64,000 nucleotides of DNA from Sphingobium lignivorans (lineage in GTDB: Bacteria > Pseudomonadota > Alphaproteobacteria > Sphingomonadales > Sphingomonadaceae). How positions within the stretch are numbered: the stretch's first letter is position 1; every line of letters starts with the position of its first letter. Below, piece by piece: positions 1-64,000 of this stretch. The stretch is taken from contig NZ_JACHKA010000001.1 in NCBI RefSeq assembly GCF_014203955.1, forward strand, positions 2,263,001 through 2,327,000, given 5' to 3'. The position numbers and the translations under genes were made by a program. The notes beneath the pieces were generated by a model, which saw only the letters and a list, made by a program, of their open reading frames with translations, made no database searches and was not told the DNA's origin.

Positions 1-1893
1 GTCCGCATCACGGTGGACGAGGGCAGCTGGATGAATGTGGACGTCTCACCCGATGGCAAGACGATCGCGTTCGATCTGCTGGGCGACATCTACACCATGC
101 CTATCGCGGGCGGCACGCCGAAGCGGATCGCCGAGGGACTGGCCTATGAGCACCAGCCCCGCTTCTCGCCGGACGGCAAGCGCATCGCCTTCACCTCCGA
201 TCGCGGCGGCGGCGACAATATCTGGATCATGAATGCCGACGGCAGCGACAAGAAGGCCCTCACCAGCGAGAGCTTCCGCCTGCTCAACCAGCCCAGCTGG
301 AGTCCGGACGGCCGCTTCATCGTGGCGAAGAAGCATTTCACGACGCAGCGTTCGCTCGGGACCGGAGAAGTCTGGCTCTATCATGTCGCGGGCGGCGGCG
401 GCGTGCCGCTGGTCAAACGCGCCAACGAGGTGCTGCAGAAGGAACTGGGCGAGCCCATTCCCGCCCCGGACGGCAAGAGCGTCTATTATGTGCGCAACAT
501 CACGCCCGGCAACATCTTCGAATATGCGCAGGATTCCGGGCGGAACATCTTCGATATCGAACGCTACGATCTCTCGACAGGTGAGGTCAGCACCGCTGTG
601 ACGGGCCTGGGCGGCGCCGTCCGTCCCACCCCATCGCCCGATGGAAAATCCATCGCTTTCGTCCGCCGGGTCGATGGCGTCTCGACGCTCTGGCTGAAGC
701 AGCTCGATACCGGCGCGGAGCGCAAGCTGTTCGGTCCGCTCGACCGCGACGTGCAGGAGACCTGGGCCGTGACCGGGCTCTATCCGAACATGGCCTGGAC
801 CCCGGACAGCCGCGCGATCGTCTTCTGGACCGGCGGGAAGCTCTGGCGGCTCGATACAGGCAGCGACAAGCCGGTCCCGATCCCCTTCCGGATCGACGAT
901 ACGCGCGTGGTGATCGACGGCCCGCATCCCCAGATCGAGGTTTCGCCCGATCAGGTTCGCACGAAGATGCCGCGCTGGGCCAGCGTGTCGCCCGATGGAC
1001 GGCAGCTGGTGTTCGAGACGCTGGGCAAGCTCTGGACCAAGCCCGTTTCGGGCGGGGCAGCAAGGCGGCTCGTGCCGGGCGACGAGGCGGACATGCAGCT
1101 CTGGCCGAGCTGGTCGCGTGATGGCCGTTCCGTCGTCTTTGTGAGCTGGACGGATGAAGGCCTGGGCCACGTCCGCACGGTGCCTGCGACCGGCGGAAGC
1201 GCACGCACGATCACCAGCATCGCCGGCCATTACGCCAAGCCCCGCTTTTCTCCCGATGGCAAGACGATCGTCTTCGAAAAGCGCGGCAGCGAAGGCCTCA
1301 CGTCCACGCGCGGGACGGACGAGCCCGGCGTCTGGCGCGTCGCGGCGAGCGGCGGCGCGCCGGATCTGGTCGCATCCGGTGTCGGCGATCCTCAGTTCGG
1401 TGCCGAGAATGACAGGCTGTTCATGGTGGGTTCCGAGAGCGGCAAGCGGCAGCTCATCAGTGCCGGCCTGGATGGCACCGCGCGCCGGACCCATGCCACG
1501 GGCGCCATGGTCACCGAATTCGAGGTTTCGTCGGACGGACGACATGTCGCTTTCCGTCAGAATTACCAGGCGTTCGTCATGCCGCTCATGCCCGGCACGC
1601 AGAATGTGGACGTGGACAAGGAAGGCGGCCCCCTGCCCGTCACGCGGGTGAGCGCGGAAGGCGCGTCCTTCATCAACTGGTCGAACGACGGCGCCGCGCT
1701 GCACTGGTCGCTTGGTCCGACATTGTACTCGGCGCAGACCGCCGCTCTCTTCGCCGCCGGCCCGACGGGCAAGGATGCCCCGAAATTCGAGCCGCCACGT
1801 TCCGGCGTTGACCTCTCCATGACCGTGCCGGCCCGACAAGCCCCGCGGAACCGTCGCGCTGACCGGCGCCCGCATCCTCACCATGGCAGATGA
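1..1893 (+). pseudogene. TolB-like beta-propeller half of a propeller/amidohydrolase protein (5' partial, frameshifted)
   Basis: The reading frame is already open at base 1, so the start lies outside the window. The translation carries many WD40-like/PD40 repeats of the type VSPDGKTIAF, FSPDGKRIAF, WSPDGRFIV and WTPDSRAIVF, which is the TolB-type six- to seven-bladed propeller. The frame runs to a stop at 1893, but after about 1830 the residues become basic and lose similarity. Removing one C from the CCC run at 1832-1834 restores a continuous read-through (VPADKPRGTVALTGARILTM) into the amidohydrolase frame. In sphingomonads such propeller-amidohydrolase proteins are single chains of roughly 1,100 residues and are usually exported. 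This is therefore one gene split by a +1 indel, either a pseudogene or a sequence error. Confidence 0.85.
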
Positions 1894-3145
1894 TGCGGGC
1901 GGGATCATCGAGGATGGCACCATCGTGATCCGGGGGGACCGGATCGTGGCGGTCGGGCCGCGCGCGGACATCGCCATTCCCGCCGGCGCGACGCAGCTGG
2001 ACATGGCCGGAAAGACGATCATGCCCGGCTTCGTGGATGCCCATGCCCATGGCCCGCAAGGCGAGGACATGCTCATCCCGCAGCAGAACTGGTCATCCCT
2101 TGCCAATCTGGCGATGGGCACCACGACGATCCACGATCCTTCGTCCAGTGCAGCCGACATCTTCGCCGCCGCCGAGATGCAGCGGGCAGGCATCATCCTG
2201 TCCCCTCGTATCTTCTCGACGGGCGAAGTCATCTATGGCGCGAAGGCACCGGGCGTCTATGCGGAGATCAACACCTATGAGGATGCGTTGGCCGATGTCC
2301 GCCGGCTGAAGGCACAGGGCGCGCACAGCGTGAAGAACTACAACCAGCCGCGCCGCGATCAGCGACAGATGGTCGTCGCCGCTGCACTGGCTGAAAATAT
2401 GGAAGTGGTGCCCGAGGGCGGTTCGCTGTTCACGATGGACATCTCGCTGGTGCAGGACGGCAACTCGACCGTCGAGCACAATGTCCCGCTCGAGACCTTC
2501 TACCAGGATGTCGTCAGCCTCTGGTCACAGAGCACGACGAACTACACGCCGACACTGGTCGTGACCTATGGCGGTCTTGCCGGTGATCCCTACTGGCGGG
2601 CCCATACGGACGTATGGCGGCATCCCATCCTCTCCAGGCATGCGCCGGCTGCATTGCTCGCCGCGCAGAACAAGCGGCGGGAGCTGGCCCCGGAAGAGGC
2701 TTATGTGGATGACGAGTCCGCGCGGGAATCGAAGAAGCTCGCCGATCGCGGCATCCAGGTCTCCATTGGCGCGCATGGCCAGCAGACCGGCCTTGGGTCC
2801 CACTGGGAAATCTGGAGCTTCGTGCGGGGCGGATGGAGCCCGATCGATGCGCTGCGCGCCGCGACGATCATGCCCGCCCGCTCGCTGGGCTATGTCGCGG
2901 ACGTGGGCTCGCTGGAGACCGGAAAGCTCGCCGATCTCATCGTGCTCGATGCCGATCCGACGAGCGACATCCGGAATACCGAGAAGATCCATCGCGTGAT
3001 GCTCGGCGGACGCCTCTACGATCCTATGACCATGAACGAGGTCGACACCGGCAATCGCAAGCGCCTGCCCTATTGGTGGGAAGCCGACGGGACCAGCAAC
3101 GGCGCAGGCATGAAGCTGAGCATCAGCGATGGCCATGGCCACTGA
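1883..3145 (+). pseudogene. Amidohydrolase (M38-like) half of the frameshifted propeller/amidohydrolase protein
   Basis: This frame holds the metal-dependent amidohydrolase part. It contains GKTIMPGFVDAHAHG with the HxH metal motif, an EHN segment, SIGAHGQQTG, and the C-terminal GKLADLIVLDADP typical of imidazolonepropionase/prolidase-like amidohydrolases. The apparent ATG at 1883 is internal, because homologous sequence (TGARILT) continues upstream in this frame to the frameshift at 1832-1834. The substrate cannot be read from the sequence. The combination with a periplasmic-type propeller suggests hydrolysis of peptides or cyclic amides outside the cytoplasm. If the frameshift is real, this half lacks its own start and signal peptide and is probably not made. 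Confidence 0.85.
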
Positions 3146-3175
3146 CGATCGCCTGAACTGACGGCCTGAGCGCTC

Positions 3176-3213
3176 TCCGGCTTCCCGCTGATCCGTCGGC
3201 AGGGAAAGCCGGA
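3176..3213 (+). terminator. Hairpin after the amidohydrolase gene
   Basis: TCCGGCTTCCC pairs with GGGAAAGCCGGA around a short loop, with one bulged base, about 30 nt after the amidohydrolase stop. No clear T-run follows, so it may be a weak or Rho-assisted terminator, or only a structured spacer. Confidence 0.4.
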
Positions 3214-3319
3214 TATGCCGCCGTCACGCTCGCCCCGGACCGGCAGCGCTGGCTCTGCGGCAGGCATTGCAGTCCGACTGTCGCAATAGCATAACATTCG
3301 CATGCCAGACAGGCAGCGA

Positions 3320-4051
3320 ATGAAGACGATAGCGGTCTACAGCCTCAAGGGCGGTGTCGGGAAATCCACCTTCGCCGTCAATCTCGCATGGGCATCCGCC
3401 GTGCTCTCTTCCCGACGCACCTTGCTGTGGGATCTCGACCCCCAGGCTGCGGCGACATATCTGCTCGCACCGGCCGCTGCCGCCCGGGATGCCGCACGCG
3501 ACGTCTTTTCGAAACAGGTCGACCCTGCCGATCTCTGCCAGCCGACCGCCATTGCGGGGTTGGACCTGCTCGCCGCGGATCCATCGCTCCATGGGCTGGA
3601 GCGCCTTCTCTTCGACCTTGGCAAGAAAAAGCGCCTCGCCCGGCTGATCGAGAACCTCAAGAAACATTATGAGCGCGTCCTGCTCGACTGCCCGCCGGGT
3701 CTCACCGAGACTGCGGAACAGGTGCTGAAGGCAGCAGACATACTGGTCGTGCCAGTCGTTCCCTCGCCATTGGCCCGCAAGTCGCTGGACGATCTGGTCG
3801 AGACGCTGGTGCGTCGTGGCGGCTCCCACCCGCCCATCCTGCCGGTCTTCTCGATGGTGGATCGCCGCCGCAAGCTCCATGTCGCGGCGCTGGAGAGCCA
3901 CCCGGACTGGCCCTTCGTCACTTATGCCAGTCAGGTCGAGCAAATGGGAACGAGACGTCTGCCGCTCGGCGCCTATGCGCCGCAGAGCCAGCAAGCCGCG
4001 CAGTTCGCCGGCATCTGGGCAGCGATCGAACGACGACTCGCCCAGAGCTGA
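3320..4051 (+). CDS. ParA/MinD-family P-loop ATPase
   Basis: The protein is a deviant-Walker ATPase of about 243 residues. The N-terminal MKTIAVYSLKGGVGKSTFAVNLAW contains the KGGVGKST motif with the signature lysine, LLWDLDPQA gives the A' aspartate region, and VLLDCPPGL gives Walker B. Family members position plasmids, chromosomes, chemoreceptors or cellulose/EPS machinery by ATP-dependent dimerisation on DNA or membrane. No parB-like partner or parS site is seen nearby, so it is an orphan and its cargo is unknown. I chose the second ATG because the ParA core begins there. An upstream ATG at 3302 would add six residues. The gene converges on the GGDEF-EAL gene with a 19-nt gap. Confidence 0.85.
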   Translation: MKTIAVYSLKGGVGKSTFAVNLAWASAVLSSRRTLLWDLDPQAAATYLLAPAAAARDAARDVFSKQVDPADLCQPTAIAGLDLLAADPSLHGLERLLFDLGKKKRLARLIENLKKHYERVLLDCPPGLTETAEQVLKAADILVVPVVPSPLARKSLDDLVETLVRRGGSHPPILPVFSMVDRRRKLHVAALESHPDWPFVTYASQVEQMGTRRLPLGAYAPQSQQAAQFAGIWAAIERRLAQS

Positions 4052-4070
4052 GCCCGCGCGACCCGCTCGC

Positions 4071-6362
4071 TTACGCCACCTGGCTGTCGGAGCTGCCGAA
4101 CAGCGCCCGCGCATCGGCCGCCGGCATCGGACGGCCGAAATAATAGCCCTGAACGTTGGTGCAGCCCAGCGCGCGCAGCAGATCGAATTCCCCTTCCGTC
4201 TCCACGCCTTCCGCCGTCGTCTCCATGTCCAGGCCTTGTGCCATCGCCACGACAGCGCGCACGATCGCCAGGCTCTCGCGCTGATTGCGCGCGGCTCCCT
4301 CGACGAAGCTGCGATCGATCTTGATCGTGCTGAAGCGGGTGCGCGAAAGATAGCCGAGCGACGAATATCCCGTGCCGAAGTCGTCAAGCGCCAGGCACAC
4401 GCCCAGCTTCATGAGCTTCTCCAGCAGTTGCCCGGCGCCCATCCCTTCGCGCAGGAAGACGCTTTCCGTCACTTCCAGTTCAAGACGATTGGCAGGCAGT
4501 CCGCTATGGGCAAGCGCCCCGACCACGGTTTCCAGAAAGGCGGGGTCATAAAGCTGCTCCGGCGAGACGTTGACGGAGACGCGCACATCCTCGGGCCAGG
4601 TCGCCGCTTCCCGGCAGGCCGAACGAAGTACCCAGTTGCCGATCGGCCCCATCAGCCGCGCATCCTCCGCCACCGGAATGAAGCGGCTCGGCGACACCTG
4701 TCCGAGCTCCGGGTGAAGCCAGCGCGCCAGCGCCTCGAAGCCGCTCACGCGGCCATCGCTGGCACTCACGATCGGCTGGAAGAGCAGATACAGCTCATCC
4801 CGCGCCAGGGCATCGCGCAGCGCGATCTCGAGCGTCCGCCGCTCTTCCGCGTCCGCATGCATCGATGGCGTATAATGCTGATGCTTGCCTCGCCCGGCTT
4901 CCTTGGCGCGATACATCGCAAGATCGGCATTGCGCATGAGGGTCTCGGCGTCCCGGCCATCATTGGGGGCCAGCGCTGAGCCGACACTGGCGCCAACGAA
5001 CAATGTGTGCCCATTGACGAGATAAGGCTGGGAGACGGCCTTGATGATCTCGGCAGCCAGTCGATCGATGTAGAGCTGCTCGCCTACATCCCGAACAAGG
5101 ACCGCGAATTCGTCTCCCCCGAGGCGTCCGCACAGCTCGTTCGGAGAACAGACCTTGCGGAGCCGCTCGGCGACCTGGGCCAGAAGCTGGTCGCCGATGA
5201 GATGGCCCAGCGTGTCGTTCACGGACTTGAAGCGATCGAGATCGACCATGATGAAGCCGCAACGCGTATGCCACTGCGATACCTGCGCGATGGCGAGCGA
5301 GAGTTCTTCGGTCAGGTGGAGGCGATTTGGCAGGCCAGTCAGCATGTCGAAACGGGCCATCTGGGCAATGCGCTCGGCCGCTTCCTTCTGAACCGTGATG
5401 TCCGAGCCGACGCCTCGAAACCCGTGAAAGACGCCTTTATCGTCGGTGCGCGGCGACGCAGATATCTGCCACCAGCGCTGCTCCTCGTTCACCAACACCG
5501 GCAGCACGAGATCGGAGAAAGGCGCACGCTGCTTCAGCCGCTCGGCAAGTTCGTGCAAGGCGGGATCGAACGCGCCGGTTTCCCAGGCCGGTCCCGCCAG
5601 CACCTGCAGGATCGAGCGCCCCTCCAGGGCTTCGCACGTGGTGCCGAGCATGCGCGCGAAGGATGGCGAAACGCCCGTGAGGCGCCGCGCCGCATCGATC
5701 TGCCATAGCGCATCGGCAGCCTCGACATCATGCTCCTTGAGGAGAAGACTGACGACCTCGCGTTTCTCCGCGAGCATCTTGCTGGTGGTGAGTTGCACAC
5801 CGAACAGATGGGCCTGCCGAAGACTGGCTGCGAGAAGCAGGATCGCATAGGTTGCTCCCACCGCAGCGAGCATCGGGTCCGCATTTTCCCGCATCATCCA
5901 TATGGCGCCGGCACTGATCGGCAGGATAAGGCCGGCCGCGGAGAGCGGCGTGGACTGGCAGGTCATCGCCGTCGCCGCCATCAGGCAGCATGCGATGGTC
6001 CAGAGCGTGACCATGCCGGCCGGCCCCGTCTCGCGACCCATTGCGAGGATCGCCGCTGCCCATGCACAACCCTGAAGAAACGACCACAGGCCATGGCGAA
6101 GCAACGCGGCGCGCGTGACGCTCGAATAATCTGAAGTCACATGCTTCTGGCGCATGCGGAAGGAGGGGATGTGCACGCCGACCAGAAACAAGGTCCAGAG
6201 GGCGAGCGCCCAGATCGGCACATATCCCTGAAAGCGGACATTGATGAGGAAGACCGAAATCGCCGCCAGGGCGGTATACAGCCCCAACATCCGGTCGGCC
6301 GCGCGAAGCTGCTGACCATGCACGAACTCGACATGGCCGCCCGGCAACCGCGTGAATCCCAT
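4071..6362 (-). CDS. Membrane GGDEF-EAL cyclic-di-GMP signalling protein with PAS region
   Basis: The N-terminal part has several hydrophobic segments (LYTALAAISVFLINV, MVTLWTIACCLMAATAM, PISAGAIWMM) forming a membrane sensor. A PAS-like region follows (LTGVSPSFARMLG ... FRGVGSDIT). Next come a GGDEF domain with intact GRLGGDEFAVLV near residue 416 and an EAL domain near residue 542. The EAL domain keeps EALARW, VNVSPEQL, LELEVTES, DDFGTGYSS, KIDRSF and EGVET, so phosphodiesterase activity is expected. The position of the RxxD inhibitory site before GGDEF is SPNE, so product inhibition is probably absent. The start is uncertain: a longer reading from a TTG at 6464 is possible, and I prefer the ATG at 6362. 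The input signal is unknown. Confidence 0.87.
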   Translation of the reverse strand: MGFTRLPGGHVEFVHGQQLRAADRMLGLYTALAAISVFLINVRFQGYVPIWALALWTLFLVGVHIPSFRMRQKHVTSDYSSVTRAALLRHGLWSFLQGCAWAAAILAMGRETGPAGMVTLWTIACCLMAATAMTCQSTPLSAAGLILPISAGAIWMMRENADPMLAAVGATYAILLLAASLRQAHLFGVQLTTSKMLAEKREVVSLLLKEHDVEAADALWQIDAARRLTGVSPSFARMLGTTCEALEGRSILQVLAGPAWETGAFDPALHELAERLKQRAPFSDLVLPVLVNEEQRWWQISASPRTDDKGVFHGFRGVGSDITVQKEAAERIAQMARFDMLTGLPNRLHLTEELSLAIAQVSQWHTRCGFIMVDLDRFKSVNDTLGHLIGDQLLAQVAERLRKVCSPNELCGRLGGDEFAVLVRDVGEQLYIDRLAAEIIKAVSQPYLVNGHTLFVGASVGSALAPNDGRDAETLMRNADLAMYRAKEAGRGKHQHYTPSMHADAEERRTLEIALRDALARDELYLLFQPIVSASDGRVSGFEALARWLHPELGQVSPSRFIPVAEDARLMGPIGNWVLRSACREAATWPEDVRVSVNVSPEQLYDPAFLETVVGALAHSGLPANRLELEVTESVFLREGMGAGQLLEKLMKLGVCLALDDFGTGYSSLGYLSRTRFSTIKIDRSFVEGAARNQRESLAIVRAVVAMAQGLDMETTAEGVETEGEFDLLRALGCTNVQGYYFGRPMPAADARALFGSSDSQVA

Positions 6363-6568
6363 CAGGACGCCAAGCGAGAGCGTCTCGGGAAGGCCGTCCG
6401 GCCGGCTTGTCCTGGGCGAGACTCGGTTCGTCACACCCTGCTGATACGGCTCGCTGGTTATCAAGCCGTAAGCAGCGGGCCAGGGAACGGCGCCTCATCG
6501 TAAAGCTGCCGCGCCTGGTCGCCTCTCGCTGCGGGACCGCCGGAAGGCGCCGTCAGCCCCGCAACGCG

Positions 6569-8287
6569 CTAGGCAGCCACATCGTAAGGGACAATCTCAC
6601 CTTCAAGATAGAGTTTGCGCGCCTTCGAGCGGCTGAGCTTGCCCGAGCTGGTGCGCGGCAACGAGCGTGGCGGCACCAGTTCGATCACGCAGTTCATGCC
6701 GGTGATGGAGCGCACCCGTTCGCGAATCTCCTCGCGCAGCCTCGCCCGCTCTTCCTTGTCGGAAACGCGGCAATGGACCAGCACCGCGGGCGCTTCTTCG
6801 CCGCCCGGCGTCGTGATCGCGAAAGCGGCGATGTCGCCCTGCTTGAAGCCGGGAAGCTGTTCCACGGCCCATTCAATGTCCTGCGGCCAGTGATTCTTGC
6901 CGTTGACGATGATCATGTCCTTGGCGCGGCCGACGATGTAGAGATAGCCATCCGAGAGATAGCCCATGTCGCCGGTATCCAGCCAGCCGTCCGCCATGCA
7001 GGCATCGGTCGCTTCCTGATCCCGGAAATAGCCGACCATCAGGCTGGACCCGGTGGTCCAGACCTTACCGATCATCCGGTCGGGCAGGATATTGCCGAAA
7101 TCGTCGCGAATTTCGACGGTCATGCCCATCACCGGCTTGCCGCAGTTGACGATGGCGCGGTAGCGTTGCGGCCTGTCCTGCGGCGCATTGCCGCCGGAAA
7201 GCTCCGTTTCCTCGACCAGCTCGACGATGATCCCTTCGCCCGGCGGCATGATGGTGACGGCAAGCGTCGCTTCCGCCAGCCCGTAGCTCGGCAGGAAAGC
7301 CGAGGGACTGAAACCCGCCTCCGCAAAGGCATCCACGAAGCCCTGCATCACGTCGGGCCGAATCATGTCGGCGCCATTGCCGGCAAGCCGCCAGCGCGAA
7401 AGGTCGAAGCGTTCGGACGCCCGCGTCTGGCTCGACATGCGACGCGCGCAGATGTCGTAGCCGAAAGTCGGCGAATAGCTGATCGCGGTGCCCGGATGAC
7501 GCGAGATCATGTCCAGCCAGGCGAGCGGTCGCCGCGCGAAATCCTCGGTCTTGAGATAATCGGTCGAGACCTGGTTGGCGACAACCGAGAGGAAGCAGCC
7601 GACAAGGCCCATGTCATGATACCAGGGCAGCCAGCTGATGCACCGGTCGGTGGGAATGAGTTGCATGCCGTGGCTGTGCGCCGCGAGATTGGCAAGCAGC
7701 GCCTTGTGCGTCACCGCGACGCCATGCGGGAAGCGCGTCGAGCCGCTCGAATATTGCAGATAGCAGATATCGTCGGGCGATGCGGCAGGCAGGTCGCACG
7801 GCGCGACGTCCGCGGCGAGGAAATCCTCGAAGCTCAGCGGCTCGACATCGCGACGGCGCGCTGCCTCGCTTGCCATTTCGGCGAGCTCGGCGGGAAACAG
7901 CAGCATCAGCGGATCGCAACTCGAAAGCTGGACGACGAGCTGGTCGATATAGCTTTCCTTGCCGCCGAAGCTGGTCGGCAACGGCAGCGGCACCGGCCAG
8001 GCGCCCGCATAGACGATGCCGAAAAAGAGCTGTGCGAACTCGGCCCCCGTTTCTGCCACCAGCGCGATACGGTCCTGCGGCTTCACGCCGCGCGCTATCA
8101 GCCGATAAGCGCAATCAAGCGCATCGGCCCGCATCTCGATAAAGGGATAAGCTCGTGCGAGATTGCCGCGCGCATCATGGAAATTGAGGCCGCGCACGCC
8201 CTCGGCGGCATAATCCAGCGCCTCCCCCAAAGTCCCGAAATCCGCAAAACGTCGCGCAAGCCGATCTTCCGTCGGTGTTGGCTGCAT
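6569..8287 (-). CDS. Fatty acyl-AMP ligase (FAAL) / AMP-dependent synthetase
   Basis: This is an ANL-superfamily adenylating enzyme of about 572 residues. It has the phosphate-binding loop LQYSSGSTRFPHG, the A5-type motif PSYGLAEATLAV, DGWLDTGDMGYL and GRAKDMIIVNGKNHWPQDIE. The last motif and the overall pattern match fatty acyl-AMP ligases more than acyl-CoA ligases. FAALs activate free fatty acids as acyl-adenylates and load an acyl carrier protein for polyketide, lipopeptide or, in some alphaproteobacteria, sphingolipid synthesis. No carrier protein, PKS or serine palmitoyltransferase lies nearby, so the acceptor is unknown. The start is the ATG at 8287 preceded by AGGG. The gene diverges from recX. 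Confidence 0.88.
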   Translation of the reverse strand: MQPTPTEDRLARRFADFGTLGEALDYAAEGVRGLNFHDARGNLARAYPFIEMRADALDCAYRLIARGVKPQDRIALVAETGAEFAQLFFGIVYAGAWPVPLPLPTSFGGKESYIDQLVVQLSSCDPLMLLFPAELAEMASEAARRRDVEPLSFEDFLAADVAPCDLPAASPDDICYLQYSSGSTRFPHGVAVTHKALLANLAAHSHGMQLIPTDRCISWLPWYHDMGLVGCFLSVVANQVSTDYLKTEDFARRPLAWLDMISRHPGTAISYSPTFGYDICARRMSSQTRASERFDLSRWRLAGNGADMIRPDVMQGFVDAFAEAGFSPSAFLPSYGLAEATLAVTIMPPGEGIIVELVEETELSGGNAPQDRPQRYRAIVNCGKPVMGMTVEIRDDFGNILPDRMIGKVWTTGSSLMVGYFRDQEATDACMADGWLDTGDMGYLSDGYLYIVGRAKDMIIVNGKNHWPQDIEWAVEQLPGFKQGDIAAFAITTPGGEEAPAVLVHCRVSDKEERARLREEIRERVRSITGMNCVIELVPPRSLPRTSSGKLSRSKARKLYLEGEIVPYDVAA

Positions 8288-8430
8288 CAAGTGTGACCCT
8301 TCTCTTCCGCCTATACTCGCTCGAAATCCGAACCATGGCGGCTTGTCCGGCGTGCTCCTGCGCTTATGCCCGAAAGCCGCAATTCACGTCGCGCCTGGCG
8401 ATTTCTTGCCTCCGCCAAGCAGATTCACTT

Positions 8431-9000
8431 ATGAACGGGACTATGGCACAAAAAAGGCGCAGTCGCCCGGAAAGGCAAAAAACGGGGCCGCGCCCGCTTG
8501 ATCCGGAGACGCTCGAGAATCTGGCGCTGACCTATGTGAGCCGGTTTGCGACGAGCCGGGGGCGCTTGACCAGCTATCTGGCCCGCAAGCTGCGCGAACG
8601 CGGCTGGCAAGGCGAGGAACTGCCGCCGGTCGAAGCGATCGCCGATCGGCTGGTGGCGCTGCGTTATGTCGATGATGAAGCCTATGCCACGATGAAGGCG
8701 GGCGCCATGCAGCGGCGAGGCCTCGGCGGTCGGCGGATCGCCCAGGCACTGCGGCAGGACGGCATCGATGAAACAGTAGCAGCCGGCGCAGCGCCGGACC
8801 TGCGCGCCCGGTGGGAGGCCGCCGACCGGCTGGCCCGCCGAAAGCGCGTCGGCCCCTACGCGGCTGTCCGGGCCGACCGTCCGGCGCGGGAGAAGCAACT
8901 CGCGAGCTTTCTGCGGGCCGGCCATGACCTGACCCTCGCCCGGCTCTGGATCGATGCAGCGCCGGATGAGCCGCCATCCATCCCCGATGACCAGGACTGA
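8431..9000 (+). CDS. recX: RecX-family regulatory protein
   Basis: RecX binds RecA filaments and limits recombination and SOS signalling in the cytoplasm. The protein has the tandem three-helix RecX repeats, seen in LTSYLARKLRERGW ... IADRLVALRYVDDEAYA and RRGLGGRRIAQALRQDGID. The N-terminus is basic (RRSRPERQK) and the C-terminus is diverged, as is usual in sphingomonads. Two in-frame ATGs (8431 and 8443) are plausible and neither has a strong Shine-Dalgarno sequence. No LexA box is visible upstream, and recA is not in the window. Six bases separate its stop from the next gene on the same strand, so they are probably co-transcribed. Confidence 0.8.
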   Translation: MNGTMAQKRRSRPERQKTGPRPLDPETLENLALTYVSRFATSRGRLTSYLARKLRERGWQGEELPPVEAIADRLVALRYVDDEAYATMKAGAMQRRGLGGRRIAQALRQDGIDETVAAGAAPDLRARWEAADRLARRKRVGPYAAVRADRPAREKQLASFLRAGHDLTLARLWIDAAPDEPPSIPDDQD

Positions 9001-9006
9001 CCAGGA

Positions 9007-9564
9007 ATGAAGCGAAATTCATGGCTGTGGACGGCGAGCCTTGCCTTGCTGATCGCCGCGACCGGCTGCCGCGGCGATGCGCCGGCCACACCGGATGACG
9101 GCCCGGAGGTCGCCCCGACGACGCGGGAAGGCGAGGTCCAGCTGCGCATCACCACTGTCTCCGGCGACATCAGGCGCTTCCAGGTCGAGCTGGCGGTGGA
9201 TGACGCCAGCCAGCAGCGCGGACTGATGGAGCGAACGCATCTCGGCCCCGATGCAGGCATGCTCTTTCCCTATCCCTATCCGGTCGCCGCGTCCTTCTGG
9301 ATGAAGAACACGCCGCTTCCGCTCGACCTCATCTTCATCCGGCCAGACGGCACGATCGCCGCCATCCTGCCCGGCGAGCCCAATGATCTCACGCCCCTCT
9401 CCGCGGGTGAAGCCGTGTCGGGCGTGCTGGAAGTGAATCGGGGGCGTGCCGAAGCCCTTGGCGTGGCGCCCGGCGACAAGGTGTCATGGGGGAATTGCGA
9501 CGAGGCTCCACCGGCCGCCAATGCGTGGCGAGCCGACCGCTTCTGCCCGGGCGAGACCGAATGA
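9007..9564 (+). CDS. DUF192 family lipoprotein
   Basis: The N-terminus is a signal peptide with a lipobox-like end (ALLIAATGC), so the mature protein is probably lipid-anchored on the periplasmic side. A DUF192 domain follows, with QQRGLMERTHLGPDAGMLF, SFWMKNTPLPLDLIFI and VSGVLEVNRGRAEALGV. DUF192 folds as a small beta-barrel, and its biochemical role is not established. The gene starts 6 nt after recX. NDUFA12-like and DUF2155 genes follow on the same strand, an order that suggests a shared transcript. Confidence 0.85.
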   Translation: MKRNSWLWTASLALLIAATGCRGDAPATPDDGPEVAPTTREGEVQLRITTVSGDIRRFQVELAVDDASQQRGLMERTHLGPDAGMLFPYPYPVAASFWMKNTPLPLDLIFIRPDGTIAAILPGEPNDLTPLSAGEAVSGVLEVNRGRAEALGVAPGDKVSWGNCDEAPPAANAWRADRFCPGETE

Positions 9565-9624
9565 AGGCTCAGCGGCATTTCGGCGGTTGCCAATAGCGGG
9601 GGAGAGCGGCTAAGCGCTGGCGCC

Positions 9625-10020
9625 ATGGGACTTCTCGGCAAGATCTTCACCTGGTGGGACGGCGCCACCATCGGCACCGCGCTTTTCAGCATGCGCAAGG
9701 GCACCAGGGTCGGCGAGGATCATCAAGGCAACGTCTATTACGAGGGCGGGGTCGATCCGAACGGCCTGACGCGGCGCTGGGTCATTTACAAGGGTGCCAA
9801 CGACGCGAGTCGCGTGCCTTCCGAATGGCATGGCTGGCTGCATCACTCGATCGACGGCCCGCCCGAGAGCCATTTGCCCCCGCCGCGCATCTGGGAAGCG
9901 GAATTCACGCCCAATCAGACCGGCACGCCCAATGCCTATCGGCCCTCCGGGGCAATCGAGGCTGGCGGCAAGCGCCAGATGGCGACCGGCGACTACGAAG
10001 CCTGGGCCCCGGACGCGTGA
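9625..10020 (+). CDS. NDUFA12/B17.2-like complex I accessory subunit
   Basis: The 131-residue protein matches the NDUFA12 (B17.2) family. It carries GNVYYEGGVDPNGLTRRWVIY, the arginine/tryptophan-rich segment VPSEWHGWLHHSIDGPP, and a C-terminal PNAYRPSGAI. In alphaproteobacteria and mitochondria this is an accessory subunit at the peripheral arm of NADH:quinone oxidoreductase. It lies away from the nuo operon, whose distal end is at the other end of this window. Its stop codon overlaps the GTG start of the next gene (GTGA), indicating translational coupling. Confidence 0.9.
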   Translation: MGLLGKIFTWWDGATIGTALFSMRKGTRVGEDHQGNVYYEGGVDPNGLTRRWVIYKGANDASRVPSEWHGWLHHSIDGPPESHLPPPRIWEAEFTPNQTGTPNAYRPSGAIEAGGKRQMATGDYEAWAPDA

Positions 10021-10673
10021 CGCGAGCCCGGTCCGCCGTGCCGGGCCGGTGGTTGCTCCCGCTCGGCCTTGTTGCCCTGCTTGGCGCGTGCGGCCAGCCG
10101 GAAGGCGCCCAGAATGCCAGCAATGGCATGCAGGAAGAACGCCGCCGGGACGAACGCCCCGTTCAGGTCGACAACGGCCTGCCCGGCACACCGATGGCCG
10201 AGCGCGCCGCCGAGATCGGCCTGCTGAACAAGCGCAATGGAATCACGCGCAAGCTTGCCATGAAGCCCGGCGAGGCCGTGCGTGTCGGCAATGCCATCGT
10301 CCGCCTGCGCGCCTGCGAGTCGACTGCGCCCTGGGAAATGAACAGGGAGACCGGCGCCTTCGTTCAGCTCGATGTGCTGGAAAGCCGTGACAACAAGTGG
10401 CACCGCGTCTTTTCCGGCTGGCTCTTCAAGGAGCGGCCGGATCGCAATGTGGTCATCCACCCGATCTACGACGTCTGGGTCAACAGCTGCGCAATGACCT
10501 GGCCGGAAACGGGCCCCGATACGGTCAAGGTTTCGGAAAGAGGCACGCGCGCCGAAGGATCGGCAGCGAGCCAATCCAGCGCGGAGAATGCCGCCGAGGC
10601 AGCGCCCGCCGCGCCCTCGCCCGCACCCTCCCCTTCGCCTTCCGCCAGCGCTTCGCCCAGCAACAACGAATAG
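10017..10673 (+). CDS. DUF2155 domain lipoprotein
   Basis: A GTG start at 10017 overlaps the upstream TGA by 3 bases. The N-terminus is a lipoprotein signal (LPLGLVALLGACG). The conserved core AVRVGNAIVRLRACESTAPWE ... FSGWLFKERPDRNVVIHPIYDVWVNSC is the DUF2155 domain, whose function is not established. The C-terminus after about residue 180 is low complexity (AAPAAPSPAPSPSPSASASP). The last 208 nt overlap, tail to tail on the opposite strand, the end of aat, including conserved residues on both strands. Confidence 0.85.
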   Translation: MTRARSAVPGRWLLPLGLVALLGACGQPEGAQNASNGMQEERRRDERPVQVDNGLPGTPMAERAAEIGLLNKRNGITRKLAMKPGEAVRVGNAIVRLRACESTAPWEMNRETGAFVQLDVLESRDNKWHRVFSGWLFKERPDRNVVIHPIYDVWVNSCAMTWPETGPDTVKVSERGTRAEGSAASQSSAENAAEAAPAAPSPAPSPSPSASASPSNNE

Positions 10674-11224
10674 CGTTCGGCCGGGATCTCGATCGCGCCG
10701 AGCGATGCGAGATGGGGAGTCATGAACTGGCAGTCGAGCAGAGTGAAGCCGCCCACCCGGAGCCGTGCAACAAGCCAGGCCATGGCGACCTTGGATGCAT
10801 CGGTCATGCGGCTGAACATGCTTTCGCCGAAGAAGGCCCGGCCGAGCGCAAGGCCATAGAGCCCACCGACCAGCCGCCGCTCGCCATCCTCGCGGAACCA
10901 CACTTCCACGCTGTGCGCCAGGCGGCGATGATGGAGGCGCAGGAACGCCTCCTCGATATCGCGATTGATCCATGTGGTCGGACGATCCTCGGCGCTCTCG
11001 GCGCACAGCGCGATCACCTCGGCGAAGGCCGTGTCCGCCGTCACCTCGAACCTGTCGGAGCGCAGCGTCTTGCGCAGCGAGCGCGAGAGATGGAAGCCAT
11101 CGAGCGGCAGGATGGCCCGCTGCTCCGGCTCCACCCAGAACACCGACCCGGCCGAGCGATCATCCGCCATCGGGAAAAGACCCACGGCATAAGCGCGCAA
11201 CAGGATCGGCAGGTCGATAGCCAT
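10466..11224 (-). CDS. aat: Leucyl/phenylalanyl-tRNA--protein transferase
   Basis: Aat adds Leu or Phe to N-terminal Lys/Arg of proteins, marking them for ClpS/ClpAP (N-degron pathway). The sequence has the family hallmarks: the N-terminal YAVGLFPMAD ... FWVEPEQRAILPLDGFH, then VGGLYGLALGRAFFGESMFS and FTLLDCQFMTPHLASLGA. The ATG at 11224 has a good upstream GGAGAT, so the much longer open frame upstream to 11944 is not coding. An insertion of Gly/Glu/Ala (AEGEGEGAGEGAAGAAS) precedes a conserved-looking tail VSGPVSGQVIAQLLTQTS. That tail is encoded antisense to the DUF2155 gene. Confidence 0.92.
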   Translation of the reverse strand: MAIDLPILLRAYAVGLFPMADDRSAGSVFWVEPEQRAILPLDGFHLSRSLRKTLRSDRFEVTADTAFAEVIALCAESAEDRPTTWINRDIEEAFLRLHHRRLAHSVEVWFREDGERRLVGGLYGLALGRAFFGESMFSRMTDASKVAMAWLVARLRVGGFTLLDCQFMTPHLASLGAIEIPAERYSLLLGEALAEGEGEGAGEGAAGAASAAFSALDWLAADPSARVPLSETLTVSGPVSGQVIAQLLTQTS

Positions 11225-11323
11225 CGAATCTCCGTCTAGCAGGCCGAGCCGCCCTTGTCGTCGCCCACGCTTCCTTCTAGCCCCATGCGGACACAGGCAA
11301 ACGACCCGGCAGGAGAGAATATC

Positions 11324-12016
11324 ATGGCGACATATGTGCTGGTGCATGGCGCATGGGGTGGTAGCTGGGGCTATGCCAGCCTCGCGCGGGCTTTGCGTGC
11401 CGCCGGGCATGATGTGCACGTCCCGTCCCTCACCGGCCTTGGGGAGCGCGCCCATCTGGCGCATGGCGGCATCACGCTTTCCGATCACATCGCGGACGTG
11501 GTGAGCCTGATCGATTGCGAAGACCTGTCGGACATCATTCTGGTCGGTCACAGCTATGGCGGCATGGTCGTCACCGGCGTGTCGGCCCTGCGCGGCAAAC
11601 GTATCCGTAGCCTGGTCTATCTCGACGCTTTCCTTCCGCAGGACGGGCAAGCGCTCTGGGACGTGGCGGACGAGGCGACGCGCCGTCTCTACATCGAGAA
11701 CCAGAAGGGCACGCCCGGCCTTGTCCAGCCGATCTTCCCGATGCCGGAAGGGCGCACGAGGCGCGTTTCCGGCCATCCGCTCCTCACCCTCCTGGAGCCG
11801 GTAAAACTGGGCGGCGAGGAGAGCGCCATTTCCCGCCGGGTCTATGTTTACGCCAATGCCAGCCCGCTCACCATCTTCACCCAGTTCCGGGATCGCTGCC
11901 TCGCCGAGGAGGGCTGGAGCGTCCACGAAATCGCGACCGGACACATGGTGTGGGACGAGGATCTGCCCGGCGTCACGAAGATCCTGCTGGATGAAGCGGC
12001 GGCTGATCTGCGGTAA
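11324..12016 (+). CDS. Alpha/beta-fold hydrolase (esterase-like)
   Basis: The protein is a compact hydrolase of 230 residues. It has the oxyanion region VLVHGAWGGSWGY, a nucleophile elbow GHSYGG near residue 72, and a C-terminal TGHMVWDEDLP supplying the catalytic His. The layout resembles the hydroxynitrile lyase/salicylate-binding methylesterase branch (AB_hydrolase_6). The substrate is unknown and no signal peptide is present, so it acts in the cytoplasm. The ATG at 11324 is preceded by AGGAGAG at ideal spacing. tRNA-Trp follows on the same strand. Confidence 0.88.
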   Translation: MATYVLVHGAWGGSWGYASLARALRAAGHDVHVPSLTGLGERAHLAHGGITLSDHIADVVSLIDCEDLSDIILVGHSYGGMVVTGVSALRGKRIRSLVYLDAFLPQDGQALWDVADEATRRLYIENQKGTPGLVQPIFPMPEGRTRRVSGHPLLTLLEPVKLGGEESAISRRVYVYANASPLTIFTQFRDRCLAEEGWSVHEIATGHMVWDEDLPGVTKILLDEAAADLR

Positions 12017-12077
12017 ATCGAAGCTCGTGCTTGCGCCCTCGCGCGACGCGGGTTAAGAGCGCCGCCTTCGCCGGCAC

Positions 12078-12153
12078 AGGAGTGTAGCTCAGCTGGTAGA
12101 GCGTCGGTCTCCAAAACCGAATGCCGGGGGTTCGAGTCCCTCCACTCCTGCCA
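12078..12153 (+). tRNA. tRNA-Trp (CCA anticodon)
   Basis: A 76-nt cloverleaf is present. The acceptor AGGAGTG pairs with CACTCCT, followed by discriminator G and an encoded CCA tail. The D-arm contains AGCTCAGCTGGTAGAGC. The anticodon loop reads TCTCCAAAACC, with anticodon CCA. The T-arm is GGGGTTCGAGTCCC. It sits just upstream of secE-nusG, a common bacterial arrangement. Confidence 0.97.
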
Positions 12154-12294
12154 AAGACTTGCCGACGGGCGCGACTGCGCCTAGATGCAAGGCCGGTTTT
12201 GGAACCAGGCGGCGGACTGGCCGGGGGAAAAGCTCCGGGTGCGGTCCGCTTTCTTGTGTTCCAAAGAGTTCATTTTTGAAAGAGCAGAGAGAGC

Positions 12295-12501
12295 GTGGCG
12301 AAAACCTCCCCCACAGAGTTCTTCCGTCAGGTCCGCGCCGAAGCCGGCAAGATCGTCTGGCCGACATCGCGCGAGACCGTGATGACCACCATCATGGTCG
12401 TCATCATGACGTCGACGCTGGGCCTTTTCTTCTTCGGCATCGACTCGCTGTTCGGATGGATCGTGCGGATGCTGCTGGGCCTGGCCACCGGCCAGGGCTG
12501 A
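12295..12501 (+). CDS. secE: Preprotein translocase subunit SecE
   Basis: SecE is the small essential subunit of the SecYEG channel in the inner membrane. The 68-residue product has the conserved cytoplasmic amphipathic segment FFRQVRAEAGKIVWPTSRE, containing the family W-P-(T/S)-R motif. One transmembrane helix follows (TIMVVIMTSTLGLFFFGI). The start codon is GTG, preceded by an AGAGAG purine stretch. It is followed by nusG after 35 nt. Confidence 0.95.
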   Translation: MAKTSPTEFFRQVRAEAGKIVWPTSRETVMTTIMVVIMTSTLGLFFFGIDSLFGWIVRMLLGLATGQG

Positions 12502-12536
12502 TCTCCGCCAACGCGAAACTGAGGAACACAAGGCAC

Positions 12537-13073
12537 ATGGCGCGCTGGTACATCATCCACGCTTATTCGGGCTTCGAGAACAAGGTCCGCGATTCCATCA
12601 TGGCGGAGGCGGAGCGCATCGGCCTTGCCCAGCTCATCGAGCAGATCGAGGTCCCCACCGAGACCGTCACGGAAGTGAAGCGCGGCAAGAAGGTGCAGGT
12701 CGAGCGCAAGAACATGCCCGGCTATGTCCTCGCCAAGCTGACGATGAACGATGACATCTATCACCTCATCAAGAACACGCCCAAGGTGACGGGTTTCCTG
12801 GGGTCCATGGGCAAGCCGCAACCGATCAGCGAGAGCGAGGCCCAGCGCTTCTTCAGCTCGCGCGAGGAAGCCGCGACCCAGCCGCGCCACAAGGTCAATG
12901 TGGATTACGAGATCGGCGACAGCGTGAAGGTGATGAGCGGCCCGTTCGCGAGCTTCATCGGCACGGTGGAAGAGCTGGACTTCGAGAAGAGCCGCGTGAA
13001 GGTCTCCGTCTCGATTTTCGGACGCGCGACACCGGTCGAGCTCGATTTCGAGGAAGTCGAGCTTTCCAAGTAA
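12537..13073 (+). CDS. nusG: Transcription termination/antitermination protein NusG
   Basis: NusG binds RNA polymerase and links it to Rho or ribosomes. The protein (178 residues) has the NGN domain, from MARWYIIHAYSGFENKVRDSI to KNMPGYVLAKLTMNDD and VTGFLG. The C-terminal KOW domain is VKVMSGPFASFIGTVEELD. It ends in a strong intrinsic terminator instead of continuing into rplK-rplA, so the ribosomal protein genes often found downstream must lie elsewhere. Confidence 0.97.
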   Translation: MARWYIIHAYSGFENKVRDSIMAEAERIGLAQLIEQIEVPTETVTEVKRGKKVQVERKNMPGYVLAKLTMNDDIYHLIKNTPKVTGFLGSMGKPQPISESEAQRFFSSREEAATQPRHKVNVDYEIGDSVKVMSGPFASFIGTVEELDFEKSRVKVSVSIFGRATPVELDFEEVELSK

Positions 13074-13097
13074 CGGCAAGCGCCATCAGGTAATGAG

Positions 13098-13127
13098 GGC
13101 CGTCGATCGCGAGATCGGCGGCCTTTT
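13098..13127 (+). terminator. Intrinsic terminator of secE-nusG
   Basis: An 11-bp stem GGCCGTCGATC/GATCGGCGGCC (one G-T pair) closes a GCGA tetraloop and runs into TTTTCGTTT, 25 nt after the nusG stop. Confidence 0.88.
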
Positions 13128-13630
13128 CGTTTGCGGGTCTCCGGGCGGCGCGGCCATGTTCGAGTTCGAGACGACCATCGGCCTCCAGAAGGTTGAGATG
13201 GGCGAAACGGGATGAGACGACCGCCCCACGACGCCTCACCATGCAGGCTCCGCCACGCCCGTCCAACATGGCGCTGCAGTCTTGGAAGTTTACAAAGATG
13301 ACGATACGTCCGTGTCATCTTCCGCTTCCGTCAACTTTGCGGCGCCGCAAATCAGGCGGACGCCAGAGCCCGTCCCGGCAAGCCTTTGCGGCCTGACCGG
13401 ACAATGAAGCTCCTCCAATGAGAAACAGCCGTGCCTGCACCTGTCGCTCTCGACGGAAGCAGGCGTCCGGCAGGACTGCCATGGCAGAGGGGGTGTAGGA
13501 CAGGGCAAAAGCGGATCTGCGGGCAGGATGGAGCGCAAGAAACCCCGGCCATCCCCGCACTCGAGCGCGTCTGCCCCCGTTCAGCAAGGCATCCGCGCAG
13601 GCGACAGGCCATGCCTGTCACCCCCAGGGA
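13128..13630. other. About 500 bp without a supportable gene
   Basis: No open frame here has the codon bias or recognisable motifs of its neighbours. The region holds a perfect 16-bp palindrome at 13336-13351 and an interrupted inverted repeat GATGAC...GTCATC at 13300-13322. A short hairpin (GACAGGC/GCCTGTC, 13613-13629) lies just 1 nt past the end of ccrM and might help terminate it. The region separates the convergent nusG and ccrM units. Confidence 0.5.
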
Positions 13631-14957
<1,327 letters not shown>

Positions 14958-15006
14958 AATCCTTCCGCGCCCCGGCATTTTTTTTTAAGACGCCCGGTTC
15001 CATGCG

Positions 15007-15576
15007 TCACAACAGCCCAGGCCCGGACAGGAGCAGCCAGATGCCGATCCCCGCGAACAGCATCGCCGCGACGAGCCGCACCGCTTTCAGCGGCACGCGC
15101 CGGACCAGCTCATGGCCCAGGAACACGGCGGGGACATTGGCCAGCAGCATTCCCAGCGTCGTGCCAAGCGTCACCATCCCGACCTGCTGGAACTGCGCGC
15201 CAAGAGCGACGGTCGCGACCTGCGTCTTGTCGCCCATCTCCACCAGAAAGAACGCGACCGTGGTGGTGAGGAAAGGCCCGAAGCGACCGGGCTCTTCCGG
15301 CAGATCGTCCATCTTGTCGGGAATGAGAGTCCATAGGGCCATCGCCAGGAACGAGGCTGCGACCAGATAATGGAACCAGGCGGCACGAACCAGCGAAGCG
15401 ACGCTGACCCCGAGCAGCGCGGCGAGGAAATGATTGGCGAGCGTGGCCGCGAGAATGCCCAGGATGATCGGCAGCGGCCTGCGGAAGCGCGTGGCGAGCA
15501 GGATCGCCAACAATTGGGTCTTGTCGCCGATCTCGGCCAGCGCGACCACGGCGGTCGAAGTAAACAAGGCTTCCAT
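15007..15576 (-). CDS. GDT1/TMEM165 (UPF0016) family manganese exporter
   Basis: The 189-residue inner-membrane protein has two homologous three-helix halves. Each half carries the family motif E-x-G-D-K-T: LAEIGDKTQLLAIL near residue 14 and VEMGDKTQVATVAL near residue 114. These acidic motifs bind the cation. Bacterial members of UPF0016 (MneA/YebN-like in role) export Mn2+, and related eukaryotic proteins move Mn2+/Ca2+. The Mn2+-sensing riboswitch directly upstream strongly supports manganese as substrate. The gene lies between rnhB and ccrM on the same strand. Confidence 0.92.
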   Translation of the reverse strand: MEALFTSTAVVALAEIGDKTQLLAILLATRFRRPLPIILGILAATLANHFLAALLGVSVASLVRAAWFHYLVAASFLAMALWTLIPDKMDDLPEEPGRFGPFLTTTVAFFLVEMGDKTQVATVALGAQFQQVGMVTLGTTLGMLLANVPAVFLGHELVRRVPLKAVRLVAAMLFAGIGIWLLLSGPGLL

Positions 15577-15649
15577 GATGATGCACTCAGGGCCAGGGCG
15601 AACATACCGATGACATCACGCCTTCCGCCCGGCCCGGACGAAAGCGCAA

Positions 15650-15757
15650 CGTCATTGGTCTCGCCTGGACCTCCGTCCCCCGCCGCCATGACCTCTCGGC
15701 CAAGTATGTTGACGCGCGGGCCCGCCGAACCGGCGGCTGGCTACTCCCCAAGTGACG
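15650..15757 (-). ncRNA. yybP-ykoY manganese riboswitch
   Basis: On the minus strand all conserved blocks of the yybP-ykoY aptamer occur in order. P1 is CGTCA(C)TTGG pairing with CCAATGACG. The first conserved loop is GGGGAGTAGCC. A GC-rich hairpin follows (CCGCCGGTTCGGCGG). The second conserved loop is GTCAACATACTTGG, and the 3' strand is GGCGAGACC. It lies about 75 nt upstream of the GDT1-family start. In this family Mn2+ binding stabilises the aptamer and raises expression of the exporter. No obvious intrinsic terminator follows, so control may be at translation. Confidence 0.94.
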
Positions 15758-15860
15758 CAAGCCCGCTAGGGGAAACCGGCACGCCCGTCAATCTCCGGGG
15801 CGCACGCCGCGCTGGCTGATTTGTGGCAAGGCCCCACGCCGCCCGCCTCGTTTGCCCGTT

Positions 15861-16442
15861 TCAGGCCAGCGCCATCTGCGCGACGGGCGTGAAGCTGCGT
15901 CGATGCAGCGGGCTGGGCCCGTGCGCGCGCAGGGCGGCGAGATGATCGGGCGTGCCATAGCCCTTGTTGCGCTCCCAGCCATATTGCGGATGGGCCAGCG
16001 CCGCCTCGCGCATCAGCGCATCGCGATGCTCCTTCGCGATGATGGACGCGGCGGAGATGCAGGGTTCGAGCGCATCTCCCCCGACGATCGGGCGTGCGCT
16101 CCAGCGCCATTCCGGACGGCGACCATGGGGCGTCAGATTACCATCAATGAGCACTTCAAGCGGATCGCAGCCGATGCGGGCACACAGCGCCTCCACCGCG
16201 AGAGTCATCGCCAGCATGGTCGCGCCGAAGATGTTGAGCTGGTCGATCTCCGCCACGTCGACCACGCCGATGGCCCAGTGGCATCGCCGCTTGATGGTCG
16301 CTTCCAGTTCCGCACGACGCGCTGCGCTCAGCTTCTTGCTGTCATCGAGACCCGCCGGGCGGGGCTTGCAGAGAATCACGGCCGCGGCCACCACCGGCCC
16401 GGCGAGCGGGCCCCGGCCGGCTTCGTCCACACCTGCGATCAT
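15861..16442 (-). CDS. rnhB: Ribonuclease HII
   Basis: RNase HII removes misincorporated ribonucleotides and RNA in RNA-DNA hybrids. The start MIAGVDEAGRGPLAGPVVAAAV contains the catalytic DEAGRG motif. LDDSKKLSAARRAEL, VLIDGN (Asp) and SAASIIAKEHRDALM complete the active-site set. The length of 193 residues is usual. The ATG at 16442 overlaps the upstream TGA (ATGA), so it is translationally coupled to the ThiD-VOC gene, and the longer open frame to 16619 is rejected. Alphaproteobacteria often keep rnhB next to ccrM. Here the GDT1 gene lies between them. Confidence 0.95.
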   Translation of the reverse strand: MIAGVDEAGRGPLAGPVVAAAVILCKPRPAGLDDSKKLSAARRAELEATIKRRCHWAIGVVDVAEIDQLNIFGATMLAMTLAVEALCARIGCDPLEVLIDGNLTPHGRRPEWRWSARPIVGGDALEPCISAASIIAKEHRDALMREAALAHPQYGWERNKGYGTPDHLAALRAHGPSPLHRRSFTPVAQMALA

Positions 16443-17557
16443 GGCAGGCGCCAGGGCGGATAGCGGCGGTTCTCGCCAGCCGCGTACAGGCAGACGCGAT
16501 TGCCGGCCGGATCGACCAGCCATGCCTCGCGCCAGCCCCAGCCCTGCGTCTGCGGCTCGCTGTCGAAGACAAGGCCGGCCGACTGAAGCTGTGCCACGCG
16601 CGCGTCCAGATCGTCGCACTCGAAATAGACCGCCGGGCTATCGCCATGGATGGAAAGCGTCGCGCCGCCGGGTGCCTCGAACCGCGCATAGCCATTGCCG
16701 GGACTGTCGACGATGAGCCGCAGGCCCAGATCCTCGTAGAAGTCGCGCGAGGCGGCATAATCCAGCATCGGTACGCTCAGCTGGTTGAGCCGCGGGGGCG
16801 GCCCGAGGTCGAGCCGTACGGTGCCATGCCCCATCGGACCATGACCCTGGCCCAGCCCCGGCGCGTCCCGCAGTGCCAGCCGCACGAAGAGACGCGCCCG
16901 CTCGATGGCCTGGGGCAGATCAAGCCCCTGCCCCAGGCCGCAGGCAATCGCGCTGGCCAGCGTGCATCCGGTGCCATGGGTATGGGGCGTATCGATGCGC
17001 GAGCCTTCCCACCGGGCGATTTCGCCTTCCGGCCCGACCAGCCGGTCGATGATCGTCTCGCCCGGCGCGTGCCCGCCTTTCACCAGCAGCATCTCGCCGC
17101 GCACCGTCAGTTCATGCTCGCCGCCCAGTGCCTCCAGCTCCGGGAGGTTGGGCGTCGTGAGAAAGGCCCAGCCCATCAGCTCGTGCAAGCTGTCGATCGT
17201 TTCCGCATCGGCCAGCGTGCCGCCGCTGCTGGCGACCATCACCGGATCGAGGACGACCGGCGCGCCGATCGTTTCCAGTCGCTCCGCGAGCGCCAGCGCC
17301 GTCTGCGCGGAGCCGATCATGCCGATCTTCACGGCATCCACGCCGATGTCGCTCACCACGCTGTCGATCTGCGCCAGAACCATCTCGGTCGGCACGGGAT
17401 GGATGCTCTGCACGCCCAGCGTGTTCTGTGCCGTGATGGCCGTGATCGCCGTCATCGGATGGCCGCCCAGCATGGTGACGGTGCGGATATCCGCCTGAAT
17501 GCCGGCGCCGCCGCCGGAATCGGAGCCGGCGATGATGAGGATGCGGGGAATCGTCAT
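16439..17557 (-). CDS. thiD: HMP/HMP-P kinase (ThiD) fused to a C-terminal VOC (glyoxalase-like) domain
   Basis: Residues 1 to about 255 form ThiD, the thiamine-pathway kinase phosphorylating hydroxymethylpyrimidine and its phosphate. Its motifs are IIAGSDSGGGAGIQADI, KIGMIGS, VLDPVMVASSGG and the anion-hole loop THGTGCTLASAIA near residue 195. From about residue 258 a second domain of about 110 residues begins (LSVPMLDYAASRDFYEDLGLR ... VYFECDDLDARV ... WLVDPAGNRVCLY). This is a vicinal oxygen chelate fold as in glyoxalase/bleomycin-resistance proteins. Both parts are in one frame with no stop. The VOC partner function is unknown. The stop overlaps the rnhB start by 4 nt. Confidence 0.9.
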   Translation of the reverse strand: MTIPRILIIAGSDSGGGAGIQADIRTVTMLGGHPMTAITAITAQNTLGVQSIHPVPTEMVLAQIDSVVSDIGVDAVKIGMIGSAQTALALAERLETIGAPVVLDPVMVASSGGTLADAETIDSLHELMGWAFLTTPNLPELEALGGEHELTVRGEMLLVKGGHAPGETIIDRLVGPEGEIARWEGSRIDTPHTHGTGCTLASAIACGLGQGLDLPQAIERARLFVRLALRDAPGLGQGHGPMGHGTVRLDLGPPPRLNQLSVPMLDYAASRDFYEDLGLRLIVDSPGNGYARFEAPGGATLSIHGDSPAVYFECDDLDARVAQLQSAGLVFDSEPQTQGWGWREAWLVDPAGNRVCLYAAGENRRYPPWRLP

Positions 17558-17751
17558 CAGGCGCTTTTGCCGAGTGCATCGGCCGGTGTCGAGCCATCGA
17601 CAATCGAAACGCGCTCGGATCGGCTTTCAGGCTGGCCGATCGAGGTCGGTCCCAGCACACGCAAGCCATGCTGGCGAAACGAGGTCAGGGGGCGCTCGAC
17701 TGATGTGCCTTCAGACCGGTCTGTCTTGTGCCCGGCCGAGGCAGGCCACGC

Positions 17752-17976
17752 TCAGGCGCGGAAGCGCCGCTGGGTGGCGGCGGGATGATCCACGAGCGCC
17801 TTGCCCCTGCGGGTTGGCCGGTCGAGCAGTTCGCCGCCGCAATTGGGGCAGCGGTCGTCCATCTCCTCCGCGCAGGTCGCGCAGAATGTGCATTCGAACG
17901 AGCAGATGAAGGCGCCACCTGCATCGGCCGGCAGATCGGTGCCGCAGCGCTCGCAGTCGGGGCGCATTTCAAGCAT
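17752..17976 (-). CDS. DUF1272 zinc-ribbon-like small protein
   Basis: The 74-residue protein has four CxxC-like pairs (CERCG, CSFECTFCATC, CPNCGG), typical of DUF1272 proteins predicted to bind zinc. Family function is unknown. It follows glmM-oriented genes on the same strand, starting 14 nt upstream of the glmM stop with AAGG before its ATG. The roughly 190 bp between it and thiD contain no recognisable gene. Confidence 0.85.
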   Translation of the reverse strand: MLEMRPDCERCGTDLPADAGGAFICSFECTFCATCAEEMDDRCPNCGGELLDRPTRRGKALVDHPAATQRRFRA

Positions 17977-17990
17977 GGGTGTGACCTTGC

Positions 17991-19343
17991 TCAGGCATTC
18001 ACGGCCGCTGCGCCAGCCACCGCGTCGCAGATGCGATCGACCACGCGCTTCACCTGTTCGCCATCATCTCCCTCCGCCATCACGCGGATCACGGGCTCGG
18101 TGCCGGAGGGACGGATGACGAGGCGGCCGATGCCTTCCAGCTCCTTCTCCGCCTGCGCGATCACCGCCTTGACGCTTTCCGCCTCCAGCGGCTTGCCCCC
18201 TGCGAAGCGGACATTCTTCAGCAGTTGCGGCACCGGCTCGAACTGGCGCAGCAGCTCGCTGGCCGGCCTGCCGCTTTCCACCAGCGCGGCAAGCACCTGC
18301 AGCGCGGCAATGGTGCCGTCACCGGTCGTCGCATAATCGCTCAGGATCATGTGGCCGGACTGCTCGCCGCCCACATTGTAGCCGCCCTGCCGCATCGCCT
18401 CGAGCACATAGCGGTCGCCCACCTTGGTGCGCACGAGCGGAATGCCCTTGTCGCCGAGCAGTCGTTCCAGCCCGAGATTGGACATGACCGTCGCCACCAC
18501 GCCGCCGCCGCGCAGCGTGCCGCGCGCGGCCCAGCTCGTGCCGATGAGCGCCATGATCTGGTCGCCGTCGACGATCGCCCCGCTCTCGTCCACCACGATC
18601 AGCCGGTCGGCATCGCCGTCGAGCGCGATACCGATGTCCGCCCCGGAAGCGACCACGGTTTCCTGCAGAAGCTGCGGCGCGGTCGATCCGCAATCCTGAT
18701 TGATGTTGATGCCGTTGGGCGTCACCCCGATCGGGACCAGCTCGGCACCCAGTTCCCAGAAGGTCGTGGGCGCGGTGTTGTAGGCCGCGCCATTGGCGCA
18801 ATCGAGCGCGACCTTCAGCCCGTCCAGCCGCAGATGCGCCGGGAACGTGGATTTCACGAAATGGATATAGCGCCCGCGCCCGTCCTCGATCCGCCGCGCC
18901 CGGCCGATATTGGCCGGCTCAGCAAGCGGGATGTCGCCATTCTCGATCAGCGCCTCGATCTTCATTTCGTCGGCATCGGAGAGCTTGTAGCCATCGGGGC
19001 CGAACAGCTTGATGCCATTGTCGAAATAGGGATTGTGGCTGGCGGAGATCATCACACCGAGATCCGCGCGCATGGATTCTGCGAGCATCGCGACGGCCGG
19101 CGTGGGAATGGGGCCGAACTGGACCACATCCATGCCCACGCTGGTGAAGCCGGCCACCAGCGCATTTTCGATCATGTAGCCGGACAATCGCGTGTCCTTG
19201 CCGATGACGACGCGATGCCGGTGGTTGCCGCGCATGAAATGGCGGCCGGCCGCCATGCCCACTCGCATGGCCATTTCCGCGGTCATCGGCGCCGTGTTGG
19301 TGCGGCCGCGGATGCCATCCGTGCCGAAGAAGCGTCTGCTCAT
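17991..19343 (-). CDS. glmM: Phosphoglucosamine mutase
   Basis: GlmM converts glucosamine-6-phosphate to glucosamine-1-phosphate for UDP-GlcNAc, feeding peptidoglycan and LPS synthesis. The protein starts [14 protein letters not shown] and has the catalytic phosphoserine loop [17 protein letters not shown] near residue 100. It also has the metal loop [13 protein letters not shown], the sugar-binding GGEQSGHMI and the phosphate-binding [15 protein letters not shown]. The ATG at 19343 has GGAG five bases upstream. The open frame upstream to 19403 lacks family similarity and is not included. Confidence 0.96.
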
Positions 19344-19569
19344 GGCGCTCCAGGTTTCTGTTTTGCCATATTTTTCGAGTCGCCGGATGTTCCCATCCAG
19401 CATCGATACTCTAGCGAAGGCATAGCGCAGGGCGCCAGTATTTTTCGGCCAGGTTTCTCCGCCATGTGCGCAGCGGGAGCAAAGCGCCCGTTGCGGATCC
19501 CGGGACCGGGAGCAGATCTACCGATCACGGCCGGAGGGAAAGCGCCTCGGCGCCTCCCCTCCCGGCTGC

Positions 19570-21150
19570 TCAGTTTGCCGTGGGCGTCACGCGAAGCCCT
19601 TCTTCCGGACGGTCATCCGTTGGCGGCGGGTCGTCGCGAAGCGTGTCGAGGTGCATCAGCTTCCTGATGACCGGTGAGACCGCCAGAACCGCGACGGCAA
19701 TGCCCACCGTCCACCAGCCGATAGTCGAATAGACCGCCAGCGTGCCTTCCTTGGTCATCTCGCCGCCATGGCCCCCGGTTGCCTCGCCGATCTTGCCCGC
19801 CACGAAATTGCCGACGGCGGTCATGTAGAACCAGGCCCCCATGATGAGGCTTGCCAGATGCTTCGGCGCCAGCCGGTTCATCGCGGAAAGGCCGACAGGC
19901 GAAAGACACAGCTCACCGGTCGTCTGGAACAGGTAGACCAGGAAGACGAAGATAACCGGCGTCAGCGCCGCCATGCCGACCGACTGGGCACCCCAGACGA
20001 AGATCAGGAAAGAGAAGCCGACCTGCGCCAGCGCCAGGCCGAATTTGGCGGGCGCCGAAGGCTCCCAGCCACGCTTGCCCAGAAAGACCCAGAGCCACGC
20101 GAAGACCGGCCCCAGCAGCACGATATAGATCGGGTTGATCGACTGGAACAGCGAGGCTGGCACCCCGCCCCGGTCAACATACCGGTCCGTATAGAGATTG
20201 AGGCTGCCGCCGGCCTGCTCGAACAGGCCCCAGAAGACCGGGTTGAGCGCGATAAGGAAGAGGATTGCGAACATCCTGTCACGCGCATGGGGTTCCAGCT
20301 TCAGCGCCGAGAACATCACATAGCCGAGCAGGCCGATGCCCGAGACGATGAGCAGGTTCTGGATGATGCTCTGATATTGCACGAGGAACCAGATCACCGC
20401 GATCGAAGCGATCCCGATGCCGTAAAGCCCCCATTCGAGCTGCTTGGTGAGGAGCCGGGGCGGCTCGCCTTGCCCCATGAGCCAGGGCTTGCCGAGAATG
20501 AAGACCAGCGCGCCCAGCAACATGCCGAGACCCGCCGCGCCGAAACCATATTTCCAGCCATAGGTTTCGCCCAGCCAGCCCGCCATGATCGTGCCGATGG
20601 CCGCGCCCACGTTGATGCCGACATAGAAGATCGTATAGGCGCCGTCCCGGCGTGGATCGGTCAGGCCGTAGAGCTGGCCGACGATCACGGAGATGTTGGC
20701 CTTAAGGAAGCCCGAGCCGACAACGATGCAGGAAAGCGCGAGCCAGAAGATGTTGATCGTGGGGTCTGCCTGTCCGCCCGTTCCTTCGAACGCCATCAGC
20801 AGATGGCCAGCGGTCAGGATCAGCGCGCCGAACAGCACCGCCTTGCGCTGGCCGAGATATTTGTCCGCCAGATAGCCGCCCAGCACGGGCGTGATGTAGA
20901 CGAGGCTGGTATAAGCGCCATAGACTAGATTGGCCTGCCCGTCCGCGAACAGCCAGTGCTTGGTGAGGTAGAAAATGAGCAGGGCCCGCATGCCATAATA
21001 GGAGAAGCGTTCCCACATTTCGGCAAAGAAGAGAATGTAGAGACCCTTGGGATGTCCAAGGAATTCAGGTTTCTTGCTGGATAGTCCGGCAGCGCCGCCG
21101 ATCAGCAGGATCAGCAGCACACCGAGCGCGATCGCAGGTATGGTGGCCAT
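19570..21150 (-). CDS. POT/PTR-family proton-dependent peptide transporter
   Basis: This is an inner-membrane major-facilitator protein of about 526 residues with 12-14 hydrophobic segments. The POT signature ExxERFxYYG appears as FAEMWERFSYYGMRALLI near the N-terminus, and the second PTR2 motif region is YIGINVGAA-like (FYVGINVGAAIGTIM). NPVFWGLFEQAGGSLNLY and TTGELCLSPVGLSAMN are further conserved blocks that contact peptide. It imports di- and tripeptides driven by protons. I chose the ATG at 21150 because GGGAGA lies seven bases upstream. Codons in frame upstream would add 16 residues. Confidence 0.92.
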   Translation of the reverse strand: MATIPAIALGVLLILLIGGAAGLSSKKPEFLGHPKGLYILFFAEMWERFSYYGMRALLIFYLTKHWLFADGQANLVYGAYTSLVYITPVLGGYLADKYLGQRKAVLFGALILTAGHLLMAFEGTGGQADPTINIFWLALSCIVVGSGFLKANISVIVGQLYGLTDPRRDGAYTIFYVGINVGAAIGTIMAGWLGETYGWKYGFGAAGLGMLLGALVFILGKPWLMGQGEPPRLLTKQLEWGLYGIGIASIAVIWFLVQYQSIIQNLLIVSGIGLLGYVMFSALKLEPHARDRMFAILFLIALNPVFWGLFEQAGGSLNLYTDRYVDRGGVPASLFQSINPIYIVLLGPVFAWLWVFLGKRGWEPSAPAKFGLALAQVGFSFLIFVWGAQSVGMAALTPVIFVFLVYLFQTTGELCLSPVGLSAMNRLAPKHLASLIMGAWFYMTAVGNFVAGKIGEATGGHGGEMTKEGTLAVYSTIGWWTVGIAVAVLAVSPVIRKLMHLDTLRDDPPPTDDRPEEGLRVTPTAN

Positions 21151-21334
21151 AAAGTCTCCCATTTCGCGCGCCGGCTCCTGACCCCCAATGGCCGTCACGT
21201 GTCTGGCTGCGCGAAGATTGATCGAGCGAGACTAGAGATAAACCGGGCGCTGTGAAGCGCATTTTTTCCGCGTCTTTCTGCGAGCCGTTCGCAAAGGTCT
21301 TGGCGGCGGCGGCGCATTTCGCTAGCGCTTGGCC

Positions 21335-21913
21335 ATGCTCAATGATCGCTCATCCCTGCTCGCTTATCTCTCCACCCGACGCTCCGGAAAGCCGCGCGAC
21401 CTGGCAGAGCCCGGCCCCGACCTCGATCAGATGCGGGAAATGGTGCGGATCGCCGCGCGCACGCCCGATCATGGAAAGCTCGCACCCTGGCGGTTCGTGA
21501 TCGTGCCGGGCGATCGGCGCGAGGCGCTGGCCGCCCTCCTGGCCGATGCCTATCTCGCGGAGAAGCCAGAGGCGGGCAGGATGGAGATCGAGGCCATGCA
21601 CCAGTTCGCACGGCAGGCGCCTGCGCTGATCGTGGTGCTTTACTCGCCGAAGCAGAGCGCCATTCCGCTCTGGGAGCAGGAGCTTTCCGCCGGCGCCGCG
21701 ACGATGAACCTGCTTCATGCGGCGCATGCCATGGGATTTGCCGGCGGCTGGCTCACCGGCTGGCCGAGCTTCAACGATCGCGTGCGCGATGCATTCGGCA
21801 GCCCGGACGAACGGATCGCCGGCTTCGTTTTCATCGGAACGCCGGCGCGCGCGCTCGAGGAACGGCCGCGCCCTGATCTGGACGATGTCCTGTCGGTCTG
21901 GGGCCAGGACTGA
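21335..21913 (+). CDS. Nitroreductase-family protein (YdjA-like)
   Basis: The protein of about 192 residues matches small FMN-dependent nitroreductases. It has YLSTRRSGKPRDL near the N-terminus (flavin phosphate contact), ARTPDHGKLAPWRFVIV, LSAGAATMNLLHAAHAMGFAGGWLTGW and FVFIGTPA. The YdjA branch has unclear physiological substrates. The gene diverges from the peptide transporter. A TTG four residues-worth upstream is possible, but the ATG at 21335 is the simplest start, with no clear Shine-Dalgarno sequence. Confidence 0.87.
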   Translation: MLNDRSSLLAYLSTRRSGKPRDLAEPGPDLDQMREMVRIAARTPDHGKLAPWRFVIVPGDRREALAALLADAYLAEKPEAGRMEIEAMHQFARQAPALIVVLYSPKQSAIPLWEQELSAGAATMNLLHAAHAMGFAGGWLTGWPSFNDRVRDAFGSPDERIAGFVFIGTPARALEERPRPDLDDVLSVWGQD

Positions 21914-21996
21914 AAGAAGGGCGGATCGGCCCGCCGCTCGGGCCTGTCTGGTCTTAAGTTCTTGACCGATTGGCTGTATTATGTCACTGACGCAGC

Positions 21997-22344
21997 ATGA
22001 TCGACGACAACCGTCCCGTCTATCTGCGTTTGCGTGATGTCATCGCCGCAGCCATCCTGGAAGGCCGCTATGGAGATGGCGATATCCTCCCCTCCGTGCG
22101 CGCCTTCGCCGCCCAGCAAGGCGCTAATCCACTCACCGTCGCCAAGGCTTATCAGAGCTTCCAGGATGACGGGCTGGTGCAGGTGAAGCGCGGCGTCGGC
22201 ATGTTCGTATCCCCCGGTGCCTCGCGCAAGTTGCGGGCCATGGAGCGCGAACGGTTCTTTTCCTCGGTCTGGCCCCCGGTCGTGGAGCAGATGAATCGCA
22301 TCGGCATCACGCTGGACGAGCTGACGGACCGGACCGAAGCCTGA
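21997..22344 (+). CDS. GntR-family transcriptional regulator (YtrA-type, short)
   Basis: The 115-residue protein is nearly all winged helix-turn-helix: PVYLRLRDVIAAAILEGRYGDGDILPSVRAFAAQQGANPLTVAKAYQSFQDDGLVQ in several contiguous blocks. A short C-terminal tail follows, as in the YtrA subfamily, which lacks a large effector domain. YtrA-type regulators often control neighbouring ABC transporters, but none is adjacent here, so targets are unknown. It converges with prsR, with 13 nt between the stops. Confidence 0.88.
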   Translation: MIDDNRPVYLRLRDVIAAAILEGRYGDGDILPSVRAFAAQQGANPLTVAKAYQSFQDDGLVQVKRGVGMFVSPGASRKLRAMERERFFSSVWPPVVEQMNRIGITLDELTDRTEA

Positions 22345-22357
22345 GGCACGGCCTCCT

Positions 22358-23720
22358 TCAGCCCTGCAGATTATAGCTTTTCATAAGGTCGTAGAGCGTA
22401 GGCCGGCTCACGCCGAGCATGCGGGCAGCTCCCGAGATATTGCCATCGGCACGCGTGAGGGCACGGCGGATCGCCTGCTGGTCGGCGGCTTCACGCGCGG
22501 CCCGTAGATTGATGACGCCCTCGGCACCTTCCCCGTCGACGAGATCGAGATCGGCGGCGCTCACCAGCTTCCCGTCCGCCAGAATGACCGCGCGCTTTAC
22601 GCGATTTTCCAGCTCGCGCACATTGCCCGGCCAGGCCCATTCGTCGATGGCGGCGATGGCATCGGCCGCCAGCCCCTTCACTTGCGGATTGAGTTCGCGG
22701 GCATAGCGCACCACGAAATGCCGGGCCAGCAGCACAGCATCCCCGGCGCGCTCCGCCAGCGCCGGAATGCGGATCACGATTTCGGCGAGACGGTAATAGA
22801 GATCCTCGCGAAACCGCCCGTCAGCGATCATCGCTTCGAGATTCTGATGCGTCGCGCACACGATGCGGCAGTCCACAGCGATGGGCTGGCGCCCGCCGAG
22901 CCGCTCGATCACCCGCTCCTGCAGGAAGCGCAGCAGCTTCACCTGGAGGGCGAGCGGAATGTCGCCCACTTCGTCCAGGAACAGCGTGCCGCCCTCGGCC
23001 CTGCTCGATCTTGCCCGCCACCGTCCGCACGGCCCCGGTGAAAGCGCCCTTCTCATGACCGAAGAGCTCGCTTTCCAGCAGCGTCTCGGGAATGGCGGCG
23101 CAATTGATCGCAATGAATGGCCCGGATGCCCGATCGCTCGCTTCGTGCAGGCCGCGCGCCAGCAATTCCTTGCCGGTACCGCTCGCGCCGAGCAGCATCA
23201 CCGTGACATTGGCATTCGCGACCCTCTCGATCATCCGGGCCACCTTGAGCATCTCCGGGGCCGCCGTGATGAGCCGCCCCAGCACCTGCCTGTCCTCGGG
23301 GGCCGCTTCGGCGAGGCGCCGGTTTTCGCTTTCGAGGGCATGGACATGGAAAGCGCGCGAGACGATGTGGCCGAGCGCTTCGATATCGATCGGCTTCTGG
23401 TAGAAGTCCCACGCCCCTTCCGCGATGGCGCGCCGCGCGCTGGCGCGCTCGCCATGCCCGGATGCGACGATCACTTTCGTCTCGGGGCGTTCGGCGAGCA
23501 TCTGTGCGAGCAGCGCCATGCCTTCGCTGATGCCATCGGGGTCCGGCGGGAGCCCGAGGTCGAGCGTCACCACCGGCGGCGCCTCGCTGCGCAGGATCTC
23601 CAGGGCATCCTCACGGTTTCCGGCGATGAAGAGCTGATAATCATCATAGGCCCAGCGCAATTGCCGCTGGAGTCCGGCATCGTCCTCGACGATCAGCAGC
23701 TTGGGGCGAGTATCGGGCAT
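22358..23720 (-). pseudogene. prsR: XrtA/PEP-CTERM system response regulator PrsR, frameshifted
   Basis: PrsR is a sigma54-dependent regulator (receiver, AAA+, Fis-type HTH). The N-terminal frame (to 22821) has the receiver LLIVEDDAG ... [10 protein letters not shown] and Walker [17 protein letters not shown] near residue 177. It also has [15 protein letters not shown], the GAFTGA loop that contacts sigma54. It then degenerates after AGKIEQ. The C-terminal frame continues [14 protein letters not shown] (Walker B), EWAWPGNVRELENRVKRAV and the HTH GNISGAARMLGVSRPTLYDLM. Removing one base from the run at 22999-23001 joins them. The ATG overlaps the prsK stop (TGATG). This is a true pseudogene or a sequence error. 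Confidence 0.88.
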
Positions 23721-25828
23721 CAACCGGTCTTCCGTGCCGGCACATGGCCGGTTGTGGGGGTGTCAGCCGCCTGCTTAGCGGCAAAAGGCAACCGGATCGT
23801 AAAGCATGTGCCTTCGCCCGGCCTGCTCTCGACATCCAGGCTGCCACCCATGGCGGATATGAGCAGCCGGGCTTCATGGGCCCCGAGGCCGAAGCCGTCC
23901 GCCTTGGTGGAGCTGAAAGGACGGAACAGCTCGTCCCGGATGAACGCGGGCGCCATTCCCTCGCCGCGGTCGATCACGCGAAGGCAGGCAGCCCCCTCCT
24001 CCTCGGAGAGCATGATCTGCACGATCCGGCCGGCCGGGCTTGCCTCGATCGCGTTGCGGACCAGATGCGCCATCGCGCGGGATAAACTATCGGCGTCGCC
24101 CCGAACGGGTCGCATCGCGTCACCGGTCACTTCGACCAGCCCGAGGCCGGCGGCCCAGTTCGGCGCCAGCGTGCGGACCAGCGGCCCCAGCACCATGCTC
24201 GCCGTCTCGCGCGGCGGTGCGCCCGGACGACCCAGCCGCTGGAGCAGTTCGGTCATGCGGGACGCGGTCTCCCGGAGCGTGAGCACCATGTCTTCCCGAA
24301 AGGCAGGATTGTCCGCATGACGCTGGGCATTGCTGGCCAACAAGGTCATGTGACTCACCAGATTCTTGAGATCGTGCAGGATGAAGGCGAAGCGGCGATT
24401 GAACTCGTCGAAGCGTTGCGCCTCGGCGAGCGCCGCGCGGCTGCGCGCCTCGCTGATGCGCGTCGCCGCCTCATTGCACACCACGCGCAGCACATCGAGA
24501 TCCTCCCAGTCGAGCCGTCGCCCGCCCGGCGGCTGCGCGAGCAGGATCGCCCCGACGAGCTGTTCGTGGTGGACAAGCGGCGCAATGGCCCAGGCGTCGG
24601 CGCTCCGGCGCATCCAGTCCGGCAGCATGGCGCCATAACGAGGCCAGTCCGCCGCGACATCGACGATCCAGCTGCGCCGGGCCATCTCGTTCGCGAGCTC
24701 CGGCGCAAGCTGCTCTGGGGGAGTGCTGCGCTCCGGCCATCGCCACTGGCGCGCGCAGGCCAGGCATCCTTCGGCATCGCCGAGATAAAGCGCCGCCGCC
24801 GGCGCATCCACGGCCTCGGCGATCGCGCGCGTGATCCGTGCATCAAGCGGTACGGTCTCCTCGGCATTGTCCGCGACGTTCGCCGCGAAACGGAGCCAGA
24901 GTGCGCGATAATCATATCGATGCGCGAAGAGATGCTTCGATATCGCCACCCGCAGCCATGAACGCAGCGAGGCCGAGGGCATCAGCGCGAGCACGGATAC
25001 CGCCAGCGCGAACAACATCGCCGACTGCGTCAACCGGCCGAGCGGCGCCGCGATCTCGCCGGAGAACATCGCCGCCATCACCACGACCAGCACATAGAGT
25101 GCGATGATGCCGAGCGAGACGAGCCGCATCATGACCGTCCGGGAGAGCGCGATGCGACGCGTGCCGTCCGTTCGCAAGCCGACGGCCAGTAGCACGGTCG
25201 CCAGAGCCATGACGAAGCCGCGCATCGGCGCCACTGCCTCGACGGGCCCGCCAAGGAGCCATGCCAGGATATAGTGGTTGAAATCATAGGCCCACATGAG
25301 CGCCATGGCGCCCCCGACCCAGATTTCGCGGCGGGCGCCGGCAGTCTCCTCCCTGTGGACCGACAGGCCATGAAGCATGACCAGCGCGCCGAGCGCGAAG
25401 ATATCGCGCAGCAGCCAGCTCGCTTCAAAGACCGGCAACAGCGCGGTGCGGACCGACGCCCCTTCGCCGATCACCAGATCGAGGCAAAGCTGCATGCTCA
25501 GCAGGAAGGCCAGCGCGACGAGCACCAACTGCCGGCCGCGATGCGCTCCGGCTCCGTCGGGCCTGCGCCTCAGATAGTAGGCCAGAACCGCGAGCCATGC
25601 GCCGTTGCGAACGGTCTCGGCGACTCCGTCCGCGATCAGATCCACGCGCAATACCCCGGCAAGGGCATGGCGCAGCGACCACAGGGCCGTCACCGCAAGC
25701 GCGACCACCAGCAGCCGACCCTCGTGCAACCGGCCGAAACGGCGCGACGTCAGGATGGCGAGACTGGCGAGCAGGGCCGCGGCAAGGGCATGCCCCGCAT
25801 GGCCGGCGATCATCCAGAGCGAAGGCAT
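23720..25828 (-). CDS. prsK: XrtA/PEP-CTERM system histidine kinase PrsK
   Basis: The 702-residue membrane kinase has about eight N-terminal transmembrane helices. A GAF-like region follows ([21 protein letters not shown] to [17 protein letters not shown]). The phosphoacceptor box is [19 protein letters not shown] near residue 485. The HATPase domain has [21 protein letters not shown] and [13 protein letters not shown]. This architecture is that of PrsK, the sensor of exosortase A-associated systems. It partners PrsR encoded immediately downstream. The signal is unknown. It begins 13 nt after the sugar transferase stop, indicating one operon. Confidence 0.93.
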
Positions 25829-25841
25829 GGACGCGCGCGCC

Positions 25842-27230
25842 CTACCGGGCGCCCTCGGGCCACAGGATCACCCGCAAGGTCTGGAGAATGATGAGCAGAT
25901 CGAGAAACGGCGAATAATTCTTCGCATAATAGAGATCATATTCGAGCTTGTGCCGCGCATCCTCGATCGACGCGCCATAGGGATAATTGATCTGGGCCCA
26001 GCCGGTAATTCCCGGCTTCACCATGTGGCGCTCCGCATAATAACGAAGCTGCTGCTCGAGATCGGACACGAATTGCTGCCGCTCGGGCCGTGGGCCCACG
26101 AAGCTCATGTCGCCTTTGAGTACATTCCAGGCCTGGGGCAGTTCGTCGATGCGCAACTTGCGCAGCAGCCGGCCGATGCGCGTGATGCGCGGATCATCCT
26201 TCTCCGCCCAGACCGCCTGCCCGGCAGACTCGGCATTCTGCCGCATGGTCCGCAGCTTGACGATGTAGAATTCCTGGCCATAGAGGCCGACCCGCAGCTG
26301 CTTGTAGAAAGCAGGCCCGCGACTGTCGATCATCACCGCCAGAGCGCCAAGCGCGATCAGCGGCGCGGTGAGCGCGAGCAGCACCGCGCTTGCCACCACG
26401 TCGAACAGACGCTTGGCGATGGCGGAAATGCGCTGGCCGGAAGAGAAGCCGTCCGAGAAGATCAGCCAGCTCGGATTCACCGTGTCGAGATCGATCCGGC
26501 CCGTTTCCCGCTCGAGGAAGGTCGAGAGATCGTTGACGTGCACGCCTGTCGTCTTGATGCGCAGCAGATCACTCATCGGGACAGAGTTGCGGCGCTCCTC
26601 CAGCGCGAGGATCACTTCGCTCGCCGCGAGCCGCACGACGAAGTCCGACATGTTGTAGATGGCGTTGCGATTGATCGCTTCCGGAATGACCTGCTCGCCG
26701 TCATTCATCGCGATATAGCCCACGACGATGAAGCCGGAGCCGGGGCGCTTTTCCAGTTGGCGGATACGGTCGGCACGCTTGCCCGCGCCAAGCACGACCA
26801 GCCGCCGCTTGAAGGCCTCGCTGCCGAGCAGCGACCCCAGGAGGATGCGCAGGACGAGCAGGAACAGGAAGGCCAGGATCATCGCGTAAAGCGAATTGGA
26901 GCGCCACAACGTATAATCCGGCATCATGAAGTGCATGACGGACAGGAAGATCACGCCGAGCGAAATGGCGACCAGCAGCCGCGCCGTTGCAAAGCGCAGC
27001 GAGGTCAGGGCTTCCGGTCCGTAGACCCCGACGGCGATCATCGCCGTCTGCAGCGCGATGGCGAAACTCAGCAGCGGCCCGAAGCGGGTCATGAGCGGCT
27101 CGATGTCCATGGCGATCTGGTGCGCGCGCAGCACCCAGCCGGTCTCGGCAGCCGCGACCAGCAGCACAAAGTCCAGCATGCCGAGCATCAGCACCGCATG
27201 CGGTATGTAGTGCTTGAACAACCTTATCAT
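25842..27230 (-). CDS. XrtA/PEP-CTERM-associated sugar transferase (TIGR03013 family)
   Basis: This is a polyprenyl-phosphate sugar-1-phosphate transferase of 462 residues. The N-terminal half has four to five membrane helices and a nucleotide-binding-like region RRLVVLGAGKRADRIRQLEKR. The C-terminal catalytic part carries AKRLFDVVASAVLLALTAPL, YKQLRVGLYGQEFYIVKLRTM, KLRIDELPQAWNVLKGDMSFVGPRPE and KPGITGWAQINYPYG. These are hallmarks of the WbaP/WcaJ-like C-terminal domain. It starts exopolysaccharide repeat-unit synthesis on undecaprenyl phosphate. Linkage to prsK-prsR marks it as the exosortase-associated form, although xrtA itself is not in the window. Confidence 0.92.
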   Translation of the reverse strand: MIRLFKHYIPHAVLMLGMLDFVLLVAAAETGWVLRAHQIAMDIEPLMTRFGPLLSFAIALQTAMIAVGVYGPEALTSLRFATARLLVAISLGVIFLSVMHFMMPDYTLWRSNSLYAMILAFLFLLVLRILLGSLLGSEAFKRRLVVLGAGKRADRIRQLEKRPGSGFIVVGYIAMNDGEQVIPEAINRNAIYNMSDFVVRLAASEVILALEERRNSVPMSDLLRIKTTGVHVNDLSTFLERETGRIDLDTVNPSWLIFSDGFSSGQRISAIAKRLFDVVASAVLLALTAPLIALGALAVMIDSRGPAFYKQLRVGLYGQEFYIVKLRTMRQNAESAGQAVWAEKDDPRITRIGRLLRKLRIDELPQAWNVLKGDMSFVGPRPERQQFVSDLEQQLRYYAERHMVKPGITGWAQINYPYGASIEDARHKLEYDLYYAKNYSPFLDLLIILQTLRVILWPEGAR

Positions 27231-27454
27231 GCCGACACGTCATTCCCCGGGCGGTCGGGCCCCTTGCCCGTCGCGATACATGAGGGCGTCGAAACCCACG
27301 ACACCGATTGAAGGCCTTAGACCGCAAATCGCAAAGATATGTTGAATGCAGGCGAGACCATGCCTTGCCCCTGCCCACGCGGCGCCGATTTACCGAATGC
27401 TAAGGACGCGCCTGTAGCGTCCGCGCGGAGCGAGCGGAGATCAGGCGCCAAGAC

Positions 27455-27871
27455 ATGTCCATGCGACTCTTCCAGATCGTCGCCGTCGCGATCCTCGTCG
27501 GCTCGCCGATGGTCGTCCATCTGGCGAGCGAAGCCATTCCGAGCGACCGGGGTAATGGCGCCGGCCAGGCGGAAAGTCCCCAGGAACCGGAGCGCCCCGC
27601 GTCCGCTCCGCGCCAGCCCTCCCCAGTCTCGATGCCGCCTGCCCCTCCGCCACGGGAAAGCGCGGCTCCGACCCCGCTGCTGGATGCAACACCCTCGCTC
27701 GACACGCAGGGTATCGCGCCCGTCGCGGCCGGGGATCCTGCGCGCAACCCCACCTCATCTCCGACAACAGCCGCCACAAGTGTCGCTGGACCATCGGCCA
27801 TGCAGGCAGCGCCGGCCGACGACGCTCCGCCTTTTACGCCGCCAGCCGTCCCCAGAACCGCGCGATACTGA
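27455..27871 (+). CDS. Hypothetical proline-rich exported or membrane-anchored protein
   Basis: I do not recognise this gene. The 138-residue frame has an N-terminal hydrophobic segment (LFQIVAVAILVGSPMVVHLA) that could be a signal peptide or anchor. A Pro/Ala/Ser/Thr-rich tail without domains follows. Third codon positions are strongly G/C, as in real genes here. The ATG is preceded by GGAG at rather long spacing. It diverges from the sugar transferase and converges with the M20 amidohydrolase. Confidence 0.55.
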   Translation: MSMRLFQIVAVAILVGSPMVVHLASEAIPSDRGNGAGQAESPQEPERPASAPRQPSPVSMPPAPPPRESAAPTPLLDATPSLDTQGIAPVAAGDPARNPTSSPTTAATSVAGPSAMQAAPADDAPPFTPPAVPRTARY

Positions 27872-27883
27872 GCCCTCGGCGCC

Positions 27884-29224
27884 TCAGGCCTTCCCCAGCA
27901 GGTCCAGCGCGGCCACGGTCAGCGCCTTGCTGGCGGTGCCGATCACGGCTTCCGGATCGGGCGCCCAGAGCGGGCTGTGCAGACCGGGCAGGCTGATCTC
28001 GCCCTTCTCCGCCTGCGCGACCTTCGCGGGGTCCACTCCGCCCACCCAGAAGATGAAGCTCTCGATCGACTTGTCGGCGCGATGATACTGGCTGAAGTCC
28101 TCGCCGGCCATCACCGGCGGCACGGGCACCACCCGCTCGGCACCGAAATGCCCGCTCAGCAATTGGGAAAGGCGCGCGGTGATGTCAGGCGTATTGAAGG
28201 TCGAAGGCGTGTAGTTCTGCTCCACATGGACGATCGGCATGCGATCGTCAGGCACGCCGGCAGCCATCGCTTCGGCACGGGCAATCCGCTCGATCCCCTT
28301 GAGAAGCGCGGCCCGCGTCTCGTCCGCGTAGCTGCGCACGGTGATGAGCAGCTTCGCCTCGTCCGGAATGATATTGTGCTTCGCGCCGGCAATGAAGCTG
28401 CCCACGGTCACCACCGCCGGCTCCTGCGGATCGCGCTCGCGGCTCACCAGCGTCTGCAGGCTGGTGACGATACGGCTCGCGATGACGATCGGGTCCTTGG
28501 TCAGGTGAGGATAGGCCCCATGGCCGCCCGCGCCGCGGACGGTGATGTCGACGCTGTCCACATTCGCCAGCACCCAGTCCTTCGCATAGCCGATCGTGCC
28601 CGCGGGCAGTTCCGCCGAATCGTGGAAAGCGATCACATAATCCGGCTTGGGAAAGCGGGCGAACAGTCCGTCCTCCAGCATCGCCCTGGCGCCAAGGCCG
28701 ATTTCCTCGGCGGGCTGCAGGATCATGACCAGCGTCCCGGACCAGCGGTCCTTCATGCCGGCAAGCGCCTGCGCGGCCCCCATCCAGGCGGACATGTGCG
28801 TATCGTGCCCGCAGGCATGCATCACAGGGCTCTCGATGCCGTCGCGCGTGGTCGCCACCACTTTCGAGGCATATGGCAGGCCGGTCTTCTCAGCGAGCGG
28901 CAGCGCATCCATGTCCGCGCGGATCAGGAGCGTCGGGCCTTCGCCATTCTTCATCACCGCGACAACGCCGGTCTGGCCCACTTTCTCGGTCACGGTGAAG
29001 CCAAGCGCCTTCACCCGCGCCGCCAACTTGGCTGCCGTCCGCACTTCCTGGAAGCTGAGTTCGGGATTGGCATGCAGGTCGCGATACAGCGCCAGAAGGT
29101 CCGGCATGGCCGCCTCGATCCTGGCATCGACCGGCGTCTCTGCGGCGAAAGCGGTCTGCGGTGTCTGCAAGGCGATGGCTCCCCCGATGAGGCAGGCAAA
29201 CAAGGCTGCCCTGAACTGTTTCAT
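27884..29224 (-). CDS. M20-family amidohydrolase/peptidase, exported
   Basis: The protein of about 446 residues begins with a signal peptide (AALFACLIGGAIALQTPQTAFA). The M20 metal set is seen as IRADMDALP, VMHACGHDTHMSAWMGAA (His and Asp ligands), ILQPAEEIGLGARAM (catalytic Glu pair), RGAGGHGAYPHLTKDP in the dimerisation region and PPVMAGEDFSQY. This matches hippurate hydrolase/N-acyl amino acid amidohydrolases (AmhX/CarbA-like), here probably periplasmic. AGGGAGA lies upstream of the ATG at 29224, so the longer frame to 29317 is excluded. The specific substrate is not deducible. Confidence 0.92.
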   Translation of the reverse strand: MKQFRAALFACLIGGAIALQTPQTAFAAETPVDARIEAAMPDLLALYRDLHANPELSFQEVRTAAKLAARVKALGFTVTEKVGQTGVVAVMKNGEGPTLLIRADMDALPLAEKTGLPYASKVVATTRDGIESPVMHACGHDTHMSAWMGAAQALAGMKDRWSGTLVMILQPAEEIGLGARAMLEDGLFARFPKPDYVIAFHDSAELPAGTIGYAKDWVLANVDSVDITVRGAGGHGAYPHLTKDPIVIASRIVTSLQTLVSRERDPQEPAVVTVGSFIAGAKHNIIPDEAKLLITVRSYADETRAALLKGIERIARAEAMAAGVPDDRMPIVHVEQNYTPSTFNTPDITARLSQLLSGHFGAERVVPVPPVMAGEDFSQYHRADKSIESFIFWVGGVDPAKVAQAEKGEISLPGLHSPLWAPDPEAVIGTASKALTVAALDLLGKA

Positions 29225-29291
29225 ATGCGGATTCTCCCTGATGAGGCGAGCATAAGGCCTTTTCACGTCAGCGAAAGAGGCAGCCTGGCCG

Positions 29292-29360
29292 TCAGGCCAG
29301 CGCATATCCCGCGACAACGAGAATCATCACGCCGATCACCTTCGACGAACCACTTACGGC
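29292..29360 (-). pseudogene. Possible C-terminal remnant of a small membrane transporter
   Basis: Upstream of the M20 gene, another minus-strand frame ends SKVIGVMILVVAGYALA followed by a stop and a CTGGCC/GGCCAG hairpin. The sequence looks like the last transmembrane helix of an SMR/DMT-type transporter, but no upstream remainder exists in frame. It may be a gene end left by an insertion or deletion, or chance. Confidence 0.25.
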
Positions 29361-29397
29361 CTCGCGCGATCCACGAGACGTCCCGGAAGGTCGGCAG

Positions 29398-30329
29398 CTA
29401 CTCCTCCGAGTCGATCAACCATGCGCGTTGCTCCTTGATCTGGTCGGCGAGTTCGGGGCGGGCGCAATAGGCTTCTTCAAAGGCGCTCAACGGCGGAGGG
29501 ACGGGTTCCTCGAACCTTTCCGCAGCTTCCTTGCTCAAGCAGCGGGAGACGGCTTCGCGCTCGCCGAGCATGTCGATCGGGGTCCGGGTGTCGGTCCGGC
29601 GGACAATGGGGTCGGCGAGCCGGGCGACCAAGTCGCTCCAAGCGTCACGATTTGCGGCGGCCTCTTCGTCAGTCCCACCAGCGGTTGGGGCGATCACGAT
29701 GGCCGCGCGCATGGCTTCGGCGTCTTCAAAGCGGCCCAGTTCCCGCAAGGCATTGGCCGCCCGAAATCTCAAAGCGACAGACTCAAGCGCTGTGGCATCA
29801 ACAGGTGCCGACTTGGCGGCTTCGACGAACTCCTCGTTGTAGCGTCGCGCTCTGGTGCCCAGAGGGTCGACATTCTTGGCCTCCCAACTTGCCATCAACA
29901 AGAGCCAGTACGGCTGCTCATCGCCCAAAAATCTGGCTGTCTGATAGGCAAGGTAATGGACCGTTTCGCCTGACGATCGCAGCGCCTTATATTCCGCGCT
30001 CATGACAAAGGGCGTCAGTTTTGCCACCTCCTGAGGCGTGAACTCGCGATACATGACCAACCCGTTGGATGGCACTGGGGTGGCAGAGTGGGAAACTGGC
30101 CGGAGCCCAAGGGCATGCCATCGGGCAATGCCCCCCATTGTGAAATGCTGACCAGCGCCATGTATTGGAACTTCTCCCCTCCCACGGGGCACCTCAGCTT
30201 TTTCGGGACATAGGTGCTTGCGCTGACTGGAGTAAGCGCGACAAACAAAGCGAAGAGGGCAAAAAATGCCCGCTTGCCTCCTCCTGCCGAAGTGACGACA
30301 CGTGGGGGCTGATGGCATTCCCGAGGCAT
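29398..30329 (-). pseudogene. Uncharacterised exported protein, frameshifted
   Basis: Two overlapping minus frames join if one base is added to the GG run at 30071-30072. The upstream frame gives a signal peptide (RAFFALFALFVALTPVSAS) then KKLRCPVGGEKFQYMALVSI and GSGQFPTLPPQC. The downstream frame continues PSNGLVMYREFTPQEVAKLTPFV, ARFLGDEQPYWLLLMASWEAKN and a helical, TPR-like C-terminus (FRAANALRELGRFEDAEAMR). The CPVGG/CP pair resembles the DUF2225-like zinc-ribbon-plus-helical-repeat proteins known from sphingomonads. The function is unknown. The start at 30329 is the best guess. Base composition looks less GC-rich than the flanks. Confidence 0.6.
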
Positions 30330-30485
30330 CCGCTTGTCACTCCCGCCAGAAGGATGCGCTACGCAATGCTGCGGAGGCGTCGCGCTCATCAGCCATGAAA
30401 TTGAAGCGCCCGCAACAATTTCGCCTTGCGTATCGAGGGTGCCCAGCTCCGCGCGCGGTGGCAATCTTTTCTTGTTCCGCCCCGA

Positions 30486-31946
30486 TCATAATTCCGCTGC
30501 TTGCGCGGAATCCGTCTCGGCTTTCTCCTGCTCGTCCGGCTGCTGCCCTTCCTCGCCCGCAAGCGGCCCCGGCAACCGGGCCAGCGCATCGACCTGATCG
30601 ATCGCCTCGATCTCGCGTGAGCCGGTCTCGACGCTCAGTTCCTTGAAGCGCCGGCCCGTTACCAGCACGCGATTCTCGAAGCTGGAGACGAACTTGTTGT
30701 AATGGCCGACCGATCCGTTGAGGCTCCGCCCCAGCGATGCGAGATGCCCGGCAGCGACCGAGAGGCGCTCATACATTTCCTTGCCGAGGGCGCCGACCTG
30801 CTGGGCTTGCTCGGCCAGCTTCTCCTGCCGCCATACGCTGGCGACCGTGCGCGTGATGGCAATAAGATTGGTGGGTGTGGCGAGCAGCACGCGCCGCTCG
30901 AAAGCCCATTCCCAGAGGCCGGCATCCTGCTCCAGCGCGGCAGAGAGGAAATGCTCGCCGGGAATGAACATCACTACATAATCGGCGGCCTTGCCGAAGC
31001 GCGTCCAATAGTCCTTGGCGCCGAGTTGCTGGGCGTGCAGCCGCAGCGATCCGGCATGCGCGCGCAAATGCGCCAGCCGCGTCGTATCGTCGGGCGCGTC
31101 GCTCGCATCCTGATAGGCATTGAGCGAGCATTTCGCATCGATGATGAGTTCCCGCCCGCCGGGCAGGCGCACGATCACGTCGGGCCGCAGCCGCCCGTCC
31201 TCGGTGTCGACCGAGACTTCGCGCAGATAATCGACATGCTCGGAAAGGCCTGCCTGCTCCAGCAGATTGTAGAGCGACTGTTCGCCCCAGCGCCCGCGCG
31301 CCTTGGGACTGGAGCGCAGCGCATTCACCAGCCGCGCGGTTTCATCGCGCACCTGCCCCTGTCCCGCGCGCACCAGCTCCACCGCCTCGCGCAGCGCGGC
31401 GTAACTGTCCACGCGCTCCTTCTCGACCCGGCCAAGCCCTTCCTCATAGCGCTTGAGCGTGGTGTCGATGGGCTGGAGCAGGGCCTTGAGACTCGCTTCG
31501 CTTTTCTCATGCGCCTGATGGAAGCGCTGGTCCGCCCGCTCGATGAGCGCGCGCTGCGCTTCATTCAGCAGCTTGCCCGCCGTCTCGCTGAACTGGGCGG
31601 AAAGCTGCTCGCGCGCTTCCTGCAGCGCCTTGATCTGCGCCGCGAATGCCTCGGTCCGCGCGGCGTGATCGGCGCGCAGGGCGGCGAGCTCCCGCCGGGC
31701 CGTATCGAGTGCTTCGTCCGTCTGCTCGAGCCGCGCGCGCAGCGCCTCCGCCTGCGCCGCCCGTTCCGTCGCGACGGCAAGATCGCGCAGCGCGGCATTG
31801 CGCATGTCCTCAGCCGTCGAGAGGCGCCCGGCCAGCGCGGCGCGCTCCGCCTCCGTGCCCGCCGCCAGACGGCTCCGCAGCAGCCATCCCACGGCAAGGC
31901 CGATCAGCATGGCGGCAAGACCGGCGACAAGAGCGAATGGAGACAC
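30486..31946 (-). CDS. rmuC: DNA recombination protein RmuC
   Basis: RmuC-family proteins limit inversions at short repeats and contain a PD-(D/E)XK-like nuclease core. The N-terminus is a membrane anchor (FALVAGLAAMLIGLAVGWLL). A long coiled coil to about residue 190 follows. The core has RWGEQSLYNLLEQAGLSEHVDY, RLRPDVIVRLPGGRELIIDAKCSLNAY (Asp and Asp-x-Lys), DYVVMFIPGEHFLSAALEQD and LLATPTNLIAITRTVASVWRQE. The 486-residue length and order fit the family. The gene diverges from a radical SAM gene with a LexA box in between. Confidence 0.94.
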   Translation of the reverse strand: MSPFALVAGLAAMLIGLAVGWLLRSRLAAGTEAERAALAGRLSTAEDMRNAALRDLAVATERAAQAEALRARLEQTDEALDTARRELAALRADHAARTEAFAAQIKALQEAREQLSAQFSETAGKLLNEAQRALIERADQRFHQAHEKSEASLKALLQPIDTTLKRYEEGLGRVEKERVDSYAALREAVELVRAGQGQVRDETARLVNALRSSPKARGRWGEQSLYNLLEQAGLSEHVDYLREVSVDTEDGRLRPDVIVRLPGGRELIIDAKCSLNAYQDASDAPDDTTRLAHLRAHAGSLRLHAQQLGAKDYWTRFGKAADYVVMFIPGEHFLSAALEQDAGLWEWAFERRVLLATPTNLIAITRTVASVWRQEKLAEQAQQVGALGKEMYERLSVAAGHLASLGRSLNGSVGHYNKFVSSFENRVLVTGRRFKELSVETGSREIEAIDQVDALARLPGPLAGEEGQQPDEQEKAETDSAQAAEL

Positions 31947-32051
31947 AGATCACCTGCTTCGGGAGGAACGAAAAGGGAACCTACCTTGTCGGTCACAACG
32001 AAGCAAGCGCCACGGGCCCGCCTCGCATGATGGATCAGCGCTTGCTCAAAT

Positions 32052-32066
32052 GTTCTTTGTATGTTC
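32052..32066 (+). promoter_or_regulatory. LexA (SOS) box, alphaproteobacterial GTTC-N7-GTTC
   Basis: GTTC-TTTGTAT-GTTC matches the alphaproteobacterial LexA operator exactly. It ends 10 nt before the ATG of the radical SAM gene and lies about 105 nt upstream of rmuC on the other strand. LexA binding here would cover a promoter of the radical SAM gene and might also affect rmuC. Confidence 0.75.
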
Positions 32067-32076
32067 TATTTCAACC

Positions 32077-33144
32077 ATGTCCGCGATCAAGGGCCGTGGC
32101 GCCCCGTCCAACGCCGGTTCATCCCGCTTTGCCTTGCCCGCCCGGCAGGATGACGGCGACTGGCTTGATCGCCTGTGCAACGATGCAGAGGATGCCCCGC
32201 TGCCCCTGCGCACGACGGTGACGGAAGAGCAGGCCCGCACGATCATCACGCGCAACACTTCCCCCGATGTGGGATTCGATCAGTCGATCAACGCCTATCG
32301 GGGTTGCGAGCATGGGTGCATCTATTGCTTCGCGCGGCCGAGCCATGCCCGGCTCGATCTTTCGCCCGGCCTCGATTTCGAGAGCCGGCTGTTCGTGAAG
32401 CCGGACGCGGCCGCCTTGTTGCGCAAGGAACTGGGCCGTCGCGGCTATGAGGTGCGCCCCATCGCCATGGGCACGAATACGGACCCCTATCAGCCGATCG
32501 AGGGGCATTATCGCGTGACGCGCGCCTGCATCGAGGTGCTGGCGCAATGCCGTCATCCGCTGATGATCACCACCAAGTCGGACCGCGTGACGCGCGACCT
32601 GGACCTGCTCGCGCCCATGGCGGCGAACGGGCTCGTCGCGGTGGCTCTCTCGCTGACCAGTCTCGATGCGGCGCTTTCCCGAAAGCTGGAGCCCCGCGCG
32701 CCGCATCCGCGCAAGCGCCTCGCCGCGATCCGCGCCTTGAGCGAGGTTGGCGTGCCGGTGAATGCCTGCGTTTCCCCGATCATTCCGGCGATCAACGATG
32801 CGGAGATCGAGGCGCTGGTGGAAGCGGCCGTGACGGCGGGCGCGCGCTCGGTCTCCAATATCCCGGTGCGCCTTCCCTTCGAGGTGGCGCCGCTGTTCCG
32901 CGACTGGCTGAACGTCCATTTCCCGGACCGGGCCGGGAAAGTGATGCACCTCATCCAGTCGATCCGGGGCGGACGGGACAATGATCCGGACTTCGGCAGC
33001 CGGATGCGGGGTTCGGGCCCTTATGCCGATCTCATCCGCATGCGGTTCGACAAGGCGCGGCACCGCCATAGGCTCGCGGACGGGCGCATCACGCTGCGGC
33101 GCGACCTGTTCATTCCGCCGGGCGACCAGTTGCGGCTCTTCTGA
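32077..33144 (+). CDS. PA0069-family (SplB-like) radical SAM protein
   Basis: The 355-residue protein has the radical SAM cluster motif as CEHGCIYCFARPSHARLDL (CxxxCxxC, near residue 77). MGTNTDPYQPIEG, ITTKSDRVTRDLDLL and VSPIIPAINDAEIE follow. This is the COG1533/PA0069 family, related to spore photoproduct lyase. The reaction is not established, and DNA repair has been suspected from the SplB relationship. The LexA box immediately upstream supports a DNA-damage role. The ATG has no Shine-Dalgarno sequence and is very close to the operator, so the transcript may be leaderless or nearly so. Confidence 0.9.
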   Translation: MSAIKGRGAPSNAGSSRFALPARQDDGDWLDRLCNDAEDAPLPLRTTVTEEQARTIITRNTSPDVGFDQSINAYRGCEHGCIYCFARPSHARLDLSPGLDFESRLFVKPDAAALLRKELGRRGYEVRPIAMGTNTDPYQPIEGHYRVTRACIEVLAQCRHPLMITTKSDRVTRDLDLLAPMAANGLVAVALSLTSLDAALSRKLEPRAPHPRKRLAAIRALSEVGVPVNACVSPIIPAINDAEIEALVEAAVTAGARSVSNIPVRLPFEVAPLFRDWLNVHFPDRAGKVMHLIQSIRGGRDNDPDFGSRMRGSGPYADLIRMRFDKARHRHRLADGRITLRRDLFIPPGDQLRLF

Positions 33145-33187
33145 GCTGACACGATGACCAGCCAACCACCCCTTACCGCAGGCAGGA

Positions 33188-36100
33188 TCAGGCCACCACG
33201 CGCAATTGCGGACCGATCGGCGTCATGACGACCGCGCGCACGCCTGCGATCGCTTCGATGCGCTCGGCAAGTTCGCCATCGAGTTGGAAATCCTCGCCCA
33301 CGCAGACGATCGCGTCGCCGCCTTCCGGCAGGGGCGTCGTGATCTCGACGCGCGAGCGCCCGCCACGCCGGCCGGAGAGCATGCCGGCCAGCGGCGCGAT
33401 GGCTTCCACCGCGTCCACGCTCACCGTCATGCGCAGCTTGGCCACGCTGGCCACGCGCGCGAAAGGCGTGACATTGCGCACCGTGACACGTGGGGTTTCC
33501 TCACCGGGCTGGCGGTCCAGCTCGACACCGAGCAGCGCGCATTCATTCTCCTCATGCAGCCGCGCAAGCAGCTTGCAGCCTTCCTCGTCGAAACAGCTCG
33601 CCTGGAACTGGCCACTGCTATCGGAGAAGGTGGCAGCCACGTAGCGCCCGCCCCGGCGCGTGTCGCGCCAGCGGATTTCCTCCACGAGAGCCGCCATCGC
33701 GGCCTGGTTGCGTTCGCCCGATCCCAGGCCGGACGATTGCCCGCACAGCTCGGCATAAGTGCGCACGCCGCGCTCCTTGCTGATCTGGCGATAGCGGTCC
33801 ACGGGATGGGCCGAGAAATAGAAGCCGAACGCTTCCTTCTCCTGGGCCATCCGCTCGCTTTGCGACCAGACGGCATCCGTTGGCAGCGGCACATCGGCAT
33901 GGGCGGCATCGTCCCCGCCGAACAGGCCGCCTTGCCCACTCTCGCGCTGTTCGGCGGCTTTGGCGGCCACGGAGAGGATGGTCTCGGCGGCGGCATGGAC
34001 GACCGCGCGGTCCAGCCCCAGCGAATCGAAAGCGCCCGCAGCCGCGAGGCTTTCGAGCTGGCGCCGATTGAGCAGGCGCGGCTCGATCCGTCCCGCCAGA
34101 TCATCGAGATCGCGGAAGCGCCCGCCTTGCTCGCGCGCCTCGACCAGCGTTTCCATGGCCTTCTCGCCCACGCCCTTCAGGCCACCCAGCGCATAGCGCA
34201 CCGCCATCTGGCCGGACCCGGCGGGATCGGGCTCCACGGTAAAGTCCGCGCCGCTCAGGTTGATGTCCGGTGCCAGGCAAGGGACGCCCATGCGGCGCAT
34301 GTCGTCCACGAACACGCAGAGCTTGTCGGTCTGGTGGATGTCGAAGGCCATGGAGCCGGCGTAGAATTCGGCCGGGTGATGCGCCTTGAGCCAGGCCGTC
34401 TGGTAGGCGAGCAGCGCATAGGCGGCCGCATGGCTCTTGTTGAAGCCGTAACCGGCGAACTTGTCGATCAAGTCGAACAGCTCGTTGGCCTTCTTCTTGT
34501 CGATATTGTTGGTCTTGCACCCTTCGACGAAAGTGGCCCGCTGCGCGTCCATCTCCGCCTTGATCTTCTTGCCCATCGCGCGCCGCAGCAGGTCGGCGCC
34601 GCCGAGCGAATAGCCGGCGAGGATCTGCGCGGCCTGCATCACCTGCTCCTGATAGACGAAGATCCCGTAGGTCTCGTTCAGGATCGGCTCCAGCAGCGGA
34701 TGGGGATATTCGATGTCCTCCTGCCCGTTCTTGCGGCGGCCGAAGAGCGGGATGTTGTCCATCGGGCCCGGACGGTAGAGCGAGACGAGCGCGACGATAT
34801 CGCCGAAGTTCGTGGGGCGCACAGCTGCGAGCGTCTTGCGCATGCCTTCCGATTCCAGCTGGAACACGCCCACCGTGTCGCCGCGCTTGAGCAGGTCGTA
34901 GACTTTCTGGTCGTCCCAGCTCAGCGCGTTGAGATCGACATGGATGTCCCGCTTCGCCAGCAGCTGCACCGCGCGCTGGAGCACGGACAGTGTCTTGAGG
35001 CCGAGAAAGTCGAATTTCACAAGCCCGGCCGTCTCGACATATTTCATGTCGAACTGCGTGACCGGCATGTCGGACTTGGGATCGCGATAGAGCGGCACGA
35101 GCTGGGAAAGCGGCCGGTCGCCAATCACCACGCCGGCGGCATGGGTGGAGCTGTTGCGCGGCAGGCCCTCCAGCATCCGCGCCTGATCCACGAGCCGCTT
35201 GATCTGGCCGTCCGCCTTGTACTCCGCGACGAACTCGGCCGAGCCATTCATGGTGCGCTCGAGCGTCCAGGGATCGGTCGGGTGGTTGGGCACCAGCTTG
35301 GCCAGGCGGTCCACCTGGTTATAGCCCATCTGCAGCACGCGGCCGGTATCCTTGAGCGCCGCGCGGGCCTTCAGCGTACCGAAAGTGATGATCTGCGCGA
35401 CATGATCGGCACCATATTTCTGCTGGACGTAGCGGATCACTTCGCCACGCCGCGTTTCGCAGAAGTCGATGTCGAAGTCCGGCATCGAGACGCGTTCGGG
35501 ATTGAGGAAGCGCTCGAACAGCAGGCCGAGCTGGAGCGGATCGAGATCGGTGATGGTGAGCGCCCAGGCGACCACGGAGCCTGCGCCCGATCCGCGCCCC
35601 GGCCCCACCGGAATGTCCTGCGCCTTGGCCCATTTGATGAAGTCGGCAACGATCAGGAAGTAGCCGGGGAAGCCCATCTGGATGATGACGCCCAGCTCGA
35701 ACTCGAGCCGCTCGAAATAAGGCCGGCGCGCCGCCTCGTCCGTGATGCCCAGCGCTGCAAGCCGCGCTTCCAGCCCTGCCGTGGCGTCCTGCCGCAGCTG
35801 CGCCTCCTCGCCGGCGCGGTCTCCTGCAAGGCTGGGAAGGATAGGCTTGCGCTTGGGCGCCATGACCGCGCAGCGTTGCGCCACGACCAGCGTATTGGCG
35901 ATCGCTTCCGGCAGGTCATCAAACAGCGTGATCATCTGGTCTGCTGGCTTCATCCAGCTTTCCGGCGAGCTTTTGGGGCGCTCGTCGCTCTCGACATAGC
36001 TGCTGCTCGCGATGCACAGCAGCACGTCGTGCGCGCCATGGAAGCCGGCATCGGCATAGCAGGCGGGATTGGTGGCGACGATCGGCAGGCCCCGCGCATA

Positions 36101-36679
36101 AGCCAGGTCGAGCAGCGCGGGCTCTGCCTTTTCCATCACCGGATCGCCGGTGCGCGAAAGCTCGATGTAGAGCCTGTCGCCGAACAGTGCCTCCAGCCGG
36201 TCGAGCCAGGCCCGGGCCGCGTCGGGCTGGTCCTCCGCGATCAGCCGCGCCAGCGCACCCTCGCCCGAGGCGGTCAGACAGATCAGCCCTTCATGATGCC
36301 GTGCCAGAGCCTCGAAATCGACATGCGCATCCGCCTCGATCGGCCGGTCGACATGCGCCTGGCTCACCAGCGCGCAGAGATTGGCATAGCCCGTTTCGTC
36401 CTGCGCAAGCAGCACCAACCAGTCGAGCACGAGCGTGGCACCATCCGGCCGCCCCGGCCGCGCGATGGACAATGTGGCGCCGATGATGGGCTGAACGCCG
36501 GCTTTGGCCGCCGCGTCGGAGAAGGACATGGCGGCATAGAGCCCGTTGCGGTCCGTCAGCGCGACGGCGGGAAAGCCCTGCTCCTTCGCCCGCGCTGCGA
36601 GTTGCTTTGGCGCGATCGCCCCTTCAAGCAGCGTATAGGCCGATAGATTGCGAAGCGGGACATAAGGCGCATGGGGCAT
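33188..36679 (-). CDS. dnaE: DNA polymerase III subunit alpha
   Basis: This is the replicative polymerase catalytic subunit (1,163 residues). The N-terminal PHP domain begins YVPLRNLSAYTLLEGAI ... FPAVALTDRNGLYAA. The polymerase core includes GPGRGSGAGSVVAWAL and SMPDFDIDFCETRRGEV near residue 400 (catalytic Asp pair), then RNSSTHAAGVVIGD and LYRPGPMDNIPLFGRRK. A helix-hairpin-helix segment (LGGLKGVGEKAMETLVEAR) and an OB fold lie at the C-terminus. The length and the PHP/OB organisation match DnaE1 and not the error-prone DnaE2. The ATG at 36679 has AAAGGG upstream. A longer frame to 36718 exists but is less likely. Confidence 0.96.
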   Translation of the reverse strand: MPHAPYVPLRNLSAYTLLEGAIAPKQLAARAKEQGFPAVALTDRNGLYAAMSFSDAAAKAGVQPIIGATLSIARPGRPDGATLVLDWLVLLAQDETGYANLCALVSQAHVDRPIEADAHVDFEALARHHEGLICLTASGEGALARLIAEDQPDAARAWLDRLEALFGDRLYIELSRTGDPVMEKAEPALLDLAYARGLPIVATNPACYADAGFHGAHDVLLCIASSSYVESDERPKSSPESWMKPADQMITLFDDLPEAIANTLVVAQRCAVMAPKRKPILPSLAGDRAGEEAQLRQDATAGLEARLAALGITDEAARRPYFERLEFELGVIIQMGFPGYFLIVADFIKWAKAQDIPVGPGRGSGAGSVVAWALTITDLDPLQLGLLFERFLNPERVSMPDFDIDFCETRRGEVIRYVQQKYGADHVAQIITFGTLKARAALKDTGRVLQMGYNQVDRLAKLVPNHPTDPWTLERTMNGSAEFVAEYKADGQIKRLVDQARMLEGLPRNSSTHAAGVVIGDRPLSQLVPLYRDPKSDMPVTQFDMKYVETAGLVKFDFLGLKTLSVLQRAVQLLAKRDIHVDLNALSWDDQKVYDLLKRGDTVGVFQLESEGMRKTLAAVRPTNFGDIVALVSLYRPGPMDNIPLFGRRKNGQEDIEYPHPLLEPILNETYGIFVYQEQVMQAAQILAGYSLGGADLLRRAMGKKIKAEMDAQRATFVEGCKTNNIDKKKANELFDLIDKFAGYGFNKSHAAAYALLAYQTAWLKAHHPAEFYAGSMAFDIHQTDKLCVFVDDMRRMGVPCLAPDINLSGADFTVEPDPAGSGQMAVRYALGGLKGVGEKAMETLVEAREQGGRFRDLDDLAGRIEPRLLNRRQLESLAAAGAFDSLGLDRAVVHAAAETILSVAAKAAEQRESGQGGLFGGDDAAHADVPLPTDAVWSQSERMAQEKEAFGFYFSAHPVDRYRQISKERGVRTYAELCGQSSGLGSGERNQAAMAALVEEIRWRDTRRGGRYVAATFSDSSGQFQASCFDEEGCKLLARLHEENECALLGVELDRQPGEETPRVTVRNVTPFARVASVAKLRMTVSVDAVEAIAPLAGMLSGRRGGRSRVEITTPLPEGGDAIVCVGEDFQLDGELAERIEAIAGVRAVVMTPIGPQLRVVA

Positions 36680-36845
36680 GGCAGGCCCTTTATGTGGCGT
36701 GCGGACCGGCGCTGACAACCCATGGCTTGCCGACGCAACGACTTGTCCACAGGCTTTTGCCTATTCATGCGCGCAAACTTGCCAGTTGTGGCGATTCATG
36801 GTCCAACTGAGCACTGATCATATCCGTTTTGGGGGAGACGATGTC

Positions 36846-38006
36846 ATGACAGTGGAAACGCCCGCAGGGCCCGGCGGAGACATCGCCGCCCGCGCCAAGG
36901 CAATCATTCTCAAGCCCAGGGATGAATGGCCGGTCATCGCGCGCGAAACGACGCCCAGCGGTGAAGTCTTCACGCGTTATGCCGTGCCGCTGGCCGCCAT
37001 CGGCCCCGTGGCGAGCTTTCTGGGTGGGCAGATTTTCGGCTATGGCGCGTTCGGTATCAGCTTTCGCCCTTCCATCATGGGGAGCCTGTCGATTGCCGTT
37101 GGCGGCTACATATTGTCGCTGGTCGGGATCTTCGTGCTGAGCTTCATCGCCAACAAGCTGGCAGCCAGTTTCGGCGGCGAAAGCAGTTCCCGCAATGCGT
37201 TCAAGCTTGTGGTCTACTCCATGACCGCAAGCTGGCTCGCCGGAATCTTCAGCCTCGTCCCGTCGCTTTCCCTGCTCGGCATCGTCGGTCTCTATTCCTT
37301 CTATCTCTTCTATGTCGGTGCCGCGCCGATGATGAAGGTGCCGGGCGAAAAAGCACTAACTTACACCATCGTCACCGTCATCTGCGCGATCCTGCTCTAT
37401 TTCGTGACCGCAGCGATCGTCGGGGCGATCGGCGGCATGTTCGGCGCGTCCTCCTGGGATTCGCCGTCGGTTTCGGAGGGCGGCGGCAGCATTTCCATCC
37501 CCGGCGTCGGCACGTTCGATACGGACAAGATCGAGCAGGCGGGCCGGGACATGGAAAGCGCCATAGAGGGCAATGTGACGGCAGCAGCGCCCGCCGATCT
37601 CCAGTCCCTGCTGCCCGCCAGCATCGGTGCCTACCAGCGCGTCGCAGTCGAAAGCGCCCGCGCCGGCCCCGGCAGCACGGCCGAAGGCACATATGAGGCT
37701 GGAGACAGGCGGTTCACGCTCAAGATCGCGGACATCGCCATCGCGGGCGCATGGGCGGGCATGGCCAGCGCGTTCGGGGTGGAAGCCAACCGCGAAGATG
37801 CCGACGGCTATGAGCGCACCAGCACGGTCGACGGCAATCTGGTGATCGAAAAATGGGATCGCTCCGCCGGCGACGGCAAGTTCGCCACGATCGTGGGCAA
37901 GCGCTTCATCATCGAGGCGGAAGGCGATGCCGCCAGCATCGATGAGCTGAAGGCCGCCGTCGCCAGCATCGATCAGGGCAAGCTCGCCACGCTCGGCAAG
38001 AGCTGA
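36846..38006 (+). CDS. Yip1-family membrane protein
   Basis: The protein has a Yip1-like N-terminal half: a soluble start RAKAIILKPRDEWPVIARE, then five hydrophobic segments between residues 45 and 210 (LAAIGPVASFLGGQIFGY, IAVGGYILSLVGIFVLSFI, LLGIVGLYSFYLFYVG, VTVICAILLYFVTAAIVGA). A soluble C-terminal domain of about 170 residues (PASIGAYQRVAVESARAG ... KRFIIEAEGD) is probably periplasmic or cytoplasmic and of unknown function. The ATG at 36846 follows GGGGGAGA. An upstream in-frame ATG at 36798 is possible. DUF1905 follows 7 nt later. Confidence 0.85.
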   Translation: MTVETPAGPGGDIAARAKAIILKPRDEWPVIARETTPSGEVFTRYAVPLAAIGPVASFLGGQIFGYGAFGISFRPSIMGSLSIAVGGYILSLVGIFVLSFIANKLAASFGGESSSRNAFKLVVYSMTASWLAGIFSLVPSLSLLGIVGLYSFYLFYVGAAPMMKVPGEKALTYTIVTVICAILLYFVTAAIVGAIGGMFGASSWDSPSVSEGGGSISIPGVGTFDTDKIEQAGRDMESAIEGNVTAAAPADLQSLLPASIGAYQRVAVESARAGPGSTAEGTYEAGDRRFTLKIADIAIAGAWAGMASAFGVEANREDADGYERTSTVDGNLVIEKWDRSAGDGKFATIVGKRFIIEAEGDAASIDELKAAVASIDQGKLATLGKS

Positions 38007-38013
38007 ACCCGCG

Positions 38014-38340
38014 ATGCCACATGAGGCGGAACGCCTGCGCTTCACGTTCGAAGCGGAGGTGATTTCCTGGCGCGGCCCGGCGCCTTATGTCTTCATCGCA
38101 GTGCCCGTGCACGACGCGCAGGCGCTTCGCGAAGCCGGTCGCGCGGTCAGCTATGGCTGGGGCATGATCCCCGCCAGAGTGACGATCGCGGATGTGACGT
38201 TCGAGACGTCGCTCTTCCCGAGGGACGGCAGCTATTATCTGCCGCTCAGGGACAAGGTGCGGGCGCAACTCGACATCTCCGTGGGCGACCGCGTGTCGGT
38301 CACACTTATCATCCCGGCTGCGTCACCCCGGGCGGGTTAG
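38014..38340 (+). CDS. DUF1905 domain protein
   Basis: The 108-residue protein matches DUF1905. It begins RFTFEAEVISWRGPAPYVFIAVP and ends in FETSLFPRDGSYYLPLRDKVRAQLDISVGDRVSV in contiguous blocks, a small beta-barrel often found alone or fused to YdeI-like domains. The function is unknown. It starts 7 nt after the Yip1-like gene on the same strand and is probably co-transcribed. Confidence 0.88.
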   Translation: MPHEAERLRFTFEAEVISWRGPAPYVFIAVPVHDAQALREAGRAVSYGWGMIPARVTIADVTFETSLFPRDGSYYLPLRDKVRAQLDISVGDRVSVTLIIPAASPRAG

Positions 38341-38404
38341 ACCAAGACCGTTTGGTTCTCAAAACGAGAGAACGGCAATGATTTAGCCCAAGGCCGGCGA
38401 GGGA

Positions 38405-39070
38405 TCACCAAGCGAGCTCACTGCCATCATAATTCCAGAACCGCCCGGTCCTGGCGACATCGAGCGCATCGAGCACGGCCCGCAGGCCCCCGGCGCTGGT
38501 CGCCACGTCGATGTCCGCTCCCGCGCCGCCCATGTCGGTGCGCACCCAGCCGGGATGCAGGCAGGCCACCGCGATGCCCTCCGCCGAGAGATCGGCCGCA
38601 AGGCACTGAAAGACCTTGTTCACGGCCGTCTTCGAAGCGCGATAGGCGACATGGCCGGACTGCGGGGAGGCCATCGACCCCATCAGGCTGGAGACGACCG
38701 CGATCTTCCCGGCAGGCGCCTTGCGCAGATTGGGCAGCAGCGCCTGCGTCACGCGCAGCGGGCCAAGCACATTGACGTCAAGAACCTGCGCGAAGCCGTC
38801 GAAATCCATATCGGTCGCGCTTTGCCGGGCCGGGCCGGAAATGCCGGCATTATTGATGAGCAGATCGATCGCCCGCCCCTCCAATGCCGCCGCGAAGGTC
38901 TCGATGCCGGCCGGGTCGGTCACATGGAGCGCGAGCGTTTCACCGATGGGTTCTTCCGCCTTGTCAGTCCCACGCATGGCGCGGATCACGATATTGCCGG
39001 CCGCCGCATATTGGCGGGCAAGTTCCAGGCCGATGCCCCGATTGGCGCCGGTGATGACGATAGTGGCCAT
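38405..39070 (-). CDS. SDR-family NAD(P)-dependent oxidoreductase
   Basis: The 221-residue short-chain dehydrogenase has the nucleotide motif TGANRGIGLELARQYA at the N-terminus, NNAGISG, and SSLMGSM with the YRASK catalytic Tyr-Lys near residue 150. The C-terminal HPGWVRTDMGG follows. Proteins of this shape resemble the C-factor/sniffer-type carbonyl reductases. The substrate is unknown. AGGAGAGAG lies upstream of the ATG. Two tandem 11-bp repeats lie about 55 nt upstream of the start. Confidence 0.92.
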   Translation of the reverse strand: MATIVITGANRGIGLELARQYAAAGNIVIRAMRGTDKAEEPIGETLALHVTDPAGIETFAAALEGRAIDLLINNAGISGPARQSATDMDFDGFAQVLDVNVLGPLRVTQALLPNLRKAPAGKIAVVSSLMGSMASPQSGHVAYRASKTAVNKVFQCLAADLSAEGIAVACLHPGWVRTDMGGAGADIDVATSAGGLRAVLDALDVARTGRFWNYDGSELAW

Positions 39071-39124
39071 GCTCTCTCTCCTTGCGCTCGAACACATTCA
39101 TGGTCGCCCGCTCCGGGGCACCGT

Positions 39125-39147
39125 CATACACCGGACCATACACCGGA
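39125..39147 (-). repeat. Tandem 11-bp direct repeat upstream of the SDR gene
   Basis: CATACACCGGA occurs twice (39125-39135 and 39137-39147) with one base between, a 12-bp period. The spacing of about 55 bp before the SDR start would suit an operator or an upstream activator site. No regulator gene is adjacent. Confidence 0.45.
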
Positions 39148-39165
39148 TGGTGGGACGCTGTCGCC

Positions 39166-39837
39166 TCAGTCCAGTCGTCCGTCGTGCAGCCGCACGATCC
39201 GGTCCATCCGCGCGGCGAGCCTTTCATTATGCGTGGCAATCAATGCCGCCGACCCCTGTTCGCGGACCAGCCGGATGAATTCGTCGACGACCACATCGGC
39301 GGTGCGCTCATCCAGATTACCGGTCGGCTCGTCCGCCAGCACCAGCGCGGGCCGGTTGGCGAGGGCGCGCGCCACGGCCACGCGCTGCTGCTCGCCACCG
39401 GAGAGCTGGCTCGGCTTGTGTTCGAGCCGCTGCGCAAGACCCAGATCAGTGAGCAGGCTTTCCGCCCGCGCCCGCGCCTCGTCCATCCCCCGGCCGAGAA
39501 TGAGCTGGGGCAGGATGACATTCTCGATGGCGGTGAAATCCGGCAAGAGATGATGGAACTGGTAGACGAAGCCCAGCTTCTCACGCCGCAGGCGCGTGCG
39601 CCCTTCATTCCCTTCCTTCGCCACTTCCACGCCGCACAGGCGGATGGAGCCGCCATAGCCGCCCTCCAGCAGGCCGATTGCCTGCAACATGGTCGATTTT
39701 CCGGACCCGGAAGGGCCGAGCAGCGCGATGATTTCCCCCGCATCAACCGTGAGGTCGACACCGCGCAGCACGTCGATCCGGGCGCCGCCCTGGGTGAAGC
39801 TGCGCGAAAGCGCGGTGACGGAAAGGACTTCACTCAT
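39166..39837 (-). CDS. lolD: Lipoprotein-releasing ABC transporter ATPase LolD
   Basis: LolD powers release of outer-membrane lipoproteins from the inner membrane to LolA. The protein (223 residues) has Walker [21 protein letters not shown], the Q-loop region [19 protein letters not shown], signature [20 protein letters not shown], Walker [13 protein letters not shown] and the H-loop [19 protein letters not shown]-type sequence after the Q-loop is characteristic of LolD. It overlaps the permease gene by 8 nt and is co-transcribed with it. Confidence 0.95.
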
Positions 39838-41080
39838 AGCGCAGCACCTGCACCGGATCGGTGTTGGCGGCCTTCAGCGCCGGATAAAGCGTCGCGAGGA
39901 AGGAGAAGCCGATGGACATGAAGCAGATGCCGACGATCTCCACCGGATCGGGCTTGGAAGGCAGCGTCGTCAGGAACCGGATCGAAGGATCCCAAAGCTG
40001 CTGGCCAGTGAGGAACTGCACGCCATCGAGGATTCCCTGCCGGAAATGCAGGATGATGAAGCCGAGCGCTGCGCCCGCCAGCGTGCCGGTGGCGCCGATC
40101 GCCAGCCCGACGGTCACGAAGATGCGCAAGAGCCCGCGCCATGTCGCGCCCATCGTGCGCAGGATGGCGATGTCCCGCGTCTTCGCCCGCGCCAGCATGA
40201 TGAGAGAGGAGAGGATGTTGAACACGGCGACCAGAATGATGAGCGAAAGGATGACGAACGACACCACCCGGTCGACCTGAAGCGCCTCGAACAGGCTGGA
40301 GTTCATCTGTCGCCAGTCGATCACCAGCGCCTTGCCTTCCACCTGCTTTGCGAGCGGCGCGAGGATCTCTCCTACCCGATCAGGATCCACGGTCTGGACT
40401 TCCACCATGCCGACCTGATCGCCCATCAGCAGCAGGAGCTGGGCATCCTCCATCGGCATGATGATGAACGCCTTGTCATAATCATAGACGCCGATCTCGA
40501 AGATCGCGCCCACCTCATAGGGAAGCTGGCGCGGCACGGTGCCGAATGGCGTCGAGCGACCCGCCGGATTGATGATGCTGATGGTCTGGCCGACATTGAC
40601 GCCGAGATTCTCGGCAAGGCGCGAGCCGATCGCCACCTTGCCGCTGCCCGCACGAACCGAATCGAGCGAGCCGGCGACCAGCTTGCTGCCGAGCGCGCTG
40701 TTCTCGCGGATATCGCTCTCCGTCATGCCGCGGATCAGGGCCGCTTCCACCCGGCCATTGAAGATCGCCAGCAGCGGCTGCTCGATGAGCGGGGTGGCGC
40801 TGGTGACGCCTGGTGTCTTGCGCGCCTGCTCGGCAATCGCCTGCCAGTTGTCCAGCCGACCGCCATAGCCTTGCACCACCGCATGGCCGTTCAGCCCCAC
40901 GATCTTGTCGAACAGCTCCGCGCGAAACCCGTTCATCACGCTCATCACGACGATGAGCGCCGCAACGCCCAGCATCACGGCGACCAGGCTGATCGACGCA
41001 ACGAGGAAGATGAACCCTTCCCCCCTGCCCGGCAGCAGGTATCGCCGGGCGATCATTCGTTCATAACGGGCAAGGATCAT
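39830..41080 (-). CDS. lolC: Lipoprotein-releasing ABC transporter permease (LolC/LolE type)
   Basis: The 416-residue inner-membrane protein has one N-terminal helix ([20 protein letters not shown]). A periplasmic MacB-like domain follows ([19 protein letters not shown] ... [11 protein letters not shown]), then three C-terminal helices ([60 protein letters not shown]). The ending [10 protein letters not shown] is typical. Many alphaproteobacteria have a single such permease acting as a homodimer (LolF-like). Only one is seen here. Confidence 0.93.
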
Positions 41081-41730
41081 AATGCTGCGGGCAGCTCTGA
41101 AACGAGGGAATGCTCACCTCTATGGCTCGCCGGCCCGGGTGGCAAGCGTACTGAGCGTTCATTCCGGATTGCACGCACATGCTCATGTTCCCCCGGGCCC
41201 GCCTCCGCCGATGAGGCGAGCTCTTCCGCAGGGCTGCCATCGTGCAGGGCGCGGGCCCAATCCGAGATCCACATACAGCCGCCGACCGCCCTCATGCTGA
41301 GATGTGGTATCATCCAGATCGAGGACGCCCCTATCTGTTGCGGATTTGGCACAGATGCCGGTTCAATTTCCATGCGGCGCGACTTGCCCCGTGACAGGGC
41401 CGGACGGCTCGCTTAGCTTCCTCCTCGAAACACAGGCTCTTCATAGCAGGCCGTGGTTCAGGGATGTCGCTCTCCCGCCTACCCGCTTGAGGGGGCCGGC
41501 AAGGCGCGTTGAGACGACACCAAAGGGGGAGACGATTATTCGTCCACGGGCGCCCGGATCGGCAACGATCTGGGCGCTTAGTCTTTCAGCGATATCGTTT
41601 TCTGTCCTCCCGCGATTTACCGGCCGCCGGCCCGCCCTTGCCCGGAACGCTTTTCGGCGGCCCCTTTCCATAGGTCAGGCAAAGCATTCACGCCTCTTGA
41701 GCCGGCGTGTCCGAATCTGAAAACGGCCCT
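41081..41730. other. About 650 bp without a supportable gene
   Basis: Open frames here lack family motifs and the codon bias of flanking genes, and composition is more mixed. It separates the lolD-lolC operon from the hsp20 unit. I see no tRNA, riboswitch or insertion-sequence ends in it. Confidence 0.5.
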
Positions 41731-41758
41731 CTTGAAACCGCCTGGACCACGCATATCT
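41731..41758 (+). promoter_or_regulatory. Sigma32 (RpoH)-like heat-shock promoter of hsp20
   Basis: CTTGAAA (41731-41737) is followed by CATATCT (41752-41758), with 17 nt between CTTG and the -10 element. This fits the alphaproteobacterial RpoH pattern CTTG-N17-CYTATNT with one mismatch. It lies about 100 nt before the small heat-shock protein start. Confidence 0.6.
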
Positions 41759-41764
41759 CCCTCA

Positions 41765-41857
41765 CGTCCGGTCGCCACTTCGGGATCGGACGGATGCCCC
41801 GGGCGCCCGCCGCGGGCCCGGCATCGCAGTTCAAACACGCTCCACAAGGAGGATTTG
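41765..41857 (+). promoter_or_regulatory. Structured hsp20 5' leader, candidate RNA thermometer
   Basis: The leader has a long GC-rich hairpin (GATGCC...GGCATC arms, about 41798-41828). Next to the start, CTCC (41840-41843) can pair with GGAG (41848-41851) of the Shine-Dalgarno sequence across an ACAA loop. Weak pairing over the ribosome site is the design of heat-sensitive leaders of alphaproteobacterial small heat-shock genes. This is inference from base pairing only. Confidence 0.35.
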
Positions 41858-42328
41858 ATGATGCGTGGATTTGATTTGACCCCCTATCGCCGAACCACTG
41901 TCGGCTTCGATCGCCTGTTCGATCTCATCGAGAACAATGCGCGGCTCCAGCAGGCCGACAATTATCCGCCCTACAATATCGAACGGCTGGACGAGGACCG
42001 CTATCGCGTGACACTCGCCGTCGCCGGCTTCAAGGCGGACGAGATCGACATCACGGCCCAGCAGAACCTGCTGCAGATCAGCGGCCGGAAGGCCGAGGTC
42101 GCCGAGGGCGATCACGCCAAGTTCCTGCATCTGGGCATCGCGAATCGCAACTTCGAGCGTCGCTTCGAGCTTGCTGACTTCGTGCGGGTCGACCGCGCCG
42201 ATCTGTCCGACGGGCTGCTTACCGTGGAACTGGTCCGGGAAATCCCGGACGCCATGAAGCCCCGGAAAATCGCCATCAACGGCAAGGGTGAGGTCATTGA
42301 CCTCAAGAGCGACAAGGACGCCGCCTGA
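41858..42328 (+). CDS. Hsp20/alpha-crystallin small heat-shock protein (IbpA-like)
   Basis: The 156-residue chaperone holds unfolded proteins for refolding. It begins RGFDLTPYRRTTVGFDRLFDLIE, the class A N-terminus. The alpha-crystallin domain runs from YNIERLDEDRYRVTLAVAGF through LLQISGRKAEV to FERRFELADFVRVDRADLSDGLLTVEL in contiguous blocks. The C-terminal PRKIAI carries the I-x-I-like anchor. AAGGAGGA precedes two adjacent ATGs (41858 and 41861). A heat-shock promoter and an intrinsic terminator bound it as a single-gene unit. Confidence 0.94.
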   Translation: MMRGFDLTPYRRTTVGFDRLFDLIENNARLQQADNYPPYNIERLDEDRYRVTLAVAGFKADEIDITAQQNLLQISGRKAEVAEGDHAKFLHLGIANRNFERRFELADFVRVDRADLSDGLLTVELVREIPDAMKPRKIAINGKGEVIDLKSDKDAA

Positions 42329-42369
42329 GCCGTTTCGCCGTCTCTCTAAACCAGTCAGAGAGAAATGAA

Positions 42370-42405
42370 GGGCGTCCGGGGCAACCCGGGCGCCCATTTC
42401 ATTTC
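42370..42405 (+). terminator. Intrinsic terminator of hsp20
   Basis: GGGCGTCCGGG pairs with CCCGGGCGCCC (one G-T pair) around a GCAA tetraloop and runs into ATTTCATTTC. Flanking AAATGA/TCATTT can extend the stem, so it may also act on the converging GNAT gene. Confidence 0.75.
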
Positions 42406-42427
42406 ATGAGGGGAACGCCATGCCCGG

Positions 42428-43198
42428 CTAGCCCCTCTTGATGCGGTAGTGATATCCGTAAAGGTCGCGCGTGAAACCCAGCCCCCGATAAAGCGCCAGC
42501 GCCGGCAGATTGTCCGCCATCACCTGCAGGGCCGCCGCCCGCGCGCCTTGCGCCCGCGCCCAACCGAACAAGGACAAAAGGCATTGCCGCGCAAATCCCT
42601 GCCGGCGCACCGCAGGATCGCTCACCACCGATTCCACGATCAGCAGATCGCCTTGCAGCGCGCCATAGGCCACCGCCTTTATATCGCCCGCCTGGCAGGC
42701 CATGGCGAACCCGCACGGCAGCAGGATCGCCGCGACCGTCTCCCGATAAGCGAGGCGGGCGGCATCATCATTGCCGCTCAACCGGTCACGCGCCGCGAGC
42801 CAACGCGCGTCGGGATGCGGGATGAGCGCCGTCTCCTTGCCTTCGTTGGGCTGCGTGGGCAGGTCGGCCATGTCGGCCCACAATGTTTGTGTATGCGCGT
42901 CCGCTGCATAGCCCCGTTCCGCCAGCAGTGCATCGACGGGCGGCGAGATGTCGGGCACCCGGAAAATCGGCGTGCGCCCCAGCGATTGATAGAACGCTTC
43001 CACGGCCTCGATCAGTGGCTTGCTCGCGGCCGCGTCGCGATGGAGCGGATTAGCGGAATTCAGCCGCCTCGTGGGTCCTCCCGAGGCGCGCAGAAGCCAG
43101 CCATCGAGAATGATCTGGCGCGACGATGGCCAGGCGTTGAGGCATGCCGCCTCCACGCGCCAGCACATCGCATCAGAGGCGGGATCGTGAATCGCCAT
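42428..43198 (-). CDS. GNAT-family N-acetyltransferase
   Basis: The 256-residue protein has a C-terminal GNAT domain. It includes LLIVESVVSDPAVRRQGFARQCLLSLFGWA with the acetyl-CoA R/Q-x-x-G-x-A loop (RRQGFA), and ALQVMADNLPALALYRGLGFTR with the family N-x-x-A-x-x-L-Y-x-x-x-G-F ending. The N-terminal half (VEAACLNAWPSSRQIILDGWLLRASGG) is typical of the longer GNATs seen in proteobacteria. The substrate is unknown. It lies downstream of pyrG on the same strand, with a 76-nt gap. Confidence 0.88.
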   Translation of the reverse strand: MAIHDPASDAMCWRVEAACLNAWPSSRQIILDGWLLRASGGPTRRLNSANPLHRDAAASKPLIEAVEAFYQSLGRTPIFRVPDISPPVDALLAERGYAADAHTQTLWADMADLPTQPNEGKETALIPHPDARWLAARDRLSGNDDAARLAYRETVAAILLPCGFAMACQAGDIKAVAYGALQGDLLIVESVVSDPAVRRQGFARQCLLSLFGWARAQGARAAALQVMADNLPALALYRGLGFTRDLYGYHYRIKRG

Positions 43199-43274
43199 CT
43201 TCGCTTCCCGGGCCCGGTGCCGTCACTGGAGAACAGCCTGCCCGCCAACTCCGGCGAGATCGGCCCTCCACGCG

Positions 43275-44909
43275 TCAGACCAGCCGGCTCTGCTTCAGCG
43301 CCGCGGCGATGAAGCTGGCGAAGAGCGGATGCGGATCGAAGGGCTTGGACTTGAGTTCGGGATGGAACTGCACGCCAATGAACCAGGAGTGATCCGGCCG
43401 CTCGACGATCTCGGGCAATTGCCCGTCGGGAGACATGCCGGAGAAGATGAGGCCACCTTTCTCCAGCGGCTCGCGATAGCGGGCATTGACTTCATAGCGA
43501 TGCCGGTGCCGCTCGCTGATCTCCTCAGCCTCGTAGATGCTTGCCACCACGCTGTTGCCAGCCAGTTTGGCGGGATAGGCGCCCAGCCGCATCGTGCCGC
43601 CGAGATCGGTCTGCTCGGTGCGCTTCTGGAGACCTTCCTTGCTCATCCACTCGGTGATGAGGCCCACGACCGGTTCGTCGGTCGGGCCGAATTCGGTGGT
43701 GGAAGCGCCAGCGATACCCGCGGTATTCCGGGCGCTTTCGATGCAGGCCATCTGCATGCCGAGGCAGATGCCGAAAAAGGGTACGTTGCGCTCGCGGGCG
43801 AAACGCACGGATGCGATCTTCCCTTCCGATCCACGCACGCCGAAGCCGCCCGGCACCAGAATGCCGTGCATCGGCTCCAGTCTCGCGGCAATGTCGCTCT
43901 CTTCCTCCTCGAAGAGTTCGGCATCCAGCCACTGAATCCGGACCTTGACGCGATTCGCCAGTCCGCCATGGACCAGCGCCTCGTGCAGCGATTTGTACGC
44001 GTCCGGCAGGCCGACATATTTGCCGACGACGCCGATCGTCACTTCGCCTTCGGGGTTCTGCTGGCGATCCATGATGTCGATCCAGCGCGCCATGTCGGGC
44101 GCGGGCGCGCCCTCGATGTCGAAGGCGCGCAGCACGGCGGCATCCAGCCCTTCGGCATGATATTGCGCCGGGACGGCATAGATGCTGCTGGCATCCAGCG
44201 CGGGAATCACGGCGTCGGTCGGCACGTTGCAGAACAGGGCAATCTTGGCCCGCTCGCTATCCGGCAGCGGATGCTCGGTCCGGCACAGCAGGATATTCGG
44301 CTGAATGCCGAGCGATGTCAGCTCGCGGACGCTGTGTTGCGTGGGCTTGGTCTTCAGCTCACCGGCAGCCGCAATATAGGGCACCAGAGTCACGTGAACG
44401 AAGATGGAGCGCTTCGGCCCCAGCTCATTGTGGAGCTGACGGATCGCTTCCATGAACGGCAGGCTCTCGATGTCGCCCACCGTGCCGCCGATCTCGCAGA
44501 GCACGAAGTCGACATCGCCCGTCTCCGCAAGAGCGAAGGCCTTGATCTCGTCCGTGACGTGCGGGATCACCTGCACCGTCGCGCCGAGATAGTCGCCGCG
44601 ACGCTCCTTCTGGATGATCGTCTGGTAGATCCGGCCCTGCGTCACATTGTCCGCCTGCCGGCTTACGACGCCGGTGAAACGCTCATAATGGCCGAGATCC
44701 AGATCGGTCTCCGCGCCATCGTCGGTCACATAGACTTCGCCATGCTGATAGGGCGACATCGTGCCCGGATCGACATTGAGATAGGGGTCAAACTTGCGCG
44801 TGCGGACCTTGAATCCGCGCGCCTGGAGCAGTGCCGCAAGCGAGGCAGCCATGAGGCCTTTGCCAAGCGAGGAGACCACGCCGCCGGTGATGAATATGAA
44901 CCGCGCCAT
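43275..44909 (-). CDS. pyrG: CTP synthase
   Basis: PyrG makes CTP from UTP, ATP and glutamine. The protein (544 residues) has the synthetase domain [21 protein letters not shown] (P-loop) and [22 protein letters not shown]. The glutaminase domain has [12 protein letters not shown], the nucleophile [14 protein letters not shown] and the HPELKSKP His-Glu pair near the C-terminus. All motifs are intact. It follows secG on the same strand. The commonly neighbouring eno or tpiA genes are absent from the window. Confidence 0.97.
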
Positions 44910-44991
44910 GGGAGATGAGGCTTATGCTGAACCCGAGCAGGAGGGCAAGCGGACGAATCCGCCTGCGGTGAAAAAATTATGCGGAAATGCG

Positions 44992-45372
44992 TTACTGAGC
45001 GAGCGGGACCGCCGGCTCTTCCGCCCGATTGCCGGCCGCTGCGGCGGCGCCGGAAAGCGCATCATTGCCGGCAGGCGCGCCACCGGCCGCATCGCCTGCG
45101 GGGGCCGTCTGGCCCACAAGCGACGTATCCAGCGTGGCAGCCCGGTGCTGCGTCGCCGCGATCACGGCGAGCACGATGCTGAGGCCGACGAACAGCCCCG
45201 CGAGAATGGTCGTCGCACGCGTCAGAAAGTCTGCGGCGCCGCGCGCGGACATGAGACCGGACGGGCTTCCGCCCATGCCCAGCCCGCCGCCTTCCGAACG
45301 CTGCATCAGGATGACCGTGACCAGCGCGAAAGCGATGATGGCCTGAACGACGAGGAGGAAGGTGAAAAGCAT
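44992..45372 (-). CDS. secG: Preprotein translocase subunit SecG
   Basis: SecG is the accessory SecYEG subunit. The 126-residue product has two transmembrane helices (FLLVVQAIIAFALVTVILMQ and ILAGLFVGLSIVLAVIAA) flanking the conserved SEGGGLGMGGSPSGLMSARGAADFLTRAT region in contiguous blocks. The C-terminal tail is Ala/Gly-rich and long, as in many alphaproteobacteria. It lies just upstream of pyrG. Confidence 0.94.
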   Translation of the reverse strand: MLFTFLLVVQAIIAFALVTVILMQRSEGGGLGMGGSPSGLMSARGAADFLTRATTILAGLFVGLSIVLAVIAATQHRAATLDTSLVGQTAPAGDAAGGAPAGNDALSGAAAAAGNRAEEPAVPLAQ

Positions 45373-45657
45373 GAGTGGCGGAAACTTCCGTATGATCGCG
45401 TGTTGCGCCGCCCTTAGCGCCGAACGGCGACGGCTTCAACCTCGCCCGTATCGAACGCGCACCCGAATACCCCGCGCGCGTCCCGGACCGCCGCGCGAGA
45501 CCGGGCAGAGCGCAGGCGTCGCAAACTGTGCCGTGATGAGACAATCATGCCCCCGCTGCGTCATTCTGGCGCAGCGATGCGGCAACCGGCACTTCAATTG
45601 TTTGGCCGCTGGTGACACTCTGTCCTCAAAGTCTCGTCAACCATTCGAAGGATCGCC

Positions 45658-46218
45658 ATGACGCATAGCTTCGTCGCTCTCCGGCCCGCCCTCGCCGTGC
45701 TCGGTTGCGCCGCGCTTCTCGGCGGCTGCGCCACGAAAACCTATGTCAATGAGCAGATCGGCGCACTGGAGGCCCGGCAGAACGCTCGAATCGATGCCGT
45801 TGACCGCACTGCGCAGGAAGCGCTCGAACGCGCCAAGGCTGCCCGCCAGCTCGCGGAAGGCAAGTTCGTCTATTCCGTGGTGCTGAGCGACGACAAAGTG
45901 CATTTCCCGACAGGCAGCGCTGCCCTGTCGCGCGAGGCCGAGAAAGGCCTGGCCGAACTCGCGCAGAAGCTGATCGCCGAGAACCGCAACGTCTTCCTGG
46001 AAATCCAGGGCTATACGGACAATGTCGGCAGCGCGGCCAGCAATCTGCGGCTGGCGCAGGCCCGCGCCGACGCGGCGATGCTTTTCCTTCACAAGCAAGG
46101 CATCCGCGCCAACCGCATGTCCACCATCGCTTATGGCGAGGCCCAGCCCGTCGCTCCGAACACCACGCCGGAAGGCCGCGCGAAGAATCGCCGCATCGTC
46201 GTGATCGTGCTGGACTGA
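45658..46218 (+). CDS. OmpA-family peptidoglycan-binding lipoprotein
   Basis: The 186-residue protein starts with a lipoprotein signal ending ALLGGC. A coiled-coil linker follows (LEARQNARIDAVDRTAQEALERAKAARQLAEG region). The OmpA C-terminal domain has FPTGSAALSREAEKGLAELA, IQGYTDNVGSAASNLRLAQARADA and NRRIVVIVLD. These are the conserved peptidoglycan (meso-DAP) contacts of Pal/OmpA proteins. It would tether outer membrane to cell wall. AAGGATCGCC precedes the ATG. A CGCTGCG/CGCAGCG hairpin lies about 85 nt upstream. The 285 bp between it and secG hold no gene. Confidence 0.9.
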   Translation: MTHSFVALRPALAVLGCAALLGGCATKTYVNEQIGALEARQNARIDAVDRTAQEALERAKAARQLAEGKFVYSVVLSDDKVHFPTGSAALSREAEKGLAELAQKLIAENRNVFLEIQGYTDNVGSAASNLRLAQARADAAMLFLHKQGIRANRMSTIAYGEAQPVAPNTTPEGRAKNRRIVVIVLD

Positions 46219-46245
46219 AAGAGCAGCCGCCCGCTCCCTGCCCTC

Positions 46246-48169
46246 TCAGCCATGGAAATAATCATAGACCGTCTGCGCGACGGCGGATGATACGCCCGGC
46301 GCGCGCTGGAGATCATCGAGGCTCGCATTGCGCACCGCGCGCGCCGTGCCGAAATGCATGAGCAGCGCTTTCTTGCGAGCCGGGGCCGATGCCGGGCACG
46401 TCATCAAGTGAACTCGCCGTAATCGCCTTGGCGCGTTTCTGCCGGTGCGCCCCGATGGCGAAGCGATGCGCCTCGTCGCGCAGCCGCTGGAGATAGAACA
46501 GCACGGGATGATTCACCGGCAGCGTGAACTCCCTTCCATCGGGCAGGTGGAACACCTCGCGCCCTTCCCGCCCGTGATGGGGGCCCTTCGCGACGCCCAC
46601 CATGGGAACATCCTCCACGCCCATCTCCTCGAGGACCGCGCGCGCCGCGTTGAGCTGGCCCCGCCCGCCGTCGATCAGGACGAGGTCCGGCCATTCGCCC
46701 GTCTCGCGCTCGGGGTCTTCCTCCTGCGCACGCGCGAAGCGTCGCTCGAACACTTCGCGCATCATCGCGAAATCGTCGCCCGGCACGGTTTCGGGACGCC
46801 GGATGTTGAACTTGCGATAGGCATTCTTGCGGAAGCCCTCCGGCCCCGCGACGATCATCGCGCCGAGCGCGTTCGTGCCCTGGATATGGCTGTTGTCGTA
46901 CACCTCGATGCGGTCGGGCGGCCCTTCGAGCCCGAACAGATCGGTCAGCTCGGCCAGAACCTTGCCTTGCGCGCTGCTTTCCGCCTGCCGCCGTTCGAGA
47001 GCCTCCTCGGCATTGCGCTGCGCCTGCCTGAGGAGCTTAGCCCGCTCGCCGCGCTGCGGCACCTCGATGCGGACCTTGCGGCCGATCCGCTGGCTCAGCG
47101 CCTCGGCGAGCAGAAGCGTCTCGGACGGTTCGCGATCGCACAGCACGAGCGGCGCGGGCGGCACATCCTCGTAGAATTGCGCCATGAACTGCATCAGCAC
47201 TTCATCCTCGCTCACCTCCGCGGTGTGGACGGGGAAGAAGGCGCGATGCCCCCAATTCTGCCCGCCCCGGATGAAGAAGGCCTGGATGCAGATGCCGCCA
47301 TTCCGGCTGGCCAAGGCGAAAAGGTCCGCATCGCCAAGTCCTTCGGCATGGATGGCCTGGCTGCCCTGAATGAAGGTCAGGGCCTTGAGCCGGTCCCGGT
47401 AGACGGCCGCCATCTCGAAATCGAGCGCCTCGGCGGCGGCATTCATCGCCTCGCCAAGCTTGGCCTGCACCTGTGTCGACTTGCCGCCCAGGAAATCCTG
47501 CGCGTCCGAAACGAGCTCCGCATAAGCGGATTCGCTGATCCGGCCAACGCAGGGCGCGGAGCATCGGCGAATCTGATAGAGAAGGCACGGGCGCGAGCGA
47601 TTGTTGAAGAAGCTGTCCGTGCAGCTGCGCAGGAGAAACAGCTTCTGAAGGGCGTTCAGTGTCTTGCGGACCTGCCCCGCCCCGGCAAACGGCCCATAAT
47701 AACGCCCCTTGATCTTCCGCGCGCCGCGGTGGAGCTGCACCCGCGGGAAATCATGATCCTCGCGCAACAGGATGAAAGGGAAGCTCTTGTCGTCGCGCAG
47801 GAGCACATTGTACGGCGGCCGGAAGCGCTTGATGAGCTGCGCTTCGAGCAGCAGCGCCTCGGCTTCGCTCTGCGTGGTGACGATCGTCATCGAGCGGGTC
47901 TGCGAGACCATCCGCTGGAGACGCTTCGAGAGGCGCTCGACCTGCGTATAGTTGGCGACGCGATTCCGAAGCGCGCGGGCTTTGCCGACATAGAGCACGT
48001 CGCCGCGTGCATCCTGCATCCGATAGACGCCCGGCCGCGCACCGAGCGTCTTCAGCGTCTCGCGGATCGCGGCAACGCCGGCTTCGACGTCCGGCAACTC
48101 ACTGCCGCGGACCGCGTAAGTCGCCTTCTCCTCGTTGAAGCGATTGGGGGATGACGGACGATCACTCAT
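46246..48169 (-). pseudogene. uvrC: Excinuclease ABC subunit C, frameshifted near its C-terminus
   Basis: UvrC makes both incisions in nucleotide excision repair. The GIY-YIG domain (GVYRMQDARGDVLYVGKARALRNRVANY), the cysteine-containing LYQIRRCSAPCVGRIS, the UVR segment near residue 225 and the C-terminal nuclease (RIEVYDNSHIQGTNALGAMIVAGPEGF, DLVLIDGGRGQLNAA) are all present. At the helix-hairpin-helix (DDVPGIGP), an extra base in the four-G run at 46382-46385 shifts the frame, ending early at 46313. Restoring it yields ARKKALLMHFG and so on to a stop at 46246 and a full second HhH. Loss of the HhH would impair DNA binding. This may be a sequence error. Confidence 0.92.
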
Positions 48170-48244
48170 GATGGCGATTTAGGCGTGCGCTGTTGCGGGG
48201 GCAATGCGCCGGGCGACCGAATGTCTCGCCAGCCGGCGTACACA

Positions 48245-48280
48245 CGAAAAAGCCGGGCAGGTCGCCCTGCCCGGCCTTTC
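48245..48280 (-). terminator. Intrinsic terminator of the atp F0 operon
   Basis: On the minus strand GCCGGGCAGG/CCTGCCCGGC forms a perfect 10-bp stem with a four-base loop and is followed by TTTTT. It lies 26 nt after the atpF stop. Confidence 0.88.
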
Positions 48281-48300
48281 ATGACGCATGATGCGCCGGA

Positions 48301-48954
48301 TCAGTGCGCCAGCTTGCCGATCACCTCGTCCACCAGGCCCTTGTCGGCCTTGGCGTCATGGGCCTGCCGGATCAGCGTGGCAGCCGCGGCGGTCGCAGCG
48401 GTCGCGGCGCGGGCGCGCACATCGGCGATGGCCGCACGCTCGGCAGCGGCAATCTTGTCCTCAGCCATCTTCTGGCGACGGACGACGAGCGCTTCCGCCT
48501 CGGTCCTGGCGGCGCTGATCAGATCGGCCGCTTCCTGCTCGGCAGCGACGCGCATGGCATCCGCCTCCTGCGCGACCGTCGCGATCTTGCGCTCATACTC
48601 GGCCTTGAGCGCCTCGGCTTCCTTGCGGAGCCGGGCAGCCTCGTCGAGCTGGGCGCGGATCCCCGCGATCTTCTTGTCCAGCGCGCCACCGATCAGGACG
48701 GGCACTTTCTTCCAGACCAGAATGGCCAGGAAGACCAGCATGGAAAGGCTGACCCAGCCCGTCGCATCCATCCAGAGCGCGGACGATTCAACGCCATGCG
48801 CGGCCGGACCACCGAAGGCTTCGGTGGCGGAATGGACTTCTCCGTCCATGCCCTGCATCCGATCGGCATGATCGAGATTATACTGGACGGCAGCCGATCC
48901 GTTGTCGCTGGCGGCGGCCTCAGCCGCTGCCGTTGCGGGTGCTTCGTTCGCCAT
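48301..48954 (-). CDS. atpF: F0F1 ATP synthase subunit b
   Basis: Subunit b is the peripheral stalk of ATP synthase. The 217-residue protein has a non-conserved acidic N-terminal extension of about 60 residues. One membrane helix follows (WVSLSMLVFLAILVWKKVPVLI), then a long charged helix (GIRAQLDEAARLRKEAEALKAEYERKIATV and so on in blocks). The last gene of atpI-B-E-b'-b, it begins 1 nt after the b' stop. The F1 genes (alpha, beta, gamma, delta, epsilon) are not adjacent, the usual arrangement in alphaproteobacteria. Confidence 0.93.
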   Translation of the reverse strand: MANEAPATAAAEAAASDNGSAAVQYNLDHADRMQGMDGEVHSATEAFGGPAAHGVESSALWMDATGWVSLSMLVFLAILVWKKVPVLIGGALDKKIAGIRAQLDEAARLRKEAEALKAEYERKIATVAQEADAMRVAAEQEAADLISAARTEAEALVVRRQKMAEDKIAAAERAAIADVRARAATAATAAAATLIRQAHDAKADKGLVDEVIGKLAH

Positions 48955-48955
48955 G

Positions 48956-49441
48956 TCAGATCACCGCCTTCACTGCCTGGAGCGCCATATCGGCGGGAAC
49001 CTTCGCGCCGGCAACGCGCTGCACGATGTCGCTCGCAACTTCCGCCGCGACCGCCTCGATCTCGCCCAGCGCCTTCACGCGCCCGGCCTCGATCTCACGT
49101 TCCGCAGCGGCGAGTTTCTCCCCGGCCGCCGCATCGGCCTTGGCCAGTGCGATTTCCCGGTTCCGGGCAGCTTCGGCCTTGGCCTGCACGATGCGGGCCT
49201 GGGCCGCGGCGCGCGCCTCATTCTCCCTGGCGCGCCAGTCGGCTTCCAGGGCATCGGCCGCCGCCGAGCCGGCGCGAGCCGCCTCGAGATCATCGGCAAT
49301 CTTCTTGTCGCGGGCATCCACCGTGGACTGCACCTTCGGCACCATACCGAGGCCGATCACGAAGAACACGAACCCGAAGGTCAGCAGAAGCCAGAAGATC
49401 TGCGACGAGTAGGTTGCGGCAAGCTGGGCTATCTGAGGCAT
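48956..49441 (-). CDS. F0F1 ATP synthase subunit b'
   Basis: The second, diverged b-type subunit is typical of photosynthetic and many alphaproteobacterial ATP synthases, where b and b' form a heterodimer. The 161-residue product has the membrane helix IFWLLLTFGFVFFVIGLGMVP, then Ala/Glu-rich coiled coil (VDARDKKIADDLEAARAGSA). The ATG at 49441 follows ACAGGTGAT. The frame open to 49486 is not needed. Confidence 0.92.
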   Translation of the reverse strand: MPQIAQLAATYSSQIFWLLLTFGFVFFVIGLGMVPKVQSTVDARDKKIADDLEAARAGSAAADALEADWRARENEARAAAQARIVQAKAEAARNREIALAKADAAAGEKLAAAEREIEAGRVKALGEIEAVAAEVASDIVQRVAGAKVPADMALQAVKAVI

Positions 49442-49527
49442 ATCACCTGTCCGTCTGCGCGGTCCGACGGCGCCCCGCAAGGGCAACCGCCGAATCCGCC
49501 ATCATTGTCCGATCGTCTTGCGAGCGA

Positions 49528-49755
49528 TCAGGCAACGAAGATCAGGATCATCGCGACGACGAACGCCAGCAGGCCGAGAAGCTCTGCGGCGGCGAAGCCG
49601 ATGAACAGGCGGCCCTGCTGGCCGTCCGCGGCACCCGGATTGCGCAGCGCGCTCTCGAGGAACGAACCGAACACGTTGCCCACGCCCAGCGCGGCCACGC
49701 CGGCACCGATAGCAGCCAGACCGGCACCGATCAGCTTTGCGGCTTCTGCGTCCAT
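49528..49755 (-). CDS. atpE: F0F1 ATP synthase subunit c
   Basis: Subunit c forms the proton-driven rotor ring. The 75-residue hairpin protein has the glycine-rich first helix AKLIGAGLAAIGAGVAALGVG, the polar loop ESALRNPGAADGQQGRLF and a second helix FIGFAAAELLGLLAFVVAMIL. The proton-carrying glutamate is in AAAELLGL near residue 58. It lies between atpB and b'. Confidence 0.97.
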   Translation of the reverse strand: MDAEAAKLIGAGLAAIGAGVAALGVGNVFGSFLESALRNPGAADGQQGRLFIGFAAAELLGLLAFVVAMILIFVA

Positions 49756-49803
49756 GTTACTTAACTCCTTTTCAAAAAATCGCTTTGGTCGTTGGTTGAA
49801 AAA

Positions 49804-50589
49804 TCAGTGCAGATGCTCGGCGTCGTGAATGTACAGCGACGTGAGCAGTGCGAACACATAAGCCTGAATGCCGGCCACGAGGATTTCCAGCGCCGAAACG
49901 CCGATCATCAGCGCGAAGCTGGGCACGCCGACCACGCCGCCCCAGATCGGGCTGGCATTGGAAGCGTTGATGACGAAACCGGCGAGCACCTTGAGCAGGA
50001 TGTGCCCGGCGATCATGGCGACGAAGAGTCGCAGGCCGAGGCTGAACGGCCGGAACAGGAAGGACACCAGCTCGATCGGGAAGATCACCAGCACCATGGG
50101 CAGCGGCGTGCCGTGCGGGATGAACAGCGAGAAGAACTTGATGCCATGCTTCCAGAACCCCACGATCAGCACGATCGAGAAGCTCATGATCGCCAGAACG
50201 CCGGTGACGGTGAAATGGCTGGTGAAGGTGAAGGGATGCAGGCCGATCAGGCCGAGCGGCAGCAGGCCAAGCAGGTTCGCGAACAGGATGAACATGAACA
50301 GCGAGAAGATATAAGGCACATATTTGCGCCCGCCCTTGCCGATATTCTCGTCGGTCAGCTTGGCGATGAAGCCGGTCATCGATTCCACGGCGGCCTGCCA
50401 GCGGCCGGGCACCAGCTCCCGCTTCATGCCGAGCAGCATAAAGCCCCATAGAACGGCGACCGTGATCACCATCCACAGCGCGCTGTTGGTGAACGCAATG
50501 TTGTAGCCACCGATGTTCCAATGATCGGTGCCGAACATCGGCTCGATCGCGAATTGGTGCATGGGGTCGATCTTACCGGGTTCTGCCAC
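49804..50589 (-). CDS. atpB: F0F1 ATP synthase subunit a
   Basis: Subunit a contains the two half-channels for protons. The 261-residue protein has the usual five to six helices. FRPFSLGLRLFVAMIAGHILLKVL contains the essential arginine, and IGVSALEILVAGIQAYVFALL is the conserved last helix. The N-terminal PMFGTDHWNIGGYNIAFTNSA is a periplasmic segment. It starts 42 nt after atpI. Confidence 0.96.
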   Translation of the reverse strand: MAEPGKIDPMHQFAIEPMFGTDHWNIGGYNIAFTNSALWMVITVAVLWGFMLLGMKRELVPGRWQAAVESMTGFIAKLTDENIGKGGRKYVPYIFSLFMFILFANLLGLLPLGLIGLHPFTFTSHFTVTGVLAIMSFSIVLIVGFWKHGIKFFSLFIPHGTPLPMVLVIFPIELVSFLFRPFSLGLRLFVAMIAGHILLKVLAGFVINASNASPIWGGVVGVPSFALMIGVSALEILVAGIQAYVFALLTSLYIHDAEHLH

Positions 50590-50631
50590 AGTCTGCTTCC
50601 CAATAAACGCCTGCGATATGACGAAAGCGCC

Positions 50632-50958
50632 CTATTTTTCAGGACGCTTCGTCGAAATCCTAATGATGTTCCTGAAGGCCACGATTATCCCCAGAAAGAG
50701 GAAGGCCAGCAGGAGCCAGGGCGACGTGCCGATGAACCGGTCCAGGACCCATCCGATCAGCGCACCACCGGCAAGACCGCCGATCAGTTCCGCAAGCACC
50801 CGGTTGCCGAGACGATAATTCGCGTCGGCATGCCCGGTCCGGCCTGCACCGGTCCTGACCTTCTCGACCGCCTCAGCACGATCCAGCCGCTCAGAGAGCG
50901 ACTTGATGCGACTATCCTCGGCAATCGGGTCCTGCTCGGGTTCGGTCTCGCTCATCAT
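50632..50958 (-). CDS. atpI: AtpI-family protein
   Basis: AtpI aids c-ring assembly and possibly Mg2+ supply to ATP synthase. The 108-residue product has a charged N-terminus (SETEPEQDPIAEDSRIKSL). The AtpI/Gct domain then follows with two helices, VLAELIGGLAGGALIGWVLD and LLLAFLFLGIIVAFRNII. The start is chosen at the first of two adjacent ATGs, with GGGAG six bases upstream, over the longer frame to 51003. It heads the F0 operon. Confidence 0.9.
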   Translation of the reverse strand: MMSETEPEQDPIAEDSRIKSLSERLDRAEAVEKVRTGAGRTGHADANYRLGNRVLAELIGGLAGGALIGWVLDRFIGTSPWLLLAFLFLGIIVAFRNIIRISTKRPEK

Positions 50959-51141
50959 GCCCACTCCCGTTTGCGCCGCCGGGGCCACAAACCGTCGCTG
51001 CATGACTTGCCTGGGCCGCCCCCGTCAAAGCGGGGCCCGTGTAGAAAGCGAAGCCCCGCAAGTCAACACTAGCGGTGGGAATGGCTAAATGCGGCGGAAA
51101 AGCTGGCAATCCCCCGCAAAAGAACAGCGAATCGAGCGGGA

Positions 51142-51543
51142 TTATTTGCCGGCTGCGGCGCAATAATCCGGCAGGGCGATCGGACCGGCGCCCTTGGTCT
51201 GCCAGTCTCCGTTGCCGATCCGGTAGATCTGCCCCTGGGCGACCCGGCCAGCGAGCGTCTGGCAACCGGTGACGGCCGCCATGTCAGCGACGGTGACGCC
51301 GCGCTTGGCGGCCAGCTCGGTATAGGCCGCCCGGCGCTTGATGTTCAGGGCGTCGACGGCCGCGCGCACCTCGGCGCTCACGGAGCCCTTGGTGCCGAGA
51401 TAGCCATCGGCCTGCTCGCCCACGGTTCCTGCGGCCTTCGCGGCGCTCACGACGCTGTCCTGCGCCATTGCGGGCGCGCTCAGGGCCATCAGCCCGGCGA
51501 GCATTCCGCTCAGGAGATTCGACCTGCTGAAGATGCGTGTCAT
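51142..51543 (-). CDS. ydbL: YdbL-family (DUF1318) periplasmic protein
   Basis: The 133-residue protein has a signal peptide (LLSGMLAGLMALSAPAMAQ). The DUF1318 domain follows: GTVGEQADGYLGTKGSVSAEV, VDALNIKRRAAYTELAAKRG and QIYRIGNGDWQ. In E. coli, YdbL is encoded with YdbH and YnbE, which form an intermembrane AsmA-like bridge for phospholipid transport. YdbL modulates it. Its ATG overlaps the ynbE stop (ATGA), giving a coupled three-gene unit here. Confidence 0.88.
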   Translation of the reverse strand: MTRIFSRSNLLSGMLAGLMALSAPAMAQDSVVSAAKAAGTVGEQADGYLGTKGSVSAEVRAAVDALNIKRRAAYTELAAKRGVTVADMAAVTGCQTLAGRVAQGQIYRIGNGDWQTKGAGPIALPDYCAAAGK

Positions 51544-51749
51544 TTGGGGAAAAGCTCCGGATTGTTCTCGATGAGGTCTCTGGCGTCCTGCTGGAGACGC
51601 ACGACGACTTCCTGCTGGATCTTCACGTTGAGATTGATCTCGATGGGCTTCTCGGGCGCCCGCACCTGGATGCAGGCGCACAGGCCGCCGGTCAGCAGCA
51701 GCATCAGTCCCGTTCGCCCCATCAACTCCAACCATGGTCGCTGCCTCAT
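51540..51749 (-). CDS. ynbE: YnbE-like lipoprotein
   Basis: The 69-residue product is a small lipoprotein (MLLLTGGLCACIQVRAP, lipobox CAC) with a conserved tail KPIEINLNVKIQQEVVVRLQ. YnbE is the outer-membrane partner of YdbH, with beta-augmentation proposed to complete the bridge between the membranes. It overlaps both neighbours by 4 nt (ATGA on each side). Confidence 0.88.
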   Translation of the reverse strand: MRQRPWLELMGRTGLMLLLTGGLCACIQVRAPEKPIEINLNVKIQQEVVVRLQQDARDLIENNPELFPK

Positions 51750-54700
51750 TCCTGATCCCTTTCTAGACCCTTTTCGCTGTCCGGGGGCTGAACGGCAAGC
51801 CCGCTCTCGCTTTGTGCTTCCTTCCTGCTCGCCGCTTCCTCGTCGAGCTGCCTGCGGATGTGCAGCGTCGGGTCGGCAAGACCGGTCGCGGTGTTGAGCA
51901 GCCCCCGGAACGGCGCCTCGATGCGAATGTTGAAAATGAAGGGCAGGCCGAGGAACGGTCGGGCCAGGAAGCTCTTCCGCGCTTCCTCCGTGCCCTGGTT
52001 GATGCCGTTGACGCGGACCTGCGTGACGAACTCGCCATCGATCGCGCCGTCGAGCAGCACGGCGAGACAGCGATAGCGGAGATTCTTGAGCGCATCGAAG
52101 GCCAGCTTGCTGACCGCGTTGAGCTTTGCATTGGACACTTCGCCCACATAAGAGAGATTGCCCGCCTGCCGGCTCTGGTCGCAAGGGATATCCAGTCCCT
52201 CGGTGGTCGTGAGGACGCGCGCCGCATCGCCCTGTTGCCGCGCCACCAGCAACCCGCCCTCGATGCGCCCGCCATTCTCATCGAAGATCATCGGCAGCAA
52301 GCCGTCGAAAGTGCCGGTGGCGGACACATTCTCCAGCTCCAGCTTGTTGATGAAGGCACCGGCATCCAGCCCCACCACGCGGAAATCCAGCGAGCGGGGC
52401 TTGCGCGAATCCAGCGCGAGGCGGGTCGGCAGCAGCTCCAGCGTGCCACCGGAGAAGGGCCAAAGGCCGCCCTCGATGACCGCCTCCTCGCTGGAGAGCA
52501 GCGCATAGCGAACCACGCCGTCATTCGCCTCGATGCCGGGATTGACGCTGCGGATGGTCATCACTTGCCCGGCCTGCGTGCGAAGGCCGAGCAGATCGGT
52601 GAAGCGCAGACTCGTCGAAAAGCCCGTCACCGGGCCGAAGGCCGCGGCGAAGGCCATGTCCTGCGTCGAGAAGCTGCCTTCGCTCGCCACGTCCGTGCCC
52701 GACCAGCGGATATGCCCCTGCCCGTTCACGACGCCGTCGACATTGGCGACCACGCCCAGCGACAGCGGCGTGATGTCATCGGGCTGGAGGCGGCTGCCGA
52801 AACGCAGATCAATCACCGTGAAGTCGGCCCGCCCTACCCCGCTGGGCAGATCGTGCCGGATCGTCACCGCGGCGATCGCTTCCCGCCGCACCGGATGAAC
52901 CAGCGTGCCGGTCGCCTCGATCCGGCCGTCAGCGAAGGTCAGGCGGACATTCTCCCCGACCAACGGATTGAACCGCCGATCGGCCTGCGTGTCGCTCACC
53001 CGCAACGCGCCGTCGACCGACAGCCGGCCGTCGCGCAGCGTCCAGCGCCCGGCGATGTCGGCCAGGTCGAGCGGCACGGTCCCGATCCGTCCCGCCCCGC
53101 CCTCAATCGTCCCGGCAAAGCCACTCCCGCCCGTCATGGCGCCGGCGAGCCGGGCCGCGGCCATGCGGACCGGGTTCTCCCCGGCGCCGATGCGCAGATC
53201 CGGTCCAGCCATCTCGAAACGCCCCGTCGCCAGCGCATAGCGGGCCGAGCGGGTCGAGAAGAGCAGGCGGTTGTCACCCATCCTCCCGGTCAGCCGGACG
53301 GGGCCCGTGCGGATCTGCCCCTCTTCGGCGCCACACAAGGTGAGCCCGGCCGGATCGATCGCGACGCCGGCGCTCCGCAGAGACCGCCAGCGCAGGGGCA
53401 CGCAGTCGCTCGCCAGCGAAACCCCGCCCGCCGGCGAGAAGCGGAGCCTGAGCGGCATGTTCAGCCCCTCGATCGCGCCATCCGGCAGCGGACCATCCAG
53501 CGTCAGCGCCGAACTCACGGTGCCGCGCCCGGCGGCATCGATCGCGAAGGTCAGCGGCGCCAGCGCCAGACGCGCCGAGCCTGCCGCATAAGGCGCCAGC
53601 GTCGCCGTTCCGCGCAGCTCGCCCTGCGGCCCGGTCGCGAGACGGACGCGCCCTTCCGGCAGGCCGCCGCCGCGCATGTCCAGAGTAGCCGTGGCGCCGA
53701 TCGCGCCCGTCGGCCAATCGAAGCGCAGCACGCTGCCCTCCTCGGCGGAAAGGCGCGCCCCGCTGGCAGAGGTCAGTTCAAGACGGTCGAGCCGGGCATT
53801 GCCTCGCCCGCCGAGCAGATTGACCTGCCCGCCCACGGCCAGCCGGTTCCGCTTGCCGAGCGCGTCCAGGGCATGGGCGAGCCGCCGGGCAAGCGGCTCG
53901 ACGGGAGTGCCGGCCGTCGCCGCGACGACTCTCTCGGGCTTCAGGCCACGGGTGGGGCGCGCATTGTCGATCGTCGCCATGCCTTGCCAGACCAGCGCCC
54001 GATTGCGCGCCTCGGGCCGGAACGCGAAATTGCCGCCGATCTTGACCGGGCCGGTGTCGATGCCATCCACGGCCGCGCCGGTCGCGGCGAGCGATGCGCT
54101 CCCGCGCAAGTCGCCGTCCTTGCCGGAAAAGGCCAGCAGGCCGGACAGGCGATCGAACACGCGGTCGCCCTGCCGCGCTTCATCCGCATGAAGCGTGATC
54201 GCGCCGCTCGGATTGCGAAGTGACGGGTCGAGGCGCAGATTGACGCCGAGGCGCGGCGTCGCGAGCGTGACTCCCGCGTCCGTGCATGTCGCCGCCGACG
54301 TGGACACAGGCCCCTTCAGCCAGATGCCGTCTTCCTGGGTCGTCACATCGAGCGGGGCGATGAGCCGCCCGGTCCGGCACGCGCCCACCGAAAGGCCGGT
54401 CGAGGCGAGACTGATCGTCCCGGAGAAGCCCGCCCGCAGCGGCCCCCGCCCTTCCATGCCAAGGACGAGCATCCCCTGATCGGTCGCGATATCGGCGCGG
54501 GCATCGTTCAGGTCGACGATCCAGTCGGGCAGCTGGGCCGCCCCGCCACCTTCCCCCAGCAAGCGATCGACCGACCCAAGGCTCAGGGCGCCGTCCGCGA
54601 TCCGTCCTCGCAGCCGCACCCCGCTTGCCCGCACAGCCGCGATGCGCGCGCCCGTCAGGCTCCAGCCGACATCCACTTCGACGGACCGGATGACGAGATC

Positions 54701-55036
54701 GGGCCGCTTGGGGTCCCCGATGACGAGATTGTCGAGCCGCTGCGTGCGCGGGCCGATTCGCGTGACCTGATAACGGCCCTGCACGCCGCGCGCGGCCAGT
54801 TCCCGCGCGATGAAGCTGTCCGCGATGGGCTTGCGGGCGAGCCAGAGGGCGCCCCCGGCCGCGACGAGCGCGAGCGCCGCGCTCCCGCCGATCCATCGTG
54901 CCAGTCGGGTGCGGCGGCCATGCGCACGGGCGGCTTGTTCTGGCAGTTCGGCATCCTCGGCCAAGTCGATCAGCCGTCCTTCCTGGTATTTGTCATTCCG
55001 CTTGCCGCTTTTACGACCCGCGCCTAGCGTCAACAC
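51746..55036 (-). CDS. ydbH: YdbH-family AsmA-like intermembrane phospholipid transport protein
   Basis: The large 1,096-residue protein has an N-terminal membrane anchor (WIGGSAALALVAAGGALWLA). A long repetitive beta-rich body of the AsmA-like/YhdP superfamily follows. The conserved YdbH C-terminal part is FTDLLGLRTQAGQVMTIRSV, LDAGAFINKLELENVSATGTFDG, GGRIEGGLLVARQQG and LARPFLGLPFIFNIRIEAPF. Such proteins form hydrophobic grooves carrying lipids between inner and outer membrane. The start is a GTG at 55036, only 2 nt from the divergent radC ATG. A start further in is possible. Confidence 0.9.
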   Translation of the reverse strand: MLTLGAGRKSGKRNDKYQEGRLIDLAEDAELPEQAARAHGRRTRLARWIGGSAALALVAAGGALWLARKPIADSFIARELAARGVQGRYQVTRIGPRTQRLDNLVIGDPKRPDLVIRSVEVDVGWSLTGARIAAVRASGVRLRGRIADGALSLGSVDRLLGEGGGAAQLPDWIVDLNDARADIATDQGMLVLGMEGRGPLRAGFSGTISLASTGLSVGACRTGRLIAPLDVTTQEDGIWLKGPVSTSAATCTDAGVTLATPRLGVNLRLDPSLRNPSGAITLHADEARQGDRVFDRLSGLLAFSGKDGDLRGSASLAATGAAVDGIDTGPVKIGGNFAFRPEARNRALVWQGMATIDNARPTRGLKPERVVAATAGTPVEPLARRLAHALDALGKRNRLAVGGQVNLLGGRGNARLDRLELTSASGARLSAEEGSVLRFDWPTGAIGATATLDMRGGGLPEGRVRLATGPQGELRGTATLAPYAAGSARLALAPLTFAIDAAGRGTVSSALTLDGPLPDGAIEGLNMPLRLRFSPAGGVSLASDCVPLRWRSLRSAGVAIDPAGLTLCGAEEGQIRTGPVRLTGRMGDNRLLFSTRSARYALATGRFEMAGPDLRIGAGENPVRMAAARLAGAMTGGSGFAGTIEGGAGRIGTVPLDLADIAGRWTLRDGRLSVDGALRVSDTQADRRFNPLVGENVRLTFADGRIEATGTLVHPVRREAIAAVTIRHDLPSGVGRADFTVIDLRFGSRLQPDDITPLSLGVVANVDGVVNGQGHIRWSGTDVASEGSFSTQDMAFAAAFGPVTGFSTSLRFTDLLGLRTQAGQVMTIRSVNPGIEANDGVVRYALLSSEEAVIEGGLWPFSGGTLELLPTRLALDSRKPRSLDFRVVGLDAGAFINKLELENVSATGTFDGLLPMIFDENGGRIEGGLLVARQQGDAARVLTTTEGLDIPCDQSRQAGNLSYVGEVSNAKLNAVSKLAFDALKNLRYRCLAVLLDGAIDGEFVTQVRVNGINQGTEEARKSFLARPFLGLPFIFNIRIEAPFRGLLNTATGLADPTLHIRRQLDEEAASRKEAQSESGLAVQPPDSEKGLERDQE

Positions 55037-55038
55037 TC

Positions 55039-55746
55039 ATGAGCGAAGGACGATCCCGGGGCAAGGCCCCGCCCACGCATGACGGCACCGGGCATCGCGC
55101 ACGGCTGCGGGAACGACTGGCGGAAGGCGGCCCGGATGCGCTGCTGGATCATGAACTGATCGAATATCTGCTGGCCCTCGCCATCCCCCGGCGGGACACC
55201 AAGCCGCTCGCCAAGGCCCTGATCGCCCATTTCGGGAGTCTCGGCGGCGTGCTGACGGCGGACTGGGCCGCGCTGGAGCGGATGCCGGGCCTGGGCGAGA
55301 CCAGCATCGCAGCCCTCAAGATCGTGCAGGCCGCATCCCTGCGCATGCTGCGCGGCGAGCTGGTGCAACGGCCCGTGCTCTCGAGCTGGCAGGCGCTGCT
55401 CGATTATCTCAGGGCCGACATGGCTTTCATGTCGGTCGAGCGCGTCCGGGTCCTCCACCTCAACAGCCGGAACATGCTGCTGCGCGACGATCATATGGGC
55501 GATGGCACGATCGATCAGGCTGCGGTCTATGTGCGTGAAGTGGTGAAGCGCGCCGTCGAGCTTGGCTCCGCCAGCCTCATCCTCGTCCACAACCATCCGA
55601 GCGGATCGCCCGAGCCCAGCCGGCAGGATGTCGAGTTCACCCGCGAAATCATCCATGCGCTGAGGCCGATCGGCGTGTCCGTGCATGACCACATCATCAT
55701 CGGGACGGACGGCCATTATTCGATGCGCAACGAGGGCCTGATGTAG
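55039..55746 (+). CDS. radC: RadC/YicR-family JAB (MPN) domain protein
   Basis: The 235-residue protein has the N-terminal helix-hairpin-helix region (HRARLRERLAEGGPDALLDHELIEYLL; LERMPGLGETSIAALKIVQA) and a JAB/MPN metal motif near residue 190 (LILVHNHPSGSPEPSRQDVEFT, the HxHP-x7-S/D set). RadC proteins were once linked to repair, but their real role is unclear. It starts two bases from the divergent ydbH start and ends in a strong bidirectional terminator. Confidence 0.92.
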   Translation: MSEGRSRGKAPPTHDGTGHRARLRERLAEGGPDALLDHELIEYLLALAIPRRDTKPLAKALIAHFGSLGGVLTADWAALERMPGLGETSIAALKIVQAASLRMLRGELVQRPVLSSWQALLDYLRADMAFMSVERVRVLHLNSRNMLLRDDHMGDGTIDQAAVYVREVVKRAVELGSASLILVHNHPSGSPEPSRQDVEFTREIIHALRPIGVSVHDHIIIGTDGHYSMRNEGLM

Positions 55747-55756
55747 GGAGCAGGAA

Positions 55757-55786
55757 AAAGGAGCCGGATTGCTCCGGCTCCTTTCC
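55757..55786. terminator. Bidirectional intrinsic terminator between radC and the EF-hand gene
   Basis: A perfect 12-bp stem AAAGGAGCCGGA/TCCGGCTCCTTT closes a TTGC loop. A-run on the left and T-run on the right give U-tracts for transcripts from both sides, serving convergent radC and the EF-hand gene. Confidence 0.88.
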
Positions 55787-55820
55787 GCGCCCATCAGGGA
55801 ATTGGGTCTTTCCTCCGCGA

Positions 55821-56417
55821 TCAGCCCTGGAGGAATTGGGTCAGCTCATCCTTGCTGACGAGCTTGTTGCCGTCTGCGTCGGCCGTCGCGAACGCGTTGC
55901 TGGCATAAGTGGTCACTTCCGCCTCATCGACCGTTCCGCCGGAGGACTGGAGTTCGGCCGTCTTCAGCGCCTTGATCCACGGCTCGAACTCCGTGGGAGA
56001 GAGCGAGCCGTCGCCGTCGGCGTCCGCCTGCGGGAACTGCTGGTCAACGAACGCAACGACCTGCGGCTTGCCTTCAGCGGGCGCTTCCGCAGTCTGCGCA
56101 GGCGCCTGAGGGGCTGGCTGCGTCATAGGCTCGCCAGCGGGGACGGGCGCCTCGGCAGTCTGGGCAGGGGCCGTCGGCGCAGACGCCTGAGGTGCCGGTT
56201 GAGTCGCGGGCTCACTGGCCGGGATGTCGGTCGTGTTCGGCTGCGGCGCCATGGTCGAGGGCGCAGGCGCGGATTCCGTCGGGCCCGGGGCGGTCGGATT
56301 GGTCGCCGGGGTCGGATTCATCGGCGCATCCGTCGTCTGCGCATGGAGCACCGCCGGCGCGGCCGCGATCAGGGCGGCCATCGCGAGGGACGAGGTAAAT
56401 TTGGTCGATCTGGACAT
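55821..56417 (-). CDS. Exported EF-hand calcium-binding protein with Pro/Ala-rich linker
   Basis: The protein of about 198 residues has a signal peptide (SSLAMAALIAAAPAVLHAQ). A Pro/Ala/Thr-rich low-complexity region of roughly 85 residues with repeated QPAPQA and AQTAEAP units follows. Two EF-hand loops lie at the C-terminus, DADGDGSLSPTEF and DADGNKLVSKDEL, each with the D-x-D-x-(D/N)-G spacing. It is likely periplasmic or cell-surface and binds Ca2+. The partner is unknown. GGAG precedes two adjacent ATGs, and the second (56417) has better spacing. Confidence 0.87.
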   Translation of the reverse strand: MSRSTKFTSSLAMAALIAAAPAVLHAQTTDAPMNPTPATNPTAPGPTESAPAPSTMAPQPNTTDIPASEPATQPAPQASAPTAPAQTAEAPVPAGEPMTQPAPQAPAQTAEAPAEGKPQVVAFVDQQFPQADADGDGSLSPTEFEPWIKALKTAELQSSGGTVDEAEVTTYASNAFATADADGNKLVSKDELTQFLQG

Positions 56418-56724
56418 CATCTACTCCTGTTCTTCTGAAGTGAATCGATGCTTGCATCGTCGTTCTTGAAGTCTGTGCCGGGGCGCCTTCAGCCGTGTCG
56501 GGGGCGTTGGTTTCCCGGTGTCGTTGCTCTCAAAACGGCCATCGGGAGCCATGTTTCCGGGATGACCCCTGCGGACGCGGTGAATCGAGCCCTTGCCATG
56601 GCGAAACGCCCTCCAAGTCGATTGCACGCCCGGCCTAGGCTCCGGCTCACCGGCGCATTTGCCCCCCGGCCGCCTGCCTGCTAGGGGCCGGCGCATCCCG
56701 TCGTCCAAGCCCAGGAATATGCCC

Positions 56725-58044
56725 ATGGTCCCTCGTTACGCCCGCCCGCAGATGACCGCCATCTGGGAGCCGGAAGCACGCTTTCGCATCTGGTTCGAAA
56801 TCGAGGCGCATGCCACCGATGCGCTGGCCGAGCTGGGCGTGGTGCCCAAAAGCGCCGCGAAAGCCCTGTGGGACTGGTGGGCGAACAATCCCGCGATCGA
56901 CGTGGCTGCGATCGACGCCATCGAGGCCGTCACCAAGCATGACGTCATCGCTTTCCTGACCTGGGTGGCGCAGAATGTCGGGGACGAAGCCCGCTTCATG
57001 CATCAGGGCATGACCAGCTCGGACGTGCTGGACACCTGCTTCAATGTGCAGCTCACGCGGGCGGCCGATCTCCTGCTTGAGGATCTGGACACGCTGCTGG
57101 CGGCGATCCGCCGCCGCGCCTTCGAGCACAAGCTGACGCCGACCATCGGGCGCAGCCACGGCATCCATGCCGAGCCGGTGACATTCGGCCTGAAGCTCGC
57201 GGAAGCCTATGCCGAGTTCAGCCGCTGCAAGACGCGCCTGCTCGCCGCGCGGGCAGACGTCGCGACCTGCGCGATTTCCGGCGCGGTGGGCACTTTCGCC
57301 AATATCGACCCGCGCGTGGAAGCGCATGTCGCCGAGAAGCTGGGCCTCGCGGTCGAGCCGGTGAGCACGCAGGTTATCCCGCGCGATCGCCATGCGATGT
57401 TCTTCTCCACCCTCGCCGTGATCGCCGGTTCCATCGAGCGCCTCGCCGTCGAGGTTCGCCACCTCCAGCGCACCGAAGTGCTGGAAGCGGAGGAATATTT
57501 CTCGCCCGGCCAGAAGGGCAGCTCGGCCATGCCGCACAAGCGCAATCCGGTGCTCACCGAGAATCTCACCGGCCTTGCCCGCATGGTGCGCGCTTATGCG
57601 CTGCCCGCGCTGGAGAATGTCGCGCTCTGGCATGAGCGGGATATCTCCCATTCCTCGGTCGAGCGCTTCATCGGGCCGGACGCCACCATCACCCTCGATT
57701 TCGCGCTGGGGCGCCTGACCGGGGTGATCGACAAGCTGCTGGTCTATCCCGAGCGGATGATGAAGAACATGAACCGCATGGGCGGGCTCATTCATTCGCA
57801 GCGCGTGCTGCTGGCGCTCACCCAGACGGGCGTGAGCCGGGAAGACAGCTACGTCCTCGTCCAGCGCAACGCGATGAAAGTGTGGGAATCGGACGGCAAG
57901 CTGTCCCTGCTCGACCTGCTGAAGGCCGATCCCGGCGTCTCGGCCTATCTCGGGACCGCCGAGCTGGAGGCGCTGTTCGACCTCGATTATCATCTCAAGC
58001 ATGTCGACACCATTTTCACGCGGGTGTTCGGCGAGGCCGGCTGA
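56725..58044 (+). CDS. purB: Adenylosuccinate lyase
   Basis: PurB acts twice in purine synthesis (SAICAR to AICAR, adenylosuccinate to AMP). The 439-residue protein has MTSSDVLDTCFNVQL, GRSHGIHAEPVTFGLKLAEAY (catalytic His) and the superfamily signature GQKGSSAMPHKRNPVLTEN with the flexible-loop serine. The ATG at 56725 has AGGAAT at good spacing. Another in-frame ATG at 56719 lies too close to it. The final blocks LSLLDLLKADPGVSAYL and DYHLKHVDTIFTRVFG are complete. Confidence 0.97.
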   Translation: MVPRYARPQMTAIWEPEARFRIWFEIEAHATDALAELGVVPKSAAKALWDWWANNPAIDVAAIDAIEAVTKHDVIAFLTWVAQNVGDEARFMHQGMTSSDVLDTCFNVQLTRAADLLLEDLDTLLAAIRRRAFEHKLTPTIGRSHGIHAEPVTFGLKLAEAYAEFSRCKTRLLAARADVATCAISGAVGTFANIDPRVEAHVAEKLGLAVEPVSTQVIPRDRHAMFFSTLAVIAGSIERLAVEVRHLQRTEVLEAEEYFSPGQKGSSAMPHKRNPVLTENLTGLARMVRAYALPALENVALWHERDISHSSVERFIGPDATITLDFALGRLTGVIDKLLVYPERMMKNMNRMGGLIHSQRVLLALTQTGVSREDSYVLVQRNAMKVWESDGKLSLLDLLKADPGVSAYLGTAELEALFDLDYHLKHVDTIFTRVFGEAG

Positions 58045-58051
58045 CCCGCGT

Positions 58052-58089
58052 GGCGGGCATCGGACGCAATTGCTCGTCCGATGCCCGCC
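58052..58089 (+). terminator. Perfect 15-bp hairpin after purB
   Basis: GGCGGGCATCGGACG and CGTCCGATGCCCGCC are exact complements around an 8-nt loop, 8 nt after the purB stop. It lacks a proper T-run, so it may stabilise the mRNA 3' end or act as a Rho-assisted terminator. Confidence 0.6.
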
Positions 58090-58221
58090 GCGGATCGCTT
58101 CTGAAAGACGCGAAGACAGGCTCCCTGGCGGGCGGCGCCCGAATATCGATCACGCCCCTAGGCAACCGGCCCCTTCCCTCTTATGGTCCGCAGGGACAGA
58201 GCACGCTGGAGAACCGAAACC

Positions 58222-58575
58222 ATGCAGTTCCTGCGAACCGCTTTCTGGGTCGTGCTGGCGATCATCGTCATGATCTTCAGTTTTGCCAACTGGACCCCGG
58301 TGACAATCAACCTGTGGGGCGGGCTGCAGCTTGAGACCAAGCTGGCGCTGATCGTGATCGTGGCCTTCCTCGCCGGCTCGCTGCCTTTCTGGGCCCTGCA
58401 CAAGGCAACGCACTGGCGCCTGCGCCGGAAACTCGACACGGCCGAGCGGGCCCTTGCGGCAGTCGTTCCCTCGGCCTATGCGGCCCCCACCGCGCCGCTG
58501 CCCCGCGCGTCCACCCCCGCGCCCACCAGCGCTCCCGACACGCCTCCGACAGGATCCGACCCGGCCCAGCCATGA
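58222..58575 (+). CDS. LapA-family (DUF1049) membrane protein
   Basis: The 117-residue protein has two membrane helices, FWVVLAIIVMIFSFANWTPV and LALIVIVAFLAGSLPFWAL. The first ends in the typical N-W-x-P-V-x-I segment of LapA/DUF1049. A basic stretch and a Pro-rich tail follow. In E. coli, LapA works with LapB in LPS assembly control. Here a LapB-like gene is not present. GGAGA lies eight bases before the ATG. The stop overlaps the pyrF ATG (ATGA). Confidence 0.85.
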   Translation: MQFLRTAFWVVLAIIVMIFSFANWTPVTINLWGGLQLETKLALIVIVAFLAGSLPFWALHKATHWRLRRKLDTAERALAAVVPSAYAAPTAPLPRASTPAPTSAPDTPPTGSDPAQP

Positions 58576-59246
58576 GCAGCATCATCTACGTCGCCATCGA
58601 TACGCCTCTTCTGACCCGCGCGCAGGACATTGTGCGCAGCGTGCGCAACCATGTCGGCGGGATCAAGCTCGGCCTGGAATTCTTCTGCGCCAATGGCCAT
58701 CACGGCGTCCATGAGATGCGCAAGTTCGGACTGCCGATCTTCCTCGACCTCAAGCTGCACGATATTCCCAATACCGTCGCCAAGGCGGTGCAGGCACTGC
58801 ATTCGCTCGAACCCGCGATCATCACGGTCCATGCCTCGGGCGGGCGCGCGATGATGGAGGACGCGAAGGCCGCGGCAGGCGTCCATACCAAGGTCGTCGC
58901 CGTCACCATGCTGACCAGCCTCGACGACACGGACCTGGGCGAGACCGGCGTCTCCGGCACGGCCCGCGAGCAGGTGGCGCGGCTGACCGAGCTGGCCCGC
59001 GCCTCCGGACTGGACGGCATCGTCTGTTCCGGCGCGGAAGTGGCTTATGCCCGCAAGCTCTGGCCGAGCGGCTTCTTCGTCGTGCCGGGGGTCCGGCCGA
59101 GCGGCGCGGCCAAGGGTGACCAGAAGCGGGCCGTCACGCCGCGCGAGGCGCTGGATGCCGGCGCTTCCATCCTGGTGATCGGCCGCCCGATCACGCAGGC
59201 GATGGAGCCCGATCAGGCCGCGCGGGAAATCGAAGCGACGCTGTAG
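58572..59246 (+). CDS. pyrF: Orotidine 5'-phosphate decarboxylase
   Basis: PyrF makes UMP in the last step of pyrimidine synthesis. The 224-residue protein has the catalytic LPIFLDLKLHDIPNTVAKAV (D-x-K-x-x-D), IKLGLEFFCANGHHGV, and the phosphate-binding PGVRPSGAAKGDQKRAVTP and GASILVIGRPIT. It is coupled to the LapA-like gene by a 4-nt overlap. Both may be transcribed with neither purB nor the DUF1467 gene, which is on the other strand. Confidence 0.96.
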   Translation: MSSIIYVAIDTPLLTRAQDIVRSVRNHVGGIKLGLEFFCANGHHGVHEMRKFGLPIFLDLKLHDIPNTVAKAVQALHSLEPAIITVHASGGRAMMEDAKAAAGVHTKVVAVTMLTSLDDTDLGETGVSGTAREQVARLTELARASGLDGIVCSGAEVAYARKLWPSGFFVVPGVRPSGAAKGDQKRAVTPREALDAGASILVIGRPITQAMEPDQAAREIEATL

Positions 59247-59344
59247 CTCCGGGCGGCCTTGTGGACCGCTCCGGCGGCTCCCCGCCGCCAGTCGCACAGC
59301 AGGGTGTTTTTACCGGACATTTTCGACGAGCGGGTTTAGGTGCC

Positions 59345-59401
59345 TATGTGTCCGTAATCCCGGGCGTTCTTGCGCGGGAAGTGGACAGATTAGGACACAT
59401 A
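59345..59401. repeat. 57-bp inverted-repeat element downstream of pyrF
   Basis: TATGTGTCC (59345-59353) is exactly inverted as GGACACATA (59393-59401). An imperfect inner hairpin TCCCGGGC/GCGCGGGA lies between them. There is no T-run, no open frame and no known family that I recognise. It lies in an AT-richer gap between the pyrF end and the DUF1467 end. A 10-bp palindrome GTTATATAAC follows at 59470-59479. Confidence 0.5.
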
Positions 59402-59488
59402 AAACCGGCCGTCAGCGAAGGTCGGCTGCCGTTGCCGGACTGCTTGCCAGATATCTCCGATAAGCCTATGTTATATAACGACTAATGG

Positions 59489-59773
59489 CTATTCAGCGAA
59501 TTCCGCGGGCGGGGAGAAGATGGCGTCGAAGCTGCGCACCGTGATCCAGCCATTGACGTAATTGGCGTAGAACAGGCCGAACAATATGGCGGCCACGACG
59601 CTGGTCCGCAAGATGATCCGCCAAGGCCGGAACTCGTGCGGCGCGCTGTCCGCCTGCCCCGGCACCCGGTCCTTGCCCATTTCATCCGACGTGCGAACAC
59701 CGAAGGGCAACACCACGAAAAGGCTGAGAAACCAGAACAGGAAATAGATCGCCAGCAGCGATGTGAACCGCAT
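59489..59773 (-). CDS. DUF1467 family membrane protein
   Basis: The 94-residue protein has two helices (LLAIYFLFWFLSLFVVLPFG and SVVAAILFGLFYANYVNGWI) around a short polar loop with the DUF1467 pattern VRTSDEMGKDRVPGQADSAP. The function is unknown. In alphaproteobacteria the family commonly ends the nuo-birA-coaX-rnj string, as here, where it starts 15 nt after rnj. Confidence 0.9.
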   Translation of the reverse strand: MRFTSLLAIYFLFWFLSLFVVLPFGVRTSDEMGKDRVPGQADSAPHEFRPWRIILRTSVVAAILFGLFYANYVNGWITVRSFDAIFSPPAEFAE

Positions 59774-59788
59774 GATCCGCTCGCTCCC

Positions 59789-61435
59789 TCAGCCCGCCTG
59801 CACGATCGACACGCTGACGATCGGCTTCTTGCCGGTCCAGTCCAGCGCCACGCGGCGCACGGCGATGCGCACCGCTTCCCGCAGCGCCTCGATGTCGCTC
59901 CGGCGCCCCTTGGCGCTGACGGTCGAGGCGAGCGCCGCGCGCGCTTCCTCCAGGAACAACTCGCGATCCTCCTCGATCGGCACGCCGAGCAGGCGAATGT
60001 CCGGCACGCCCACCAGCTTGCCGGCCGACGACAGCGCCAGCCCCACGCTCATATGGCCATGGAGCATGAGCTTGCGCCGCTCGCTCATCGGGCCGCCATC
60101 GGCGGGCAGGATGACGTCCCCGTCCAGCACCAGACGGCTGGCATGAACCTCGGTCAGCTTGGTCGGCCCGTTGGGCGCGAGCCGCAGCACATCGCCATTC
60201 TTCTGGACGATGGTGCGCGCGATGCCCTCGCTGGCGCCGAAGCGGGCCTGCTCCATCATGTGGCGCATCTCGCCATGGACGGGCAGCAGGATCTCGGGGC
60301 GAATCCATTCGTACATCGCAGCCAGCTCCGGCCGGCCGGGATGACCCGAAACATGCACATGCGCCTGGCTCTCCGTCACCATGACGACTTCCTTCTCGGC
60401 CAGCGCGTTCTGGATGCGGCCGATGGCGATCTCGTTGCCCGGGATCTTGCGCGAGGAGAAGATCACCGTGTCGCCGGCATCGAGCGAAATGGGGTGCTGG
60501 CCGGCGGCAATGCGCGCCAGCGCCGCGCGCGGCTCGCCCTGACCACCGGTCGCGATGATCATCGCTTCGCGCGGGGGAACGGCCATGATCCCGTCGAAAT
60601 CCAGCAGCGGCGGGAAATCGTTGAGATAGCCGCAGCTTTGCGCGACGCTGAGGATGCGATCGAGCGAGCGCCCCGCGACGCACAGCTTGCGCCCGGTGAG
60701 CCGCGCGACATTGGCGAGCGTGTGCAGCCGCGCCGCATTGCTCGCGAAGGTCGTGACGACCACGCGCCCGCGTGCGCCGGCCACGGTGCTCAGCAGATCG
60801 GCCTGCACCGACCCTTCCGAACCGCTGGCCTCCGCATTGAACACATTGGTGCTGTCACAGACCAGTGCCAGCACGCCCGTGTCGCCAATGGCGCGCAATT
60901 CCTCGGCCGTGCTCGGGCGGCCGAGCTGGGGCTCGTCGTCCAGCTTCCAGTCGCCGGTGTGGAAGATGCGGCCGAACGGCGTCTCGATCAGCAGCGCATT
61001 GCCTTCCGGAATCGAGTGCGCGAGCGGGACGTAGCGGAAGCCGAACGGCCCCAGCTCGAACCCCTCGCCTTCCTGGATGACATGCAGAGGAACGCTGCTT
61101 TCCAGCCCCTCCTCGGCAAGCTTGCCGCGGATCAGCCCGGCCGTGAACGGCGTCGCGTAAAGCGGCACGCCCAGCTCTGCGGCCAGATAAGGCACGGCGC
61201 CGATATGATCCTCATGGCCATGCGTCAGCACGATGCCGAGCAGGTCCTTCTGCCGCTCCTCGATGAAGGCGGTGTCCGGCATGATGAGGTCCACGCCCGG
61301 ATAGGAGGCGTCGGCGAAGGTCACGCCGAGATCGACCATCACCCATTTGCCGCGACAGCCATAAAGGTTCAGGTTCATGCCGATTTCGCCGGACCCGCCC
61401 AGGGCCAGGAATAGCAGTTCTTCGCCGGGCGTCAT
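59789..61435 (-). CDS. rnj: Ribonuclease J
   Basis: RNase J has 5'-3' exonuclease and endonuclease activity and processes mRNA and 23S rRNA in alphaproteobacteria. The 548-residue enzyme has the beta-lactamase fold motif [20 protein letters not shown] (HxHxDH), HTGDWKLDD, and VCDSTNV. The beta-CASP segment includes [29 protein letters not shown] and [11 protein letters not shown]. Its ATG overlaps the coaX stop by 4 nt (ATGA), so it is translated with it. Confidence 0.95.
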
Positions 61436-62226
61436 GGCTTCGTCATGCCTGTCTTCAAACTCCGCTCGTAAAGGATGGCCAGACCGTTGATGGTGAGATC
61501 CGGCACGATGATGTCAAAAAGGTCGGTCTTCTCGTCGAACAAGGCAGCGAGCCCGCCGGTCGAAACGACACGGGCCGGGCGACCGATCTCCTTGCGCATG
61601 CGCTCGACCAGCCCCTCGATCATCGCGACATAGCCCCAGAACACGCCGATCAGCATCTGGTCTTCCGTCGTCCGGCCGATCACGCTCTTGCCCGCGGGCG
61701 CGGCGATGGCGATGCGGGGCAGCTTGGCCGCCGCGCTGACCAGCGCATCGAGCGAGAGATTGATGCCCGGCGCGATGATGCCGCCCTTATAGGCGCCGCT
61801 GTAATCGATATGGTCGAACGTGGTCGCCGTGCCGAAATCGATGATGATGAGATCGCCCTCATAAGCCGCATGAGCGGCGATGGCGTTCACTGCGCGATCG
61901 GCGCCGAGCTGCTGGGGCGTGGGCACGTCGACATTGATATGCCACTCGACCGGCGGCTGGCCGGCGATGAGCGGCGTCACCCCGAAATATTTGCCTGCCA
62001 GCACTTCCAGATTATGGAGCGCGCGCGGCACCACGGTGGAAATGATGACCGCCGTGACATCCGCCATCGCCAGCCCCTCCAGCCCGAGGAGCTGGTTGAT
62101 CCAGACGGCATATTCATCGCCCGTGCGCCGGGGATCAGTCGCGATGCGCCAGCGCGCGCGAATCTCCCCGCGATCCACGAGCGCGAAAACGACATTGGTG
62201 TTGCCGGCATCGATAGCGAGAAGCAT
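61432..62226 (-). CDS. coaX: Type III pantothenate kinase
   Basis: CoaX phosphorylates pantothenate in CoA synthesis. The 264-residue ASKHA-fold protein begins [17 protein letters not shown] (phosphate 1 motif with catalytic Asp). It then has [30 protein letters not shown], and [26 protein letters not shown] closes the ATP site. It sits between birA and rnj, separated from birA by 32 nt. Confidence 0.95.
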
Positions 62227-62258
62227 GGCCTGTCCCTGTCAGACTGTTGCGGGCAAAG

Positions 62259-62978
62259 TCAATCGAGGACGCCGACGTCGCCGCTGTGAACGACGTGCCG
62301 CGCGCCATCGCCGGTCTCCAGAACGAGCGCGCCATCGGCCTCAAGCCCCGCGAAGCAGCCCGCCAGCGACGGGCCATCGCCCATGGAGAGGAGAAGCCGC
62401 GTGCCGGGCGGATGGGCCCGCCGCTGCCACTCGGGAAGAACGGCGCTCAGCCCGCCCGTGCGCCAGCGCGCCAGCCAGAGATCCACGGCGGGCACCAGCG
62501 CATCGAGCACTTCGGCCGCCATGAGGCCGGCGCCGCCGGGCAGATCGGCCAGGGCGGCAGTCAGCCGATCGGGCAGCGCGGGCGCCTGCGCGACATTCAC
62601 GCCGATGCCTGCGATGACGGCATCCCCTTCCCGCTCCAGCAGCATGCCCGCGAGCTTGGCGCCGCCGGCCATGACGTCATTGGGCCATTTGAGCTGGACA
62701 TCCGCCTCCGGCAGCAGGCCGGACAGCGCCGCGTGCACCGCCACCCCGAGCATCAGCCCCAGCCCGGAAACCGGCGGGTCGCCGGGGCGCAGGCGGATCA
62801 GGGTCGAGGCATGGAGATTGCCTGCCGTGCTGAGCCAGCCCCGGCCGAGGCGGCCGCGCCCGGCGGACTGGCGCTCGGCGCGCAGCCACTGCCCCTCCGG
62901 CCAGCCATCGCCGGCCAGCGCGCGCACGTCCGCATTGGTCGAGCCGGTCTCCGGGACGAGCCGGATGCGCCCGGTCAG
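62259..62978 (-). CDS. birA: Biotin--[acetyl-CoA-carboxylase] ligase
   Basis: BirA attaches biotin to the carboxylase carrier protein. The 239-residue protein has PETGSTNADVRALAGDG, the biotin loop AERQSAGRGRLGRGW (GRGR), LQLKWPNDVMAGGAKLAG-like KWPNDV...KLAGMLLE and IAGIGVNVAQ. There is no N-terminal HTH, so it is not a repressor. The reading frame offers no ATG, GTG or TTG before the conserved ETGSTN. The best start is a CTG at 62978 whose last two bases open the nuoN TGA (CTGA overlap). An upstream indel is the alternative explanation. Confidence 0.9.
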   Translation of the reverse strand: MTGRIRLVPETGSTNADVRALAGDGWPEGQWLRAERQSAGRGRLGRGWLSTAGNLHASTLIRLRPGDPPVSGLGLMLGVAVHAALSGLLPEADVQLKWPNDVMAGGAKLAGMLLEREGDAVIAGIGVNVAQAPALPDRLTAALADLPGGAGLMAAEVLDALVPAVDLWLARWRTGGLSAVLPEWQRRAHPPGTRLLLSMGDGPSLAGCFAGLEADGALVLETGDGARHVVHSGDVGVLD

Positions 62979-64000
62979 AACAGCGACGCTGCGGCTGCCG
63001 CGCTTGCCTGATCCAGCGCGGGATTGAGCAGATAGCCGAACACGATCACCGCGGCGCACACGACGATGATGCCGTAATCCACCATGGAGCGCTCGGCGGC
63101 ATAGCCCTCGGCCGGCGGATCGAAGTAGATCGTCTTCACCACCCGCAGATAATAATAAGCGCCGATGACCGAAGCCGCGATGCCAATGGCGGCCAGCGCC
63201 GTCATGCCCGCGCCGACGGCGGCATCGAAGACCAGGAACTTGGCCCAGAAGCCGAACAGCGGCGGAATGCCCGCGAGGCTGAACATGAAGATCGCGAAGG
63301 CGGCGGCCAGGCCGGGCCGGGTCTGCGAAAGACCGGACAGGCTGGCGATCGTCTCGACCGGGTTGCCGTCCTTGTCCTTCATCTGCAGCACGCACACGAA
63401 GCTGCCGGCGGTCATCACGATATAGATGAACAGATAGCTCATCAGCGCGGCGACGCCCTCGGCGGTGCCGGCGGCCAGGCCGATCAGCGCGAAACCGACA
63501 TTGTTGATCGACGAATAAGCCAGCAGTCGCTTGATGTTCGACTGGTTGATGGCAGCCACCGCGCCCAGCACGATGGAGGCCAGCGCCAGGAAGATCACGA
63601 TCTGCTGCCAGGCGATGCCGCCCGGCCCGAAGGCACTGATGGCAACGCGGGTGGTGAGCGCGAGCGCCGCCACCTTGGGCGCACTGGCGAAGAAGGCGGT
63701 GACCGGGGTCGGCGCGCCTTCATAGACGTCCGGCGTCCACATGTGGAACGGCACGGCGCTGATCTTGAAGGCAAGGCCGGCCAGCACGAACACCAGACCG
63801 AACATCAGGCCCGTGCTCATCTCCCCGCCCATCGCCTGCGCGATGCCGGCGAAGCTGGTGGAGCCAGCAAAGCCGTAAAGCAGCGACATGCCATAAAGCA
63901 GGATGCCGCTCGCGAGCGCGCCCAGCACGAAATATTTGAGGCCCGCCTCGGCCGAGCGCACGTCCCGGCGCATGAAGCTCGCCAGCACATAAGCGGCAAG
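62975..64000 (-). CDS. nuoN: NADH-quinone oxidoreductase subunit N (5' end beyond the window)
   Basis: NuoN is one of three antiporter-like proton-pumping subunits of complex I. The frame is open to the right edge (LAAYVLASFMRRD at the edge), so its N-terminal third is missing. Visible are the discontinuous-helix region LVFVLAGLAFKISAVPFHMW and TPDVYEGAPTPVTAFFASAPKVA with key lysines, RLLAYSSINNVGFALIGL and LSLAGIPPLFGFWAKFLVF-like sequence. The gene ends at a TGA overlapping the birA start. Confidence 0.96.
   Translation of the reverse strand, partial: LAAYVLASFMRRDVRSAEAGLKYFVLGALASGILLYGMSLLYGFAGSTSFAGIAQAMGGEMSTGLMFGLVFVLAGLAFKISAVPFHMWTPDVYEGAPTPVTAFFASAPKVAALALTTRVAISAFGPGGIAWQQIVIFLALASIVLGAVAAINQSNIKRLLAYSSINNVGFALIGLAAGTAEGVAALMSYLFIYIVMTAGSFVCVLQMKDKDGNPVETIASLSGLSQTRPGLAAAFAIFMFSLAGIPPLFGFWAKFLVFDAAVGAGMTALAAIGIAASVIGAYYYLRVVKTIYFDPPAEGYAAERSMVDYGIIVVCAAVIVFGYLLNPALDQASAAAAASLF

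Follow-up and report, generated by a model that had tools for sequence, protein, structure and literature searches.

The minus strand of the window, that is, of the whole 64,000-nucleotide stretch of Sphingobium lignivorans DNA that we analysed, appears to carry a yybP-ykoY Mn2+ riboswitch that is transcribed from its own promoter and raises the expression of a GDT1 exporter gene at high manganese, a reading to which we assign a probability of about 0.75. Mn2+ binding and the switched step are inferred here, and the ON polarity is carried over from tested members of the family. The unit itself is a correctly recognised, ordinary Mn2+ riboswitch–GDT1 unit in a clade-specific location. What seems new, judging from aligned leaders, is a conserved promoter and two covarying, mutually exclusive helices of the expression platform, which provide a covariation-supported, testable platform model for sphingomonad Mn2+ riboswitches; among the papers listed by our literature searches on sphingomonads and other alphaproteobacteria, we found no description of a sphingomonad yybP-ykoY platform. 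The aptamer and the gene that it precedes are as follows.

15650 to 15757, minus strand: Mn2+ aptamer of the yybP-ykoY class (Mn2+ binding predicted)
15757 to 15748, minus strand: 5' strand of P1
15749 to 15739, minus strand: aptamer loop GGGGAGTAGCC
15713 to 15703, minus strand: aptamer loop GTCAACATACT
15665 to 15657, minus strand: aptamer motif GGCGAGACC
15658 to 15650, minus strand: 3' strand of P1, referred to below as strand a
15007 to 15576, minus strand: GDT1/UPF0016 (MneA-type) predicted Mn2+ exporter, 189 aa

The aptamer was identified by an Infernal match to RF00080, the yybP-ykoY Mn2+ riboswitch family, at 15762–15587 on the minus strand (48.4 bits, E 7.6e-10), which exceeds the curated gathering score of 45 bits. 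In a reduced Infernal search the window riboswitch scored 49.8 bits against the same model, and it was the sole RF00080 match at E ≤ 0.001 in the 4.2 Mb genome. Both conserved loops are present, together with a closing P1, in which 15757–15748 pairs with 15658–15650 through CGTCA/TGACG and TTGG/CCAA. The original prediction of a complete yybP-ykoY Mn2+ riboswitch is thus upheld by the covariance model, with Mn2+ binding predicted from membership in the family, and every motif on which it relied (both invariant loops, GGCGAGACC and the closing P1) was located on the minus strand.

Directly downstream of the riboswitch, an intact frame begins with the ATG at 15576. As anticipated, its product has two E-x-G-D-K-T motifs, EIGDKT and EMGDKT, and it contains the PF01169 domain above the cut-off (142.4 bits, E 5.7e-42). 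A pair of E-x-G-D-(K/R)-(T/S) motifs is the definition of UPF0016 in a review which also lists Mn2+ export as known for V. cholerae MneA (PMC7380456). A search of solved structures with the GDT1 protein gave no match. One GDT1 protein was found in the genome, and a genome search that covered MntP and Nramp detected neither; the bacterium may thus depend mainly on GDT1 for Mn2+ export. The proposed control of a GDT1 exporter by a Mn2+ riboswitch, and with it manganese control of what is possibly the main Mn2+ exporter, is supported at the sequence level by Rfam, Pfam and the family-wide comparison.

The pairing of this riboswitch with GDT1 is ordinary. According to the same review, a UPF0016 gene is under a yybP-ykoY riboswitch in 328 of 333 screened UPF0016-bearing strains (PMC7380456). 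Within the genus sample, 58 of 61 genomes had an RF00080 match; in the family sample (Sphingomonadaceae), where stricter search filters lose weak matches, 120 of 298 genomes had one at E ≤ 0.001 and 79 had one above the cut-off. Loci were fetched for 111 of the 124 family-sample matches (13 were left out), and GDT1 was present by tblastn in 90 of the 111. The downstream open reading frame was obtained for 17 of the 21 loci without GDT1, and the four downstream proteins tested at such loci were two Na_Ca_ex and two MntP proteins. The system of the window resembles other RF00080 riboswitches that precede UPF0016/mneA genes in the sequence and structure of the aptamer and in the downstream exporter gene, but differs from them in its position before ccrM in one clade and in the details of the sphingomonad platform.

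Two further observations concern the family. RF00080 matches of Sphingomonadaceae also precede genes for Na_Ca_ex exchangers and MntP (loci L002, L008, L015 and L036). Two genomes of the genus, G326 and G343, contain two GDT1 genes each, with 65–70% identity to the window GDT1, and two RF00080 matches per genome (L148, L149, L206 and L207).

The leaders compared below belong to loci at which GDT1 was matched and the first loop could be recognised, and they comprised 130 distinct sequences; 93 representatives were kept below 85% identity, and a stricter check set of 41 below 70%. The first element conserved among them lies immediately 5' of the aptamer.

15763 to 15791, minus strand: promoter-like hexamer pair with a 17-nt spacer
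15791 to 15786, minus strand: hexamer TTGACG
15768 to 15763, minus strand: hexamer TAGCGG

The pattern TTG(A/C)-N17-20-TA was found at this place in 81 of the 93 representative leaders, compared with 1.5% in shuffled upstream sequence; a consensus promoter scan of the window did not report the conserved pair. Judged by the spacing of the hexamers, the conserved promoter is predicted to put the start of the riboswitch transcript at about 15756, among the first bases of P1.

Downstream of P1, the leaders share two helices and the ribosome site.

15607 to 15658, minus strand: anti-P1 hairpin, in which a (15658–15650) pairs with a' (15617–15607), with an inner stem between them
15590 to 15635, minus strand: helix of b (15635–15626) with b' (15600–15590), adjoining the ribosome site
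15586 to 15589, minus strand: degenerate ribosome site (TGAG), separated from the ATG at 15576 by 9 nt

Strand a' is a downstream copy of the P1 5' strand and competes for the P1 3' strand a; as a is required by both structures, the anti-P1 hairpin competes with P1. The b:b' helix, which in the window has one bulged T, joins part of the inner stem of the anti-P1 hairpin to the stretch right before the ribosome site, and since b is buried inside the a:a' hairpin, the two helices are mutually exclusive. Both covary. For a:a', both partners had changed in 88 cells of the 93 leaders, a number reached in 0 of 200 shuffles, and in 53 cells of the 41 leaders (0 of 500); for b:b', the corresponding numbers were 20 (0 of 200) and 13 (0 of 500), it being understood that shuffling leaves the relatedness of the leaders in place and that shuffle counts are not probabilities. 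The extra pair types of b:b' were unexceptional in number, as 6 of 200 shuffles of the 93 leaders and 63 of 500 of the 41 leaders reached it, and one slid control gave 16 versus 15. In the 93 leaders, 87% of the cells of a:a' and 93% of those of b:b' were paired, versus at most 54% in slid controls. When 90 leaders were folded freely (three of the 93, without a recognisable ribosome site, were dropped), a:a' was dominant at 0.76, and when P1 was enforced in them, b:b' appeared at 0.73. In another genome of the same species, a:a' is still paired despite differing nearby bases. Judged by eye and without scoring, several of the eight Na_Ca_ex/MntP leaders have a stem like b:b' ahead of the ribosome site.

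A different OFF structure, in which the aptamer loop and the P1 5' strand pair with the ribosome site, was attractive in the fold of the window. Its covariation was no better than that of shuffles in either the 93 or the 41 leaders (on one measure, 166 of 200 shuffles of the former set and 499 of 500 of the latter reached or exceeded it), and it is therefore not relied on here.

The mechanism that we propose would proceed as follows. The riboswitch and GDT1 would be transcribed from their own promoter. With Mn2+ bound, strand a would be held by P1, so that the anti-P1 hairpin could not form and b:b' would be able to. With Mn2+ absent, the long hairpin made by a and a' would form as the more stable structure, and GDT1 expression would be lower. 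The lowering step could be termination, a closed ribosome site, or both; termination would be intrinsic in those relatives that have U-rich tails, and possibly aided by Rho. The original prediction had left the switching mode open, and the analysis narrows it without settling it.

Several features of the leaders would fit termination. The anti-P1 hairpin of the window is rich in G+C, folds with -29.0 kcal/mol, overlaps P1 and is followed by UAUGUU, a tail of a kind that is U-rich on average across the leaders but has short runs. The nine bases after a' contain 41% U, compared with 19% across the leaders, and at least four U in 51 of 93 leaders; the runs are short, of at most two U in 64 of 93. 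This enrichment is consistent with a weak intrinsic terminator whose hairpin overlaps P1, like that of L. lactis, where Mn2+ is described as switching expression ON by blocking a terminator of which the P1.1 strand is a shared part (PMC11087558). As in that transcriptional switch, a downstream strand of the sphingomonad platform competes for the P1/P1.1 3' strand and makes a long hairpin; unlike it, the window has a weak U tail and the additional b:b' helix beside the ribosome site. A terminator scan reported none in the window leader, in agreement with the earlier remark that the platform has no obvious terminator. One report describes V. parahaemolyticus mneA as induced by Mn, with reads showing no drop at the riboswitch (PMC13274385), and we counted the latter against the model.

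Could control be purely translational, so that Mn2+ decides the opening of the ribosome site without any termination? We regard this as possible, though we lean against it. It would agree with the position of b' directly adjoining the ribosome site, with the covariation of b:b' and the similar stem seen by eye, unscored, in several of the eight Na_Ca_ex/MntP leaders, and with the lack of a U run in the window. It would also have a precedent in E. coli mntP, a related ON switch which acts on translation, Mn2+ freeing the ribosome site and allowing escape from Rho (PMC11647493). That system is like the present one in its exporter gene, its Gram-negative host and a ribosome site near the platform, but belongs to another exporter family, and control at the ribosome site is only a candidate here. 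The start codon had been said to lack a clear Shine–Dalgarno sequence, and indeed TGAG occupies the position at which many relatives have GGAG or GGAA. However, the P1 state brought no gain in predicted accessibility, and the aptamer loop did not covary with the ribosome site beyond shuffles. By pairing probability, enforcing P1 made the ribosome site more accessible in 17 of 90 leaders and less accessible in 34, and the site then paired with b at 0.42 on average; that of the window was predicted to be closed in free folding and also with P1 enforced. Opening it cost on average 7.85 kcal/mol in the P1 state, compared with 6.86 kcal/mol when a:a' was formed; P1 gave the lower cost in 26 of 90 leaders and a:a' in 44. 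The window's own numbers from this calculation are set aside, because the enforced a:a' register came from the columns of another leader and misfits the window (a:a' energy of -90.8 versus -106.8 in free folding), and other gapped leaders are possibly affected. Taken as a test of polarity, modelled accessibility is slightly against ON, without deciding it. Since the folding energies give no rise in accessibility with P1, the ON polarity was taken from the tested family members; folding models can tell neither termination from translation nor ON from OFF.

It is very improbable that the switch of the window is in decay and has lost its response, as TGAG in place of GGAG, the bulged b:b' stem and the weak tail might suggest, because the invariant loops and P1 are intact, a:a' is still paired in the same-species genome though nearby bases differ, and the frame of GDT1, the only one found in a genome where no MntP was found, is intact as well.

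The proposed manganese-responsive unit lies between two genes of the same strand, and a block rich in GANTC separates it from the second of them.

15861 to 16442, minus strand: rnhB (RNase HII), the upstream neighbour (PF01351, 127.7 bits)
14771 to 15006, minus strand: block upstream of ccrM, in which six GANTC sites fall within 14957 to 14805
13631 to 14770, minus strand: ccrM-type adenine DNA methylase, listed as a neighbour and not as part of the switch (PF01555, 232.5 bits; RAMA, 69.8 bits)

Against the NCBIfam CcrM model NF050803 (Caulobacter-type), the methylase scored 613.6 bits, below the cut-off of 830. GDT1 is directly before ccrM in five of 61 genus genomes (G000, G351, G336, G076 and G349), a count in which G329, whose contigs are broken, and G347, which lacks a full ccrM match, were unjudgeable and G348 had no GDT1 match; the same arrangement occurs in the same-species genome G144. 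Without GDT1, rnhB precedes ccrM in five of 12 cassette-free genus loci with long flanks (L209–L220), and in 22 of 28 family loci the flank contains it near ccrM, which indicates that rnhB–ccrM is probably the older order. The riboswitch–GDT1 unit was thus probably inserted between these old neighbours in one clade, as had been supposed. In a tree of GDT1 proteins, the six genomes with the cassette are not monophyletic (the node that unites them holds 22 leaves, with a support of 0.82), which is compatible with both relocation and acquisition of GDT1.

The six GANTC sites in the 236-bp gap have a Poisson chance of 2.4e-6 at the density of the window, for a region chosen after it had been noticed. 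Comparison of loci (window 14957–14805, L112, L032, L033, L117–L141, L201–L203, L209–L220 and L301–L328) revealed 4–10 GANTC sites per 260 bp upstream of ccrM, in similar places, in each of 43 genus loci from 42 genomes, six with the GDT1 cassette and 37 without it. The 28 family loci had a mean of 5.5 per 260 bp, where the remaining sequence of these loci predicts 0.32. The sites, which are those of CcrM, lie at about -187, -158, -138, -50 and -40, and the distances between them are close to multiples of 10 bp. Such a cluster suggests methylation feedback on ccrM. GANTC sites upstream of cell-cycle genes were assessed in a 2010 survey of alphaproteobacteria, in the consulted part of which we found no description of sphingomonad ccrM (PMC2877005).

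As the block is kept with or without GDT1, ccrM appears to retain its own control region, and this conserved upstream block is what most likely controls it. The suggestion that readthrough could let manganese influence ccrM is not supported: the unit lies upstream of a ccrM block that is conserved with or without GDT1, and among the 61 genomes of the genus it is present there in only five. That Mn-induced transcripts run through GDT1 into ccrM, and that manganese status alters DNA methylation in this clade, is highly unlikely. The common strand, the 236-bp gap in which a scan detected no terminator, so that low readthrough into ccrM is possible, and the persistence of the arrangement in the five genus genomes and the same-species genome would allow it; against it stand the conservation of the GANTC-rich block in the 43 genus loci, the similar clusters in the 28 family loci and the late insertion of the cassette in one part of the genus. 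Mn2+-induced readthrough that adds to ccrM transcription, in the clade with riboswitch–GDT1 before the ccrM block, we hold to be just as improbable. If true, it would connect a nutrient metal with the methylation of the chromosome and the timing of the cell cycle; this unsupported link to ccrM would have been the surprising part.

In the same region, the open reading frame at 17557–16439 on the minus strand encodes a phosphomethylpyrimidine kinase domain (PF08543) fused to a glyoxalase-type domain (PF00903).
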